Below, piece by piece: positions 1 to 64,000 of a stretch of 64,000 bases of DNA (its first letter is position 1; each line of letters starts with the position of its first letter). The notes under the pieces were generated by a model. That model saw nothing but the letters and a program-made list of their open reading frames with translations. It was not told the DNA's origin and did no database searches. Location: assembly GCF_006494715.1 (NCBI RefSeq), contig NZ_CP041151.1, forward strand, positions 1,426,001 to 1,490,000. Reading direction: 5' to 3'. Origin of the DNA: Shewanella sp. SNU WT4 (lineage in GTDB: Bacteria; Pseudomonadota; Gammaproteobacteria; Enterobacterales; Shewanellaceae). The translations under genes were made by a program, and so were the position numbers.

Positions 1-1038
1 GGTATCGGTTTCCTTTTCGGTGATTTAGCCAACTTTAAAGTTGGCTTTATTTTTGCCGTAAACGTATTACCTATCATAGTGTTTTTCTCGTCTCTGATTG
101 CTGTTCTTTATTACTTAGGGATCATGCAATGGGTTATTCGTATTATTGGTGGCGCCTTACAGAAGGCTCTTGGCACCAGTCGTACCGAATCTATGTCAGC
201 GACTGCCAACATCTTCGTTGGTCAAACTGAAGCTCCATTAGTTATTCGTCCTTTCATTCCAACCATGACTCAATCTGAACTGTTCGCCGTAATGGTGGGT
301 GGTCTGGCGTCTATCGCTGGTTCAGTAATGGCTGGTTATGCGCAGATGGGCGTACCGATTGAATATCTGGTAGCTGCATCATTCATGGCGGCTCCAGGTG
401 GTTTGTTGATGGCAAAGTTAATGCATCCGCAAACAGCTGAAACCATCAACGAAATGGATGAATTACCAGAAGATCCTGATAAGCCTACTAACGTATTAGA
501 TGCTGCTGCCGCTGGCGCTGCATCAGGTATGCATTTAGCTCTGAACGTGGGCGCAATGCTGTTAGCCTTCGTAGGCTTAATTGCTATGCTCAACGGCATG
601 TTAGGTGGCGTGGGTAGCTGGTTTGGTATGCCGCAACTGACCTTAGAATTAATTCTGGGTTATGTATTTATGCCGCTGGCGTTCTTAATCGGTGTGCCTT
701 GGCATGAAGCTATGGTTGCAGGTTCATTCATTGGTCAGAAGATCGTTATTAACGAATTCGTGGCTTACCTGAACTTTGCTCCATACCTGAAAGATGTTGC
801 TGAAGGTGGATTGCTGATTAATGGTGAAGTGATGTCTGACCGTACCAAAGCGATTATTTCTTTCGCTCTGTGTGGTTTTGCTAACTTATCATCGATTGCC
901 ATCTTGCTCGGCGGTTTAGGTTCTCTGGCGCCAACTCGTCGTCATGACTTAGCTAAAATGGGCGTCCGTGCTGTGATTGCCGGTTCTTTAGCTAACTTGA
1001 TGAGCGCGACATTAGCTGGCTTGTTCTTAGCACTGTAA
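1..1038 (+). CDS. nupC: NupC-family concentrative nucleoside transporter (5' end outside window)
   Basis: Inner-membrane permease that takes up nucleosides with H+ or Na+. The reading frame is open from base 1, so the start lies upstream; an internal GTG at 79 is not the start. The visible 345 codons carry the conserved CNT carboxy-terminal half: the segment [12 protein letters not shown] around residue 75, several long hydrophobic helices, and an NEFVAYLNF stretch that matches the family's conserved NEFxAY motif. It ends at 1038 and is followed by a hairpin. Its neighbours tsx and deoCABD make a nucleoside uptake and breakdown locus. Family assignment is firm; exact substrate range is inferred. 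Confidence 0.92.
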
Positions 1039-1045
1039 TGTCACT

Positions 1046-1070
1046 ATGTCCCAGCCTTGTGCTGGGACAT
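1046..1070 (+). terminator. Hairpin terminator after nupC
   Basis: Ten-base-pair stem (1046-1055 with 1061-1070) with a 5-nt loop, starting 8 bases after the nupC stop. Only a short T tract follows, so termination may be partial. Confidence 0.6.
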
Positions 1071-1184
1071 TTCAATGATTGCCAACGTATTTTCCTGATT
1101 AGATAAGACTGGCAGCAGCACTTAGCTGCGCCGCACGGTCTTTTGCAATCAAAAAGTTAACAACTACTAGGCTTTGTTCACATT

Positions 1185-1237
1185 TTAGAATTTACTGTTC
1201 TCTTTTTGGTTGAGATTTCAATTGAGACAGGTAAAAT
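1185..1237 (+). promoter_or_regulatory. Candidate tsx promoter with upstream 12-mer
   Basis: A sigma-70-like pair TTGAGA (1210-1215) and TAAAAT (1232-1237) separated by 16 bases lies about 55 bases before the tsx start. Just upstream, 1185-1196 reads TTAGAATTTACT, which recurs exactly at 2203-2214 before deoC. The 12-mer resembles half of the E. coli DeoR operator. Promoter and operator assignments are inference from sequence. Confidence 0.4.
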
Positions 1238-1292
1238 GCGAACGCTAAAAATAATTGCTGAAAACAGCATATAAAACCAAAAAATGGGGTTG

Positions 1293-2114
1293 ATGATGAA
1301 AAAAGTTAAAACTCTTGCCTTAGCTGCTACTACTCTCGCTGCTATGTCTGCACCTACATTCGCTGCTGATCGCGGTGAAGATATCCATGCTGGTGATTAC
1401 AGCTGGATGCAGTTCAACTACATGTATGCAGACAATGAGCTTCCTGGTGGAAGCAACCACGATTATTTAGAAATGGAATTTGGCGGCCGTTCAGGTGTTT
1501 TTGACCTGTATGGTTATGTTGACGTATTTAACCCAACAGAGCGTCCATCTAGTGATAAAGATGGCAAATCGAAAATGTTCATGAAGTTCGCGCCTCGTGT
1601 GTCTTTAGACGCTCTGACTGGTATGGACTTGTCTGTTGGCCCAATTAAAGAAGTGTACCTTTCTACTCTGTTCAACTGGGGTGGCGGTTATGATGCTGGA
1701 TCTACATTTGGCTATGTAAACAACTCTTTCTGGGGTATCGGTGCTGACGTTGAAGTACCTTGGTTAGGTAAAACAAGTATGAACCTGTATGGTTTATATG
1801 ACTTGAACAACAAAGATTGGAATGGTTATCAGTTCTCGGCTAACTGGTTCAAGCCTTTCTATAACTTTGACAACGGTTCATTTGTGTCATTCCAGGGTTA
1901 TGTTGATTATCAGTTCGGTGCTGATAAAGAATACCAAGGTTCATCACAGCAAACTTCAGGTGGCGCAGCCTTCTTAGGTCTGTACTGGCACTCTGAGCAA
2001 TTTGCTCTGGGTTATGGCCTGAAAGCCTATAACGATGTATACCTGATTAAAGACTCAGCTGGTTTTGAATCTACAGGTTTCGCTCACTACTTCGCAGCGA
2101 CTTACAAGTTCTAA
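1293..2114 (+). CDS. tsx: Tsx/OmpK-type nucleoside-specific outer-membrane channel
   Basis: Outer-membrane beta-barrel channel that lets nucleosides into the periplasm for the NupC permease. The protein opens with a signal peptide (MMKKVKTLALAATTLAAMSAPTFA, cleavage near AFA/AD), then alternates short amphipathic strands rich in aromatic and Gly residues, ending in a terminal Phe (TYKF) as outer-membrane barrels do. About 273 aa, typical of the family. An ATG at 1284 is in frame, but GGGG at 1286-1289 fits as the Shine-Dalgarno sequence for ATG 1293 or 1296, so the later start is chosen. Its place between nupC and deoC supports nucleoside specificity. Confidence 0.87.
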   Translation: MMKKVKTLALAATTLAAMSAPTFAADRGEDIHAGDYSWMQFNYMYADNELPGGSNHDYLEMEFGGRSGVFDLYGYVDVFNPTERPSSDKDGKSKMFMKFAPRVSLDALTGMDLSVGPIKEVYLSTLFNWGGGYDAGSTFGYVNNSFWGIGADVEVPWLGKTSMNLYGLYDLNNKDWNGYQFSANWFKPFYNFDNGSFVSFQGYVDYQFGADKEYQGSSQQTSGGAAFLGLYWHSEQFALGYGLKAYNDVYLIKDSAGFESTGFAHYFAATYKF

Positions 2115-2125
2115 GACTTGTTTGA

Positions 2126-2147
2126 GGGAGCTGCCAATGCAGCTCCC
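2126..2147 (+). terminator. Hairpin after tsx
   Basis: Nine-base-pair GC-rich stem (2126-2134 with 2139-2147) with a CAAT loop, 12 bases after the tsx stop. No strong T run follows, so it could be a terminator or an mRNA 3'-end stabiliser. Confidence 0.55.
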
Positions 2148-2523
2148 GTTATCTAACAGAAACAACCACTAAGCAAAGTAATAACCCATAAAAAGTGATT
2201 AGTTAGAATTTACTTAAAGCTGGTTTAATTAAGTTAACTGATTTTAAGTAAGCTTTATATTTTTCTCGCGCTAAAACGGATTTTTCGCGGAAAGGTAGAC
2301 ACATACAGTGTGAGTATGACTCTCCCTTCCGGTCTTCATGGATTCAAGTCGTGGTACTCGTTATCAAGTTTGAATACCGACAATTTGGTGTTAACGATTG
2401 AATACAATTAGTTAGCACTTAGCACTGTCAGAAGGCCCGGCTCATAATATCCTCTTACAAGCCCAAGCCGACGCTGCTAAGTGACAGAATTTTACTCATT
2501 TGAATAATGTCTTGGAGAGCAAC
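2148..2523 (+). promoter_or_regulatory. deoCABD leader/promoter region
   Basis: About 375 bases without a gene. Visible elements: the 12-mer TTAGAATTTACT at 2203-2214 (also before tsx); a weak promoter-like pair TTAACT (2234-2239) and TATATT (2256-2261); a tandem TTAGCAC TTAGCAC at 2412-2425; and a 9-bp inverted repeat CACTTAGCA (2416-2424) with TGCTAAGTG (2475-2483). The deoC Shine-Dalgarno GGAG lies just after. Which protein, if any, binds these elements cannot be told from sequence. Confidence 0.45.
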
Positions 2524-3297
2524 ATGAGCGATTTAAAATTAGCGGCCCAACGCGCTATCGAATTAATGGATTTAACCACTCTGAATGATGATGATACAGA
2601 TCAGAAAGTCATTGATTTATGTCATAAAGCCCTGACTCCAGCCGGCAACACCGCCGCCATCTGTATTTACCCTCGCTTTATTCCTATCGCCCGTAAAACT
2701 CTGATTGAGTTAGGCGCTGAAGATATCAAGATAGCCACAGTAACTAACTTCCCTCATGGCAATGATGATATCGCGATTGCGGTATTAGAAACTCGCGCTG
2801 CTGTGGCTTATGGCGCAGATGAAGTGGATGTGGTATTCCCATATCGCGCGCTGATGGCTGGTGATGAAACCATTGGTTTTGAATTAGTTAAAGCCTGTAA
2901 AGAAGAGTGCGGTGAAGACGTATTACTGAAAGTGATTATCGAATCAGGCGTGCTGCAAGACCCTGCGCTTATTCGTAAAGCCTCAGAATTAGCTATCGAT
3001 GCTGGCGCTAATTTCATTAAGACTTCTACTGGTAAAGTACCAGTTAACGCGACCTTAGAAGCAGCTGAAATCATGCTGACTGTGATCAGTGAGAAAAATA
3101 CTCAAGTTGGCTTTAAGCCAGCCGGTGGCGTGCGTGATGCAGCCGCTGCTGCTGAGTTTTTAGGAACAGCGAGCCGTATTTTAGGTCAAGATTGGGTTTC
3201 TCCTCGTACTTTCCGTTTTGGTGCTTCAAGCCTGTTAACTAGCTTATTGCACACCTTGGAACTGGCGGATGCGCCAGCAGGTACTCAAGGTTATTAA
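2524..3297 (+). CDS. deoC: Deoxyribose-phosphate aldolase DeoC
   Basis: Class I aldolase that cleaves 2-deoxyribose-5-phosphate to glyceraldehyde-3-phosphate and acetaldehyde, the last step of deoxynucleoside breakdown. The 257-aa protein keeps Asp102 in the EVDVV strand, the Schiff-base lysine 166 in FIKTSTGK, and the second lysine in GFKPAGGVR. An in-frame TTG at 2500 would add eight residues, but ATG 2524 starts MSDLKL as in homologues and has GGAG at a good distance. It is the first gene of deoCABD; a 139-base structured gap separates it from deoA. Confidence 0.97.
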
Positions 3298-3307
3298 TTT
3301 CGATAGT

Positions 3308-3389
3308 GTCCGCACGAGTGAGCTTTATTTCCGCTGTGATTGCCCTAACAATAGTGCAATCACGAGCGCTTGCCACAGGACTTGTGCGG
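3308..3389 (+). other. Nested inverted repeats in the deoC-deoA gap
   Basis: An 8-bp perfect stem (3336-3343 with 3356-3363, 12-nt loop) sits inside a 6-bp outer stem (CCGCAC 3310-3315 with GTGCGG 3384-3389). It fills most of the 139-base intercistronic gap. It may be an mRNA processing or stability element. Confidence 0.4.
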
Positions 3390-3436
3390 GCTAAATTCTT
3401 TGCAAACCTAGTCACGGCAACCTTGGAGGCCAAACT

Positions 3437-4768
3437 ATGTTTTTAGCTCAAGAAATTATTCGTAAGAAACGCAACGGTGAAGCACTTAGCGCAGCAGAAA
3501 TTCAATTTTTCGTGCAAGGCATTACTGACTTAAGTGTCTCAGAAGGACAGATTGCTGCCTTTGGTATGGCCGTGTATTTCAATGACATGACCATGGATGA
3601 GCGTATTGCTATTACAACGGCAATGCGTGACTCAGGCACAGTACTGAATTGGGATGCTTTGGCGCTCAATGGCCCGATTGTCGATAAGCACAGTACTGGC
3701 GGCGTTGGTGATGTTATTAGCCTAATGCTTGGCCCTATGGTGGCGGCGTGTGGTGGCTACGTGCCTATGATCTCAGGTCGCGGCTTAGGTCATACCGGCG
3801 GCACCTTAGATAAGTTTGATGCTATCCCTGGTTACCAAACTGAACCTGACAGTCAATTATTCCGTCAAGTGGTGAAAGATGTTGGTGTGGCTATTATTGG
3901 CCAAACTGGCGACTTAGTGCCTGCCGACAAACGTTTTTATTCTATTCGCGATAATACCGCCACCGTTGAGTCTATCTCTCTCATTACTGCCTCGATTTTA
4001 TCCAAAAAACTGGCCGCAGGACTTGATGCGCTAGTGATGGATGTAAAAGTCGGTAGTGGCGCCTTTATGCCAACCTATGAGGCATCAGAAGAATTAGCCC
4101 GCAGCATTGCCGCGGTCGCTAACGGCGCGGGCACTCGCACTACGGCTATGTTAACTGACATGAACCAAGTGTTGGCATCATGTGCGGGTAACGCCTTAGA
4201 AGTGATGGAAGCGCTTAATTTCTTGACTGGCAAGTACCGTCATCCGCGTTTGTACAATATTACTATGGGCTTATGCCAAGAAATGTTGTTATTAGCAGGG
4301 CTTGCTGAAAATGCTGCCGATGCCAAACATAAGCTTGATACCGTATTAAACAATGGTCGCGCCGCGGAAGTGTTTGCCAAAATGGTGTCTGGTTTAGGTG
4401 GTCCGACTGATTTTGTTGAAAATCCAAGCCGCTATTTAGCGCAAGCTGAGATAGTCGCTCCTGTTTATGCTGACAAAGCCGGTTACGTGCATGCCATGGA
4501 TACCCGTGAGTTAGGTCTTGCTGTCGTAAGCTTAGGCGGTGGTCGTCGTAAGCCGGGTGATGCTTTGGATTACAGTGTGGGCTTAAGTCAGGTGTGCTCA
4601 TTAGGGCAAGCAGTTGACGCCCACACTCCATTAATGATGATCCACGCTCAGTCACAGCAAGCATTTGATGTGGCCGCGCAGCTAGTGAAACAGGCTATTA
4701 TTATCGAGGATACTGCGCCTGTCGCGACTCCTGATATTTATTGCGCCATTCGTGCTAGCGATCTTTGA
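3437..4768 (+). CDS. deoA: Thymidine phosphorylase DeoA
   Basis: Phosphorolyses thymidine and deoxyuridine to the free base and 2-deoxyribose-1-phosphate. The 443-aa sequence has the family signature KHSTGGVGD at residues 84-92, the [14 protein letters not shown] loop, and [11 protein letters not shown], in the order found in pyrimidine nucleoside phosphorylases. Length matches E. coli DeoA (about 440 aa). ATG 3437 is preceded by GGAGG. Only 9 bases separate it from deoB, so the two are cotranscribed. Confidence 0.97.
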
Positions 4769-4777
4769 GGTAATGAT

Positions 4778-5998
4778 ATGAAACGTACAGTGATATTAAT
4801 GCTCGACTCCTTTGGTTTAGGTGCGTCCGCCGACGCGGTAAACTTTGGTGATGTTGGGGCTAATACCTTTGGCTCGATTGCTAAAGAGTGCGCCGAAGGG
4901 CGCGCCAATGTTGGCCGTGAAGGTCCTTTGGTATTGCCAAACTTATCACGCTTAGGCTTAGCATATGCTGCCATGGAAAGTGCTGGTGAATTCCCAATGG
5001 GATTTAATGGCGACCATGAAGTCATAGGTGCTTATGGCCACGCTGAAGAAATCAGCTCTGGCAAAGACACCCCAAGCGGTCACTGGGAAATGGCAGGCGT
5101 ACCTGTATTGTATGAGTGGGGATATTTCTCTGACTTAACTAATTCATTCCCATCAGAATTAACCGATAAAATTCTGGCCCGTGCCGGTTTATCTGGATTT
5201 TTAGGCAACTGTCACGCTTCTGGTACCGATATTTTAGATAAACTCGGTGAAGAACATATGCGCACTGGCATGCCTATTTTCTACACCTCGGCTGACTCAG
5301 TTTTCCAAGTGGCTTGCCATGAAGAAACCTTCGGTTTAGATAACTTATTGCGTCTGTGTGAAATCGCTCGTGAAGAGTTAGCTCCTTATAACATTGGCCG
5401 CGTTATTGCCCGCCCATTTATCGGTAATAAGGATGCAGGTTTTGCGCGTACCGGTAATCGCCGTGATTATGCGGTTGAGCCGCCAGCAAAAACTGTGCTG
5501 GATAAGATGAAAGACGCCGGTGGTGAAGTGGTGAGTGTCGGTAAAATTGCCGATATTTACGCCCATTGCGGTATCACCAAAAAAGTTAAAGCCAATGGCT
5601 TAGAAGACTTGTTTGATGCCACCCTTGAGGAAATCAAGCTGGCTGGTGATCGCACTATTATTTTCACTAACTTTGTCGATTTTGACTCGCATTATGGCCA
5701 CAGACGCGATGTTGCTGGTTATGCCAGAGCATTAGAATACTTTGATGGTCGTTTGCCAGAATTATTGGCATTGCTGCACGATGAAGATTTATTAGTACTC
5801 ACGGCCGATCATGGTTGTGATCCTACTTGGAAGGGATCGGATCACACTCGTGAACATGTGCCAGTACTAGTTAAAGGGGCTGGCTTAGTTGCTGGTTCAC
5901 TTGGTAGACGTAAAACGTTTGCCGATATTGGTCAATCCATTGCTAGCTATTACGAGCTTGAGCCAATGGCATACGGTGAATCATTTATTCATCGCTAA
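4778..5998 (+). CDS. deoB: Phosphopentomutase DeoB
   Basis: Manganese-dependent enzyme of the alkaline-phosphatase superfamily that interconverts (deoxy)ribose-1-phosphate and -5-phosphate, linking DeoA and DeoD to DeoC. Metal ligands are visible: Asp10 in LDSFGLGA, the nucleophile loop [20 protein letters not shown], and the C-terminal DHGCDPTW with SDHTREHVP. The 406-aa length is typical. GAGG precedes ATG 4778. It is third in the operon. Confidence 0.97.
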
Positions 5999-6004
5999 TA
6001 TAAA

Positions 6005-6023
6005 CACCGGCGTAATGCCGGTG
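6005..6023 (+). other. Intercistronic hairpin deoB-deoD
   Basis: Seven-base-pair stem (CACCGGC 6005-6011 with GCCGGTG 6017-6023) and 5-nt loop, 6 bases after the deoB stop, with no T run. This suggests RNA processing or stabilisation, not full termination. Confidence 0.45.
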
Positions 6024-6054
6024 ATTAAATAACGAAAATACAGAGGTAAAACCG

Positions 6055-6765
6055 ATGGCAACTCCACATATTAATGCAGTAGACGGCGCATTTGCAGAAA
6101 CCGTATTGTTCCCAGGCGATCCACTGCGAGCCAAGTTTATCGCTGAAACATTTTTAGAAAATGTTGAGCAAGTGACTGACGTCCGTAACATGTTGGGCTT
6201 CACTGGTACCTATAAAGGTAAAAGAGTCTCTGTGATGGGTTCTGGCATGGGCATTCCATCTTGCTCTATCTATGCTACTGAACTGATTAAAGATTATGGC
6301 GTTAAGAACCTGATCCGTGTGGGTACTTGTGGCGCTATCAGCACTGACGTAAAAGTACGTGATGTATTAATCGGTATGGGTGCTTGTACTGATTCACAAG
6401 TTAACCGTTTACGTTTCCAAAACCAAGATTTCGCTGCGATTGCTGATTACGATTTGCTGAGCGCTGTGGTTGACTCTGCAAAAGCTCGTGGCACTAAAGT
6501 GCGCGTAGGTAACGTATTCTCGGCTGATCTGTTCTATACCCCAAATCCAAGCATGTTTGATACCATGGAAAAAATGGGTATTTTAGGCGTCGAAATGGAA
6601 GCGGCTGGCCTGTATGGCGTAGCTCATGAATTTGGTGCTCGTGCCCTGTGTGTTGTGACTGTATCTGATCACATCCGCACCGGTGAAGCGACTACTTCTG
6701 ACGAGCGTCAAACCAGCTTCAACGAAATGATTGAAATGACTTTAGAAGCAGTATTAACTCTGTAA
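6055..6765 (+). CDS. deoD: Purine-nucleoside phosphorylase DeoD
   Basis: Hexameric DeoD-type enzyme that phosphorolyses purine (deoxy)nucleosides. The 236-aa protein starts MATPHINA, has the phosphate-binding [10 protein letters not shown], the [10 protein letters not shown] and RVGTCGA segments, EMEAAGLY for nucleoside binding, and the catalytic Asp in VSDHI. Length and motifs match E. coli DeoD. It is last in deoCABD, 56 bases after deoB, and is followed by a strong terminator. Confidence 0.97.
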
Positions 6766-6784
6766 TCTCTATTAGTCTTAATGC

Positions 6785-6810
6785 AAAAAGGCCCAAAAGG
6801 GCCTTTTTTT
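6785..6810. terminator. Bidirectional terminator deoD / ytjB
   Basis: Ten-base-pair stem (6785-6794 with 6799-6808), AAAA loop, T run to 6810 on + and a complementary A run on the other side. It serves deoD and the convergent ytjB, whose stop codon lies at 6809-6811. Confidence 0.9.
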
Positions 6811-7465
6811 ATGGGTTTTCGTCACTACCATCGCTATCATTATTGTCGCTTTTATCTTTTAGATAGCGCCTCACTTTATATCTACGCCTATCGTAATCGG
6901 CGCGTTTGAACGACAGCGCCCGCGATAGTAAAAAACCTATCAAGCCTGCCACCAATAACATCATTTCTTGCTGTTCCATGTTGATGTTATGGGCCTGTTC
7001 AATTTGTTTAAGCATGGAATCTTGGACTAAATACGCCTCAACGTAACCTAAATGCACTTCATCTTGATAGACGGGTTCAACATAGGCCGGATACTCTTTA
7101 GCGATATCACTTAAATTCGCAGCATCTTTTTCTATGTTGTTGTCGAGCTGCTGCGCAAAGGCGAGGCGATGGCCTTCACTGCTATATATGCTGACCGCAT
7201 GAACCTTAGGATCTTGCACTAACGAGGTCGCTAACCATTGAAGTTGTTCATCATTTTGTAACTGTAACGCAGGTGCCGCGCCTTGTGCGGCTTGCTGAAC
7301 TAAGAGGCGTGCCATCTTCTCTGATTGGGCTTTCAGCAATTGCTTGCCTTGTAGTAGGCTAGTTTGCCAGAGGTGAACTAAGGCAAAAATTAATAGCAGA
7401 GCGGTAATGATTTGTACCACTCTGATAAATTTATGGCTTTTTTTCAAACCTTTAAGATGTAACAC
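6809..7465 (-). CDS. ytjB: YtjB/Smp-family membrane protein of unknown function
   Basis: A 218-aa protein with an N-terminal membrane helix (about residues 15-33, VVQIITALLLIFALVHLW), a periplasmic segment of some 125 residues, a second hydrophobic helix near 170-185 (MMLLVAGLIGFLLS) and a basic cytoplasmic tail rich in Arg/Lys then Asp/Asn. This layout and the position divergent from serB match E. coli YtjB (SMP family), whose function is not established. Start and promoter share the short gap with serB. Confidence 0.78.
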   Translation of the reverse strand: MLHLKGLKKSHKFIRVVQIITALLLIFALVHLWQTSLLQGKQLLKAQSEKMARLLVQQAAQGAAPALQLQNDEQLQWLATSLVQDPKVHAVSIYSSEGHRLAFAQQLDNNIEKDAANLSDIAKEYPAYVEPVYQDEVHLGYVEAYLVQDSMLKQIEQAHNINMEQQEMMLLVAGLIGFLLSRALSFKRADYDRRRYKVRRYLKDKSDNNDSDGSDENP

Positions 7466-7542
7466 TGAGCACCATTACAATAATTATCCTTGCCTAATCA
7501 TAATGGATATTGCGGCTTAGGCACAGTCGGAGAGGTGAGTTC

Positions 7543-8514
7543 ATGGATCTAGCCCCAAAAATTGCTCCTAGTTACGCCCATTTTGATGAGCTATTTAGCC
7601 AGATGCGTTTAAGATCTGGACCTGTGTCTGTGCATAATGAAGGCGCCATTTTACCTTGTGTGCGCTGGGTGTTTCCGCGCTCTTGGCTATCAGATGTCGC
7701 TATGATCACTAAGCTGTGCCACTGGGCTCATGGCTTTGACTCCTTATCTATTGCGCCGCTGGTAAGACCTGGGGACTATGTCGGCCTAGAGTTTGCTGGC
7801 GCGCCGCTTGAGTCCATTTATCAGTCACTGCAATGGGATAATAGCGAAAGCCTAATCATCCATTCACCGCTGCCACAGCTGAGTGAAGCGGGATTGTTAG
7901 TGATGGACATGGATTCTACCGCCATTGCCATTGAATGCATTGATGAGTTAGCGGCTATGGCTGGGGTTGGCGCAGAAGTCGCCGCAGTTACTGAGCTTGC
8001 CATGCAAGGTGAATTAGATTTTGAGCAAAGTTTACAGCGACGGGTTAAATTATTAGCGGGCGCAGATGAGCGCATTATTACTGACTTATGCCAGCGCTTA
8101 CCTTTAACGCCTGGGTTAGCTGTAATGTGTCAAACCCTTAAAGACAATGGTTGGAAATTGGTACTCGCTTCAGGTGGTTTTACTCCGTTCGTAAGCGTCT
8201 TGCAGCATAAGTTGGGATTAGATGATGCTTATGCCAATCAGTTAGAAATCATAAATGGCAAGCTCACCGGGCAAGTGCTGGGGGAAATAGTTGATGCTAA
8301 CTATAAAGCGTCGGTATTAACTCAATGCGCGCAGCGTTGGCACATAGCACAAGGGCAGCGCTTAGCCATAGGCGATGGCGCCAATGATATTCCTATGCTG
8401 CAAGCATCTGATTTCGGCATAGCCTTTCATGCTAAACCTAAACTGCAAAGCGTTGCTGCGGCCAAGATAAACCGCCTTGATTTACAAACCCTGCTATTTT
8501 GGTTGCAAGCATAA
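7543..8514 (+). CDS. serB: Phosphoserine phosphatase SerB
   Basis: HAD-superfamily enzyme making L-serine from O-phosphoserine, the last step of serine biosynthesis. The C-terminal two thirds holds the catalytic MDMDSTAI (nucleophile Asp), ASGGFTPF, and GDGANDIPML for Mg2+. The N-terminal about 100 residues are a divergent regulatory segment as in other gamma-proteobacterial SerB proteins. A TTG at 7510 is in frame, but ATG 7543 has GAGGTG upstream and is preferred (323 aa). Its last base overlaps the start of the next gene. Confidence 0.95.
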   Translation: MDLAPKIAPSYAHFDELFSQMRLRSGPVSVHNEGAILPCVRWVFPRSWLSDVAMITKLCHWAHGFDSLSIAPLVRPGDYVGLEFAGAPLESIYQSLQWDNSESLIIHSPLPQLSEAGLLVMDMDSTAIAIECIDELAAMAGVGAEVAAVTELAMQGELDFEQSLQRRVKLLAGADERIITDLCQRLPLTPGLAVMCQTLKDNGWKLVLASGGFTPFVSVLQHKLGLDDAYANQLEIINGKLTGQVLGEIVDANYKASVLTQCAQRWHIAQGQRLAIGDGANDIPMLQASDFGIAFHAKPKLQSVAAAKINRLDLQTLLFWLQA

Positions 8515-9503
8515 TGAGCAGCATAAGCACTAACGCTAAGCAGCAACACTGCGAGCACCAAAACGTGAGCATTACTCATCTAGAGCAGCAGTCTCACTTC
8601 TTGCCCTTTGAAGATGGGGCGCTGCATGTCCGCTCGATACTGGCACCTGAGCAAGTGCGCGCCGATATGCCTGTGGTATTACTGCTTCATGGCGCCATGT
8701 CCAATGGCAAGGTGTTTTATAGTGATAGCGGTAAAGGCTTGGGCTGTTATCTGGCGCGTAATGGTATGGCCGTGTACGTCATGGATACCTTTGGGCGCGG
8801 GCAGAGCGAGCCCAGCCTTAATCGCCATAATAATCCGCAGCAAGAGTCAGTGATTTGCCAACAACTGCCATTGGTGCACCGATGGATATTGCAGCACCAT
8901 CCAGAAGCTAAGGGCGTGCATTGGTGCGCGCATTCCTGGGGCGGGGTATTGATGGCAAGTAGCTTAGTGCGCATGACAGACATAGCGCCAAGGGTGTTAT
9001 CTTTGGTATGTTTTGGCAGTAAACGCACCATTAAGACTCAGTCCTTGAAAAAGTACTTGATGGTTGATTTACTTTGGAACCGCATTGCGCCGCGATTAGC
9101 GCGTAAGCACGGCTACTTTGATGCGCGCCATTGGCGCCTTGGCATGGACAATGAAAGCCAAGCCTCGTTACTTGAAACTATTGACTGGGTTGCAGGCCCT
9201 TGGATTGGTCATCAAGATGGTTTTGATTACAGTGAAGCCGCCAAACGCTGCACTTGGCCGCCTGCATGGTTTTTTGCCGGCGCGCGCGATACTGTGCTAG
9301 GAAATCCTCGGGATGTACAAGACATGATGGCTGAATGCCAGTTAACTCAGGCTAAGTTTACCTTGCTTGCTAAAGCTAATGGTCATAGTGCGGATTATGG
9401 CCATGGTGACATGCTCACCTCGCCATTAGCTATCAGTGATCATTTCCCTGTGCTTAAAGATTGGTGGTTGGAGTTAAATGCCGCGGCTAATCATTCCAAC
9501 TAA
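8514..9503 (+). CDS. Alpha/beta hydrolase translationally coupled to serB
   Basis: A 329-aa alpha/beta-hydrolase-fold protein of unknown substrate. Visible: oxyanion strand VVLLLHGAMSNG, the nucleophile elbow CAHSWGG (Ser as nucleophile, with Ala replacing the first Gly of GxSxG), an FAGARDTVLG acid-loop segment, and a likely catalytic His in ANGHSADYGHGD. It has no signal peptide, so it is probably cytoplasmic. The ATG at 8514 shares one base with the serB stop (TAATG). An earlier TTG at 8499 inside serB is possible but less likely. Confidence 0.8.
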   Translation: MSSISTNAKQQHCEHQNVSITHLEQQSHFLPFEDGALHVRSILAPEQVRADMPVVLLLHGAMSNGKVFYSDSGKGLGCYLARNGMAVYVMDTFGRGQSEPSLNRHNNPQQESVICQQLPLVHRWILQHHPEAKGVHWCAHSWGGVLMASSLVRMTDIAPRVLSLVCFGSKRTIKTQSLKKYLMVDLLWNRIAPRLARKHGYFDARHWRLGMDNESQASLLETIDWVAGPWIGHQDGFDYSEAAKRCTWPPAWFFAGARDTVLGNPRDVQDMMAECQLTQAKFTLLAKANGHSADYGHGDMLTSPLAISDHFPVLKDWWLELNAAANHSN

Positions 9504-9514
9504 TAGCCCTTAAA

Positions 9515-11881
9515 CTAATTTTGCTTGCTCGGAAGTGCAGGGTAACGCAGTAGCACTTCCGAGCTAATATCTAATATCTCGCCAAGGCCAATCACTTGCC
9601 AGAGCATGTCTTCCAGCTCTTTTACTTTTTGCGGAGCATGAGGGCGCATATATTCAATTTCACGGCGAATATAGGCCATATCTGGCTTATGCGCGGCGCT
9701 GCGATAAATGCGCAGTGCATAGAATTGACCTTGTTGCTGCGCCTTCACAATATAATTAAGCTGCGCGTTAATATCGCCAATAATCCGCGGTTGCAGACAG
9801 GTTAAGCTACCTGTGGCTGGTTTTGAAATAAACACTTCAAAAAAATCCATCTCATAATCTGGGTTCATAGTCCGCACTGGATCTAAAAAGTCACGTTTAA
9901 GCACGCCATCACCTAGCATGGCGCTTAAATCAATTCCTTGCGGAAAGTTATCAAAGATATTGGTAAGTAAATGCTTAGTTGTGGTGGCAGCTAGGCATGA
10001 CAGCTTGGCATTGTTGATAGTCTTTTCCACAAACCAGAGTACGCCTGGGAGGCTGCGCATCATCAAGTTTTTCAAGGCTTCCGCCAGCTCTTTGGCCTCG
10101 GCATTATTTTCAGTCAATTTTTGCAGTTTTTCTTTATTGGCTTCAATCAGTTTCTTTAAAAACGCTACGCCCATATGAGGCTCATGCCCCATAATTGCCA
10201 CTAGATGTAAGCTTTGATTATTGCGTCTGCTACGTACTAGCTTATAGGGCATTTCCACCAACATGACTTTACCGGCTAAGGGCTGCAGTTTCGGGAAGCT
10301 TAATAGCAAAGGTTCATCAGTGTTAAATTCGAGCACATCATCAAGGTTAAGCTGCATGCCGCGGCCAGAGATATCTTGTGAAATGGCTTTTGCATTAATG
10401 TCGCCTTGGCGAATATGCACTAAGGTTTTGAAAGCAAAGCGCGCTTCCATGCGCCGCTCAGAAAATTCCATCGCCACTTGCTGAATTTGGTGAGCATTAA
10501 TTTTTACTTGGGCAAAGACTTTTAACGCATTGGCGTTTTCTGCATCTAAGCGCGCTTGATAGAGGCGCCGAGCTTGTTCATTGGTCAGATCTTGCACTAT
10601 TAAGCAGTGCTGCAGCTGAGTTAACTGTTCGGTAACTTCAGGGCTGTAATCGCTGCTTTCTAGCGGCAGAACTGAAGCCTTATAAGGAATTTGGTGGTCA
10701 ATAGCGTAAGGATTGACGCGATAAATTCTAAAGCTGGTTTTGCGAGCTCCGAAGCCTAAAAATAAATTCAGTAATTGCTGCTGCTCTAATTCCCACAGAG
10801 TGGCGGAGTAAAAAAATAGCTTACCATTGGCGTTATGGGAGAAGCATATGAACAGTTGCTGGCGAATGTCTTGTGGCGCTTTGAGTAATCTATCAATGCG
10901 TGCATGAGTTAACATGGCAGGTAATTGATTTATATCATTTTGGTCGACAAAGTCATTCAGAATGCTTTGGTTTTCTTGGCTTAATAGCAAATAACTTAAG
11001 TGCCATTGCTGTTCTTTTTTGGTGGTAAACACAGCTAAGTGCGGAAAGTGTGGCAGATATTGACGTTCAAGCCCCAAACCTGTGGCGGTATTTAATACGT
11101 CACTGACATCGATTTTATAGCGGCCCTTATAGGTTTGCAGCAGCTGCTCTAATAACTCTGAAAGTGCAGGCATAGCATCAAGTCGTTTGAAGCTTACGAA
11201 ATCGGCATTTGCAGTGGATTCAATCTGTACCACTTGATATTCAACGCCTTGCTTTATCTCATCAGCCACACCATCGTTAATCAGTTCCACTAAAAACAGC
11301 TTTACCTTAGCTTGAAGAGAAAGGGCGTGGTTTTTTGGTAACTTAAGACGAATGCCGCTGACTGAAATATCAGTGGAATTTACCGCGTAATTTTGGTTTT
11401 GATAATGAATGTCGACCTTGAGGCTATAATGCATCCGCTCTTCATTGCGGTTAAAATAGCTGCCAAGTATTTTTAATGGCATAAAAAATGGCGAATCGAG
11501 CACTTGCTTAGTTTTGGCGCTTGCTGCTAGCCTTAGTGATTCGCGGCGACGTTTATGGCTATTGATGACCTCTTCATAGACGCCTAAGGTATAATGCTGC
11601 TGATAGAGTGACATCGACTCTAGTAATATGGCTTTGGCGGGGACATCTAAGAAATGCTTCTGTTGATCTACTAGCACTTCCTCCCAAGGCAGTTCAGTTT
11701 TATCTCGTAAATCAATATTTCGAGTACAGCGAGTCGCAAGACGATTGAGTTCCATCTTGATGAGAAAACGATCGGAACTCGATTCGCCCGCGGTTAATTG
11801 CTCAAACAGCTCCTGAAAATGTTCTTCCATGACGAGAGGTTTGAGCTGGTCTATTAGGCTGCTGTACTCTTTAATTATCAT
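9515..11881 (-). CDS. Large PilZ-domain protein (two PilZ-like segments)
   Basis: A 788-aa cytoplasmic protein, probably a c-di-GMP receptor. A first PilZ-like segment spans about residues 145-235, with DISVSG (171-176) but no RxxxR. A second, at about 472-580, has the complete binding signature: R477-M-E-A-R481, then D503-I-S-G-R-G508. The remaining regions match nothing I recognise. It is convergent with the hydrolase (11-base gap) and divergent from radA. Similar long PilZ proteins occur beside radA in Shewanella, but the function is unknown to me. Confidence 0.75.
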   Translation of the reverse strand: MIIKEYSSLIDQLKPLVMEEHFQELFEQLTAGESSSDRFLIKMELNRLATRCTRNIDLRDKTELPWEEVLVDQQKHFLDVPAKAILLESMSLYQQHYTLGVYEEVINSHKRRRESLRLAASAKTKQVLDSPFFMPLKILGSYFNRNEERMHYSLKVDIHYQNQNYAVNSTDISVSGIRLKLPKNHALSLQAKVKLFLVELINDGVADEIKQGVEYQVVQIESTANADFVSFKRLDAMPALSELLEQLLQTYKGRYKIDVSDVLNTATGLGLERQYLPHFPHLAVFTTKKEQQWHLSYLLLSQENQSILNDFVDQNDINQLPAMLTHARIDRLLKAPQDIRQQLFICFSHNANGKLFFYSATLWELEQQQLLNLFLGFGARKTSFRIYRVNPYAIDHQIPYKASVLPLESSDYSPEVTEQLTQLQHCLIVQDLTNEQARRLYQARLDAENANALKVFAQVKINAHQIQQVAMEFSERRMEARFAFKTLVHIRQGDINAKAISQDISGRGMQLNLDDVLEFNTDEPLLLSFPKLQPLAGKVMLVEMPYKLVRSRRNNQSLHLVAIMGHEPHMGVAFLKKLIEANKEKLQKLTENNAEAKELAEALKNLMMRSLPGVLWFVEKTINNAKLSCLAATTTKHLLTNIFDNFPQGIDLSAMLGDGVLKRDFLDPVRTMNPDYEMDFFEVFISKPATGSLTCLQPRIIGDINAQLNYIVKAQQQGQFYALRIYRSAAHKPDMAYIRREIEYMRPHAPQKVKELEDMLWQVIGLGEILDISSEVLLRYPALPSKQN

Positions 11882-11966
11882 TTATGTTTCTTATAAAAGC
11901 ATCCAAGCTTTTTATCGGCAGTAAATTTGTTTACTTTATCTTAGCTTATACGAATTTTTGAGAATT

Positions 11967-13331
11967 ATGGCAAAGAATAAAACGGCCTTTGTGTGTAATG
12001 AGTGCGGACAAGACTTTCCTCGATGGCAAGGTCAATGTAACGCGTGTAAAGAATGGAACACTATTACTGAGGTGCGTTTAGGAAGTGCGCCAGCTAGTCG
12101 CGGTGCAAATTTCAGTGGCTTCGCAGGTTCTGGCAGTAGTCAGGTGCAAACCTTAGCCCAAATTGATTTAAATGAATTGCCGCGCATAGCCAGTTCCTTT
12201 GCTGAATTTGACCGTGTACTGGGCGGCGGTATAGTCCCAGGTTCAGCCATCTTAATTGGTGGCCATCCAGGCGCTGGTAAGAGTACTTTATTGCTGCAAA
12301 CCTTATGTCGTTTGTCGCAGCAAATGCCCGCGCTCTACGTTACGGGTGAAGAATCGTTACAACAAGTGGCGATGCGAGCCCACCGTTTAGGTTTACCGAT
12401 AGATCAGTTAAAAATGTTATCGGAAACCAGTGTCGAACAAATTTGTGATATTGCCTTACAAGAAAAACCTAAGGTGATGGTGGTCGACTCCATTCAGGTG
12501 ATGCACATTAACGATGTGCAATCATCTCCTGGCAGCGTGTCGCAAGTGCGCGAGTCTGCGGCTTTTTTAACGCGTTTTGCTAAGCAGCAAGGCATAGCTG
12601 TGATCATGGTTGGCCATGTAACTAAAGATGGCAGCTTAGCTGGCCCTAAAGTGCTTGAACACTGTATTGATTGCTCTGTCATGTTTGAAGGTGATAGCGA
12701 TAGTCGCTATCGTACTTTGCGTTCTCATAAAAACCGTTTTGGGGCGGTCAATGAGCTTGGGGTATTTGCCATGACAGAGAAAGGCTTGAAAGAAGTTGCT
12801 AATCCGTCGGCGATATTCTTAACCCGCGATGAAGCGGCTCCAGGCTCATTAGTCATGTCCATTTGGGAAGGGACTCGGCCTTTGCTAGTTGAGCTTCAAG
12901 TCTTAGTTGATAGCTCTGCTATGTCTCACCCAAGGCGAGTGGCTGTGGGTATGGATGGCAATCGACTCGCCATGCTATTGGCTGTGATGCATCGTCATGG
13001 CGGCCTACAAATGGCGGATCAAGATGTATTTGTGAACGTAGTTGGTGGCGTTAAAGTGACCGAAACCAGTGCTGACTTAGCCTTATTACTAGCCATGGTT
13101 TCAAGTTTTAGAAATCATACCTTAGATCAAGACTTAGTTGTCTTTGGTGAAGTGGGGTTATCAGGGGAAATTCGTCCGGTACCTAATGGGCAAGAGCGCT
13201 TAATTGAAGCGGCTAAGCATGGTTTTAAGCGCGCTATTGTTCCTAAAGCGAACGCGCCTAAAAAACCTATTGCTGGCATGCAAGTGATAGGTGTATCCAA
13301 GCTAAGCCAAGCGTTAGATGCCATCATTTAA
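11967..13331 (+). CDS. radA: DNA repair protein RadA
   Basis: RecA-like ATPase that promotes branch migration of recombination intermediates. Visible: N-terminal C4 zinc finger (CNECG...CNACKEW), Walker A GGHPGAGKST near residue 95, the RadA-specific KNRFG motif in the middle, and a Lon-protease-like C-terminal domain (VGGVKVTETSADLALLLA, EVGLSGEIRPV). Length 454 aa is standard. A TTG at 11958 would add three residues; ATG 11967 (MAKNKTAF) matches family starts. Confidence 0.96.
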   Translation: MAKNKTAFVCNECGQDFPRWQGQCNACKEWNTITEVRLGSAPASRGANFSGFAGSGSSQVQTLAQIDLNELPRIASSFAEFDRVLGGGIVPGSAILIGGHPGAGKSTLLLQTLCRLSQQMPALYVTGEESLQQVAMRAHRLGLPIDQLKMLSETSVEQICDIALQEKPKVMVVDSIQVMHINDVQSSPGSVSQVRESAAFLTRFAKQQGIAVIMVGHVTKDGSLAGPKVLEHCIDCSVMFEGDSDSRYRTLRSHKNRFGAVNELGVFAMTEKGLKEVANPSAIFLTRDEAAPGSLVMSIWEGTRPLLVELQVLVDSSAMSHPRRVAVGMDGNRLAMLLAVMHRHGGLQMADQDVFVNVVGGVKVTETSADLALLLAMVSSFRNHTLDQDLVVFGEVGLSGEIRPVPNGQERLIEAAKHGFKRAIVPKANAPKKPIAGMQVIGVSKLSQALDAII

Positions 13332-13368
13332 ATGGCTCATCAATTACGCGTAACACGCATTTAATCGA

Positions 13369-13398
13369 GTCAGGCGCAGTTTTTATGACTGCGCTGAC
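13369..13398. terminator. Stem-loop between radA and convergent PilZ gene
   Basis: Eleven-base-pair stem with one bulged G (13369-13380 with 13388-13398) and loop TTTTATG. It lies 37 bases after the radA stop and 23 bases from the PilZ stop. The T tract is weak. Confidence 0.5.
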
Positions 13399-13420
13399 GA
13401 CTTCTTAATTTAACTCATGA

Positions 13421-13801
13421 TTATTCTTTAAGAGCACCGCTGCGATGCTGCTCAATAAATAGACTCAATTCGCGGTCCAACAGGCTAGTGTCACCTAGGT
13501 TTAATTCAATCAAGCGGCGTAAGTGGCTGATAGATTCCACATCAATATGTTGCGTGCGTAAACCTAACCATTCCTTTTCTTGATGACTAGTTTCAACCTT
13601 CATTTGTAAGGAAATATCTGAGCTTGGCAAGGTGAAGTGCAATACCAGATCTGGACTTTTTACATTCAGTTCGGGAGGGCGCTCAACCAGCGCGCCATTC
13701 AAACATAAATCAATAATTCGCGTTGGCCAGCGTATGTTACTTTGCGCAATATAGGCATTAGCATTAAAAAAAATCCTTGAGAATTTTCGTCTATCATCCA
13801 T
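13421..13801 (-). CDS. Single-domain PilZ protein
   Basis: A 126-aa protein made almost entirely of one PilZ domain, a c-di-GMP-binding fold. The N-terminus has RRKFSR, giving the RxxxR arginines, followed by D-L-C-L-N-G for the DxSxxG loop, with Cys in place of Ser. It is convergent with radA and divergent from the TorR-like gene. It may act as an adaptor in surface or motility control; no partner is visible here. Confidence 0.8.
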   Translation of the reverse strand: MDDRRKFSRIFFNANAYIAQSNIRWPTRIIDLCLNGALVERPPELNVKSPDLVLHFTLPSSDISLQMKVETSHQEKEWLGLRTQHIDVESISHLRRLIELNLGDTSLLDRELSLFIEQHRSGALKE

Positions 13802-13941
13802 GTTTTCTTACCTTGCAGCCCCTGTTAACAAACATAAGTATATGTCTTAGCGATTAAAATGCTTGTTTAACGCCGACAAAAACGAATTTAAGATAATTTA
13901 GGCCCAATAGTTAATAGGAATTAATGCGTAATATCAGTTTA

Positions 13942-13970
13942 TTATGAAATTTTAACCTGAGTTTATGAAA
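13942..13970. promoter_or_regulatory. Two phased TTATGAAA repeats before torR-like gene
   Basis: TTATGAAA occurs at 13942-13949 and 13963-13970, start to start 21 bases, 41-69 bases before the torR-like start. The core TATGAA equals the core of the tor-box complement (ATATGAACAG). This could allow autoregulation, as is known for E. coli TorR. Weak evidence. Confidence 0.3.
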
Positions 13971-14010
13971 AATTACGAATACACTTGTCTTCTAACCAAG
14001 GAGACACATA

Positions 14011-14751
14011 TTGCCAACTATTTTGCTATTTCAAGCCGCTTCCTGTGCAAGCCATTTACCTTATGAATTCTTTGAGTCGTTAGGGTATCAATTGCGGCGA
14101 GTGTGTAATCAAGAGCAGTTGTGGTATGAGCTTAACTTGCATAGCCCTGAGCTTATCTTGTTTGATACTCATACTATGCCGCAAGATAGCATTAGGTTGA
14201 TTCGTGAAATTCGCAGCCTTACAGTCAATCCTATCTTGGTCATCAGTCCTAACAATGATGTGTTTGATACCATAATTGCATTAGAAATGGGGGCGGATGA
14301 TTATATGGCGGCGCCTTTGGTATTAAGAGAGTTACAAGTGCGAATGCGCAATTTGCTGTGGCGCCAGCAGTTGTTAACTAAGACTCGGCAGCAGTTGCAG
14401 CAAAATAGCGGCTATGGCCAAGATGTGTATTTTGATGATTACCATTTATGCGTTAATCGTCGGCAATTATTTCGCAATCAAGAAGCAATCAGCTTAACTA
14501 AAGCTGAGTTTGAATTGTTGCAAGCCTTCACGCGCTACCCTCAGCAAGTATTGAGTCGCCATAGATTGATGCAGCACACTCATCACCGTCATGGCTATGT
14601 TAATGAGAGAACCATAGATGTGATTATTCGGCGCCTACGGCAAAAGTTGTGTTCAGGTTTATTTGTGACAGTCCATGGTGAAGGTTATTTGTTTGCGACT
14701 ATTCCAAGCGCAAAAAAACGCGGCCTAAGCCGCGTTTTCATTAATATCTAG
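14011..14751 (+). CDS. torR: TorR-like OmpR-family regulator with degenerate receiver
   Basis: A 246-aa response-regulator-type protein beside torECAD. The C-terminal winged helix (about 140-235) resembles TorR closely: TKAEFELL, TIDVIIRRLRQKL, HGEGYLFA. The receiver aligns along its length (LEMGADDYMAAPLVLRELQVRMRNLLWR), with phospho-acceptor Asp52 and Ser79 kept. However, the acidic pocket (Glu-Asp-Glu in E. coli TorR) is Gln8-Ala9-Ala10 and the conserved Lys before Pro is Ala101. TTG 14011 is the start, with AAGGAG upstream. No torS or torT is in the window. It is orthologous to TorR or a diverged paralogue; control by phosphorylation is doubtful. Confidence 0.8.
   Translation: MPTILLFQAASCASHLPYEFFESLGYQLRRVCNQEQLWYELNLHSPELILFDTHTMPQDSIRLIREIRSLTVNPILVISPNNDVFDTIIALEMGADDYMAAPLVLRELQVRMRNLLWRQQLLTKTRQQLQQNSGYGQDVYFDDYHLCVNRRQLFRNQEAISLTKAEFELLQAFTRYPQQVLSRHRLMQHTHHRHGYVNERTIDVIIRRLRQKLCSGLFVTVHGEGYLFATIPSAKKRGLSRVFINI
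14715..14738. terminator. Terminator inside the torR-like 3' end
   Basis: Ten-base-pair stem AAAACGCGGC (14715-14724) with GCCGCGTTTT (14729-14738), CTAA loop. It lies within the last codons of the torR-like gene (stop 14749-14751) and 30 bases past the convergent torD stop, so it can serve both genes. The protein tail KKRGLSRVFINI is encoded by it. Confidence 0.75.
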
Positions 14752-14768
14752 GTTTTTGCAAATAAGCT

Positions 14769-15383
14769 TTAGCTTTTATCAGACTTAACCCAGTACAAGG
14801 TTATCCGCGCTAGTGCTTGATAAAATTGCCCAGCATCTTGTTGCTCAACTTGGCGGCAAAACGCAGGTAACCAAGACAGTAAGCAATTATCAATAAATGC
14901 CATCTGCGCCTCGTAACTTGCATGGGTGCATAAATGCCCCATATACGAAAGCATTACCGCTAGATGATCGGCTGGTTCCTTAAAATCGCTTTGCACTGCT
15001 AATTGGCTTTGTTTTAAGAAATCACACATCAAATGATGTTGCTCTCCAAACACTAACACTTCCTTAGTATTAGCCAAGTAATGGCTAGCATAAGGCGTTG
15101 GCGCGTGCTTACTGCCAATTAAAAATAATCCGCAGTAATCGGCCGCCAGCTCCAACAATTGCCGCTCATTATGAATTTGCGACAATTGCTCCATGATGAT
15201 TTGTACGTCGTGTTTGACGACAGGATCTTGCGCCAATTGTAACCAAAAAGCTGTTGCTTGAGGCTGAGTTAGCTCGGCGAGCCTAACATCATCTAATTCT
15301 CGGGCAAATAGCGATGAAAGCAGCTGGTAAACCAGCGCTCTCACTTGGTCAAGTTCGCTAATGCTGCTAGCTAGCTGACTCAT
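14769..15383 (-). CDS. torD: TorA maturation chaperone TorD
   Basis: Cytoplasmic chaperone that binds apo-TorA and its Tat signal before molybdenum cofactor insertion. This all-helical 204-aa protein contains the TorD-family stretch [23 protein letters not shown] and [19 protein letters not shown] (ExxDH motif). Its start overlaps the torA stop by 4 bases, implying translational coupling and making it the last gene of torECAD. Confidence 0.95.
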
Positions 15384-17878
15384 ATTGATACCTCGATTGG
15401 CCCACTAAAGCCGCTGACTTCAGGCACCTTGCCGCGATACTTCTCATAATTGACTAAGCAAGTATATGCCGAGCAAGCTTGAGCCAATTTCGAGGTACCA
15501 ATGTCTAATGTACAAGTATTTGGATCGCCATAAGAATCCATAGCACCTATCTCATTGCCGCCTTGTTTGCTGCCATCTTTACCCACAGGGCTATACCAAG
15601 CGCCTTCTTGAATACGAATTACTCCTTCAGGGAAATTACTTGAAATAACAGCGCCAGCCAGTAACTGACCGCGGTCATTAAAAACACGGATAATATCGCC
15701 GTCGTTAATGCCGCGAGCTTTAGCATCTTTAGCATTGATGTAGCATGGCTCGCGCCCTTGGACTGTATACGTTTCTCTATACGTATCTGATTCACACATT
15801 TGCGAATGCAAGCGCTTATCTGGATGACATGATTGCAACCAGATAGGATGCTGCTTGGAGCCAGGGCCGCCGTGGCTGCGCTCTGCCTTTTCCATCCACT
15901 TTGGATGACCTGGGCAATCATCATAGTTATAGCTAGCAATCTTGCGGCTAAATATTTCAATTAAGCCAGATGGCGTGCCTAATGGGTTGATTTCAGGGTC
16001 ATCACGGAACGCTTGGTGTCTAACCCAAGGCTCGCCTGGGCCAAAATCAAAGTAACCACTTTGCCAAAAGGTATTGAAATCAGGCATGTCCCATTTTTTG
16101 GCATTATCTTTTTTGCAATCGTTATACAGCATGGCTAGCCATTGCATTTCATTCATGCCGCGAGTGTATTGCTTCTCTTTGTCTGGGCCTAACATGCGGG
16201 CAAAGCGCGTGAAGATTTCAAAATCAGATAAACTAGAATATAACGGCTCCACCATTTTCTTCATGGCTATCACGCCGCGATTGGCATAAGCGCCATAGAT
16301 ATCAATATCGTTGCGCTCAAAGGTGGTACAAGCGGGCAGAACTATGTCTGAAAAGCGTGAACCCGCGTTCCAGTTAGTGTCTATGGTAACCACGCATTTT
16401 AATTGGCGGTAGGCCTCTTTCATGCGGTTACGTTGCTGGTGGTGATTCCAAGGGTTACAGCCAGAAAACACCATCATTTTGACATCTGGCAGTTTTACTT
16501 TACTGCCATTGGCATCAATCACTTTGCCGGGTTCTAAAATGGAGTCAACCCAGCGCGCTACTGGGATAACACTAGAATAGCCTTTAAAGTCTTCACTTGG
16601 GTAAATTGGTGTCATACCTTCATCAAGGTTACGCGGGAACGCGCCTGGCATCGCTGCCCCTGATGACGGAATGCCTATGCCTGAATAATGGTGGCCATAG
16701 CTTATGCCGCCGCCAGGTAAGCCAATTTGACCTATCATGGTGGCAAGCACGGCTGACATCCAATACGGCTGCTCACCATGTTGCTGGCGCTGAATACACC
16801 AACCCACCATGATTTGCACTCGACCTGTGGTCATAATTTTGGCGAGTTCACGGATTTTATCCGGGCTAATGCCACAAATAGGACTCGCCCATTCCGGGGT
16901 CTTAGCCACGCCGTCTTGTTCGCCTGTGATATAAGGCAAAAACTCTTCAAAGCCTAAGCTGTAGCCTTCAATAAACTCTTTGTCATAGCTGTTATTAGTT
17001 ACCATCTCATGGGCGATAGCCAGCATTAAGGGCACGTCAGTTTGCGGATTAACGTACTGGTGCTCACATTCAAGATAATTTTGAGTTTTGCTGACTACAG
17101 GATCTATGCTGATCACCCGAATCTTGCCGTCTTTAACTAATTGCTTAAGTTCAGCTAAGTAGGCATAAGATTCGTGGGTTTCAGTATTCCAACCGACCTG
17201 TAAGTTTTTATAAGGGTCGTTCGACCACAGAATAATGGTATCTGAGTGCTCTAAAATCAGCGACCACGAGGTGCCTTGGGCATACACTTCCGTCGAACCT
17301 AAAACGTAAGGCAAGATCACTTGCCCCGCACCAGTTGAGTAATCCCCTACCTTTTTAACAAAGTTGCCATGCATAGCCACGGCTCTTTGCATATGGCTGG
17401 TGCATGAGTGCAACTGACCTACCGCGCGCCAACCGGTTTGGCCTGCGTGCAAACCTGATGGTCCATATTGAGTTTGTACTTGATTCAATGCCTCAATAAA
17501 CATCGACAAGGCTTTGTCCCAAGTGACGCGTACAAAACGAAAATCGCCGCGAGTATCTGGATTGGCGCCAAAACCACCGGTTAAATAATCGAGGCGCACC
17601 ATAGGGTAGCGGGCGCGGGAATTGTTATAAACCAAGCCCTTAATGCCATTAATCATATCACTTGGGTATTTATCGTAATCAAAGGGTAATACCTTATCTA
17701 TCACCCCATTTTTACGGCTAATTTTAAAGGCGCCAAAGTGTGAGCCTGTTACCAAGTAATCGCTTGAGCCTGCTTCGCCTGCAGCGGCTAGGGCTTCAAA
17801 GGGGGACAGTAGCGAGCTGCCAGCGATAGATACGCACGAGACAGATAACAACCCTTTCAGAAATTCTCTTCTATTCAT
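15380..17878 (-). CDS. torA: TMAO reductase TorA, molybdenum catalytic subunit
   Basis: Periplasmic bis-MGD enzyme that reduces trimethylamine N-oxide to trimethylamine. The 832-aa precursor opens with the Tat motif NRREFLKGL, followed by a hydrophobic stretch and cleavage near ALAAAGEA. Molybdopterin domains follow: [57 protein letters not shown] and a C-terminal molydopterin-dinucleotide domain with [10 protein letters not shown]. It sits 12 bases after torC and overlaps torD. Confidence 0.96.
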
Positions 17879-17890
17879 CTTAGTTTCCTA

Positions 17891-19075
17891 CTAGTGCTGA
17901 GCGCTTTTATCGAAGGTGGATGAATGCTCTTGCAGGTATTTCTGCACTAGAGCTGTAGTATCTTGATCCATATTCACAAACGCGAGCATGCCTTGGAACA
18001 TTCCAGGCCAAGTGTTGGCATCGAAGTGGTTAGGTGCAGGTTGGGTATGACAAACACTGCATGAAGTATTGTAGGTTTCAGCGGCGTAGCTCCACAGCGG
18101 CGCATCACTAGTCAATAAGTAATCCTTGTCTGTCCACATATCCGCTTCAACGCGTTGCCAGGTTAAACCGGTTAATGGGTCGACTTTTTCTTCAAAGACT
18201 CTAACTAAGCCTTCTTTAGCCGCGGCATCTTTTGATAATTGTGCAGTTAAGATATTGACGCCGAAGTCAGCATAAATAACGCGGCCTAAACCAACACGCT
18301 TACGCCAGCCTTTAATGGCCACTTTAACGCGATTATCTTTGCTCTCTAAGATGTTCACTTCGGTCGCAATGTTAATTGTGCCTTGATCTTCTTTTGAGCT
18401 TGCATCGAGATATAAAGGCTTAGTGAGCGCTGTGTAGTAGTCAGCATTGACTTGCAGGCTAGTAACACCGCGGCCCACTTGGGCAATCAATTCAGGTGCT
18501 CTGGCAGTACCCATGTTAGGTAAGTTATGAGCAATACCCTTATGACAATCAATACAACTTTGATCGATTTCAGCCGCATGCTTCATCTGTTTTACGGCAA
18601 GTGGCGACATAGTGTCCCATTTCATCGATTTATATTGATGGCAGTTTTTACAAGCCAATGAATTAGTCATATCGAAACGCTTCCATTCGCGGGCTGCCAT
18701 TTCTAAGCGTTTGTTCTCAAATTTTTCATCGGTATCTATGGTATTGACTAGCCAGCCAAATACTTCTTTTGAGGCTTCCATCTTACGACCAATTTTCTGG
18801 GTCCATTGATGGGGGACGTGGCAATCAGGGCAGGTGGCACGCACTCCTGAATGGTTCGACCAATGCACTGTGTTTTGTAATTCTTTATAGGGTTTTTGCA
18901 TGCCATGACAGCTAATGCAAAATTCTTCGGTGTTGGTGTGTTCCAGTGCTGTGTTAAAACCTCCCCAGAACACTATGCCCATCACAAAAGAACACAGAAT
19001 AATGGTACCTAACGATAAATATTTGGCTGGCGAGCTTAAGGTTCGCCACAGATTGCGTAACCACTTCATAGACAT
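17891..19075 (-). CDS. torC: Pentaheme c-type cytochrome TorC
   Basis: Membrane-anchored NapC/NirT-type cytochrome passing electrons from quinol to TorA. The 394-aa protein has an N-terminal membrane anchor (about residues 17-37) and five CxxCH heme motifs: CISCH, CPDCH, CKNCH and CIDCH in the NapC-like part, and CSVCH in the C-terminal TorC-specific domain. Length matches E. coli TorC (about 390 aa). It lies between torE and torA. Confidence 0.96.
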   Translation of the reverse strand: MSMKWLRNLWRTLSSPAKYLSLGTIILCSFVMGIVFWGGFNTALEHTNTEEFCISCHGMQKPYKELQNTVHWSNHSGVRATCPDCHVPHQWTQKIGRKMEASKEVFGWLVNTIDTDEKFENKRLEMAAREWKRFDMTNSLACKNCHQYKSMKWDTMSPLAVKQMKHAAEIDQSCIDCHKGIAHNLPNMGTARAPELIAQVGRGVTSLQVNADYYTALTKPLYLDASSKEDQGTINIATEVNILESKDNRVKVAIKGWRKRVGLGRVIYADFGVNILTAQLSKDAAAKEGLVRVFEEKVDPLTGLTWQRVEADMWTDKDYLLTSDAPLWSYAAETYNTSCSVCHTQPAPNHFDANTWPGMFQGMLAFVNMDQDTTALVQKYLQEHSSTFDKSAQH

Positions 19076-19101
19076 GTCCTCAATAATTTATTTTTTAAAA
19101 T

Positions 19102-19269
19102 CTAGTGGCCTGGAATTCCGTAGAAAGTTTGATAAAACCAGATAAAGAAGCCATAGGCTGAAATCAGACCGATAGTCAGAAGTGGGAACAAGATCACTAC
19201 GACAAATCCTAGGGCTTTAAGCTCGCCCCCTTTGGTTGTCTCGTCTTGGTTTTTGTTTGTGTTATTCAT
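19102..19269 (-). CDS. torE: Small membrane protein TorE (NapE/TorE family)
   Basis: A 55-aa single-helix membrane protein: hydrophilic N-terminus (MNNTNKNQDETTKGGEL), then a hydrophobic helix and the conserved end FYGIPGH. It is the first gene of torECAD, as in other Shewanella; its role is unclear. An upstream in-frame start at 19293 would add eight residues, but ATG 19269 has GGAG at the right distance. Confidence 0.88.
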   Translation of the reverse strand: MNNTNKNQDETTKGGELKALGFVVVILFPLLTIGLISAYGFFIWFYQTFYGIPGH

Positions 19270-19308
19270 AAATAGGACTCTCCGAAGCAACAATTTTGGC
19301 CTTCATCA

Positions 19309-19385
19309 ATAATAGACTAAGAATATGAACCCGAATGTTCAGTGCTATGAATGGATCACGTCTAAATATGAAAAGATGTGAACAG
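19309..19385 (-). promoter_or_regulatory. torECAD promoter with four tor-box-like decamers
   Basis: Complement of the TorR box CTGTTCATAT is ATATGAACAG. On the + strand, near-matches lie at 19323-19332 (8 of 10), 19345-19354 (7 of 10), 19366-19375 (9 of 10) and 19376-19385 (9 of 10), all in the same orientation; the last two are directly abutting. A minus-strand -10 TATTAT is at 19309-19314, so the box at 19323 overlaps the -35 position, as in the E. coli tor promoter. torE starts 40 bases downstream. Confidence 0.75.
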
Positions 19386-19534
19386 AAGCTTTAGATAACT
19401 AAAATGCTGAGGGGAGGCGAAAAACTGTTGGATATTGCTCACTTTTGTCTATTACTAGTTTTCCTAAAGTGAAAATCAAGTACACTGCCGCCAACCAAGG
19501 TCATGACGCTATTATTGCGATTTTAATGATGGTT

Positions 19535-19618
19535 GCAGGTCATAAGCCTTTTGGTTTGTGGATCTCTCACCCACAGTAATGTGGGGCTCTAACCTGCCAT
19601 GGCCTAGGTCAATTGACC
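19535..19618 (+). promoter_or_regulatory. Structured leader before purine permease
   Basis: A closing stem GCAGGT (19535-19540) with ACCTGC (19592-19597) encloses two hairpins: AAGCC/GGTTT around a TTTT loop (19544-19557) and CCCAC/GTGGG (19570-19574 with 19581-19585). A perfect palindrome GGTCAATTGACC follows at 19607-19618, 28 bases before the ATG. The layout is three-way-junction-like. It may be a ligand-binding leader or an operator region, but it does not show the purine-riboswitch core I know. Confidence 0.4.
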
Positions 19619-19646
19619 CAAATTAAGAGATCGTACAAGGATAATC

Positions 19647-20996
19647 ATGAATAATTCCGCTCCAAATAACACACCTACACCAAGCTGGCTTGAACGCCAA
19701 TTTAATATCACAGCGCGTGGAACCACGGTAAAACGTGAATTGATTGCTGGTTTAACGACCTTCCTCGCTATGGTCTACTCAATTATCGTAGTGCCGAAAA
19801 TGTTAGGCGAAGCTGGATTTGACACCGGCGCGGTATTTATTGCTACCTGTTTAATTGCGGCGTTTGGCTCGCTCCTTATGGGGTTATGGGCCAATTTACC
19901 TATGGCCATTGGCTGCGCTATTTCACTGACTGCCTTTACCGCTTTTAGTTTAGTGATAGGCCAAGGCATGAGTATCGGAGTGACCTTAGGGGCGATATTT
20001 TTAACTGGGGTAACTTTTACTGTTATTTCAGTCACTGGCATACGGCAGTGGATTTTAACTAACTTGCCGGCTGGTATTGCTCATGGTACAGGGATTGGTA
20101 TTGGTCTGTTCTTATTGCTGATTGCCGCTAACAGTGTCGGTTTAATCGTGGGTAATTCCGCGGGCTTACCAGTAAAGCTTGGAAACATTGACTCACTAGG
20201 TGTGATAGCTGCAATCGTAGGTTTAGCTGCGACCATAGGGCTTGAAAAGAAGCGCGTACCAGGCGGCATACTGTTAGTCATCGTAGTGTTATCTATTTTT
20301 GGGTTAATCTTTGATCCTAATGTGGCTTACCAAGGCTTTTTTGCCCTGCCTAATTTTACTAACGAGCATAGCTTAATAGGGCAATTAGATATTATGGGCG
20401 CGCTTAACCCTGTGATATTGCCGATAGTGTTGGCGTTAGTAATGACTGCAATTTTTGATGCCACAGGCACCATTCGCGCTGTTGCTGGCCAAGCCAAGTT
20501 ACTTGATAGTAAAGATCAAATTATCGATGGTGATAAAGCCTTAACCTCAGATTCAGTAAGTACCATTTTTGCTAGTCTCGTTGGTGGCTCGCCAGCTGCC
20601 GTCTATATTGAATCGGCAGCAGGAACGGCAGCAGGTGGCAAAACTGGCTTGACCGCCACTGTGGTAGGCGTGTTATTTTTATTGATGATGTTCTTAGCGC
20701 CATTGAGCTATTTAGTGCCAGCCTACGCGACAGCGCCAGCCTTAATGTATGTTGGGCTGTTAATGCTATCTAATGTTAGCAAGCTTGATTTTACTGACAG
20801 CATAGATGCAATGGCAGGCTTAACCTGCGCCGTATTTATTGTGCTCAGCTGCAACATTGTCACTGGCATTATGCTTGGCTTTGTGACTTTAACCATAGGG
20901 CGCTTACTGGCGGGTGAGTGGCGCCGTTTAAATGTCGCGGTAATCACTATTACCGTCGGTCTTGCCATCTTCTACTTAGGTGGTTGGGCAATTTAA
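19647..20996 (+). CDS. AzgA-type NCS2 purine (adenine/hypoxanthine/guanine) permease
   Basis: A 449-aa inner-membrane permease with about 12-14 hydrophobic segments. Family features: the start [60 protein letters not shown] (substrate site FDATGT), and [22 protein letters not shown]. These are typical of the AzgA/PbuG branch of NCS2 that imports purine bases with protons. Which purine cannot be told. Purine uptake fits the nearby nucleoside genes. It stands alone on +, convergent with the CBS gene. Confidence 0.88.
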
Positions 20997-21017
20997 CTCC
21001 CTCGATTTATTGTGCTG

Positions 21018-21422
21018 CTAAGCCTTGGTGATAAAGCTTTTCAGCACATCTTTCCACGTCAAAATCCCTACCAGTTGATTATCTCTAAGTACAGGCAAAC
21101 AACCTATATTGCGCTCGACCAACAGGCTTGCCGCTTGGGCTAAGCTGCTGTCAGCCGTAATGGTTATCACTTTTCGACTCATGATTTGATGGACTCGTTT
21201 GTTGAGACACACAAGTTCACTGTCTTTAGCTAGCGGGTTATCAACGTTGGGATTGAGTGCGCGCAATAAGTCTCGCTCGGATACCAGACCAACTAACTGG
21301 TGATTCTCGACCACGGGCAAATGATGCAGCTTACTGTGATTAAATATGTCTTTGACTAAGCTAATTTTGTCATCCATTTCCACTGTGACTAGTCTATTAC
21401 TCATCATGTGACTTACTTGCAT
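21018..21422 (-). CDS. Tandem CBS-domain protein
   Basis: A 134-aa cytoplasmic protein consisting of two CBS motifs (about residues 5-60 and 75-132; HHLPVVENHQLVGLVSERDLL and GCLPVLRDNQLVGILTWKDVL). CBS pairs bind adenine nucleotides and usually sense cell energy state or act as regulatory modules. There is no catalytic domain. It is convergent with the purine permease (21-base gap). Target unknown. Confidence 0.85.
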   Translation of the reverse strand: MQVSHMMSNRLVTVEMDDKISLVKDIFNHSKLHHLPVVENHQLVGLVSERDLLRALNPNVDNPLAKDSELVCLNKRVHQIMSRKVITITADSSLAQAASLLVERNIGCLPVLRDNQLVGILTWKDVLKSFITKA

Positions 21423-21557
21423 ATTTTCATCCTGAAAATAGGGATTAATCGCTATGATTAAACCAAAAACATTAATTAGTTCATAACTATACTATGGCTT
21501 TACTAAAAATGGGGAGTATGGAGGTATGGGCTAAGTGTAGCGGAGATAATGCAAAAA

Positions 21558-21599
21558 TTGGCTGCCTAAATTACTCGTTGAGTTAATTTAGGCAGCCAA
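21558..21599 (-). terminator. Terminator after yjiH-like gene
   Basis: Sixteen-base-pair perfect stem (21558-21573 with 21584-21599), 10-nt loop, followed on the minus strand by a T run (A run 21553-21557). It lies 42 bases after the stop codon. Confidence 0.88.
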
Positions 21600-21641
21600 A
21601 ATGACAGTTGATATTTATCTAAGACGATTTAGACGCACGAC

Positions 21642-23000
21642 TTAAAAGAATAAGTGCGCCATACCTGCAATCACTGGCAGTGTGATTAAGGTACGCAAAA
21701 TAAAGATCATAAACAGTTCAGCAAAGTTGACCGGAATCTTACTGCCTAACAGTAACGCGCCCACTTCACTCATATAAATCAGCTGAGTCACTGACATAGC
21801 GGCTATCACAAAGCGAGTCATATCGGATTCAATCGATGCTGCTAAAATCGATGGAATAAACATATCGGCAAAACCAACCACGATAGTTTTTGAGGCTTCA
21901 GCGGCTTCTGGAATCTGTAATAATTCTAAAAATGGGATGAATGGCATACCTAACCAAGTAAAGATAGGTGTGTATTCGGCCACAATTAATGCCAAGGTAC
22001 CAATACCCATGACTACTGGCAGTACGCCAAAAATCATATCAACGGCATTTTTAACACCTTCATTAAGGAACTGTTTTACGCCGCCAGAGTTCTGAGCTCT
22101 TTGCATGGCTAAATCTAAGCCCCAGCCTAATAATGACTTATCGGTTGGTTTAAGTTCGGCGACTGAGCTTCTTGGCGTGCCATCAATATAAGCATCTTTC
22201 TTGCGTGATAACGGTGGCAGTCTTGGTACGATAATCGCCGCAGCAAGTCCGGCTAAACACACAGTTAAGTAGAAAGGAGCAAACATGTGGGCCAAATTCA
22301 CCTGCGAGATGATGACCAATGAAAAGGTAATTGATACCGCAGAGAAAGTAGTACCAATTACGGCGGCTTCTCTTTGGGTATAAAACTTCTCTTCATATTG
22401 CTTAGTGGTCAATAAAATCCCGACACTGCCATCGCCTAACCATGATGTCATGCAATCAATGGCACTACGTCCTGGCAAGTTAAACAAAGGTCTCATGATT
22501 TTAGTAAGCAAGGCACCTAACAGTTCAAGTAAACCAAAGTTAAGCAGCAGCGGTAGCAGCATGCCGGCAAACAAAAACACGCAGAATAAAATCGGCAGTA
22601 AGTCATTAAGAACTAATGAGCCAGTACTGCCAGAAATAATGGCTTCTGGGCCGACTTTTAATAAGCTCATGACAATGAAGATAGCGCCTAAAATGCGCAC
22701 TATGATCCAGAGTAAATGCACACTAAATAAGTCACGAATGAAGTGGTGACGCTCAAACCATTTAGGTTGCCATAATTTAAACAGCACACTAAATAACGCC
22801 GTCATACATACCACGACAGTAATTATGCTAGGTAACCATGCACCTAAGGCTGCGAGTAAGCCTTTAGCAATTACGGCGACAGGAATAGTAATGGCATCTT
22901 GATAACTCACAGGGATCATAAACAGCAAGATCCCGATGAAAGAAGGGACGATGAAGGTCAACATCGTCTTTAAGCTATATTTTTGTTGTTCTGTAGCCAC
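21642..23000 (-). CDS. yjiH: YjiH-family membrane protein with nucleoside-recognition (Gate) domains
   Basis: A 452-aa inner-membrane protein with about 10 hydrophobic helices. The pattern NLPGRSAIDCMTSWLGDGSVGILLTTKQYEEKFYTQREAAVIGTTFSAVSI and a later VVGFADMFIPSILAASIESDMTRF is typical of Gate/nucleoside-recognition domain proteins such as E. coli YjiH. Related proteins are transporters, but the substrate is not known. It stands alone, with its own terminator and a long upstream gap. Confidence 0.82.
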   Translation of the reverse strand: MATEQQKYSLKTMLTFIVPSFIGILLFMIPVSYQDAITIPVAVIAKGLLAALGAWLPSIITVVVCMTALFSVLFKLWQPKWFERHHFIRDLFSVHLLWIIVRILGAIFIVMSLLKVGPEAIISGSTGSLVLNDLLPILFCVFLFAGMLLPLLLNFGLLELLGALLTKIMRPLFNLPGRSAIDCMTSWLGDGSVGILLTTKQYEEKFYTQREAAVIGTTFSAVSITFSLVIISQVNLAHMFAPFYLTVCLAGLAAAIIVPRLPPLSRKKDAYIDGTPRSSVAELKPTDKSLLGWGLDLAMQRAQNSGGVKQFLNEGVKNAVDMIFGVLPVVMGIGTLALIVAEYTPIFTWLGMPFIPFLELLQIPEAAEASKTIVVGFADMFIPSILAASIESDMTRFVIAAMSVTQLIYMSEVGALLLGSKIPVNFAELFMIFILRTLITLPVIAGMAHLFF

Positions 23001-23602
23001 GGCAGTAACCCTTAAAAAAGACTAAATACAATGCGGATATGCGTTAGATGTGCATCTTCATTCAGTCAGTAACTCAGTAAAAATAGACTGATAAATCCTT
23101 ATCAACCTGCGTCGTGCTAAGGCTTTGGCTAGTAAATTTAGCGCAACCTCGATAGCGAATAATTATTGTCATAAAGTGACTAGATATATTTTACTTAAAA
23201 AAAGTTTGATGGCACTAATTAATTTTAATAATTTCACAATGTTAAGATAATGCGGGTCTAACCGCTCAAATAGTACTCTATTTGGTTGGCTGTAGTCTTG
23301 TGGCTTGTAGATTTATTGGGCAATAGGAGCCAAGTGCTGCCGTCGGGAGTCAGTATCAATGTAAATACTGACGCATAAATTTGAGTTAATCTTGCTTGGA
23401 AATGGACTTGCCATCAATTTAGCTGTGAATATTTAACGGTGAGAATTTAACTATGAGTACCGGTGTTTTTCAAAATACTGAACTTGAACTTGAACTTGGA
23501 CTTGAACTTGAGCGCGGCTGATTGAGAACTTGAGCAGATTTGCGGCGTAGCATAGTAAGGTGCTTTTAGTGACTCCCAAGCAGGGATTAGACTTCAAATG
23601 AA
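23001..23602. other. 600-base gap with a hexanucleotide tandem repeat
   Basis: No convincing gene on either strand. It must hold the yjiH-like promoter. The only clear structure is the AACTTG repeat at 23481-23510. AT-rich stretches near 23180-23250 could be promoter, but I cannot fix boxes. Confidence 0.5.
23481..23510. repeat. Tandem AACTTG hexamer, five copies
   Basis: Five consecutive units: AACTTG three times, GACTTG, AACTTG. A related GAACTTGAG recurs at 23526-23534. It is intergenic and not in phase with any gene. Confidence 0.85.
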
Positions 23603-23603
23603 A

Positions 23604-23647
23604 AAGGGCATAAATAAGCAAATCTACAGTGGCTTATTTATGCCTTT
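23604..23647 (-). terminator. Terminator after ubiV
   Basis: Thirteen perfect base pairs (23607-23619 with 23632-23644), extended by a G-U and two A-T pairs, with a 12-nt loop. On the minus strand it is followed by TTTTT. It lies 65 bases beyond the ubiV stop. Confidence 0.85.
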
Positions 23648-23711
23648 GGCTGCATCTACTACTGAACACTTGATAAATAGTGACTGCAATAGTGGCCTAA
23701 TTAACGATGGA

Positions 23712-24575
23712 TTAGCTGTTAGCTATAGATGCTTGCAGTGAAATACCTGGTTGTTTAAACCAAAATCCGTTGGAGTCTTGCGCTTGGCTTGCGATGCTCT
23801 CGCCGCGCATTAGCTTTTGCGCATCATTAAGGCCAGTCTCGCTATCAACTGATACTCTAAAATATTCAACGCCAAGGGCTTCAAGTTGCTGCCATTGGGC
23901 GGATAAATTACAGCGGCTGGCCGATTGGGTTTGAATGCCATTTAAGCGCAATAATTGTTGCTGCTCTTGGGTGGCGATATCTATGCCTTGCGGGTAATTG
24001 ATGCACAAGGTTTGACAGTTATCCTTATTAACCCCAGCTTGCTTGGCGCTAAAACAGCGCGCGGAATGGGCTAAGGGTAAGTGACCTAACCCTAACACTT
24101 CAGCGCGTAAACTTGGCTGCGCGCTTAATGTATCCGTTAACCACTCCTTATCTAACTCATAAGGCATAACAAACCTTTGCATGCCAAAGCTTTGTAATAG
24201 CTTTAATGTCGCAGGGTTATAGTGATTAATTTCAGCACCTGCGATAAAACCGACCTTAGCTTGCCTTGCCATAGCAACGGCGGCCATATCGTTGGCTTCA
24301 ATCATAAATTCGCCATTATCGATGATCTGTTTTAATTGGCTGAGTTCAGAACCCGCTTCCAACAAAGCTTGGGTAGTTAATACCACTTGCTTGCCACTGT
24401 CTTTTAAGTCGAGCGCCATGGCCCAATAATCTTTAAATTTTAATTGGCGTCTTTTGCTGCACACAGCTTCGCCTAAATACACTAATGATATGTTAGTGGT
24501 GGCGACGGCTTGATAAAAACGTTCAGTACGATTTTTGTCCCAGCAATAGAGTAAGGGACCGAGTGACACTTTCAT
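23712..24575 (-). CDS. ubiV: UbiV, oxygen-independent ubiquinone biosynthesis factor (U32 family)
   Basis: 4Fe-4S protein that with UbiU supports O2-independent hydroxylation in ubiquinone synthesis. The 287-aa sequence starts MKVSLGPLLYCWDK and has the U32 layout. Candidate cluster cysteines are in GEAVCSKRR and in a group near residues 170-190 (ARCFSAKQ, NCQTLC). The frame stays open upstream into ubiU, but ATG 24575 has GGAG eight bases before and gives an 11-base gap to ubiU. Confidence 0.93.
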   Translation of the reverse strand: MKVSLGPLLYCWDKNRTERFYQAVATTNISLVYLGEAVCSKRRQLKFKDYWAMALDLKDSGKQVVLTTQALLEAGSELSQLKQIIDNGEFMIEANDMAAVAMARQAKVGFIAGAEINHYNPATLKLLQSFGMQRFVMPYELDKEWLTDTLSAQPSLRAEVLGLGHLPLAHSARCFSAKQAGVNKDNCQTLCINYPQGIDIATQEQQQLLRLNGIQTQSASRCNLSAQWQQLEALGVEYFRVSVDSETGLNDAQKLMRGESIASQAQDSNGFWFKQPGISLQASIANS

Positions 24576-24586
24576 GGTGGGCTCCA

Positions 24587-25588
24587 TTATTGCCATTGCT
24601 TTTGATAAGCGCCAAGGGTAGTCACTTGACCTTCGGAGAGATGTGCGAGCACTTGATCCCACTTGGGCAGCACTTGATAGTGGCTTGGGTCAGTCAAATA
24701 GCTATCTATGGCTTGGCGCCAAGTTTTAGTGACTTGTGAAACATAGGCCGGGCTTCTCTGGCGGCCTTCAATCTTGAGTGAAGCAATCCCGGCTTGTGCC
24801 AATTGCGGCAATAATCGCAAGGTATTTAAGCTAATGGGCGCTTCTAACCAGTGCTCGGCATTGGCATGTTCGCTACTAAGGTAGCGGCCCTTGCATACGA
24901 CGGGATAGCCTAAAGGCTCAGTCACCGGGGTATTATCAATTAAGACGCCATTAAGATGGGTAGTGCGTTGACCTTGCTGCTCTTGCCACTTGACACAATT
25001 TGCAGGCGAGCAACTGCCGCCGGTATTGGGGGATTGGCCTGTAACATAGGATGATAAATGGCAGCGGCCTTCCGCCATAATGCATAAACTGCCAAAGGCA
25101 AACACTTCTAAAGACACTGGGCTTGCTGCTGCCAAGGTTTTGATTTGCTTCATCGTCAGCACTCTTGGCAATACCACGCGTTCAATGTTGAACAATTCAT
25201 GATAAAGCTCAATGCCAGCTAAGTTATTGACGCTGGCCTGCACAGATAAATGCAAGGGAATATACGGATAATGCTGGTGGGCATAATCGAGCAGCGACAT
25301 ATCCGCAATGATGAGGGCATCAACGCCATGATCGGCAGCAAAGTCTATGGTCTCAAGCCATTTATGCTCGGTTCCAGGCATAGAAAAAGTATTGATGGCC
25401 AGATGCAGTTTTTTATCTTGCTGCTTAACCAGTTGCACCGCTTGCTTAAATTGGTCCTGACTAAAATTAAGTCCAGCAAATGAGCGCGCATTGGTTTCAT
25501 TCTTAAGGCCGATGTACACGGCATCGGCTCCGGCATGGAGAGCCGCTTTAAGCGAGGCAAGGTTGCCTGCAGGGCAAAGTAATTCCAT
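24587..25588 (-). CDS. ubiU: UbiU, oxygen-independent ubiquinone biosynthesis factor (U32 family)
   Basis: Partner of UbiV, also a 4Fe-4S U32 protein (333 aa). It starts MELLCPAGNLASLKAALHAGADAVYIG and carries GSLCIMAEGRCHLSSYVTGQSPNTGGSCSPANC, the cysteine-rich region that binds the cluster in this family, then LKIEGRQRSPAYV. The in-frame TTG/ATG upstream is less likely than ATG 25588, which has GGAG. First gene of ubiUV, divergent from ubiT. Confidence 0.94.
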   Translation of the reverse strand: MELLCPAGNLASLKAALHAGADAVYIGLKNETNARSFAGLNFSQDQFKQAVQLVKQQDKKLHLAINTFSMPGTEHKWLETIDFAADHGVDALIIADMSLLDYAHQHYPYIPLHLSVQASVNNLAGIELYHELFNIERVVLPRVLTMKQIKTLAAASPVSLEVFAFGSLCIMAEGRCHLSSYVTGQSPNTGGSCSPANCVKWQEQQGQRTTHLNGVLIDNTPVTEPLGYPVVCKGRYLSSEHANAEHWLEAPISLNTLRLLPQLAQAGIASLKIEGRQRSPAYVSQVTKTWRQAIDSYLTDPSHYQVLPKWDQVLAHLSEGQVTTLGAYQKQWQ

Positions 25589-25677
25589 GAAAACTCCAAC
25601 GAGAGGTGAATAATCCACCTAATTAATAGGCTTGGGAGAAATGAAACTTAGTGTAAAAGGCTTTAACATTCAGATGT

Positions 25678-25691
25678 TTGATTTAAAACAG
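25678..25691. promoter_or_regulatory. Candidate FNR-like site between ubiUV and ubiT
   Basis: TTGAT-TTAA-AACAG matches the FNR consensus TTGATnnnnATCAA in 8 of 10 defined positions. It lies centrally in the 159-base divergent gap. FNR control of ubiUVT is established in E. coli; the site here is inference. Confidence 0.4.
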
Positions 25692-25747
25692 GAATACTTG
25701 TATTAAGCTCAGGTAAACTGCCTAGCTATTTAGTTTGGAGATCCCCT

Positions 25748-26260
25748 ATGTTTGTCAGCGAGCAAGTTGCAAAGAGACTGTTATCTTTGGCTCCTAATGC
25801 CTTGTCATTACCGATGAAAGTCGTGCCATTTGCCCTTAAAGCCAAAATAATCGCGCGCTTATTATCGTTAAGCGTTAGTCGCCAGTTTAACCCGCAGGAA
25901 TTATCTTTTTTGCGCAATCGACCTGTGGGCGTGACTGTACGCGACTTAGATCTTAACTTTGTGGTGACTTACCATGGCGATTTTACTATCCAGCAAAGTG
26001 GTGACGCGGATGTATTTTTTAGTGCTAACAGCCGTGAATTATTATTAATATTGGCCGCCAAAGAAGATCCTGACACTTTGTTTTTCCAGCAAAAATTATC
26101 AATGCAAGGCAACACTGAATATGGTTTAGCCGTGAAAAATTTATTGATGAGTTTAGAGCTGGACTCGCAGCCCATGGCATTGAAACAAGGGATTTTGGCG
26201 CTGACGGCAGTGTTGTTATCTCTAGAAGCGCAAGCTGGGATTGAACACGCGTATTTATAA
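25748..26260 (+). CDS. ubiT: UbiT, SCP2-domain lipid-binding factor of anaerobic ubiquinone synthesis
   Basis: A 170-aa SCP2 (sterol-carrier-type) protein, third factor of the O2-independent pathway, believed to carry hydrophobic ubiquinone intermediates. The SCP2 core spans about residues 50-150 (VRDLDLNFVVTYHGDFTIQQSGDADVFFSANSRELLLILAAKEDPDTLFFQQKLSMQGNTEYG). GGAG precedes ATG 25748. Divergent from ubiUV, the usual arrangement. Confidence 0.92.
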   Translation: MFVSEQVAKRLLSLAPNALSLPMKVVPFALKAKIIARLLSLSVSRQFNPQELSFLRNRPVGVTVRDLDLNFVVTYHGDFTIQQSGDADVFFSANSRELLLILAAKEDPDTLFFQQKLSMQGNTEYGLAVKNLLMSLELDSQPMALKQGILALTAVLLSLEAQAGIEHAYL

Positions 26261-26282
26261 AGGCATTAAGGGCGCTACATCA

Positions 26283-26313
26283 TTTGGCGTTAAACTGAAT
26301 GATTAACGCCAAA
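26283..26313. terminator. Bidirectional hairpin between ubiT and convergent small gene
   Basis: Eleven-base-pair perfect stem (26283-26293 with 26303-26313), 9-nt loop, centred in the 60-base gap between convergent stops. Ends are AT-rich. Confidence 0.65.
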
Positions 26314-26320
26314 CTATAAA

Positions 26321-26602
26321 TTATTCAACGACTTTAGGGGTATGGCTTGCAGTCCCTTTCGCCGAGTGCAGTTGACGCAAATGCTGCTGCTCGCCTTTAC
26401 GTTTAACCTTAGCGTCATCTATGACTATGATTTCTTCAATAACAACCAAACTTTTGACTTGTTCTACATGTCTGTCGTGCTGCTGCTGACCTTTACGCTT
26501 AACGTTTTCGGTGTGCGAAGTTTGCGGCGTTTGCTCATTAGCCAGTAAAGTACCGCTAATTAAAGTCGTTAATAACAATAAAGGCTTAGTGAATTTCGCC
26601 AT
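26321..26602 (-). CDS. Small exported protein with internal VKRKG-x-QQH repeat (unknown)
   Basis: A 93-aa protein I do not recognise. Residues 1-21 look like a signal peptide (MAKFTKPLLLLTTLISGTLLA). The mature part has two copies of a basic motif: VKRKGQQQHDRHV (about 34-46) and VKRKGEQQHLRQL (about 66-78), separated by a hydrophobic-acidic stretch (SLVVIEEIIVIDD). GGAGACACCC precedes the ATG. It stands alone between ubiT and a second small gene. The His/Gln-rich repeats could bind metal or nucleic acid, but that is guesswork. Confidence 0.65.
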   Translation of the reverse strand: MAKFTKPLLLLTTLISGTLLANEQTPQTSHTENVKRKGQQQHDRHVEQVKSLVVIEEIIVIDDAKVKRKGEQQHLRQLHSAKGTASHTPKVVE

Positions 26603-26687
26603 GGGTGTCTCCAGTTCTCTCTAATAAAGTGAGGTTATTTTAGTGAATAAATACTTAATATGCTCACATTTTATTCCCTGCAAAAAC

Positions 26688-26885
26688 TCACTGTTGCGGT
26701 AACATCAGCCGCTTACTGGTTGTTATCCGCACGCCATTGACTAAAACAATTAACACTAAAATAACTATTCCAACGGGGTCAATACTCGGTAATTGATTGA
26801 AAAATATTTGGTCAGCCAAGATAGTTAGCAGACATGTTGCACTTGATAGTAATAACGCCCACGCCAGCATTAGTCGACATTTCAT
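26688..26885 (-). CDS. Small two-helix membrane protein (unknown)
   Basis: A 65-aa protein with two hydrophobic helices (about 5-25 and 36-51, GIVILVLIVLVNGV) separated by a short DQIFFNQLPSIDP loop and ending in a basic tail. Upstream GCGGGAA is a weak ribosome binding site. No family recognised. Its reality rests on length, hydrophobic pattern and clean spacing. Confidence 0.5.
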   Translation of the reverse strand: MKCRLMLAWALLLSSATCLLTILADQIFFNQLPSIDPVGIVILVLIVLVNGVRITTSKRLMLPQQ

Positions 26886-26995
26886 AGCATTCCCGCTTAA
26901 ATTAGCCCTTAACTCCTATGATTAATATTCGCACATTTGTGAGCAAGATCAATAAAATTAACCGTTGGCGCGAGCGAATTTGCTAATTATAGCTA

Positions 26996-27019
26996 CAAAA
27001 AAAGCCCTCGAGAGGGCTT
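26996..27019 (-). terminator. Terminator after yfhL
   Basis: Stem AAGCCCT/AGGGCTT (27002-27008 with 27013-27019) with a CGAG loop; minus-strand T run from the A run just below it. 21 bases after the yfhL stop. Confidence 0.75.
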
Positions 27020-27039
27020 AGTTATGCAAAAAATCTGAC

Positions 27040-28643
<1,604 letters not shown>

Positions 28644-28955
28644 AATCACTCTCAATAGGGTTAGTGCTGGCGGATCTTGGACCCGAGAATATCAATAGTA
28701 GAGGGTTACAGGCATAAGCAAGCTAGTGACGACTGAAACTGAGGCTACTGTGATAGGGCGGGCATTTTACTCAATGATACTCCCTTGATGCAAATATAAC
28801 ACCGAAAGCTGAACGACTAAGGCGCAAGATAGCCGCGCCCGCGCTGCATTTGTTGTAAGTGTTGAGTGAATATTAATAAAATGCAGTCAATTGCTGAAAT
28901 CTACTGCTTTATTGCTGATATAATTCAGGGAGGAAGCCGTAACAGAGGACGTTAC
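28644..28955. other. Divergent gap trhP / HDOD gene
   Basis: 312 bases with no gene or strong repeat. It must hold both promoters; I cannot place boxes with confidence. An in-frame start at 28866 for the HDOD gene lies inside it but is not favoured. Confidence 0.4.
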
Positions 28956-29798
28956 ATGTCGATTGAACAGCAACTATTAGTGCGGTTATTGCGCAAACTT
29001 AAAGATGATACTTTGGTGTTACCTACCTTGCCTGAAGTCGCAATGCGTGTCCAAGAAGTGACAGCGCGCAGTGATAGCAGCCTTAAACAAGTAGCGGAAG
29101 TGATAGGCCAAGATGCGGCAATTAGTGCCAGGCTTATCAAGATTGCTAATAGTGCTTTATATAGCCGCGGGCTGGCGGTGGATAATATTAACGGTGCGGT
29201 TAATCGTATTGGTTTACAACAAATTCGCGCTATTGCCACCTCAATCGCCATGGAACAGCTGTTTATTTCTACCAATGAAATGGTGTGGGAAGTGATGGAT
29301 GAAGTCTGGCAAACCTCGATTAATGTGACAGCTGCATCTTGCGCCATTCTCCATCGGTATCAAAGTAAACATGGAAAACAAGGCTTTAATGTCGATACTA
29401 TGACGTTAGCTGGGTTAGTCCACAATATTGGCGCTTTACCTATTTTGACCGAAGCTGAAGCCGATCCTGAGTTGTTTGATGATATTGATAAATTGCGCCA
29501 AGTGGTTAAGAAGTTACAAGGGCCGATAGGCCGTTCAGTACTGTCATCCTGGGAATTTTCTGAAGAAGTGATGGAAGTGGTCTCGCGTTGGTCAGATTTA
29601 AGTTACAACTCTAGCACTATCTCTTATATCGACTTTATCCGTGCTGGCGCATTTTATACTGGAGAATTGCGAGCAGGTGAGCAATTTAAGCAACGCATGG
29701 ATGCTTATGTTGAACGAGGTTTACCTGTGAGCGAAGAGGAATTACAAGATGAAAGCTTTGTGCAATTATATGAATCTATTAAACAAAGCTATGAGTAA
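28956..29798 (+). CDS. HDOD-domain signalling protein
   Basis: A 280-aa protein filled by an HDOD domain (PTLPEVAMRVQEVTARSDSSLKQVAEVIGQDAAISARLIKIANSALY at about 22-68). HDOD is related to HD phosphohydrolases but usually lacks the metal residues; such proteins act in signalling. ATG 28956 has GAGG upstream; the frame is open 30 codons further. It ends 6 bases before the GGDEF-EAL gene, so the pair is probably coupled. Confidence 0.85.
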   Translation: MSIEQQLLVRLLRKLKDDTLVLPTLPEVAMRVQEVTARSDSSLKQVAEVIGQDAAISARLIKIANSALYSRGLAVDNINGAVNRIGLQQIRAIATSIAMEQLFISTNEMVWEVMDEVWQTSINVTAASCAILHRYQSKHGKQGFNVDTMTLAGLVHNIGALPILTEAEADPELFDDIDKLRQVVKKLQGPIGRSVLSSWEFSEEVMEVVSRWSDLSYNSSTISYIDFIRAGAFYTGELRAGEQFKQRMDAYVERGLPVSEEELQDESFVQLYESIKQSYE

Positions 29799-29804
29799 AT
29801 CCTT

Positions 29805-31295
29805 GTGTGGATGATCCTGCCCTTAGTAGTGGTCATAGTGGCACTCATTGGATTGTGCTGGTTGCAATCTAACAAAAATACATACTATGGTGATTTAGTT
29901 GCTTTGCTTCATCGTAAATTGCAGCGTATTCCCAGCCAAACTCTGAGTCATACGCGTGAGTTTACCCAGGAAGATAACGAGTTACTGTTGCGTGTCGATG
30001 AGCTACTAAATAATCGCCATGAACTGCCAGGCATTGATAAGTTAACTGGGCTTACTAATCGTTTAGGCCTTAAACGTCATTTAATGACGCGTATGCCAAT
30101 AATGACTGGCGTGTTGGTTTTACTCGATATTTACCGGTTTCGTTATGTTAATGATTTATTTGGTTTTGATTTTGGTGATCGTTTGATTAAGGCGTTCAGT
30201 GAGCGCTTAGCCAAGTTAACTAGCAACAGCGAAATCACAGCACGGCTTGATGGTGATGAGTTTTTAATTTACTTTAATCAGCCCATGGCGCTTGAAACCA
30301 TTAAAGAATTACGCCATGACTTACAGCTGCCGTTTGCCATTAATGGCACTCCCATAGTATTAAAACTCCAGCTTGGCTACCTTGAATTATCTGAGCATCA
30401 TCATGATGTGAGTGTGATGCTGCGTCGTCTTGATTTAACCTTAAAACAGGCGCGCGTCAGCCGCGATAAACTGTTCGTCTATCAAACTGGGATGGATCAA
30501 TTACAACAACGCGAGTTGCAACTTATTCACGATTTACCTAAGGGATTAATCAGCAATGCTTGCTACTTGGTGTACCAGCCCAAGTGGGATTTACGGCAGC
30601 AATGCTGTAATCAGGTAGAGGCTTTATTGCGCTGGAACCATCCAGTGTTAGGCCAAGTATCGCCCGCTGAGTTTATTCCTTTAGCTGAATATACAGGCAT
30701 GATTGAATTGATCAGTGAATGGGCGCTTGAGCAAGTGATATTGCAGCAACAACGCTGGCAGCAAACTGGGCTTGATGTGCAAGTGGCGGTTAACTTGTCC
30801 ACTCGCGATCTGGATAACTTGAGCCTGTCCCAAGACTTATTGGTGAGCTTAGTTAAACGCGGGGTATCGCCGCGCCACATTATGATTGAAATCACCGAAA
30901 GTCATTTGATGGCCGATATTGATAAAACCTTAGAAGTCTTGAATCGCCTACGGGGCATTGGTGTGCAATTGGCCATCGATGACTTTGGTACTGGTTACTC
31001 TTCATTAGCCTATTTAAAGCATTTGCCAGTGGATGAAGTCAAAATCGATAGAGCTTTCTTGCAAGATGTTCTGTGTGACCCTCATGGCGCCGCCATTTTA
31101 GAAACCAGTATTCAATTGGCCAAACAATTGGGATTTGCGGTGACAGTGGAAGGGGTTGAAACTCAAGCGGTTTGGGACGTATTAGTCGATATGGGGGCGG
31201 ATAAAATTCAAGGTCAATGGTTTAGCTCGCCACTTACTGCCGTAGAACTTGAAAGCTACTGGCAATCTTTGCAAACCAAAATGAAGATTTCTTGA
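29805..31295 (+). CDS. GGDEF-EAL protein (likely c-di-GMP phosphodiesterase)
   Basis: A 496-aa protein: N-terminal membrane helix (about 4-20), degenerate GGDEF (DGDEF at 149-153, first Gly is Asp), then an EAL domain with EALLRW (272-277), VNLS, IEITES, DDFGTGYSSLAYLKHLPVDEVKID and VEGVET. The EAL residues for Mg2+ and catalysis look complete, so hydrolysis of c-di-GMP is expected, with GGDEF perhaps only binding GTP. GTG 29805 or ATG 29811 could be the start. Confidence 0.88.
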   Translation: MWMILPLVVVIVALIGLCWLQSNKNTYYGDLVALLHRKLQRIPSQTLSHTREFTQEDNELLLRVDELLNNRHELPGIDKLTGLTNRLGLKRHLMTRMPIMTGVLVLLDIYRFRYVNDLFGFDFGDRLIKAFSERLAKLTSNSEITARLDGDEFLIYFNQPMALETIKELRHDLQLPFAINGTPIVLKLQLGYLELSEHHHDVSVMLRRLDLTLKQARVSRDKLFVYQTGMDQLQQRELQLIHDLPKGLISNACYLVYQPKWDLRQQCCNQVEALLRWNHPVLGQVSPAEFIPLAEYTGMIELISEWALEQVILQQQRWQQTGLDVQVAVNLSTRDLDNLSLSQDLLVSLVKRGVSPRHIMIEITESHLMADIDKTLEVLNRLRGIGVQLAIDDFGTGYSSLAYLKHLPVDEVKIDRAFLQDVLCDPHGAAILETSIQLAKQLGFAVTVEGVETQAVWDVLVDMGADKIQGQWFSSPLTAVELESYWQSLQTKMKIS

Positions 31296-31405
31296 CTCTA
31301 AAATCTGGCTTTGAGACTATCTAGTCAATTCATTAGATTTTTCTCATAAATCTGATGTCTAGCCAAGATTAAGTACATTAAACCTCAAGTATTCAAGGTA
31401 TTATT

Positions 31406-31837
31406 ATGGCTGAAAAAATTGTAGAAGTAAGCACTCACATGGGCGCTGGCTGGAAAGTAACAGCGCAAGTGCGCGAGCATACCTTAGTGATTGACCAACC
31501 GACGGCAACTAACGAAGGCGCCAATCCTCTAGAAACCTTTTTATTCTCACTCGCTGGCTGTATTTCTGCCATTGCCAAAATGACAGCGCGCGATGAAAAA
31601 ATTGATTTACGTGCCATCGACATTCAAGTGAAGGGCGTAATGAATCCAGCAGGTTTGTTAGGCCAAGCCACGGATGATCCGGTGGGCTTTAAACATATTA
31701 ATATTGAAGCGGTTATTGATGCGGATTTAACTGATGCTGAAAAATCAGCATTTTTAGATAGAGTGTGTCATCGCTGCCCAGTGCATGACAACTTATTGCA
31801 TCCAACCTTAGTGACTCATAGTGCGGTTGAAGCTTGA
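31406..31837 (+). CDS. OsmC-family protein
   Basis: A 143-aa OsmC/Ohr-superfamily protein. The two redox cysteines are in LFSLAGCISA (about residue 54) and RVCHRCPVHDN (near 125), with an extra Cys in the second motif. Members reduce organic peroxides or have related roles; the YhfA-like branch, which this resembles, is less well defined. It is a single gene with a terminator after it. Confidence 0.85.
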   Translation: MAEKIVEVSTHMGAGWKVTAQVREHTLVIDQPTATNEGANPLETFLFSLAGCISAIAKMTARDEKIDLRAIDIQVKGVMNPAGLLGQATDDPVGFKHINIEAVIDADLTDAEKSAFLDRVCHRCPVHDNLLHPTLVTHSAVEA

Positions 31838-31889
31838 GGATTGAGGATTGAGGCGACAGCTTTATAGCTTAACCCGCGCGTTATTATTG

Positions 31890-31913
31890 CATGGCGACCT
31901 TAGGTCGCCATGT
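31890..31913. terminator. Bidirectional terminator osmC-like / FUSC gene
   Basis: Stem CATGGCGACC (31890-31899) with GGTCGCCATG, TTA loop, followed by GTGTTTT. It lies between convergent genes. Just before it GAGGATT is directly repeated (31836-31849). Confidence 0.7.
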
Positions 31914-31947
31914 GTGTTTTAGATGGGTAGTCACTCAAGCCTGAATC

Positions 31948-32943
31948 TTAAGGTTTAATCTTCTTTGGCCACCACGCCTTACCCAATCGCAGCAAGATTA
32001 AACTGAGCGCCACCCAAGCGCAGCCAATTAAGGTATCAAACAAGCGCCAGCGGATAAGGTATTCATCTCCGCCTTGATTCAGCATGGCTAAGTCGACAAT
32101 CACCAACACTATGATAGTGATGACGCAGCTAAAGGCGGCATAACTCTGACGTAAGCAAGTTGGCATTATGATGGCAAGCAGCATGACTAAGGCGACTAAG
32201 GCATTACTGGGTAGGCCAATAATAATCAAATAAGTGATGCCAACCCCAAGCAGGGTGCCAAGGATACGTTGACGCACTTTAATCCAAGTGCTGGCATCAT
32301 TCACGTGCATGACAAATAATACGGTTAATCCTACCCAAGCCGCATGCTCGGCATGTAGCCACTGGGCTGATAGCATGGCAAGCAAAATGGTAATTGGTAA
32401 CGTAAAGCCAAACAGCGGCCCGTTAGTGTCGCCCGCTAAGATATGATGCCATTCATCACTGGGTGACCACTCAGTGGCATCCGATGGCAGCAGCCATTGC
32501 TGCAACAAGGTTAATCCGAGCGCTAAAAATGCTCCAGCCAAATAGGCCATGGCAGTTGTCAAGGTCGCAGGTAATCCCATTTCAGCCAGTAATAGCGCCG
32601 CTGCGGTAAATTTCCCTAACAAACTTAAATAGGCTTGCTCGGCTGTGGGTTGGCCAGCTAAAAACCCTATGATGACAAGTGCTGCCATGGCGAGTTCTTT
32701 ATGGCCCACTAATAATACCCCAAGCATGCCAGCCAAGATCATCAGCGACATACCGCCAACAATAGCAAGGGCTTGTCGTTGCGGGCGGCGGCGCGGATCT
32801 AAGCGTAAGGCAAACATGGCACCAAGCGCGACAAAGGCAAATTGCTCCATCTTAAGTTGATGGCCAAGCAGCAAAGGTAAGCCCATAGCTAAAGCAAAGA
32901 CGCCGCCGCGGATCCACTCATCGTAATTTGGTCGAGTTAACAC
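31948..32943 (-). CDS. FUSC-family inner-membrane protein
   Basis: A 331-aa membrane protein with two similar blocks of four to five hydrophobic helices and an Arg-rich loop between the first helices (LRLDPRRRPQRQ). The second block (AEHAAWVGLTVLFVMHVNDASTWIKVRQRILGTLLGVGITYLI) is typical of FUSC/aromatic acid exporter membrane domains. Cargo is unknown. It stands alone. Confidence 0.75.
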   Translation of the reverse strand: MLTRPNYDEWIRGGVFALAMGLPLLLGHQLKMEQFAFVALGAMFALRLDPRRRPQRQALAIVGGMSLMILAGMLGVLLVGHKELAMAALVIIGFLAGQPTAEQAYLSLLGKFTAAALLLAEMGLPATLTTAMAYLAGAFLALGLTLLQQWLLPSDATEWSPSDEWHHILAGDTNGPLFGFTLPITILLAMLSAQWLHAEHAAWVGLTVLFVMHVNDASTWIKVRQRILGTLLGVGITYLIIIGLPSNALVALVMLLAIIMPTCLRQSYAAFSCVITIIVLVIVDLAMLNQGGDEYLIRWRLFDTLIGCAWVALSLILLRLGKAWWPKKIKP

Positions 32944-33053
32944 TAAAACCCCCTATGGTTAATGCGCCAGTATAGGAGGTGGACAGGGCTGTGCTGAGTA
33001 AAATCTAGCGGCATAGCAAAAATTTAATCTTGATGAATATGGTTAATGTGCAA

Positions 33054-33527
33054 TTAAAGTAGCAGTGCAGCGGTAATAGGATGAAACTGCTGACTGGCAT
33101 TAATGAGTGAGTGGGCCGTTAAACTTGGCACTCCATACACTTGAGTATCGGTCGCGTATTTATTGTGTATGTGAGTCAGCAAGCGATCAAAATCACCATC
33201 GCCAGACAGTAAAATCACTTGGTCAACCTGTGATGCCGCTTCCATGATATCGATAGTAATGCCGACATCCCAGTCCCCCTTAGCCGAACCATCACTGCGC
33301 TGAATAAAGGGTTTGAGCTTAACCTCAAAGCCAATATGTTTGAGCGCTTCTTGAAATTTTATTTGGCCGTCATTGCCGCTATCAATCGCATAGGCATAAG
33401 CAATATCAATTTGTCCTTGCGCGCTAATAAGCTGCCAGAAATGGCGGTAATTAAATTGCCGACCATAGGCCTCGCGGCAGGTGTAATAAATGTTTTGTAC
33501 ATCCACAAAAATGGCGATTTTTTTCAA
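33054..33527 (-). CDS. NYN/LabA-type PIN-like nuclease domain protein
   Basis: A 157-aa protein of the NYN (LabA/DUF88) family, a PIN-like fold. It keeps the acidic positions for metal: FVDVQNIYY at the N-terminus, KGDWDVGITIDIM in the middle and LLSGDGDFDRLL. Family members act on RNA or are regulatory. No toxin or antitoxin partner is adjacent. Confidence 0.85.
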   Translation of the reverse strand: MKKIAIFVDVQNIYYTCREAYGRQFNYRHFWQLISAQGQIDIAYAYAIDSGNDGQIKFQEALKHIGFEVKLKPFIQRSDGSAKGDWDVGITIDIMEAASQVDQVILLSGDGDFDRLLTHIHNKYATDTQVYGVPSLTAHSLINASQQFHPITAALLL

Positions 33528-33713
33528 GAAGGAAACTCTAAAAGGTAAAACCTAGTTTGACTATATCATATTCATGGTAGGTTCTGATTATCCTTACTAT
33601 TTATGGATAAAAATCAACAAGCTTATGGCAGCGTTTGACCAGTACAGAATTAAGCGGCTCTTAATTCTTACTGTAATAGCTTCTTAATGTAACCTCTTAA
33701 TGGGCAAGCCGAT

Positions 33714-34673
33714 TTAGCTTGATGAGACGCGGCGCATACGCTGCTGTTTATATTGCTTAGCGGCTTTAGGAATAGGGGTCGCTTTGCCTGTTTCTAACCA
33801 TTTTTTGAGGCGGTTGGCATCGGCAATATGGGTTAACTTGCCATGGGCATCAAGTACCACAAATGCAACTTGGCGTTTATCCATTTCAGTGCGCATTACT
33901 AAACAATGACCTGCGGCATTAGTAAAACCAGTTTTGGTTAAGTGCACATTCCAGCCCGCGTTTTTCACTAAGCGATTAGTGTTATTAAATACCAACTTAT
34001 ATCTTGGGCTAGTAAAAGAGACGGTTTTGTTTGGGGTTGAGCTTAATTTTCCTATCAAGGGATAGTGCTTACTGGCTTTCAATAGTCGCACTAAATCATT
34101 GGCGCTAGAGACGTTTTTAGGCGATAAACCTGTGGGTTCGACGTAGCGAGTGCTCTTCATTCCTAAGGCTTTTGCCTTTGCATTCATGGCCTTAATAAAG
34201 GCCTTATACCCACCAGGATAATGATGCGCTAAGCTAGCCGCGGCGCGATTTTCAGATGACATCATGGTCAGCAATAACATGTCACGGCGCGAGAGTACGC
34301 TGCCAATCTTCACTCGCGAATAAACCCCTTTCATCTCCTTGGTTTCTTTGATGTGGATATTGAGCTTTTCATCTAAATCTAATTTGGCATCTAACACCAC
34401 TATGGCGGTCATTAACTTAGTGACCGAGGCAATGGGCATGACTAAATTGGGATTGCTGGAATAGAGCACTTCATTAGTATCAAGATCAACCAGCATAGCG
34501 CTCACCGAGGCGACTTCTTGCTGCGATTTCGGCGTGCTTTGCTTGCTTGCCGCCACACTTGGGCTTGCGACTAGCATGTTAAAAAATACCATTATGACTA
34601 GCATGCTAAGTGACCTAGCCAACCACGGTGAGAGCCATTGAGATGATAAACAAGGAGTGCGGTATGAGGTCAT
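33714..34673 (-). CDS. pbpG: D-alanyl-D-alanine endopeptidase PbpG (PBP7/8)
   Basis: Periplasmic low-molecular-weight penicillin-binding protein that cuts cross-links in peptidoglycan. The 319-aa protein has a signal peptide after a long N-terminus ([18 protein letters not shown]), then SxxK in ASVTKLM, SxN in MMSSENRAA, and KTG in [11 protein letters not shown]. The upstream ATG at 34673 gives an extended leader; a start at the Met before LVIM is possible. Confidence 0.92.
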
Positions 34674-35192
34674 TATGAGTCAGCCATTAGCAAATGATTG
34701 AGATTCTAAAACTAAAGTATAAGGTAGCTTAATGTAAAAATCTGGTTAAACAAGAGGTTGGTGTAAAATAAATGTGTTAAACAACAGCTGCTAATGCACT
34801 GAAAGATAATGGTTATAACTACAGCTATAACACCTAAGTGTTAGTGGCTGCTTATGGCAAATGCTAGTACTGCTATACCTTTTTGGGTTAGCAATAACTA
34901 AAGTGCTTAAATTGTGCACTGGCGCGGGTTTGCTGGCTTGAATATGATTTGTGTGGGATTTGAAGGTTAATGTTGTTGGTGCGGAATTTTGTGGTGGATT
35001 CATTGTGTGTCTTTGTGAATTTTGTTAGTCTTTGTTTTTAGATATTGCATTTATAAAGTTGATTTTTAAGCTAAATGTCTTTTTATTGTTCACTGTTAAC
35101 AGCGCGTCAGCTCAAATGTGATTAAGAGTGACGCTTTTCTTGCTGTAAAACACTAAGTCTTTTGATGGCATGTTAAGTTTGTGGAGTGATGT
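34674..35192. other. Gap pbpG / large PBP gene
   Basis: 519 AT-rich bases between divergent genes. No convincing coding sequence; I see only short inverted segments and T-rich runs near 35030-35060. Promoters for both genes must lie here. Confidence 0.45.
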
Positions 35193-38100
35193 TTGCGTAA
35201 CCTAAAGAATGAGATGGACTTCGACAATACTCGCGATGCGCGATTTGGTTACCATCAAAGTGAACAGCCAAAGGCCAGTGGGCCTAAGCCAGCTAAACCC
35301 CCAAAAAAAGCGGCGCGAACGTCCCGTAAGCGCAGTTATCTGGGCTTTTTGCTGTTCCTACTCTTGCTGGCACTCAGTGCGTTGGTTTTTTTTGAGGTAA
35401 CAACCTCACATTATCAAAGCCAATTTATCCATAAATTCGCGACGCGATTGACTTATGAAGTGCAAGATAAGCCTAGTGATAATGTGATCTATCCAAGTTA
35501 TGGTCCCTTTGATCATCGCCATGGTTACACTAAATTACCTGAATATTTAAAACGCTTGCATGAGCGTAATTTCCGCGTGACTTATCAAACTACGTTTTCG
35601 CCAGAGTTAATCCAATACACTCAGTTAGGATTCTTCCCGCCTTACCATGAAAAAGCCCAATCAGGGTTAACCTTAATGGATTGTAAACTCGATCAAGTCT
35701 ACAGTTTTGCCTATCCAAAACGGGTTTATCAAGATGGCGAAACCATACCGCTGCAGGTCATTAATACTCTCCTCTTTATTGAAAATAGAGAATTATGGAC
35801 AAGTGAACCGCACCTCAATCCTGTCATTGACTGGCCGCGATTTGTGGTCGCAGGCTTTAGTCAAATTGCTGAAATGATGGGCTTAAATGTCTCAACCGCA
35901 GGGGGCAGTACCTTAGCTACTCAAATTGAGAAGTTCCGTCATTCTGAGCATGGCCTTACTTCAAGCATTCAAGATAAGTTGCTGCAGATTGGTTCGGCCA
36001 GCGTGCGGGTCTATCAGCAAGGCGAAGAAACTGCGCCAGCGCGGGCGCGCATTGTGCAAGATTATTTAAATACAGTACCGTTATCATCTGCGCCTATTCA
36101 TGGTGAAGTGCATGGCGTCGGCGATGGTTTATGGGCTTGGTTTGGCACGGATTTTAATCAGGCCAATGCCTTACTGTTACAAGAGCAAACACCTAGTAAT
36201 GCCGCGGCGCGCGGGCAAGTGTTCCGGCAAATCGTGGCATTAATGATTGCTCAGCGCCGCCCATCGTATTACTTGCTCCATGGTCATGAAGATTTAGAGC
36301 GCCTTGTGGATAGCCATATTCGCTTGTTAGGCCGCGCCTCATTAGTTGAGTCTGAGTTAACCACAGTGGCACTTGAGCAACGCTTACAATTTAATGATTT
36401 TAAAAATAAGAAACGTCCGCAAATCACTACCGACAAAGGCGTTAACAGTATACGTATCCGCACTGGCAGTATGTTAAATACTAGCTTGTACGATCTTGAT
36501 AGAACTGACCTTGATGTCTACAGCACCTTGCAAGGCGACTTACAGTTACAAGTCAGTCAATACTTAACTGGCTTAGCCAAGGCGCCTAATGCTGAAGCTG
36601 TGGGGCTGCTCGGTGAAAAATTGCTAACCCCAGGTCAGCTCAGTAACGTGGTCTACAGCTTTACCTTGTATGAGAGCACGCCTGAGGCTAATCAAGTACG
36701 GGTGCAAACCGATAGCTCTAATCAACCCTTTGATATTAATGAAAGCAGTAAGCTTGAATTGGGCTCAACCGCTAAATTACGGGTGCTGGCCACTTACTTA
36801 GATATAGTGGCAGAACTGCATGAGCGCTTAACCCCTATGGGGCGCAGTGCGCTCATGAACATAGAAATTGAAGCTAAAGACCGCATTACCCGTTGGGTGG
36901 TGGATTACTTATTAACGGCGCAAGATAAAAGCTTAACCGCCACCTTAAATGCGGCCATGCAGCGCCATTATTCGGCCTCGCCCAATGAACGCTTTTTTAC
37001 TGGCGGCGGCTTACATGTGTTTAATAACTTTAAGCGTGAAGAAAACTCTAAAAACCCGACCATTTATGAGGCGCTGCAGCAATCAATCAACTTACCTTTT
37101 GTGCGTTTGATGCGTGAAATTGTCAATTACACTAGTAGTTTTCATAATGAAGGCAGCATAGCGCAACTGCTTAAAAACGATAAAGATCCACGCCGTGAAG
37201 AATACTTAAAGGCATTCTCCGCCCGTGAAGGCACAGTGTTTGTTAACCGTTTTTATCGTAAGTATAAAAAAATAGAACCAGCGCTGCGCTTTGAAACCTT
37301 GTTTGATGGTTTGCCTAAGGCTGAGCAGCAACTGGTGGCCGCTTATCGCTACTTATTACCCAATAACAGCCTAGAGCAATTTACCGCCTTTTTGGCGGAG
37401 CGTTTGCCTGAGAAGAAATATACTGAATCTAAGTTAAATGCACTGTACAACAAGTACGGCCCCGATAAGTTTAACTTGGCAGATCAAGGCTATATCACCC
37501 GCACACATCCGTTAGAGTTATGGGTGCTGACTTACCTTAATGAAAACCCTGAGGCAAAGCTTGCCGATGTAAGACAAGCCAGTCAGCCGAAATTGCAAGA
37601 AGTGTATCGCTGGCTATTTAAGACTCGCCATAAGAATGCCCGCGATGTGCGCGTGCAAGTAATGCTAGAAGTTGAGGCTTTCTTAGATATTCATCAGCGC
37701 TGGGTAAAAATGGGCTATCCGTTTGACTCTATGGTGCCATCGTTAGGTTCAGCCTTAGGATCATCGGGGGATAGACCGGCGGCCTTAGCGGAATTAATGG
37801 GAATTATTCAAAACGAAGGTAAGCGTTTACCCACAGTGCGTATCAAGCAATTGCATTTTGCCGATAACACTCCTTATGAAGTGAGCTTAGTGCATCAAAG
37901 TCAGCTTGAATTAGTGCCAGGTCAGCAAGTGATGCGCCCTGAAGTCGCCGCTAGCCTTAAAAATGCCCTGACTAACGTGGTTGAAAATGGAACTGGCCGG
38001 CGCTTAAAAGGTATCTTTAAGACCGAAAATGGTGAAATTATGCCTATTGGCGGCAAAACCGGTACTGGTGATAACCGCATTGTGACGCAAATGACCATGA

Positions 38101-38315
38101 GTAATAAGAAGGCTGCTACCGCCATGAACCGTACTGCGACCTTTGTGTTTTATCTTGGTGATAATTACTTTGGTACGCTAACCGCCTTTGTACCGGGCGC
38201 TAAAGCCGATGACTTTAGCTTTACCTCGGCGCTGCCGCTACAGGTGATGAAAGGTATGATGCCGATTTTAGCGCCTTATGTGCAGACTAAGGCATCTATG
38301 TGTGAAGTGTTTTAG
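35193..38315 (+). CDS. Large bifunctional transglycosylase-transpeptidase (class A PBP) with insertion
   Basis: A 1040-aa cell-wall synthase. A basic cytoplasmic tail and membrane helix (about 49-67) precede a GT51 transglycosylase (catalytic Glu197 in FIENRELW, GGSTLATQ at 237-244). The transpeptidase has STAK (525-528), SIN (631-633) and KTG (955-957). The SxN-to-KTG distance, 322 residues, is far more than in E. coli PBP1b (about 125); residues 640-840 form a mostly helical insertion. TTG 35193 with GGAG upstream is taken; ATG 35214 is possible. Confidence 0.85.
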   Translation: MRNLKNEMDFDNTRDARFGYHQSEQPKASGPKPAKPPKKAARTSRKRSYLGFLLFLLLLALSALVFFEVTTSHYQSQFIHKFATRLTYEVQDKPSDNVIYPSYGPFDHRHGYTKLPEYLKRLHERNFRVTYQTTFSPELIQYTQLGFFPPYHEKAQSGLTLMDCKLDQVYSFAYPKRVYQDGETIPLQVINTLLFIENRELWTSEPHLNPVIDWPRFVVAGFSQIAEMMGLNVSTAGGSTLATQIEKFRHSEHGLTSSIQDKLLQIGSASVRVYQQGEETAPARARIVQDYLNTVPLSSAPIHGEVHGVGDGLWAWFGTDFNQANALLLQEQTPSNAAARGQVFRQIVALMIAQRRPSYYLLHGHEDLERLVDSHIRLLGRASLVESELTTVALEQRLQFNDFKNKKRPQITTDKGVNSIRIRTGSMLNTSLYDLDRTDLDVYSTLQGDLQLQVSQYLTGLAKAPNAEAVGLLGEKLLTPGQLSNVVYSFTLYESTPEANQVRVQTDSSNQPFDINESSKLELGSTAKLRVLATYLDIVAELHERLTPMGRSALMNIEIEAKDRITRWVVDYLLTAQDKSLTATLNAAMQRHYSASPNERFFTGGGLHVFNNFKREENSKNPTIYEALQQSINLPFVRLMREIVNYTSSFHNEGSIAQLLKNDKDPRREEYLKAFSAREGTVFVNRFYRKYKKIEPALRFETLFDGLPKAEQQLVAAYRYLLPNNSLEQFTAFLAERLPEKKYTESKLNALYNKYGPDKFNLADQGYITRTHPLELWVLTYLNENPEAKLADVRQASQPKLQEVYRWLFKTRHKNARDVRVQVMLEVEAFLDIHQRWVKMGYPFDSMVPSLGSALGSSGDRPAALAELMGIIQNEGKRLPTVRIKQLHFADNTPYEVSLVHQSQLELVPGQQVMRPEVAASLKNALTNVVENGTGRRLKGIFKTENGEIMPIGGKTGTGDNRIVTQMTMSNKKAATAMNRTATFVFYLGDNYFGTLTAFVPGAKADDFSFTSALPLQVMKGMMPILAPYVQTKASMCEVF

Positions 38316-38387
38316 TGGCCTTAAGATGTTTTAGCTCATAGCTAACAGACTCTTGCTACTACGCAGATGTCGCGCTATTAACCTTTA

Positions 38388-38411
38388 AAGACGGCCTCAT
38401 GGCCGTTTTTT
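38388..38411 (+). terminator. Terminator after large PBP gene
   Basis: Stem ACGGCC (38391-38396) with GGCCGT (38401-38406), TCAT loop, then TTTTT. Extended by A-T pairs. Confidence 0.85.
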
Positions 38412-38562
38412 ATTGATATCAATGTGCAGTAACGTAAAGCACTACTCAGTTAACTTGCCAACGTTAAGGCTTAACTTATGCGTCTGCTTATATGTTGGGT
38501 TTTATAACTAGTTAATATGGGCGGCTTAATAGTCTGATTGTTTGGCTTTGACGCAGATTAGA

Positions 38563-38610
38563 CTATCGAGCTATCGAGCTATCGAGCTATCGAGCAATCG
38601 AGCTATCGAC
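38563..38610. repeat. Tandem CTATCGAG octamer, six copies
   Basis: Six consecutive 8-bp units: four perfect CTATCGAG, then CAATCGAG and CTATCGAC. Intergenic, between convergent terminators (gap 38316-38777). Likely a slippage-prone microsatellite. Confidence 0.9.
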
Positions 38611-38692
38611 TGTTGCTGCCGACTTACTTTGATTGGCTATTTAAGCTTGATGTAAGACCTGCTTGAATAAGCTAAGGCCTATCGTCTTGGCG

Positions 38693-38723
38693 AAAAAAAG
38701 GGCCATTGCTGTGGCAATGACCC
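38693..38723 (-). terminator. Terminator after RND permease gene
   Basis: Stem of GGG and CATTGC with GCAATG and CCC (38700-38709 with 38714-38723, one mismatch), TGTG loop, minus-strand T run of seven. Confidence 0.82.
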
Positions 38724-38777
38724 TGTGTAACCTTATGGTTTTAGCTAGTTAAGCCAGGCAAACCTCAGCCATGCTGA

Positions 38778-41700
38778 TTAACTCTTATGAGTAACGGCAT
38801 CTGCTGCTGGATTCGCTGCCGTTTGTGACTCAGCGGCTTTGTTAGCGGCTTGCGTTGCCATTGCCTGCGCAAGTTTAGCGGCAATAAATCCAGGTGAGTG
38901 GCTATGCACTGAGATTAAGCGGTACATGGCAGGGATAATTAATAAACTCACTAAGGTCGCAAAGGCCATACCAAAAAATACTACAGTGCCAACTGATATG
39001 CGGCTCTCCGCGCCAGCGCCTGTGCTGATAATCAGCGGAATAGCGCCCACTAACGTAGTGAAGGCTGTCATTAAAATTGGGCGTAAACGGCGGCTTGAGG
39101 CTTGAATTACAGCATCATCAATGGCAAGTCCCTTGTCTCTTAATTGGTTGGCAAATTCGACAATCAAAATACCGTTTTTGGTGACCATGCCAATCAGCAT
39201 AATCATGCCAATTTGGCTATAAATATTAATGCCTTGGGAGGTAAACCACAGACCAAGGAAGCCACCAAACACCCCCATAGGTACAGTGAGCATAACCACT
39301 AACGGGTTAATAAAGCTTTCAAATTGCGCCGCCAGCACTAAGTAAGCGACTAATAACGCTAAACCAAACACTATTAAGATACTGCTTTGATTTTCTTTAT
39401 AGTCTTTCGATTCACCGCTATAGCCAATGTTAATGTCGGCTGGCAATTGTTCTATGGCTTGTTTATCAAGAAAATCGAGCGCCTGACCTAAGGTGTAGCC
39501 TTCGGCTAAGTTTGCTTTTAGGGTGATGGATTTTTGCTTATTGCTGTGACTGAGTTTTTGCGCCGAAGCCACTTCATCGACCGCCACTAAGTTATTGAGT
39601 GAGACTAAATCACCAAATTGACTGCGCAAATAAATGCTATTAAGCGAATCGGCATTATTAAAACTGTTTTCACTGCCGCGCAAATAGACATCGTATTCTT
39701 CGCCGCGCTCCACAAAGGTGGTTTCTTTGCGGCCACCTAGCATAATTTCTAAGGTGTCGGCGATATCTTTCACACTGATGCCAAGCTCAGCGGCGCGTTG
39801 CTTATCTACCGTGACCATCAATTCAGGCGTGGTTTCGGCGTAATCTAAATCTATGCCTGTCATCATGCCGCTATCCATGGCTTGCTGTTGCAGCAATTGC
39901 GCCCAGTGATACAGCTCAGTGTAATCACTGCCGCCAATCACCAATTGCACGGCTTCACTCGATTGACCACGAAACCCAGGCATCATGGGCCAAACGCGCA
40001 CATCGGGTATATCTTTAAGTGCACCCGCTATTACGCCTAAGGCTTGCTCGGCATGTAAGTCTCTGTCTTCCCAGTCTTCCAGTAACATGATGACAAAACC
40101 GGTTTGATCGCCAGCGCGGCCACCAAAGGCTGGGGCTTGCACGCTGAATGATCGCAAAATCCCTTGATCAAGTAGCGGCATTAAGCGGCCTTCGACTATG
40201 TCCATATTGGCGCTCATGCGGTTATAACTTGTGCCTTCAGCGCCTTTAACAAAGGCAAACACTACGCCTCTATCTTCCTTGGGCGCTAATTGCGAAGGCA
40301 CTTGCTGAGCTAACAGCACGCTGCCCACTACGCATAAAATAATCACCAGCGGCGCGCCGTAGCGCCAACGTAAGCTATAGGCCAGCAGGCGCTGATAACT
40401 AAGCTCTAAGCGATCAAATGAGTGATTAATGCGCTGGGTCAGGCGATTGGGCGCGACATTGGCTTTAAGTAAATGGCTAGATAACACTGGGGTTAAGGTG
40501 AGGGCGATTAAGGATGAGAACATCACAGCTACCGCTAGCACCACCGAAAACTCAGTAAATAATAAACCAACCATGCCATCCATAAAGGAGATAGGTAAGA
40601 ACACCATCACTAGCACTACTGTGGTGGCGATAACCGCAAAGCCCACTTCTCTGGTACCTTCAAAGGCGGCCACTAACGGTGGGCTGCCTTTTTCAATGTG
40701 ATGGAAGATGTTTTCCACCACCACAATGGCATCATCCACCACTAAACCTATGGCTAAGATCAGTGCCATTAAGGTTAACAGGTTAATGGAATAGCCTAAG
40801 GCATAAGTGACGATAAAGGCAGATACCAGCGAGACTGGCACAGTCACCGCAGGGATTAAGGTGGCGCGCGCTTGCCCAATAAACAGATACAAGACCAAGA
40901 CTACTAATAAACCTGTGACCACTAAGGTGGAATAGACTTCTTCAATGGAGCGCTTAATAAAGACAGTGCTGTCGTAATTGACGTTGAGCTCAGTACCAGC
41001 AGGCAAGTAGTTTTGCATGCGCTCAACTTCCGCCTTAACCTTTTGCGCCACGCTGAGTGGGTTCGCATCAGACTGCGCCACTATGCCTAAGCTTAAATTG
41101 ACTACACCATCGCTTTTATAGGTAGAGTTTTCATTCTCTGCTCCTAAATAGACATTGGCGACATCTTTGAGATACACAGGCTCTTTACTGCTGGGGTTCA
41201 CCCGCAGATATTCAAAATCGCTCGCGCTTTGATACAGCCTTTGGGTGCGCACCGACATTACGCTGGTATCATTGCGAACTTGGCCTGCGGGCGCTTCAAT
41301 ATTTTCGCGCTGCAGCGCCGCGCTAATATCACTTGGGGTAATGCCGCGCCCAGCCATTAACACTGGGTTTAACTGCACATACATGACTTGATATAAGGCG
41401 CCGGATAAGTTCACTGAACTCACGCCGCTAATGAGGTTAAATCTGTCTTCTAAGACGCGCTGGGCGTAATCCGTGAGCTGAGTTCTATCCATGACTTCAG
41501 AGCGCAAATTGACATAAATAGCAGGCTCTCCGGAGCCATTATCTTTAGAGACTATGGGGTCATCCGCTGATTCTGGTAGGCGCCTTTGGGCTCTTGCTAC
41601 GGCATCTCTGACATCACTCACGCCTTCGGTGAGATCAGATCCAAGCTCAAAAATCACAGTAATGCGCGACATGCCATTACGAGTGACAGAGGTGATTTCA

Positions 41701-41933
41701 TCTATGCCGCTAATGCCAGTGATTTCATCTTCAAGGGTTTGGGTAATTTGGTTTTCAATAATGCTGGCAGACGCACCTTTATAGGTGGTCATGACCGACA
41801 CGACAGGGCTTTCAACGTCCGGCATTTCTCGCACAGCAAGTTTTGTGAGCGATACTAAGCCAAATACGCACAATAACAGTGATAGCACTATGGCAACCAC
41901 AGGGCGCTTTACTGACACATCAGAAAGTAACAT
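38778..41933 (-). CDS. RND efflux permease (AcrB/MexB-like)
   Basis: A 1051-aa proton-driven resistance-nodulation-division pump of the HAE1 group. Twelve helices in the usual layout, with charged residues in the fourth helix (AIGLVVDDAIVVVENIFHH), two large periplasmic loops, and the repeat-symmetric GMVTKNGILIVEFANQLRD. Starts MLLSDVSVKRPVVAIVLSLLL. Its start overlaps the adaptor stop by one base. No outer-membrane TolC partner is next to it, so a remote TolC is presumed. Substrates unknown. Confidence 0.93.
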   Translation of the reverse strand: MLLSDVSVKRPVVAIVLSLLLCVFGLVSLTKLAVREMPDVESPVVSVMTTYKGASASIIENQITQTLEDEITGISGIDEITSVTRNGMSRITVIFELGSDLTEGVSDVRDAVARAQRRLPESADDPIVSKDNGSGEPAIYVNLRSEVMDRTQLTDYAQRVLEDRFNLISGVSSVNLSGALYQVMYVQLNPVLMAGRGITPSDISAALQRENIEAPAGQVRNDTSVMSVRTQRLYQSASDFEYLRVNPSSKEPVYLKDVANVYLGAENENSTYKSDGVVNLSLGIVAQSDANPLSVAQKVKAEVERMQNYLPAGTELNVNYDSTVFIKRSIEEVYSTLVVTGLLVVLVLYLFIGQARATLIPAVTVPVSLVSAFIVTYALGYSINLLTLMALILAIGLVVDDAIVVVENIFHHIEKGSPPLVAAFEGTREVGFAVIATTVVLVMVFLPISFMDGMVGLLFTEFSVVLAVAVMFSSLIALTLTPVLSSHLLKANVAPNRLTQRINHSFDRLELSYQRLLAYSLRWRYGAPLVIILCVVGSVLLAQQVPSQLAPKEDRGVVFAFVKGAEGTSYNRMSANMDIVEGRLMPLLDQGILRSFSVQAPAFGGRAGDQTGFVIMLLEDWEDRDLHAEQALGVIAGALKDIPDVRVWPMMPGFRGQSSEAVQLVIGGSDYTELYHWAQLLQQQAMDSGMMTGIDLDYAETTPELMVTVDKQRAAELGISVKDIADTLEIMLGGRKETTFVERGEEYDVYLRGSENSFNNADSLNSIYLRSQFGDLVSLNNLVAVDEVASAQKLSHSNKQKSITLKANLAEGYTLGQALDFLDKQAIEQLPADINIGYSGESKDYKENQSSILIVFGLALLVAYLVLAAQFESFINPLVVMLTVPMGVFGGFLGLWFTSQGINIYSQIGMIMLIGMVTKNGILIVEFANQLRDKGLAIDDAVIQASSRRLRPILMTAFTTLVGAIPLIISTGAGAESRISVGTVVFFGMAFATLVSLLIIPAMYRLISVHSHSPGFIAAKLAQAMATQAANKAAESQTAANPAADAVTHKS

Positions 41934-43099
41934 TAGCTCGCTCCATTCACTTGGGCGGCGCCCGCAATTGCATTTTGGCTGGCGGCGGTTACTGATTCAT
42001 GCTCTGGGACTAATGCCTTAATCGATAAGCCGTCGCGCATATTAACTAAGCCTTGCACCACAATTTCATCGCCAACGTTAAGGCCTGATTCAATCAGAAC
42101 CGAATCACCGACTCTATGACCTAATATCACTTCTTCGCGGCTCACTACTTGGTTGTCATTGACGACATACACAAAGCGCTTAGTACCTGAATATTCTAGT
42201 GCTTGCACTGGAATGACAGGCGCTGTAACCGGTGCAAAGGTCAGCAGCGCTTGCATCATCATGCCCGGCATTAATTGTTTGGCGGGATTGTTAAACTCAA
42301 CCCGTAAGGTCAGGTTTAAAGTGTTGGCATTGATTCTTGGGTTGATGGCCTTAACTGTGCCAATAAATGCTTGCTGCGGCCAAGCAGCGCTGCTGGCCTG
42401 AATATTCATGCCTAGTGATAATTGTGATAAATACTTTTCAGGGACGGCAATATCAAGTTTTAAACGCGACAAGTTATCAATACTGACTAATTCAGCGCCA
42501 GCAGTCACCATTTTGCCGGGGCTGAAATCAATGAGGCCTGTGTGACCTGCAAATGGCGCGCGCAGATAATGATAATTGGCATTGCTCTTGGCGGCATCTA
42601 AGCGGGCGCTGGCAATGTCCACTTGAGCGTGCTGGGCATCAATTTCACTTTGGGTAATAGCATAGCTGCTGCTGAGCTTAATAAAGTCTCGCAGTTTGCG
42701 CTCTTCATCGTGCAATATGGCTTCTGCTTCTGCAACCGTAGCGCGGACGTGGCTATCTTCAAGAGTAATGAGTAAATCACCCGGTTTTACTGGCTGATTT
42801 TCAGCAATATGCACTTTATCTATTTTGCCGCTAATTTGCGGGGCTACCCACACAGATTCATAGGCTTCAAGTTTACCTATGAGTGAGAGTTGTTGCTCTA
42901 AACTCTGGCTCGACACAGTTGCTGTGATAACGGCTACCGGTTTTTTATTGGCTGCTGCCGCGGACATGCCACGTTTTTCAGCTCCTTGACCTTTAGCCGG
43001 CTGACTGTTAGCCAATAACGTATCCTTAGCATAATAAGTTATGCCTAAGGCTGTGATACCTAAGATTATTAGCAGCAGCGCAAGTGTATTTTTCTTCAT
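41933..43099 (-). CDS. RND periplasmic adaptor (membrane fusion protein)
   Basis: A 388-aa MFP that links the RND permease to an outer-membrane channel. N-terminal membrane anchor (KKNTLALLLIILGITALGITYYA), barrel-sandwich lipoyl-like parts (VAPQISGKIDKVHIAENQPVKPGDLLITLEDS ... YLRAPFAGHTGLIDFSPGKMV), a helical hairpin, and a beta-barrel. A TTG at 43123 is also in frame; ATG 43099 matches a typical MKK start, with AGGAG some 13 bases upstream. Confidence 0.9.
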   Translation of the reverse strand: MKKNTLALLLIILGITALGITYYAKDTLLANSQPAKGQGAEKRGMSAAAANKKPVAVITATVSSQSLEQQLSLIGKLEAYESVWVAPQISGKIDKVHIAENQPVKPGDLLITLEDSHVRATVAEAEAILHDEERKLRDFIKLSSSYAITQSEIDAQHAQVDIASARLDAAKSNANYHYLRAPFAGHTGLIDFSPGKMVTAGAELVSIDNLSRLKLDIAVPEKYLSQLSLGMNIQASSAAWPQQAFIGTVKAINPRINANTLNLTLRVEFNNPAKQLMPGMMMQALLTFAPVTAPVIPVQALEYSGTKRFVYVVNDNQVVSREEVILGHRVGDSVLIESGLNVGDEIVVQGLVNMRDGLSIKALVPEHESVTAASQNAIAGAAQVNGAS

Positions 43100-43480
43100 G
43101 TGAGCCAGACTTCTCCTGAACAAAGCGTCCCCAACTATCGGGATTAAGTGACACTATTGTAAAGAAAATTGGCGCGCCATAGGGTAAAGCAATGTAAAGC
43201 AAATTGGGTTTTGTGGGTAAAGTGTGATCTTGATCGGCTAAATGAGTGGGTGGGCAAGGGTATTTGCTTACGTTCGTTGGCAATGTGTTTTTCGGTCGCA
43301 GTTTTTTGTCAGGGTGCCTTGCGCGGCTAATCTCTTAGCCTAGGCTCTTAGTCGAGGCAGATTTTGCTTATTTTATTAACAATAGTTAATGCTTGATGGT
43401 TAATGAATAAGTGGCCGACTGATGCTAACTAAACTCATTGATTTAACTTAGGTAGACGCAAGTTAGTCATAGTTAATAAT
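43100..43480. other. Gap between RND operon and ettA terminator
   Basis: About 380 bases. It holds the RND operon promoter; no coding sequence or clear site was found. A poorly supported 85-codon frame on - overlaps it and was discarded. Confidence 0.4.
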
Positions 43481-43503
43481 AAGGCCAGCAAAATGCTGGC
43501 CTT
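43481..43503 (-). terminator. Terminator after ettA
   Basis: Ten-base-pair perfect stem (43481-43490 with 43494-43503), AAA loop; a T-rich stretch follows on the minus strand. 41 bases past the ettA stop. Confidence 0.8.
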
Positions 43504-43543
43504 ATTTAATACTCTTGCTAGTTCAGTTAACTAATACAATGAA

Positions 43544-45211
43544 TTACTTAGACATACGCTTGTACTTGAGGCGATGCGGTTCAACGATATCGGCGCCATA
43601 AGTGGCTTTTAACCAAGCTGAGTATTCGGTGTAGTTACCTTCGTAGAAGTTCACTTGGCCTTCATCGCGATAATCAAGAATATGAGTCGCGATTCTGTCA
43701 AGGAACCAACGGTCGTGCGAAATCACCATAGCGCAACCTGGGAATTCCAATAAAGCTTCTTCCAGTGCACGTAAGGTTTCAACGTCTAAGTCGTTGGTTG
43801 GTTCGTCGAGTAATAACACGTTACCGCCCGCTTGCAGCAGCTTAGCTAAATGCACGCGGTTACGTTCACCGCCCGACAAGGAGCCAATGATTTTTTGCTG
43901 ATCGCCACCACGGAAGTTAAAGCGGCCGACATAAGCGCGGCTTGGAATTTCCATGTTGTTGATACGCATGATGTCTTGACCACCTGAGATTTCTTCCCAA
44001 ATAGTGTTTTTGTCATTCATCGAATCACGGAACTGCTCAACCGAGGCTAACTGTACGGTTTCACCGAGTTCAATGGTGCCACTATCAGGGGTTTCTGCGC
44101 CAGATAACATCTTGAACAAGGTAGATTTACCGGCGCCGTTAGCACCGATAATGCCGACAATGGCGCCTTTAGGGACTGAGAATGATAAGTTATCAATCAA
44201 GACGCGATCGCCATAAGACTTAGTGAGGTTATTCACTTCAATCACCTTGTCGCCTAAGCGCGGTCCTGGTGGAATGAACAACTCATTGGTCTCGTTACGC
44301 TTTTGGTAATCGTTGGTGTTCAGTTCTTCAAAGCGGGCCATACGCGCCTTGCCTTTAGATTGACGACCTTTAGAACCTTGGCGTACCCATTCAAGTTCTT
44401 TAGCTATGGTTTTTTGACGAGCGCTTTCTGTGGCCGATTCTTGCTTCAAACGGGCATCTTTTTGCTCTAACCATGAAGAATAGTTGCCTTCCCACGGAAT
44501 ACCTTCACCGCGGTCCAGTTCTAAAATCCAGCCAGCAGCATTATCAAGGAAGTAACGGTCGTGGGTAATAGCGACCACAGTGCCCGTGTATTCTTGTAAG
44601 AAGTGCTCAAGCCAAGCGACAGATTCGGCGTCCAAGTGGTTGGTTGGTTCGTCTAGTAGTAGCATTTCTGGCTTTTCAAGCAGCAAGCGACAAATAGCTA
44701 CGCGGCGACGTTCACCGCCCGATAATACTTCGATTTTTTCATCCCAATCAGGCAGACGCAGGGCATTGGCTGCGCGCTCTAAGATGTTATCTAAGTTATG
44801 GGCATCTTGCGCCTGAATGATAGCTTCAAGTTCACCTTGCTCTTTGGCTAAGGCATCAAAGTCAGCATCTGGTTCAGCATATAAGGCATAGACTTCATCA
44901 AGGCGAGTCAGGGCATTTTTGGCAACGGCTACGGCTTCTTCAACGGCTTCACGCACAGTTTGCGTTGGATCAAGCTTTGGCTCCTGCGGCAGATAACCAA
45001 TCTTAAGCCCCGGCATTGGCCGCGCTTCACCTTCAATCTCAGTATCAATACCGGCCATGATGCGCAGTAAGGTTGACTTACCTGAGCCGTTAAGACCCAA
45101 AACACCAATCTTGGCGCCCGGGAAAAAGCTTAAGGAAATATCTTTTAGAATTTGCTTTTTCGGCGGCACAATCTTGCCGACTCTAAGCATGCTATACACA
45201 AATTGAGCCAT
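43544..45211 (-). CDS. ettA: Energy-dependent translational throttle EttA (ABC-F)
   Basis: Ribosome-binding ABC-F ATPase gating entry of the 70S complex into elongation according to ADP/ATP. 555 aa, the same as E. coli EttA. Two ATP cassettes: Walker A GLNGSGKST and GANGAGKST, signatures LSGGERRRV and LSGGERNRV, Walker B LLLDEPTNHLD and LLLDEPTNDLD; an Arm and a charged linker (KELEWVRQGSKGRQSKGKARMARFEEL) are intact. No membrane part. Confidence 0.97.
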   Translation of the reverse strand: MAQFVYSMLRVGKIVPPKKQILKDISLSFFPGAKIGVLGLNGSGKSTLLRIMAGIDTEIEGEARPMPGLKIGYLPQEPKLDPTQTVREAVEEAVAVAKNALTRLDEVYALYAEPDADFDALAKEQGELEAIIQAQDAHNLDNILERAANALRLPDWDEKIEVLSGGERRRVAICRLLLEKPEMLLLDEPTNHLDAESVAWLEHFLQEYTGTVVAITHDRYFLDNAAGWILELDRGEGIPWEGNYSSWLEQKDARLKQESATESARQKTIAKELEWVRQGSKGRQSKGKARMARFEELNTNDYQKRNETNELFIPPGPRLGDKVIEVNNLTKSYGDRVLIDNLSFSVPKGAIVGIIGANGAGKSTLFKMLSGAETPDSGTIELGETVQLASVEQFRDSMNDKNTIWEEISGGQDIMRINNMEIPSRAYVGRFNFRGGDQQKIIGSLSGGERNRVHLAKLLQAGGNVLLLDEPTNDLDVETLRALEEALLEFPGCAMVISHDRWFLDRIATHILDYRDEGQVNFYEGNYTEYSAWLKATYGADIVEPHRLKYKRMSK

Positions 45212-45348
45212 GTAATTTCTCGGTTTTTTGATAATGGAGCGAGTTTACTAAATTGCCTCTTTTGCTGCCAGTAGCAAGGTGAGTTTGCGCTTAATTTAAG
45301 CGCTTGTGCAGTCATTATTAGCAAGTCTATTAGTCGTCATAGTTAATC

Positions 45349-45384
45349 GCATAGCCATTGGTGCTTGAGCAGCAATGGCTATGC
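45349..45384. other. Perfect 12-bp inverted repeat after S9-like gene
   Basis: GCATAGCCATTG (45349-45360) with CAATGGCTATGC (45373-45384), 12-nt loop. The right arm ends 4 bases before the stop of the S9-like gene. Probably a terminator without a T run. Confidence 0.5.
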
Positions 45385-45388
45385 TTAC

Positions 45389-46570
45389 CTAAGGGGCAAT
45401 TAACGCGGTCTTGATGAGGCTCATACGTTTAGGGTCTTGCTTATTCGCTGCGCTAAACAGCAAGCGCGTTTGCATGCTTTGGCTGTTAACTAAATAAAAG
45501 TCACCAGCATAAGTGTCGCTTTCTACATACACCACTAGATGCTTATTATCATTAGTGCGACTGGTGATGATGACAGGTGCGCCCTTAAATTTAGCCATTA
45601 AGGCTTGATGCAGTTGACTGTCTGGATTGGCAGGATTAAAGAAAATGTGTTGAGGAGCCACTGTCGTTTCTATTGGTGTTTTGGATTTTGATTGTTGAGT
45701 CGCTGGCGGCGCATCGATTCTGACGCCATACACTTGGTTGTCATGGATAAGCGCGTAAGTTGATGCTTTTAGCGCAGGTTGCAAAAGTTTTTCAGCTCCC
45801 GTTGGCACTAAATATTGGTATAAAGCTGGCGCTTGCTCTGCCTCACTTTTTACAGCGTACATATGCTGATTATCTTCACTAAAACCTAATGGCGTAAAAC
45901 TATTGCCTGGATTGATAGCAAAGGGATGCCATTTTTCACCATAGCCTTGGCTGTAGAACACCTTGGTTTTACCATCATCGTCAATGCCAGAGACTAAGCG
46001 CGGATTACCCTGATGGTCGAGTACAAAAGTATTGTCATCAAGAGATGAGCGTTTAATGGTGCGCTCGCCGCCAGTATAGACATTGATTTTAGTGACTTCA
46101 GTGCTGTTGCCTAAGCGGGTGGATTCAGTTTTGGCAATTAAAATGTGCTCATCATCGGCGCTTAGGCGGGATAGCCAATGGGCTGAGTAGCCAGAAATGA
46201 TAATGCCGTTTTGCGAGCGCTCACCAAATATCATTTGTCCTTGCCCGCCATCATAGTTAACGGCGTAAAGTTCACTAATCATGTGCGGCGCTATTTTTCC
46301 CGTGCGTTCATTAAGCTCTATTACTACTCGCTGTGGATTAACCCAGTGAAAGTTGCCGATTTGGCTATCTTTGGGGGCGAAGTGATAGATGGGCGTGAGG
46401 GTATCTGTGGCTAATATCGTGAGGTTTTTTTGATGCGTATCATCAATCAGCGCCGCTAAGTATTGGCCGTCAGGGGATATTTTTACGTTGTAGGCATGGG
46501 GGATATTGGCTAGCGGTTCTGCCGCGAAGGCATGGATGCTAAGTAGCATCAGAGACAATAACCTTAGCAT
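45389..46570 (-). CDS. Exported beta-propeller protein resembling the N-terminal half of an S9 peptidase
   Basis: A 393-aa protein with a signal peptide (LRLLSLMLLSIHAFA) and propeller-like repeats (YNVKISPDGQYLAALIDD, GNFHWVNPQRVVIEL, LSADDEHILIA). S9 (prolyl-oligopeptidase-like) enzymes have such a propeller before a catalytic hydrolase domain, which is missing here: the frame ends at KTALIAP just where a hydrolase would start, and the 177 bases before ettA cannot hold one. So it is non-catalytic or a truncated relic. Composition is normal. Confidence 0.6.
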   Translation of the reverse strand: MLRLLSLMLLSIHAFAAEPLANIPHAYNVKISPDGQYLAALIDDTHQKNLTILATDTLTPIYHFAPKDSQIGNFHWVNPQRVVIELNERTGKIAPHMISELYAVNYDGGQGQMIFGERSQNGIIISGYSAHWLSRLSADDEHILIAKTESTRLGNSTEVTKINVYTGGERTIKRSSLDDNTFVLDHQGNPRLVSGIDDDGKTKVFYSQGYGEKWHPFAINPGNSFTPLGFSEDNQHMYAVKSEAEQAPALYQYLVPTGAEKLLQPALKASTYALIHDNQVYGVRIDAPPATQQSKSKTPIETTVAPQHIFFNPANPDSQLHQALMAKFKGAPVIITSRTNDNKHLVVYVESDTYAGDFYLVNSQSMQTRLLFSAANKQDPKRMSLIKTALIAP

Positions 46571-46987
46571 CTAGTTTGCTCCTATTTTATTGTTTTTGTT
46601 ATGTAGATCAGCTTGTTAATCAGCACTTTGGGTAAGCGTTAAGTTTTTTATCGACGATTGATGACGTTATACTTTGCATTCAGCTTGACAATCTTTTTCA
46701 TGCAAACATTTCACATTTATTAAACTTATCATTGATTTATGCCTTTTTTCAATGATTGATTGCCTGAGGGTTTCCTACCTCTTTGGTCTTATTCGCTGAT
46801 ATCGCAGGCCAAAGAGTCGCATGTGATTGCTAGCCCGCATTTACCTATGATCAGCAATAGAAGCAGGTTATGTGCTGTAATGGTTAAAAATATTAATGCC
46901 TTGTTGCGCATTGGTGTCGCTTATCTTGTTGAAAGTCGTTAATATTTGCTGCCGAACCTTGTCGGTATGCAATAGGAATGCACCAAA
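46571..46987. other. Gap before lipoprotein gene
   Basis: About 417 AT-rich bases between divergent genes. No convincing gene or repeat; promoters expected. A 60-codon frame at 46760 has no ribosome site or homology I can see. Confidence 0.45.
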
Positions 46988-47503
46988 GTGGGTAATCTTA
47001 GACGTAGCCGTTATCGCCCGATTTTCCTCTTAAGTTTGATTTTAATGCTTAACGCATGCGCCGCACCTTTGCTGTTAATGTCACCGCAAGGGCAATTGAT
47101 GTGGGCGTTGTTTAAACCGTTAGTGGGGTTAGACCCTAATGATGTGGGCTTATTTGAGCAGCCTTTGATTAAAGATAGGATGCAAGCTTTACTGGGATCT
47201 CAGTATGAAAATACTATGCAGGTACTAAGCACAGCCACAGAAATTCAGCAGCAAGGGCCACTGTTTTATGTAATCGCCAATCACAGTCCTATTCCTGAAT
47301 TTGCCGAGGAGGCTGGATTAGTGTGGAACGCAGATACCAATCAATTGGCGATTATGTTGGTGACAGGCGGCTCGCCGCAAATTATTGCAGAGCAACTGGT
47401 CGATAAAAAGATGGCTATCTTTGGCGGCGAACAAGTGGCGGGATTGGCGCCCATATGGCCAAGTGAATTAATGGGCTTTGCGGAACTCGCTGCGCCTAAT
47501 TAA
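46988..47503 (+). CDS. Predicted lipoprotein of unknown function
   Basis: A 171-aa protein with a basic N-terminus, a hydrophobic helix and a lipobox-like LNAC (Cys about residue 24), so probably a lipoprotein. The mature part has no motif I recognise; a segment reads FYVIANHSPIPEFAEEAGLVWNADTNQLAIML. GTG 46988 with AGGAA upstream is the chosen start. Convergent with the exonuclease. Confidence 0.6.
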   Translation: MGNLRRSRYRPIFLLSLILMLNACAAPLLLMSPQGQLMWALFKPLVGLDPNDVGLFEQPLIKDRMQALLGSQYENTMQVLSTATEIQQQGPLFYVIANHSPIPEFAEEAGLVWNADTNQLAIMLVTGGSPQIIAEQLVDKKMAIFGGEQVAGLAPIWPSELMGFAELAAPN

Positions 47504-47540
47504 GGTCAATCGAGCTGATTGGCATTCATTGCCATTATTT

Positions 47541-47570
47541 AGGCCTTAGGGTGCCATCACGCTAAGGCCT
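47541..47570. terminator. Hairpin between lipoprotein and exonuclease genes
   Basis: Nine-base-pair stem (47541-47549 with 47562-47570), 12-nt loop. The right arm covers the exonuclease stop codon. Confidence 0.5.
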
Positions 47571-48236
47571 GTACTTATTAGTACTATTGCTATTAAAACG
47601 ACAGTTAATAGTTTTAATCTTTCGCCACTGCTTAAGTAAGCTGCCAACAGCACTTTTGCTGGTTTTACCAATGGTTTGCATCTGCTTAAAGCTTGGCGCC
47701 ATGGCTTGCGTTTGTTCCAGCTCGTTAATCATCACCATCCACAATTTGGCTGTCATTTGCGCATCGGCTAAAGCGCGGTGAAATACGCCATCATTATCTA
47801 TCCTTTTAAAACGTACTAAATCCCCAAGCTTATGGGTGGGCGCCTCAGGAATGAGACGGCGAGCAATGAGCATGGAGCAAGCAAATTGGCCAGAATAGCT
47901 ATGATTTATCCGCTCAAATTCAGCATCTAAAAAACGTTTATCGAACGAAGCGTTATGGGCCACGAGATGGCTGTCTCCCATAAAGCGCGCAAATTCACTC
48001 ATCACTACATCGCTTTGGGGCGCAGTGCTTAGCATAGCGTTAGTAATGCCGGTATAACCTTCAATAAAACTGCTAACGCGGCAACCTGGATTAATCAGTT
48101 GCTGAAAGGTATCAACAACCTCGCCGTTAACTAATTTAACGGCGCCAATTTCGATGGCGCGATCACCTAAATTGGGCGATAAGCCTGTGGTTTCAAAGTC
48201 GAGAACGATAACCGAATGAGCAGGTGTAGCTGGCAT
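47562..48236 (-). CDS. DEDDh 3'-5' exonuclease (DnaQ-like)
   Basis: A 224-aa protein with an RNase T/DnaQ-type exonuclease domain. Motif ExoI VLDFETTG (Asp, Glu), ExoII VAHNASFDKRF and ExoIII FHRALADAQMT (His-Asp) place it in the DEDDh group. The C-terminal 50 residues are basic. Not a polymerase subunit by size; a repair or RNA-processing role is likely. Shares a divergent gap with glyA. Confidence 0.85.
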   Translation of the reverse strand: MPATPAHSVIVLDFETTGLSPNLGDRAIEIGAVKLVNGEVVDTFQQLINPGCRVSSFIEGYTGITNAMLSTAPQSDVVMSEFARFMGDSHLVAHNASFDKRFLDAEFERINHSYSGQFACSMLIARRLIPEAPTHKLGDLVRFKRIDNDGVFHRALADAQMTAKLWMVMINELEQTQAMAPSFKQMQTIGKTSKSAVGSLLKQWRKIKTINCRFNSNSTNKYRP

Positions 48237-48452
48237 AACAAGGAACCCTGATGGTGTGCATAAGTGAATAACGCGCGCAGTATATACTGCAATTGCGGCT
48301 TAAGGTCAGTTTTCAGAACACAGCGTTCAGGGCTAATGCAAGTATTTTCATGCGCTTCGGTCTGGGATTGTGACCCATAGCAGAGTAAACTAGCCGCCAT
48401 TCGAGACGTATCCTACCTAATACCAAAGTTCACTTTGCTGCCGGAGTCGCTA

Positions 48453-49706
48453 ATGCTGAAGAAAGACATGAATATTGCTGATTATGATCCACAATTGTTC
48501 GCCGCAATCGAGAACGAGACTCGTCGCCAAGAAGAACATATTGAGCTGATTGCATCAGAAAATTACACCAGCCCACGAGTCATGGAAGCGCAAGGTTCGC
48601 AGCTGACTAACAAGTACGCCGAAGGTTACCCAGAAAAGCGTTATTACGGTGGTTGTGAGTACGTTGATATCGTTGAAACCTTAGCCATTGAGCGCGCGAA
48701 AGAGTTATTTGGTGCCACCTATGCAAACGTGCAGCCGCATTCTGGCTCACAAGCTAACAGCGCAGTGTACATGGCGCTGTTGCAACCGGGTGACACTGTT
48801 CTTGGCATGAACTTGGCCCATGGCGGTCATTTAACTCATGGCTCACCAGTTAACTTCTCTGGCAAGCTGTACAACATCATTCCTTACGGCATAGATGAAA
48901 CTGGTCATATTGATTATGACGAGATGGAACGCATAGCGATTGAGAAAAAGCCAAAGATGATGATTGGCGGTTTCTCTGCTTATTCAGGCATTGTCGATTG
49001 GGCAAGAATGCGTGCCATTGCTGATAAAATTGGCGCTTACCTGTTTGTGGACATGGCGCACGTAGCAGGTTTAGTGGCCGCGGGTGTTTATCCAGACCCA
49101 TTACCGCACGCTCATGTTGTGACATCAACCACTCATAAAACCTTAGCGGGTCCACGCGGCGGTATTATTTTATCAGCCGCTAACGATGAAGACCTGTATA
49201 AGAAGCTGAACTCAGCCGTATTCCCAGGTGGTCAAGGTGGCCCGTTAATGCATGTTATCGCGGGTAAAGCGGTCGCCTTTAAAGAAGCACTAGAGCCAGA
49301 GTTTAAAATCTATCAACAGCAAGTAGTGCAGAATGCTAAAGCCATGGTGGCCGTATTCCTTGAGCGTGGTTACAAAATCGTCTCTGGCGGCACTGATAAC
49401 CACTTAATGCTGGTGGACTTGATTGATAAAGGCATTACCGGTAAAGAAGCCGATGCGGCTTTGGGTCACGCTAACATTACTGTTAACAAGAACTCAGTAC
49501 CTAATGATCCGCGTTCACCGTTTGTGACCTCTGGAATTCGTATCGGTACGCCAGCTATTACTCGCCGCGGTTTTAAAGTAGATGAAGCCAAGTTGCTGAC
49601 AGCTTGGATCTGTGATGTGCTCGATGACGTCAACGATTTAGCCAAAATTGAGCAAGTAAAGCAGCAGGTGCTTGAATTGTGCGCTAGGTTCCCAGTTTAC
49701 GGTTAA
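48453..49706 (+). CDS. glyA: Serine hydroxymethyltransferase GlyA
   Basis: PLP enzyme making glycine and methylene-tetrahydrofolate from serine. 417 aa as in E. coli. PLP-lysine is in [16 protein letters not shown]; other motifs are [22 protein letters not shown] and [24 protein letters not shown]. An in-frame TTG at 48435 is possible, but ATG 48453 ([12 protein letters not shown]) with GGAG matches E. coli. A terminator follows. Confidence 0.97.
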
Positions 49707-49733
49707 CCTTGGGGTTGAAATGCGATAGACTCT

Positions 49734-49760
49734 AATGGCCGCCTTTTGCGGCCATTTTTT
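49734..49760 (+). terminator. Terminator after glyA
   Basis: Nine-base-pair stem (49734-49742 with 49748-49756), CTTTT loop, T run. It lies between glyA and the nrdR start, so nrdR-rib is presumably expressed from its own promoter or by read-through. Confidence 0.85.
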
Positions 49761-49788
49761 GTTTGTCGCTATCTTGCCCGGAGGCAAA

Positions 49789-50238
49789 ATGCATTGTCCT
49801 TTTTGCAGCGCTACAGAGACTAAAGTTATCGACTCGCGTTTGGTGGCCGACGGTCATCAAGTTCGCCGTCGCCGCGAATGTACGCTGTGCCATGAACGCT
49901 TTACCACCTTTGAAGGCGCCGAATTAGTCATGCCGCGCGTGATTAAACGCGATGGCAGTCGCCAGCCATTTGATGAAGAAAAACTGCGTGGTGGAATGCT
50001 CCGTGCCGTAGAAAAACGGCCAGTGTCTATGGATCAACTCGAACAAGCCCTGACCAAGATTAAATCGCAACTTAGAGCGACCGGTGAGCGCGAAGTAAAA
50101 TCTGAAATGATAGGTAACTTGATGATGGACCAATTAATGGTACTGGATAAAGTTGCTTATATTCGTTTTGCCTCAGTGTACCGCGCGTTTGAAGATGTTT
50201 CAGAATTTGGCGAAGCCATCGCTAAATTACAAAAATAG
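49789..50238 (+). CDS. nrdR: Transcriptional repressor NrdR
   Basis: Represses ribonucleotide reductase genes in response to ATP/dATP. 149 aa, with a zinc ribbon (CPFC ... CTLC within residues 3-34) and an ATP-cone ([23 protein letters not shown]). ATG 49789 begins MHCPFC with GAGG before it; the longer frame from 49735 overlaps the terminator and is rejected. First gene of the rib cluster. Confidence 0.96.
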
Positions 50239-50255
50239 TAAATAAGGTTAGCTCA

Positions 50256-51410
50256 GTGAATAATCCCTGGTCTTTGCAAGATGTCGCTTGTATGAATCGC
50301 GCCTTACTCTTAGCCGCTAAGGGACGCTATACCACAGCGCCTAACCCCAATGTGGGCTGCGTCATCAGTTTGCAAGGCCAGATTGTCGGTGAAGGTTATC
50401 ATCAACGCGCCGGTGGCCCTCATGCTGAAGTATTTGCACTGCGTGAAGCCCAAGGTAAAACTCAAGGCGCTACAGCTTATGTGACCTTAGAGCCTTGCAG
50501 CCATTATGGCCGCACCCCGCCTTGCGCTTTAGCCTTAATTGAGGCCGGCGTTACGCGAGTCGTGATTGCTATGGTAGACCCTAATCCACAAGTTGCTGGT
50601 AAAGGCGTGGCCTTACTGGAGCAAGCTGGCATAAAGGTTGACATCGGCCTTGGGAGCGAGGCATCAAGGCAGTTAAATCTAGGCTTTTTGCACCGCATGG
50701 AAACAGGCCTTGCCCGAGTTAGTATTAAGCTTGCCGCCAGTTTAGATGGTAAAACTGCCTTAAGAAATGGCGTATCTAAATGGATCACAGGTCCTGAATC
50801 AAGGCGTGACGTGCAGCGCATGCGCGCTCGTCACGGGGCGCTGATTACTGGTATAGAAACTGTTTTAGCCGATGATCCAACGCTTACTGTGCGCCATCAA
50901 GAGTTAGGCGAATTAAGCAAGCATTTAGCGGCAGAAGATGTGATTCAACCTGTGCGCGTGGTACTCGACAGTCAAGCGCGCTTGCCCGCCAGCGCCCGTT
51001 TATTTAGTGCGCCAAGTCCGATAATTTTGGTGTCTGTGGCAGATTATGCTGATAGCACTAAGCAAAATTGGCCTGCACACGTCAGCCATTGGCGCTGTCA
51101 TGGCGATGATGATGGCCGCATTAATTTGCGCCTCTTGATTGAAAAACTGAGCGTGCAGCACCATTCCATTATGATAGAAGCGGGCGCAACCTTAGCGGGC
51201 GCCTTTATTGACCAAGGTTTGGTCGATGAACTGGTGTTATATCAAGCCATTAAAATTTTAGGTAGTCAGGGACGCAATCTAGTCAATCTCTCTGATTACA
51301 GTTGTCTAGATGACACGCCGCGCTGCCAATTGCTCGATGAGCGCGCCATAGGTGCAGATAGACGCTTAACCTTAGGTTTCCTTTTAAAATCAGCCCATAC
51401 AGGCGAGTAA
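50256..51410 (+). CDS. ribD: RibD, riboflavin deaminase-reductase
   Basis: Bifunctional: deaminates diaminohydroxyphosphoribosylaminopyrimidine and reduces the product. The N-terminal cytidine-deaminase-type domain has HAEVFAL and PCSHYGRTPPC for zinc; the C-terminal reductase spans about 150-370 (KLAASLDGKTALRNGVSKWITG). 384 aa. GTG 50256 with AAGG upstream. Followed by ribE after 6 bases. Confidence 0.95.
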   Translation: MNNPWSLQDVACMNRALLLAAKGRYTTAPNPNVGCVISLQGQIVGEGYHQRAGGPHAEVFALREAQGKTQGATAYVTLEPCSHYGRTPPCALALIEAGVTRVVIAMVDPNPQVAGKGVALLEQAGIKVDIGLGSEASRQLNLGFLHRMETGLARVSIKLAASLDGKTALRNGVSKWITGPESRRDVQRMRARHGALITGIETVLADDPTLTVRHQELGELSKHLAAEDVIQPVRVVLDSQARLPASARLFSAPSPIILVSVADYADSTKQNWPAHVSHWRCHGDDDGRINLRLLIEKLSVQHHSIMIEAGATLAGAFIDQGLVDELVLYQAIKILGSQGRNLVNLSDYSCLDDTPRCQLLDERAIGADRRLTLGFLLKSAHTGE

Positions 51411-51416
51411 CTAAAG

Positions 51417-52070
51417 ATGTTTACAGGAATTATTGAAGCGGTAGGGACGTTACGTCAGTTAAACCGCCGGGGTGATGATATTCGCCTCAATGTCGCCAGT
51501 GGTAAGCTTGATTTAAGCGATGTGAAATTAGGTGACAGCATTGCCACCAATGGTGTGTGTTTGACTGTAGTGGAATGCTTAAGCGATGGTTATGTTGCCG
51601 ATATTTCAGCCGAAACCGTAAGTTTAACCGGCTTTGCCCATTATCAAGTAGGCACTAAGGTAAACCTTGAAAAAGCTGTTATGCCAACTACCCGCTTAGG
51701 CGGTCACATGGTCAGCGGCCATGTAGATGGCGTTGCCCGTGTGGTTGAGCGCAGCATTCGCGGCAAAGCGATTGAATTCTGGTTAGAAGCCCCCGCATCG
51801 TTAGCGCGTTATATTGCGCATAAAGGTTCAATTACCATTGATGGCGTGAGCTTAACTGTCAATGAAGTGATGGATGCCCGTTTTCGTTTGACGATTGTGC
51901 CGCATACTGCAGGTGAAACCACCTTAGTGAATTTGGCAGTAGGGGCGAGCGTTAATATAGAAGTGGATTTAGTGGCGCGCTATTTAGAGCGCTTGTTACA
52001 GGCTCCAGCCGAGGCATCCTCCTCTGGAGTGACCATGGAGTTACTGGCAAGATCGGGATTCATGCGCTAA
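51417..52070 (+). CDS. ribE: Riboflavin synthase alpha chain
   Basis: Dismutates two 6,7-dimethyl-8-ribityllumazine to riboflavin. The 217-aa protein has two lumazine-binding repeats, starting MFTGIIEAVG, with GDSIATNGVCLTV and GSITIDGVSLTVNEV, and GGHMVSGHVDG. Part of ribD-ribE-ribBX. Confidence 0.95.
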   Translation: MFTGIIEAVGTLRQLNRRGDDIRLNVASGKLDLSDVKLGDSIATNGVCLTVVECLSDGYVADISAETVSLTGFAHYQVGTKVNLEKAVMPTTRLGGHMVSGHVDGVARVVERSIRGKAIEFWLEAPASLARYIAHKGSITIDGVSLTVNEVMDARFRLTIVPHTAGETTLVNLAVGASVNIEVDLVARYLERLLQAPAEASSSGVTMELLARSGFMR

Positions 52071-52132
52071 GTCGCCCCATTTTGTTAAGTGCAGTCAATT
52101 CTTTATTTTATAAATACAAATAGGTCTTAACG

Positions 52133-53236
52133 ATGGCGCTACACAGCATAGAAGAAATCATTGAAGATATCCGTCTTGGTAAAATGGTCATCCTTATGGA
52201 TGATGAAGACAGAGAAAATGAAGGCGATTTGATTATGGCGGCCGAAAAGGTCACGCCACAAGCTATCAACTTTATGGCCACTTATGGCCGTGGTCTGATT
52301 TGCCAAACCATGACTAAGGCGCGTTGTCAGCAGTTAGATTTACCGTTAATGGTGACTAACAATAATGCTCAATTCTCGACCAACTTTACTGTGTCGATTG
52401 AAGCCGCCGAAGGCGTGACCACAGGCATTAGTGCCCACGATCGCGCTGTGACTGTATTAGCTGCTGTTGCTAAAGACGCTAAAGCCTCTGATCTAGTCCA
52501 ACCTGGTCATATCTTCCCATTAATGGCCCAAGATGGCGGCGTATTAACCCGCGCTGGTCACACTGAAGCTGGTTGCGATTTAGCGCGCTTAGCGGGGCTT
52601 GAAGCCTCCGGCGTGATTGTTGAGATTTTAAATGACGATGGCACTATGGCGCGCCGCCCAGATTTAGAAATTTTCAGCGAAAAACACGGCATTAAAATCG
52701 GCACCATTGCCGATTTAATTGAGTATCGCAATAACACCGAAACCACAGTAGTGCGTGAAGCTAAGTGTCATTTGCCAACGCGTTTTGGTGAGTTTGAGAT
52801 GGTGACTTTTCGCGACACTATTGATAACCAGCTGCACTTTGCCTTAATCAAGGGCGATGTATCAACTAACCCATTGGTACGCGTGCACTTACAAAACACC
52901 TTTAATGACGTGCTGTACTCTGAGCGCGATCAGTCGCGCAGCTGGCCATTAGATAAAGCCATGGCGCGAATTGCGGCTGAAGGTGGCGTGTTGGTATTGC
53001 TCGATGGGCAACAACACACCTCAGATCTGCTGGCTAAAGTGAAAGCCTTTGAAGCTGAAGATAAAGGTCAAGCTCAAGCCGCCGCTAAGTGGCAGGGTAC
53101 GTCGCGCCGCGTGGGTATTGGTTCGCAAATCCTTGCCAACCTTGGCGTAACTCAGATGCGTTTATTGAGTTCACCTAAGAAATATCATTCGCTTTCAGGC
53201 TTTGGCTTAGAAGTTACCGAATACGTGGGTGAATAA
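52133..53236 (+). CDS. ribBX: RibBX: 3,4-DHBP synthase with degenerate GTP cyclohydrolase II domain
   Basis: 367 aa. The N-terminal half is a normal RibB ([47 protein letters not shown]) making 3,4-dihydroxybutanone-4-phosphate from ribulose-5-phosphate. The C-terminal half looks like RibA but lacks the three zinc cysteines (RVHxECLTGDxxxSxxCDCG in active RibA); here [21 protein letters not shown] has none. This RibBX form is known from Shewanella and other Proteobacteria and is not expected to cyclise GTP. Confidence 0.92.
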
Positions 53237-53294
53237 TCCCGCGTCGGAAAATCCATATTCCATTAAAATTGCATGATCAGGGCGCTATCCTCTG

Positions 53295-53336
53295 TGGTAT
53301 GATGGCGTCACTTTTCGTCTCGGGTACGCACCGAGA
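53295..53336 (+). promoter_or_regulatory. Candidate extended -10 promoter and hairpin for ribH
   Basis: TGGTATGAT (53295-53303) is an extended -10. A 6-bp hairpin TCTCGG/CCGAGA (53318-53323 with 53331-53336) follows before the ribH start at 53367. No FMN-riboswitch signature seen. Confidence 0.45.
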
Positions 53337-53366
53337 ATCGTGCTTTGCTAAATTTTAGGTAAGATA

Positions 53367-53846
53367 ATGAACATAGTACAAGGTAATATCGAAGCGAAAA
53401 ATGCCAAGGTGGCTATCGTTGTTTCTCGTTTTAATAGCTTTCTGGTTGAGAGTTTACTCGAGGGCGCAGTAGATACACTGAAGCGTTTCGGTCAGGTTCA
53501 GGAAGATAATATTACAGTGGTGCGTGTACCTGGTGCGTTTGAGTTGCCATTAGCGGCTCGTCGCGTTGCGGCCAGCGGTAAATTCGATGGCATCATCGCC
53601 TTAGGTGCGGTTATTCGTGGTGGCACACCACACTTTGATTTTGTTGCCGGTGAATGCAACAAAGGTCTAGCGCAAGTGTCATTAGAATTTGATGTACCGG
53701 TATCATTCGGTGTATTGACTACAGATACCATAGAGCAAGCTATTGAACGCTCTGGTACTAAAGCGGGCAACAAGGGTGGCGAAGCTGCTCTGGGTCTGCT
53801 GGAAATGGTCAATGTACTTCAAGAACTTGAACAACAGCTGTCATAG
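53367..53846 (+). CDS. ribH: Lumazine synthase RibH
   Basis: Condenses 5-amino-6-ribitylaminouracil with 3,4-dihydroxybutanone-phosphate to give the RibE substrate. 159 aa with [41 protein letters not shown] and [28 protein letters not shown]. 11 bases before nusB. Confidence 0.96.
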
Positions 53847-53857
53847 TAGGAAAAAAC

Positions 53858-54262
53858 ATGAAGCCTTCTGAGCGCCGTAAGGCCCGCCGTTTAGCGGTGC
53901 AGGCCATTTATTCATGGCAATTAAGTGGTAACAATATCGCCGATGTCGAGCATGAGTTTTTAACTGAGCAAGAATTGGGCGGTGTTGATGTTGCTTATTT
54001 CCGTGAGCTATTTGCTGGCGCGGCAACTAAATCAGGTCAGTTGGATGAGATTATCATCCCACACCTAGAGCGTCCTTTGGATGAAGTGTCTCCGGTTGAG
54101 AAAGCCATTTTGCGTTTAGCAACATATGAGCTGACTTTCCGTAAAGACGTGCCATACAAGGTTGTGATTAACGAAGCAATCGAACTGGCCAAGGCCTTCG
54201 GTGCGGAAGATGGTCATAAGTTTGTTAACGGCATCCTAGATAAATTGGTTGCTCGTAAATAA
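53858..54262 (+). CDS. nusB: Transcription antitermination factor NusB
   Basis: Binds boxA RNA with NusE in rRNA antitermination. 134 aa, all-helical: [19 protein letters not shown] at the start, [13 protein letters not shown], and [47 protein letters not shown]. Usual ribH-nusB order. AGGA before ATG. Confidence 0.96.
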
Positions 54263-54267
54263 GAATA

Positions 54268-54293
54268 AAAACGGTATCTTCGGATACCGTTTC
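54268..54293 (+). terminator. UUCG-loop hairpin after nusB
   Basis: Nine-base-pair stem (54270-54278 with 54283-54291) closed by a C(UUCG)G tetraloop, preceded by A's and followed by TTTCC. The loop is unusually stable; partial termination is likely as thiL follows. Confidence 0.75.
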
Positions 54294-54300
54294 CTTTATC

Positions 54301-54331
54301 AGGAGCAGACAGTCTGCCTGTCTGATAGTCA
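54301..54331 (+). promoter_or_regulatory. thiL ribosome-binding region with intervening hairpin
   Basis: AGGAG (54301-54305) is 26 bases before the GTG start, too far. Between them CAGACA (54306-54311) pairs with TGTCTG (54319-54324), 7-nt loop. Folding would leave 7 bases from AGGAG to GTG. An alternative pairing of 54305-54309 with 54313-54317 exists. Confidence 0.4.
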
Positions 54332-55291
54332 GTGAAAGAATTCCAGCTCATAGAAAAGTATTTCCAAGGACGGGGACCGCTACGCAAAGACGTGGTGCTG
54401 GGCATAGGTGACGATTGCGCCTTGCTGAAACCTGCCATACGAAAATCCATTGCTATCTCTTGCGACACCTTAGTCGAAAACACCCACTTTTTCCCTGATA
54501 TGCCGGCACAAGCCCTTGGCTATAAAGCCTTAGCGGTTAATTTGTCAGACTTAGCTGCCATGGGCGCCGAGCCTGCGTGGATGACGCTCGCCTTAACTTT
54601 GCCAGAAGTGGATGAAGCGTGGATAAAAGACTTTAGTGAAGGTTTTTTTGAAGCCGCCGATTACTACTCCATTGCGTTAGTCGGTGGGGACACCACTTGT
54701 GGTCCCAAATCTATTACAATAACAGTGCAAGGGCTAGTGCCAGAAGGCGCAGCATTAACCAGACAAGGCGCTAAAAACGGTGATTGGATCTATGTGACCG
54801 GCACCTTAGGTGATTCTGCCCTCGGTCTTGATATTATTCGCGGCGCCGTTGATGTGCGCCCTGAATATCGCCAAGCACTCATTACTCGTCATTATCATCC
54901 AACCCCAAGAGTGCTCGCCGGCCAGTCACTGCGCAATATTGCTACTAGTGCCATCGATATTTCTGATGGGTTACTCAGTGATATCGCCCATGTGCTTAAA
55001 GCCTCTAACTGCGGCGCAGAAATTGAAATTAATGATTTACCTATGTCGCAAGGGCTTAAAGATTGCGTTAGTGAAGAGCAAGCCCGCCACTACGCACTGT
55101 GCGGTGGCGAAGATTACGAGCTGCTATTTACTGTGCCCGAGAGTCAAAAGGGCGCTCTGCACATGGCCTTAACTCAGGCTGGGGTTCGATTTACCTGCAT
55201 AGGTCAAATACGTTCCGGCAAAAAATTGAAATTAACACTCAATGGCGCGCCTTTTGAGGCAAGCTTCACTGGATTTGAGCATTTTAAATGA
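54332..55291 (+). CDS. thiL: Thiamine-monophosphate kinase ThiL
   Basis: Phosphorylates thiamine-phosphate to thiamine pyrophosphate. 319 aa of the PurM/ThiL ATP-binding family: GIGDDCALL, DTLVENTHFF, LAVNLSDLAAMGAEP, VGGDTTCGP, AIDISDGLLSD and GGEDYELLFT. GTG 54332 gives MKEFQLIEKYF, as in homologues; the next Mets are too far in. Its 3' end overlaps pgpA by 4 bases (ATGA). Confidence 0.95.
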   Translation: MKEFQLIEKYFQGRGPLRKDVVLGIGDDCALLKPAIRKSIAISCDTLVENTHFFPDMPAQALGYKALAVNLSDLAAMGAEPAWMTLALTLPEVDEAWIKDFSEGFFEAADYYSIALVGGDTTCGPKSITITVQGLVPEGAALTRQGAKNGDWIYVTGTLGDSALGLDIIRGAVDVRPEYRQALITRHYHPTPRVLAGQSLRNIATSAIDISDGLLSDIAHVLKASNCGAEIEINDLPMSQGLKDCVSEEQARHYALCGGEDYELLFTVPESQKGALHMALTQAGVRFTCIGQIRSGKKLKLTLNGAPFEASFTGFEHFK

Positions 55292-55782
55292 AATGGTTAG
55301 CGCAAGATCCCGCGTTAAAGAAATTATCCTTAAAAAACCCAGTGCACTTTTTGGCGTTGGGTTTTGGCTCTGGATTAGCCGCTAAGGCGCCTGGTACCTT
55401 TGGTACCTTAGCCGCCATTCCGGTATTTCTATTATTAGCGCCTTTAGGTTTATATGGCTATTTAGCCGTGACATTGGCTGTGATAATCGCAGGTATTTTT
55501 ATTTGCGATCGCGCCGCTCACGATATGGATGTGCACGATCATGGCGCCATCGTTTGGGATGAAGTGGCCGGTCTACTCATTACCTTAATCGCCGTGCCAA
55601 TGCAATGGCAGTGGATAGCGTTAGGCTTTGTGTTGTTTCGGGTGTTTGACATTATAAAGCCTTGGCCGATTCGCTGGCTTGATGCCAAAGTCGAAGGCGG
55701 TTTTGGCATTATGATTGATGATGTCGTTGCGGGTATTTTTGCCTTTATCTCATTGCAGCTGTGTATTTATTGGTTTGCTTAA
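55288..55782 (+). CDS. pgpA: Phosphatidylglycerophosphatase A PgpA
   Basis: Inner-membrane phosphatase giving phosphatidylglycerol. 164 aa, several hydrophobic helices and conserved acidic groups: GLAAKAPGTFGTLAA, DRAAHDMDVHDHGAIVWDEVAG, FRVFDIIKPWPIRWLD, GGFGIMIDDVVAG. Overlaps thiL, ends the operon before a terminator. Confidence 0.94.
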   Translation: MKWLAQDPALKKLSLKNPVHFLALGFGSGLAAKAPGTFGTLAAIPVFLLLAPLGLYGYLAVTLAVIIAGIFICDRAAHDMDVHDHGAIVWDEVAGLLITLIAVPMQWQWIALGFVLFRVFDIIKPWPIRWLDAKVEGGFGIMIDDVVAGIFAFISLQLCIYWFA

Positions 55783-55809
55783 GTGCTAGCGCCCCATAGT
55801 TAATGAAAG

Positions 55810-55835
55810 ATGTCGCCGCTGGCGGCATTTTTTTT
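55810..55835 (+). terminator. Terminator after pgpA
   Basis: Eight-base-pair stem with one G-U pair (55810-55817 with 55821-55828), GCT loop, eight T's following. Confidence 0.9.
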
Positions 55836-55953
55836 GCCACTTTTTTACTTACCTTATTGCTGATTACACTGGCTTAACGCTGATGGGGAAGGGAGTATTG
55901 CTTATTGCGGGATGAATAGTGGTAGCTATGAGCACTCGAAGCATGAGCTTTAA

Positions 55954-56004
55954 GATAAATGCCTGGTGAATATAGAGCTAATAAAAGAGAACCAGGCATT
56001 TATC
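55954..56004 (-). terminator. 14-bp inverted repeat after unknown 121-aa gene
   Basis: Perfect 14-bp arms (55954-55967 with 55991-56004), 23-nt loop. Ends 8 bases from the stop codon of the minus gene. No long T run, so the role is inferred. Confidence 0.55.
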
Positions 56005-56011
56005 GGCAGGA

Positions 56012-56377
56012 TTATTTCAAGCGATTAAGTCGTGACTGACAATCATCCAGCAAATAATCACTGATCTCACGGTACATATCTTGGCATTGGCACTGTTCAA
56101 GCAATAACTTAATGGTGACCAGTGCATGCTCGCTGCCATTAATCTTTTCAGTTAGCAGACCAAAGTAAATTTGTTTTTCGGCATCTTTGCGTATGGTTAA
56201 TGCCCCTACTTGATATACCACTTCACCGCCTTGAGCATGCCACTTGGAAACTCTGTCTAACGCAATTTCACAGGCATGATTGATTTCTATGTGTTGTCTC
56301 CAATCACACTCATTGGGGCTGTCTATCTGAGTTTCGCTACGGACTGTGTAATTAACAACGTGGGTAATAGCTGTCAT
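56012..56377 (-). CDS. Unknown 121-aa soluble protein
   Basis: Not recognised. Soluble, no signal or membrane part, with four cysteines (C24, C36 and CQC near 94-96, plus one at 114). Predicted mixed alpha/beta from text: ALDRVSKWHAQGGEVVYQVGALTIRKDAEKQIYFGLL. Located alone between pgpA and the alcohol dehydrogenase gene, with its own hairpin, so probably a real monocistronic gene. No function can be given. Confidence 0.6.
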   Translation of the reverse strand: MTAITHVVNYTVRSETQIDSPNECDWRQHIEINHACEIALDRVSKWHAQGGEVVYQVGALTIRKDAEKQIYFGLLTEKINGSEHALVTIKLLLEQCQCQDMYREISDYLLDDCQSRLNRLK

Positions 56378-56521
56378 AAGTCTTGCTCCTGCAATGATAG
56401 GTTCACACTCAGCATGGATCTTTAGCTGAACTGGGTCAATCTAAGTTTGGGTGTTTTTTACTATAGTAGACTCGCTTGCTGCTACTTCCCGCCGTAAATA
56501 GTTGCGCTGGGTAGCACCATT

Positions 56522-56549
56522 AGCCTCACTGAATGGCTTCAGTGAGGCT
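56522..56549 (-). terminator. Terminator after alcohol dehydrogenase gene
   Basis: Eleven-base-pair perfect stem (56522-56532 with 56539-56549), 6-nt loop, 8 bases from the stop codon. Weak T run. Confidence 0.65.
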
Positions 56550-56557
56550 TACATCGC

Positions 56558-57706
56558 TTATAAGGCGTTAGTGAAGATTTGACAAATTTCGGCGTGGGTA
56601 GCCTGTTTAGGGTTAGTAAAACCACAAGCATCTTTCAGTGCGTTTTCAGCAAGGGTTGGAATATCATCGGCCTTAACGCCAAGCTCAGTTAAGCTCGCTG
56701 GAATATTAACGGCTTTGGCTAAGGTTTTTATTGCACTAATGGCGGCCTGCGCGCCCGCGCCTGCTGTCATGGTTTGAATATCGACACCCATGGCTTTAGC
56801 CACATCGGCTAAGCGCTCTGCTGCCACTTCGGCGTTATAGGCTTGCACATAAGGCAGTAACAAGGCGTTACACACTCCATGAGGTAAGTCATACATGCCG
56901 CCTAATTGATGCGCCATGGCATGCACATAACCTAAGCTGGCATTGTTAAAAGCCATGCCAGCTAAGAACTGGGCATAAGCCATTTGCTCACGTGCTGCAA
57001 TATTCTGACCATCGTTAACGGCGGTTTCTAAATTGGCTGCAATCAGCTCAATGGCCTTAATCGCGCACGCATCAGTAATAGGGTTAGCGGCAATCGACAC
57101 ATAAGCTTCAACGGCGTGTGTGAGCGCGTCCATACCTGTAGCGGCAGTCAGTGCCGCAGGCTTTTTAAGCATCAACTCTGGGTCATTGACCGACAGCACA
57201 GGCGTAGTGTTTTTATCCACAATCGCCATTTTAATGTGGCGAATTTCATCTGTGATGATGCAGAAACGCGTCATTTCACTGGCTGTGCCCGCGGTGGTAT
57301 TAATCGCAACCAGTGGCAACTGCGGCTTAGTTGATACGTCTACGCCTTCATAGTCCTTGATAGAGCCGCCATTGGTGGCCACTAAAGCAATACCTTTAGC
57401 GCAATCGTGAGGTGAGCCGCCGCCCAGAGAAATAACAAAGTCACATTGATATTTGTTGAGGAGGGCAAGACCCGCCTCCACATTACCCATGGTTGGGTTA
57501 GGTTGCACACCATCAAAAATGGTGGCTTGAATGTCTTTTTGATTGAGCTTGTCGGTTAATGTCGCAACTAAGCCAATACTCACTAACGGTTTGTCGGTAA
57601 CTATTAGCGCGTGTTTGAATCCTAAGGTGCAGATATCACCAATCGCCTCATCGAGTGCGCCTTGACCTAATACGTTTACAGCAGGAATAAAAAATTTAGC
57701 AGCCAT
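56558..57706 (-). CDS. Iron-containing alcohol dehydrogenase (AdhB/YiaY-like)
   Basis: Fe2+-dependent NAD(P)-alcohol dehydrogenase (group III). 382 aa, with cofactor motif [27 protein letters not shown], and metal ligands in [12 protein letters not shown] (Asp, His), HAMAHQLGG and [13 protein letters not shown]. The frame is open upstream to 57790, but ATG 57706 ([11 protein letters not shown]) has GAGG and fits the family. Substrate unknown; ethanol or propanediol-type alcohols are typical. Confidence 0.9.
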
Positions 57707-58041
57707 TATAGACCTCATTAAAGTAAGTAAATTTGCTACGTCATAGCTTTTAGCAAAACCATCACGTAGCAATATTTCCCATCTAGCCAATCCCTTATGT
57801 GATTAAACTAACAGCTTGGTCGCCCCCTTTAGTTGATGGTGCTCACAGTTTTTGGGGGAAGGAATATTAAGGTGAAGGTTTTTGTAACTAGGTAACAAAA
57901 ATCCACTATTTGGTAGTGAGGTCACTAATTAGCGCTAGAGTGTGGTCGCCATGGGGCAAAAACTGCTGCAGTTTTTACTGCGTAGGCGGATGGCTTGGTC
58001 TCTGGTACAATTAGCGCTGTCTTTTTTTAACGAAAACCTCC
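57707..58041. promoter_or_regulatory. Divergent gap adh / helicase with palindromes
   Basis: TAGTGA-GG-TCACTA at 57914-57927 is a two-fold symmetric site, and AAAAACTG/CAGTTTTT (57958-57965 with 57969-57976) a hairpin 65 bases before the helicase ATG. Binding proteins are unknown. Confidence 0.35.
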
Positions 58042-59400
58042 ATGAACTTTGCTGAACTTGGCTTAAATGCCGGCACGTTAGAACGTCTAGAATCCTTGAA
58101 TTATCACACGCCGACCGATGTGCAGCGTGAAGCTGTGCCTGCTATTTTAGCGGGTAAAGATGTCATAGCTCAGGCGAGTACTGGCACAGGTAAAACCGCC
58201 GCATTTAGTTTGCCACTAGTGCAACGCTTAGTGACGGCTGCCAGTGAGCCTGAGCCGAGAGTATTAATCTTGGCGCCAACGCGAGAATTAGTCGCGCAGT
58301 TAGCGGAAAAGCTAGCGATTTACTCGGCCGGTAGCGGTCTTAACATCACCGCGCTTTATGGCGGCGCCAATATTCAGGTGCAGCGCAAACAATTAGCCTC
58401 TGGCTGCGATATTGTGATTGCAACCCCTGGGCGCTTATTTGATTTACTTGGCCAACAAGCCATTAGTCTTGATGCCATTGAATATTGGGTCATAGATGAA
58501 GCCGATCGCATGCTCGATATGGGCTTTGTTCCTGATGTTGAAAAGCTGTCACGCATCTTGCCAGGCAAGAGACAAACCTTGTTATTCTCAGCGACCTTTG
58601 ATGATTCAGTGCAAGGCTTAGCGGCTAAAATTACTCACAATGCCGAGCAAATTGCACTGACCAGTCAGCGTGTGCCGAGTCTGTTAAGTCAGCAATTATT
58701 GTTACTGGCGTCATCGCGCAAAGCCGAATGGTTAGCTGAATACGTAGGTAAAAACAATCTACAGCAAGTGTTAGTGTTTACTAGCACTAAGCAAGCCGCT
58801 GATGATTTAGCTAAAGAACTCACCCTTGATGGCATTCGCACCCAAGCGTTTCATGGCGATAAGACCCAAGGCGCGAGAATGCGCGCACTTGAAGCCTTTA
58901 AAACCTTAAATTGCCGCGTATTGGTGGCCACTGACTTAGCCGCGCGCGGCTTAGATATTACTGCCTTGCCATTAGTGGTTAACTTTAGTTTGCCAGATAG
59001 CGCTGAAGATTTTATTCACCGCATTGGTCGCAGCGCCCGCGCAGGTCAAGCTGGTATGGCGATTACCTTAATTAGCCCATCTGAGCGTTTAGCTTGGCAA
59101 GAAGTGGCAGCACTGCTTGATGACGCGCCAGAAATGGTTACCCCAGAAGGCTATGCGCTCAATAAGGACAGTGTGCATATTCAGCATCAAGCCGCGCCAA
59201 ACCCTGCGAAAAAAGTATTTCATCACCGCAAAAAACGCGCCGCGACTAACTCACAAGGCATTAAGCCTCATGGTAATAAGTCTGGCAGCAAGTTTAAAAA
59301 TGATAAGCCTCAAGGCGGCAGAACCTCAGGTGGCGATAGCGGTCAGCAAGGTAATAGAAGCGGTAAATTTAGTCGCAATAATAAGCCGTCATCTAAGTAA
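58042..59400 (+). CDS. DEAD-box RNA helicase (RhlE/SrmB-like)
   Basis: ATP-dependent RNA helicase, 452 aa. Motifs in order: Q motif (FAELGLN...YHTPTDVQREAVP), I ASTGTGKT, Ia PTRELV, TPGR, II VIDEADRMLDMGF, III SAT, RGLDI, VI HRIGRSARAG. The C-terminal about 80 residues are basic and Gly/Asn/Ser-rich, RNA-binding tail. Likely in ribosome assembly or RNA decay. 14 bases before the MATE gene. Confidence 0.92.
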   Translation: MNFAELGLNAGTLERLESLNYHTPTDVQREAVPAILAGKDVIAQASTGTGKTAAFSLPLVQRLVTAASEPEPRVLILAPTRELVAQLAEKLAIYSAGSGLNITALYGGANIQVQRKQLASGCDIVIATPGRLFDLLGQQAISLDAIEYWVIDEADRMLDMGFVPDVEKLSRILPGKRQTLLFSATFDDSVQGLAAKITHNAEQIALTSQRVPSLLSQQLLLLASSRKAEWLAEYVGKNNLQQVLVFTSTKQAADDLAKELTLDGIRTQAFHGDKTQGARMRALEAFKTLNCRVLVATDLAARGLDITALPLVVNFSLPDSAEDFIHRIGRSARAGQAGMAITLISPSERLAWQEVAALLDDAPEMVTPEGYALNKDSVHIQHQAAPNPAKKVFHHRKKRAATNSQGIKPHGNKSGSKFKNDKPQGGRTSGGDSGQQGNRSGKFSRNNKPSSK

Positions 59401-59414
59401 GAGAGCCGTTATCA

Positions 59415-60761
59415 ATGAGACCAATGGATATTGCCGCCGGTGAGCCGCTATTAAACGAGCCGATTAGTCGCTTGTTTTGGCGTTATAGCATACCCACCAT
59501 TATGTCTATGCTAGTCACAGGTGTGTATGTGACCATAGATGGCATCTTTATTGGTCACTATTTAGGTGAGCAAGGGTTAGCTGCGTTAATGCTCGCTTAC
59601 CCTGTGGGCGCTGTGCTCTATGCTATTGGCGCTATGGTAGGCATGGGGAGCGCCGCTTTAGTCTCCATCAACCTAGGCCAAGGCAATAAGGACAAGGCGC
59701 GCCATTTTGTGGGTAATGCCTTAAGCCTCTGCTTAATTGCTGGCTTAGTGATGGCGGTGTTTGGCAGTCTAGCTAGTCGCGACATTTTGATTTGGCTGGG
59801 CGCCGAAGGCGATATCTTAACGGGTGCTTATGACTACCTAGTGTGGTATTTCCTGCTTGGGGTGTTTCCTATACTGTCGCTGACCTTTACCTCGTTACTG
59901 CGTAATGATGGTCGCCCGGGCTTTGTTACTTGTGTGCTGATAGCGGGCGGTTTGCTCAATATCTTGCTAGATTGGCTGCTTATCGTGGTCTATCCCATGG
60001 GGTTAGCAGGCGCTGCCATTGCCACTATGCTGACTCAAGCCATGACAGGGCTTGTGTGTTTGCAGCACTTTTTCTCAAGCAAGACTGAGCTGCGCATCCG
60101 CTGGCACAAGCTGCGTTTAACCATAGATAATTGCCTTAATATCGCGCGGGTAGGATTTCCGAGCATGTTGATGACCTTGTATTTATCTGTGGTACTGACC
60201 TTACACAACATGGCGTTTTTATGGGTAGGCGGGCCCATTTTAGTGGCAGCCTATGGGGTGGTGAGTTACACCGAAGCTATCTTCTATTTAATCTTTGAAG
60301 GCATAGCGTTTGGTACACAACCTATCTTAAGTTATAACGCCGGTGCTGGTCGCTACGACAGGGTTAAACAAGCGCGCAAACTGGCCTTTAGCGTGACCTT
60401 AGCCACTGCCTTTATTGGTTTGTTGCTGATTTATGGTTTCCCGCAGGCTTTAGTGTATTTGTTTGCTGGCGATAATGAAGTCTTAACGCCCATTGCTGTT
60501 GAAGGTATGCGCTTGTATTTTTGGGGCTTGCCTATGGAAGGGTTATTGTTAGTGGGCGCAAGCTTCTTCCAAGCCATTAATTGCAGCCGCGAAGCCTCGA
60601 TTTTGACGGCCAGTAAATTAGTGCTGATTGCTGTGCTTATTTATGGTTTAGCTTGGTCGTTAGGGGCTACCGGCGTGTGGTTAGCCATTCCTATTTGCTC
60701 ATGCATTTTAGCTGTGTGGATGTGGTTTGCGATTAAGCGTCAAGATGGGCTGCATGCGTAA
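59415..60761 (+). CDS. MATE-family multidrug/Na+ antiporter
   Basis: A 448-aa protein with 12 hydrophobic helices in two homologous halves (YSIPTIMSMLVTGVYVTIDGIFIGHYLGEQGLAAL; ARVGFPSMLMTLYLSVVLTLHNMAFLWVGG). MATE layout; substrate unknown. ATG 59415, or ATG 59424 (MDIAAGE). Probably cotranscribed with the helicase, though unrelated in role. Confidence 0.88.
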   Translation: MRPMDIAAGEPLLNEPISRLFWRYSIPTIMSMLVTGVYVTIDGIFIGHYLGEQGLAALMLAYPVGAVLYAIGAMVGMGSAALVSINLGQGNKDKARHFVGNALSLCLIAGLVMAVFGSLASRDILIWLGAEGDILTGAYDYLVWYFLLGVFPILSLTFTSLLRNDGRPGFVTCVLIAGGLLNILLDWLLIVVYPMGLAGAAIATMLTQAMTGLVCLQHFFSSKTELRIRWHKLRLTIDNCLNIARVGFPSMLMTLYLSVVLTLHNMAFLWVGGPILVAAYGVVSYTEAIFYLIFEGIAFGTQPILSYNAGAGRYDRVKQARKLAFSVTLATAFIGLLLIYGFPQALVYLFAGDNEVLTPIAVEGMRLYFWGLPMEGLLLVGASFFQAINCSREASILTASKLVLIAVLIYGLAWSLGATGVWLAIPICSCILAVWMWFAIKRQDGLHA

Positions 60762-60837
60762 GACTAATGTGAGTGTTAATGGCAACTTGCCAGTGCATAA
60801 GTTTATAAAAACCTAATTTATCTACATGCAGCGCATA

Positions 60838-60868
60838 AAAAAACGCCCCAAGCTTTGGGGCGTTTTTA
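60838..60868. terminator. Bidirectional terminator MATE / lldG
   Basis: Twelve-base-pair stem (60840-60851 with 60855-60866), GCT loop, with A run and T run on either side. Convergent genes. Confidence 0.9.
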
Positions 60869-60906
60869 TGAGTGCAATTGTAGTTACTCGCTTACACAGC
60901 TAAGGC

Positions 60907-61473
60907 TTACACTAAATAGACGTTCAAGCTGCAAGCGCCGTGGGCGCCAACTACTAAGGCTTGCTCGATATCCGCGGTCTTAGATGGTCCTGCAATAAAC
61001 ACCCCAAACTCACCGCTATTTAAGCTAATGCGTTCCATGGCGCTATGCATATTAGGCACTAAGGTATTGGCCTTAACCACTAATAACAGGTTTTCACAAA
61101 TAAACGGTGTGACTCTGTGACCTTGTGGCTGCTTAACCCAAATGGCGCCGTTTTCGGCTACGGCTAGCTCACCACTTAAAATCGCATAATCAATATCTTG
61201 CAGTTCATGGGCTGTGGTTGGGATGTCACGGTTGCCAGGGATTTCTGAGCATAATGAAATCACTTGCTTACCTTCTGCGGTAAGCATTGCTACCTGCTCT
61301 TGAATTGCCGTCATGCCATCTTGGCTATGCAAGGTACCAGCTACTGTGGCTAGCGAGTTGGCAAATTGACCGACTAAGTCATCAATCCGAGCCGGCACAT
61401 TAATGGTCGGCATGGCCACTGGGGTGGTCGCCGAGTGGGTTAATGCCTGTAAAATTTCCAGTTTGCTCGACAT
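60907..61473 (-). CDS. lldG: LldG/LutC lactate-utilisation protein (LUD domain)
   Basis: A 188-aa LUD-domain protein, third subunit of the LldEFG (LutABC) L-lactate dehydrogenase complex. The LUD core includes AILSGELAVAENGAIWV and FIAGPSKTADIEQALVVGAHGA. Start 3 bases after lldF stop. No own cluster. Confidence 0.93.
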   Translation of the reverse strand: MSSKLEILQALTHSATTPVAMPTINVPARIDDLVGQFANSLATVAGTLHSQDGMTAIQEQVAMLTAEGKQVISLCSEIPGNRDIPTTAHELQDIDYAILSGELAVAENGAIWVKQPQGHRVTPFICENLLLVVKANTLVPNMHSAMERISLNSGEFGVFIAGPSKTADIEQALVVGAHGACSLNVYLV

Positions 61474-61476
61474 GAC

Positions 61477-62859
61477 TTAGCTCCTATTGTTTTTGTACCA
61501 GCGCTCAAAGCTGGATTCTGGTGCAACTGGTAACTCACGATACTTGCCCCAAGCGCCTGAAAACGGCTTGAGCAAAGAGTGAGGTAAAATACGTAGTGAG
61601 GTTCTAGCAATACCCATAGAGGCGTTCAGTAAGGTTTCGCTCGCCATCAACTTACCTACTAATGGCATATAACTTGATTTGCCATAAGGTAGGGTGCCAG
61701 CCTCAGCTTTAAGGCGGCGATGATGATGAATGATCTTATCTAACGGCACCTTGGTTGGGCACACAAACGAGCAACTGCCGCATAAGGTACAAGCCCAAGG
61801 GATGGAGTTAGTGTCATCGTGCTGAGCGCCAACGGCTATGCCAATAGGGCCAGGAATGGTGTAGTTATAGCTAAAGCCACCACTGCGGCGATACACAGGG
61901 CAAGTGTTAAGACAGCCACCACAACGAATACACTTAAGCGATTCAGCTAAAATCTTATCTTTTAGCATGTCGCTGCGACCGTTATCCACGATAATGACGT
62001 GCATTTCGCCATTTTCTTGCGGGCCGCGGTAAAAACTTGAATAAGTCGTAATCGGCTGGCCAGTAGCATTACGTGCTAAGGTGCGCAGCAGTACGCCTGA
62101 GCTTGCAAGGTCAGGTAATACTTTATCAATACCCATGGAGTGCAATTGTAACTTGGGCAAGTTAGCACCCATATCGGCATTGCCTTCATTGGTACAGACA
62201 ACCACAGCGCCTTGGTCAGCAATGGCCATATTTACGCCTGTCATGGCGGCATCGGCACTTAAAAATTGCTCACGTAAATGGGCTCTTGCGGCGCGGGTCA
62301 GGTAAGTTGGATCTGACGCACCTTTCTCTGTGCCAAGCTTTTCATGGAACAGCTCACCCACTTCTTCTTTTTTAAGATGAATGGCAGGCACGACAATGTG
62401 CGATGGCGGCTGCTTTTTCAGCTGAATAATGCGCTCACCTAAGTCAGTGTCGATAACTTCAATGCCGCGCTCTTCTAAATAGGGATTGAGGTGACATTCT
62501 TCTGTCAGCATTGACTTAGATTTCACCAGTTTTTTAACCTGATGCTTAGCTAAAATGCCGTGCACTATTTGGTTGTGCTCATGGCCATCTTTCGCCCAGT
62601 GCACTTGAATGCCATTGGCTAAACAGTTTTTTTCAAACTCTTCTAAATACTGGCCAAGGTTACTTAAGGTATGAAGTTTAATCTCGCTACCTAAGGTGCG
62701 CAGTTGCTCCCACTCAGGCAAGCTGCCCGCGGCGCGGTCGCGTTTTTCGCGCAGCATCCATAAGGCTTTAGAATGCCAATCGACTCTGGCTTCATCTTGG
62801 CAAAATTTAGCGGCACGCTCGGCATGAGTGAGCCCTTGGTCTGCATGTGTCATCGACAT
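61477..62859 (-). CDS. lldF: LldF/LutB iron-sulfur subunit of L-lactate dehydrogenase
   Basis: A 460-aa protein with a LUD domain (about 70-300) and two 4Fe-4S motifs near 310-375: CIRCGGCLNTCPVY and CTLCGSCSFVCPTKVPLDKIIHHHR. Passes electrons within the LldEFG complex toward quinones. 10 bases after lldE, 3 before lldG. Confidence 0.95.
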   Translation of the reverse strand: MSMTHADQGLTHAERAAKFCQDEARVDWHSKALWMLREKRDRAAGSLPEWEQLRTLGSEIKLHTLSNLGQYLEEFEKNCLANGIQVHWAKDGHEHNQIVHGILAKHQVKKLVKSKSMLTEECHLNPYLEERGIEVIDTDLGERIIQLKKQPPSHIVVPAIHLKKEEVGELFHEKLGTEKGASDPTYLTRAARAHLREQFLSADAAMTGVNMAIADQGAVVVCTNEGNADMGANLPKLQLHSMGIDKVLPDLASSGVLLRTLARNATGQPITTYSSFYRGPQENGEMHVIIVDNGRSDMLKDKILAESLKCIRCGGCLNTCPVYRRSGGFSYNYTIPGPIGIAVGAQHDDTNSIPWACTLCGSCSFVCPTKVPLDKIIHHHRRLKAEAGTLPYGKSSYMPLVGKLMASETLLNASMGIARTSLRILPHSLLKPFSGAWGKYRELPVAPESSFERWYKNNRS

Positions 62860-62869
62860 GGAATTCTCC

Positions 62870-63613
62870 TTACAGGGCCGCGTTCAGCACTTGGGCTATG
62901 TGGCGGGTTTGAATGAGTAAATGTTGGCGACGCATCATGCCATCAAGATGTAACAAGCAAGAAGGGTCAAAACCTACGGCATAGACAGCGCCAGTATCGG
63001 CGTGAGCTTGGGCTTTATCTTTGCCCATTTTGGCAGATACTGCGCCTTCATCGACCGCAAAGGTGCCACCAAAACCGCAGCACTCGTCATGGCGTTCTGG
63101 ATAGACGATTTCAATGCCAGCAATTGGCGCTAACACAGCTTCAACTTTATTAAACTTAGGGCCCATAGATTCAGATGGGCTAGCTAAGTTGAGCATGCGA
63201 ATACCATGGCAGCTTAATTGCAAACTGATCTTATGCGGGTAAGGGCGGGCAAATTGCTTGATAGGCGCGACATCGTGCAGAAATTCAGTTAACTCATACA
63301 GTTTATCAATTACAGCTTGCGCTTCAGGTGATGAGTCAAATTCATGGAAGTTTTCTTTGGCGGCCACAAGGCAAGAGGCAGCAGGGCAAACAATGGCATC
63401 GCACTCAACCCCTTTAAAGGCATTGAGTAATTTTAAGGTGGTTTTCTTAGCTTCGTCGTAACAGCCCGAGTTAGTCATAGGTTGACCGCAGCAGGTTTGG
63501 CCTTCGGGTAGGATCACTTGATGGCCTAATTTTTCAAGTAGTTCTAAGGTAGCTATCGCCACCTCTGGCATCATTTGATTGACTAAACAAGGTATAAACA
63601 GAGCAATTTTCAT
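62870..63613 (-). CDS. lldE: LldE/LutA CCG-domain subunit of L-lactate dehydrogenase
   Basis: 247 aa, two cysteine-rich CCG domains: EGQTCCGQPMTNSGC with IVCPAASC, and LSCHGIRM with DECCGFGGTF. Soluble. ATG 63613 (MKIALFIPC) with GGATG fits the family; the frame is open to 63628. First gene of lldEFG. Confidence 0.94.
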   Translation of the reverse strand: MKIALFIPCLVNQMMPEVAIATLELLEKLGHQVILPEGQTCCGQPMTNSGCYDEAKKTTLKLLNAFKGVECDAIVCPAASCLVAAKENFHEFDSSPEAQAVIDKLYELTEFLHDVAPIKQFARPYPHKISLQLSCHGIRMLNLASPSESMGPKFNKVEAVLAPIAGIEIVYPERHDECCGFGGTFAVDEGAVSAKMGKDKAQAHADTGAVYAVGFDPSCLLHLDGMMRRQHLLIQTRHIAQVLNAAL

Positions 63614-63942
63614 GGTCACATCCAGCATGTTGTGGCGATAACTCGCCTAGGTGTCTTGTGAACTCGAGTCGCGCGTGATTATTAAGAACTAAGCGTCTGC
63701 ATATTAGCACTCGCTGACTCGCTAATTTATCGGTGTTAAATATAGCGTAAAACCTTACAAATAATAGTGTTGTTTTGGTAAAGAATCCTGGCTATTTTTG
63801 CAAAAATGAGAAAGCGGTAAGTCAATGAAATTAAAGTGATTTAATCTATGATTGGATGGTTTTTATAAAATTCACAACTAGAAAATATAAAAGTGAAACA
63901 CAGGCGCTAGGGCCTGTGTTTCTTTATCACTTTAGTTGCTGT
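63614..63942. other. Gap upstream of lldEFG
   Basis: About 330 AT-rich bases with the lldEFG promoter presumably inside and a terminator at 63897-63920 from the gene to the right. I could not place promoter boxes. Confidence 0.45.
63897..63920 (-). terminator. Hairpin terminator left of the partial gene
   Basis: Nine-base-pair stem AACACAGGC (63897-63905) with GCCTGTGTT (63912-63920), 6-nt loop, 22 bases after the partial gene's stop at 63943. Confidence 0.7.
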
Positions 63943-64000
63943 TTAGCGGGTACACTCTTCGAGTAAATAGGCTAAGTGGCGATAAGAAATACCACTGTGC
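63943..64000 (-). CDS. 3' end of a gene, possibly FAD-linked lactate dehydrogenase (partial)
   Basis: On - the last 58 bases are open and end HSGISYRHLAYLLEECTR-stop at 63943. In Shewanella oneidensis the lldEFG operon adjoins dld-II (D-lactate dehydrogenase), and this tail could be its C-terminus, but only 18 residues are visible. The hairpin just after its stop supports a gene end here. Confidence 0.45.
   Translation of the reverse strand, partial: HSGISYRHLAYLLEECTR

Follow-up and report, generated by a model that had tools for sequence, protein, structure and literature searches.

What does a response regulator do once its sensor is gone and its receiver has lost most of the residues needed for phosphorylation? 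The tor locus of Shewanella sp. SNU WT4 raises this question, because the regulator next to its torECAD operon resembles TorR but has a degenerate receiver. The window, meaning the whole stretch of 64,000 nucleotides analysed here, belongs to a genome (G000) of 4.13 Mb, which is assembled in 2 contigs and 100% complete. The features of the locus are, by window position:

13944 to 13979, minus strand: tor-box site 5' of torR with the pair TTCGTA-N4-TTCATA at 13964-13979, candidate autoregulatory operator, one of two genome-wide matches
14011 to 14751, plus strand: torR orthologue with pseudo-receiver and intact winged-helix DNA-binding domain, assigned by reading frame, profiles, alignments and gene position
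14752 to 14768, no strand: gap of 17 bp between the stop codons of torR and torD, where torT and torS sit in sensor-bearing genomes, for example G065
14769 to 15383, minus strand: torD, chaperone, above the NF003442 cut-off
15380 to 17878, minus strand: torA, TMAO reductase, above the TIGR02164 and NF011682 cut-offs
17891 to 19075, minus strand: torC, pentaheme cytochrome
19102 to 19269, minus strand: torE, 55 residues
19323 to 19382, minus strand: tor-box array 5' of torE, with TTCACA-N4-TTCATA at 19367-19382, CATTCATAG at 19345-19353 and GGTTCATAT at 19323-19331

The torR reading frame encodes 246 residues without internal stops, and its TTG start is preceded by GGAG at 14000-14003. TTG is also the start codon in a second genome, G099 (L158), and ATG is used in G020 and G109. 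At the other end, the last codons run through a terminator-like GC hairpin (AACGCGGC-loop-GCCGCGTT, 14710-14751) at the convergent junction with torD; canonical TorRs stop about ten residues before the end of the window protein. Residues 1-118 form the pseudo-receiver and residues 140-230, approximately, the DNA-binding domain. The Pfam profiles Response_reg and Trans_reg_C score 34.0 bits (cut-off 30.2) and 66.7 bits, and with PF00072 followed by PF00486, both above the gathering score, the protein belongs to the OmpR/PhoB family. An end-to-end alignment with E. coli TorR, as claimed in an earlier sequence-only reading of this DNA, holds in part: residues 20-118 match the solved receiver 1zgz but the first 19 do not, and the NCBI TorR equivalog model NF008034 covers only residues 19-230 with 224.1 bits, below its 275-bit cut-off. 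This cut-off is passed by the related clusters P0033 (named S. corallii), P0007, P0023, and P0072, and not by P0002, the G099 protein (named Shewanella sp. NIFS-20-20), which is 68% identical to the window TorR.

The same reading had described the receiver site as retaining Asp52 and Ser79, with a Gln8-Ala9-Ala10 pocket and Ala101 in place of Lys, and the alignments confirm all of these residues. Asp at positions 8 and 9 and Lys at position 101 are present in 22 of 22 canonical Shewanella TorRs, so that the window TorR, with Q8, A9, and A101, is without both acidic residues and the Lys. It thus lacks part of the set used for phosphorylation, which consists of two acidic residues, Asp, Thr/Ser, and Lys, and with D52 present it does not fall into the class of aspartate-less receivers either. 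In addition, Pro follows S79 instead of the Gly of all 22 canonical proteins, D+4 is Met instead of Pro (21/22), D+8 is Ser instead of Gly (22/22), and two residues beyond the Lys position Leu replaces Phe. According to a review on pseudo-receivers, in which these positions are discussed, the second acidic residue (position 9 here) is the one that binds the metal directly, and Leu two residues past the Lys position is among those shifting CheY toward active conformations (PMC12632262). A sequencing error at the receiver codons is very unlikely because the separate assembly G099 has Q8, A9, D52, S79, and A101 as well.

The order of genes in G000 is radA, PilZ (minus), torR (plus), torD-A-C-E (minus), and a transporter gene. 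In G065 it is radA, PilZ (minus), torR (plus), torT (minus), torS (plus), torD-A-C (minus), and the same transporter gene. Four genomes, namely G000, G099, G020, and G109, have torR directly adjoining torD, with torT and torS gone from between. Judged by this order, the window torR is the orthologue in its ancestral place beside the tor genes (radA-PilZ-torR-[torT-torS]-torDACE) and not a paralogue. The suggestion that it might be a diverged paralogue of a true TorR encoded at another place accordingly finds no support: a search of the genome for a second torR with intact receiver and for torS yielded a 257.3-bit match, under the TorR cut-off, and no TorS above its cut-off. The 257.3-bit protein has an intact phosphorylation site (L002), but the same protein is present in genomes with a true TorR, and near-equal matches (about 256-258 bits) are found in many genomes, with or without a true TorR; as a guess, it could be ArcA. 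Compared with the window TorR itself, the second-best regulator of the genome reaches just 89.7 bits and 31% identity. The neighbour of torR at 13421-13801 (minus strand) is a small PilZ-domain protein, a homologue of which adjoins torR also in G099, G020, G109, G033, G065, and G123.

That neither TorS nor TorT was in view had been noted rightly, and it holds genome-wide. No match to TorT at E<=1e-10 and no TorS above the cut-off were found in G000, G099, G020, or G109; the highest-scoring match to the TorS model in G000 reaches 385.6 bits, where the cut-off is 676.5, and is confined to model positions 433-944. A TorTSR phosphorelay, which comprises both TorS and TorT, was thus not found in G000. 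TorA is 92% identical to the window protein in G099, followed by 84% and 82% in G020 and G109, and the next full-length TorA has 79%. The torS-bearing G055 has a partial TorA (residues 172-831) that falls between G020 and G109 with 83%.

We searched 129 Shewanella genomes and found TorS, TorT, and TorR above cut-off in 78, 78, and 79 of them, and TorA at E<=1e-200 in 83. Receivers were read in 81 genomes, which are the 79 with TorR above the cut-off plus G000 and G099, both of which score below it. All 76 TorS-bearing genomes have an intact receiver, and all four genomes without TorS and TorT (G000, G099, G020, and G109) have an altered one. In the one remaining genome, G122, the receiver is intact and torS is split into three pieces in different frames (G122:C1, L163 6646-9578), which may be a recent loss or an assembly error. 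The Fisher value for sensor against receiver state, 6e-7, overstates the case because the four torS-less genomes probably share one deletion. Two further genomes stand outside the 81: G055, in which the TorR match is without the first 73 residues (torS is present, and the Thr and Lys positions are intact), and G097, which has torS and torT on a 4.3-kb contig and no TorR above the cut-off. Ferrimonas senticii (L090) had seemed to be a counter-case, with an intact receiver and no TorS-like match in the flanks; it was dropped since TorS is found elsewhere in its genome with 701.4 bits, above the cut-off.

Among the best 120 matches listed of each of two protein searches, eleven clusters have the degenerate receiver type, and the TorS status is known for four of them (the G109 protein is nearly identical to P0007). 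In a tree of 44 rows the eleven clusters are on one side of a branch with a support of 100/100, or 86/100 if the active-site columns are removed. In a tree of the DNA-binding domain only they do not form one group and two changes are needed, but a single group is not rejected (p-AU 0.59). The direct Mg2+ ligand at position 9 has been lost in all eleven clusters, being A, T, G, or S. D52 has been lost in five (P0023, P0050, P0059, P0072, and P0075) by at least two changes, K101 in five by at least four changes, position 8 in two by one change, and S/T79 in none. S/T79 and an aromatic residue at 98 are both retained in 11/11 clusters; in the review, both equivalents are reported for 47% of pseudo-receivers (PMC12632262). 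The metagenome protein P0107, a TorR-like receiver with His for Lys, lies outside both degenerate groups. In G020 and G109 the Mg2+ ligand alone is lost and D52, S79, and K101 are retained, and therefore residual phosphorylation from small donors is conceivable in these two. With neither the direct metal ligand nor the Lys in place, the window protein is very unlikely to be phosphorylated at Asp52, as had already been supposed from the site residues, and this is strengthened by the genome-wide absence of TorS and TorT and by the five clusters that have lost Asp52 itself, which suggest that this residue can be spared.

What is conserved has shifted from the receiver to the DNA-binding domain. 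The 22 canonical Shewanella TorRs have mean pairwise identities of 84% in the receiver and 76% in the DNA-binding domain, compared with 61% and 87% for the nine clade members without the window pair; the window pair itself (G000/G099) has 65% and 77%. From canonical proteins to the clade, the frequency of the majority residue drops in the surroundings of the strands, namely from 0.95 to 0.49 for strand 1, from 0.91 to 0.52 for strand 3, from 0.98 to 0.59 for strand 4, and from 1.00 to 0.67 for strand 5. Helices 4 and 5 fall less (0.94 to 0.85 and 0.99 to 0.84), and the DNA-binding domain rises from 0.83 to 0.87. No clade member deviates at E92, D96, E107, R111, or R113, which probably include salt-bridge residues of the dimer face. 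This face is formed by helix 4, strand 5, and helix 5 in the OmpR family, as stated in the review (PMC12632262). Wherever rates are computable, dN is much smaller than dS, but between the clade genomes dS has reached saturation; G000 and G099 have a dN of 0.27 and a dS of 3.4 (saturated), values that apply to the receiver only.

The predicted operators have been retained as well. TorR is known to bind TTCATA (PMC5767261). The upstream region of torE contains a TTCAYA-N4-TTCATA pair, followed after 15 bases by TTCAT; a fourth box, which varies more, comes next. All 21 torE promoters compared have TTCAY at this distance from the pair, 17 of them from genomes or loci with TorS (in pieces in G122) and four from the torS-less genomes; predicted tor boxes thus stand at the target promoter, as for an orthologue. 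Allowing up to one mismatch, the three-box pattern has two matches in the whole of G000, an exact one upstream of torE and another, with a single mismatch, upstream of torR, and it is found at the same two places in G099. In G020 and G109 this three-box pattern, longer than the pair, matches at torE and not at torR. The control pattern, read backward, has no match in G000 and one each in G109 and G115. A matrix trained on 14 of the 17 promoters (the near-copies L039, L057, and L060 were dropped) gives the torE site 23.4 bits versus -11.0 for the next site in the window. Taken by itself, the matrix does not decide the matter, since a score of 20.9 was reached in one of 20 base shuffles and the site of G099 has 14.7. 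By the matrix, the operator is absent from G115, which has torA and no TorR above the cut-off, and from the fragmentary G111 (52% complete). The box pair 5' of torR is not new: within one mismatch, it is present in the 260 bp before torR in 50 of the 81 genomes, including all four without sensor. In G000 the same match is reached by 48 of 5000 base shuffles of this upstream region, and the pair falls into the part that is best conserved between G000 and G099.

Loss of the sensor together with a degenerate receiver is also seen in Vibrio. The TorR of V. porteresiae (P0108) has a degenerate receiver of a different kind, and among 227 Vibrio genomes close relatives of it (E<=1e-112) are found in three, G604, G680, and G588 (L241-L243). 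The acidic pair is E-S or E-G in these, the Asp position E in two and D in one, the Thr position N, and the Lys position R. The 30 other Vibrio TorRs compared have E-D, D, T, and K. TorS is above the cut-off in 30/30 genomes with an intact receiver and in 0/3 of the others; the 33 genomes are those with a TorR locus in hand and not a random draw. Furthermore, TorA at E<=1e-150 is absent from G604 and G680, G588 has only a weaker relative below the family cut-off, and no torD-like match lies within 18 kb around torR in any of the three; torD is beside torR in both sensor-bearing Vibrio loci tested. Because TorS, TorA above the cut-off, and torD were not found, TorR seems to have been retained in this lineage after the loss of both its sensor and its usual target. 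Since a single deletion probably underlies all four Shewanella cases, about two independent events should be counted and not seven.

How could the regulator work without its sensor? We infer that sensor loss came first and that TorR has become a phosphorylation-independent, constitutively dimerising regulator of torECAD and of torR itself, and give this reading a probability of roughly 0.6. It is favoured because the conserved parts are those needed for dimerisation and DNA binding. According to this scheme, torT and torS would have been deleted from between torR and torD in one Shewanella lineage. Without the kinase, the phosphorylation chemistry of the receiver would have decayed stepwise, the direct Mg2+ ligand first and Asp52 and/or Lys101 afterwards in different branches, and conservation would have continued in the DNA-binding domain, at both operators, and on the face made by helix 4 and helix 5. 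TorR would then dimerise constitutively, bind the torE boxes, and keep torECAD on without sensing TMAO, and by binding the box pair at its own promoter it would set its own level. Against this counts a paper according to which binding of TorR depends on phosphorylation (PMC10845959). The main rival, a repressor or locked-off form that occupies high-affinity boxes only, represses torR, and dampens a torECAD operon driven by other regulators, gains its standing from the unphosphorylated E. coli TorR, which is reported to occupy the high-affinity site and obstruct the polymerase (PMC5294996), and the box pair retained at torR would suit it. We nevertheless regard it as unlikely. The torE array has its full length and spacing in all four torS-less genomes, and a torA that is intact and so similar between G000 and G099 would hardly be expected of an operon silenced for good. 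The retained array and the intact tor operon therefore make activation more plausible than repression.

It is less probable again that the pseudo-receiver can still be switched, having come to bind a cytoplasmic ligand or a protein partner that is new to it. The retention of S/T79 and the aromatic residue in every cluster speaks for it, as does purifying selection on the receiver fold in the Vibrio pair for which rates are computable (dN/dS about 0.05-0.06, with dS saturated). However, the pocket loops vary from cluster to cluster, so that no common new binding site is visible, and dimerisation alone can explain the conserved part. Phosphorylation of Asp52 by another kinase, for example ArcB, or by a small phosphodonor is highly improbable: D52 is present in the window pair and in six of the eleven clusters, and the genome has further hybrid kinases, but five clusters do without the residue and the window pair is without direct Mg2+ ligand and Lys and has Pro for Gly after S79. 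A dying gene under relaxed selection is the least credible of all, since the branch leading to the window pair, very long with its 2.4 changes per column, the TTG start, and the C-terminus running into the hairpin are outweighed by open frames in all four torS-less genomes, a DNA-binding domain that is more conserved in the nine clade members than in the 22 canonical sequences, and retained operators, which are missing from G115, a genome with torA and no TorR above the cut-off.

Beyond this locus we can only tentatively suggest, at clearly less than even odds, that loss of TorS repeatedly makes TorR phosphorylation-independent in much the same order of steps, starting with the direct Mg2+ ligand and going on to Asp and Lys, with the receiver re-used as a permanent dimeriser or as an input for a new intracellular signal and TMAO respiration uncoupled from TMAO sensing. 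This predicts Shewanella species whose TMAO respiration needs no TMAO inducer. One genus contains sensor-paired TorR and several pseudo-receiver stages whose operators place them at the same promoters, and another genus repeats the case, so that the question of how a regulator outlives its kinase becomes testable with few constructs and one reporter. The review calls the switching mechanisms of pseudo-receivers a mystery; it puts them at about 6% of a representative bacterial receiver set and describes most characterised ones as orphans (PMC12632262). A literature search found no report of a TorR lacking TorS, nor of the present case with its graded intermediates, retained operators, and recurrence in Vibrio, but subscription papers were mostly outside its scope and the unpublished status is thus unproven.

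The window TorR agrees with that of the TorTSR system of E. coli, Shewanella, and Vibrio in its place in the gene order, its domain architecture and DNA-binding domain, the tor boxes, and the torECAD neighbours, but is without TorS, TorT, Mg2+ ligands, and Lys and scores below the NCBI TorR cut-off. The V. porteresiae type shares the missing TorS and the degenerate receiver, and differs in what replaces the Mg2+ ligand (S or G), Thr (N), Lys (R), and, in 2/3, Asp (E), and by the missing torD (in the 18 kb taken) and TorA (above the family cut-off). ChxR, HP1043, and GlnR also have a pseudo-receiver on an OmpR/PhoB output and are reported to dimerise without phosphate (PMC12632262), but the window TorR has sensor-paired orthologues with intact receivers in the same genus. 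The closest precedent is the OmpR-type CosR of Campylobacter jejuni, which in one lineage is reported to have neither the kinase CosS nor the receiver Asp and is thought to be independent of phosphorylation, the receiver being intact where the kinase is present (PMC3938529). The Asp itself is replaced in CosR, whereas Shewanella TorR shows graded intermediates in which the Mg2+ ligand was lost first. Because of this precedent, TorR is best seen as a new case within a known kind, one that is finely graded and adds conserved operators, a target operon of known respiratory function, and recurrence in another genus.
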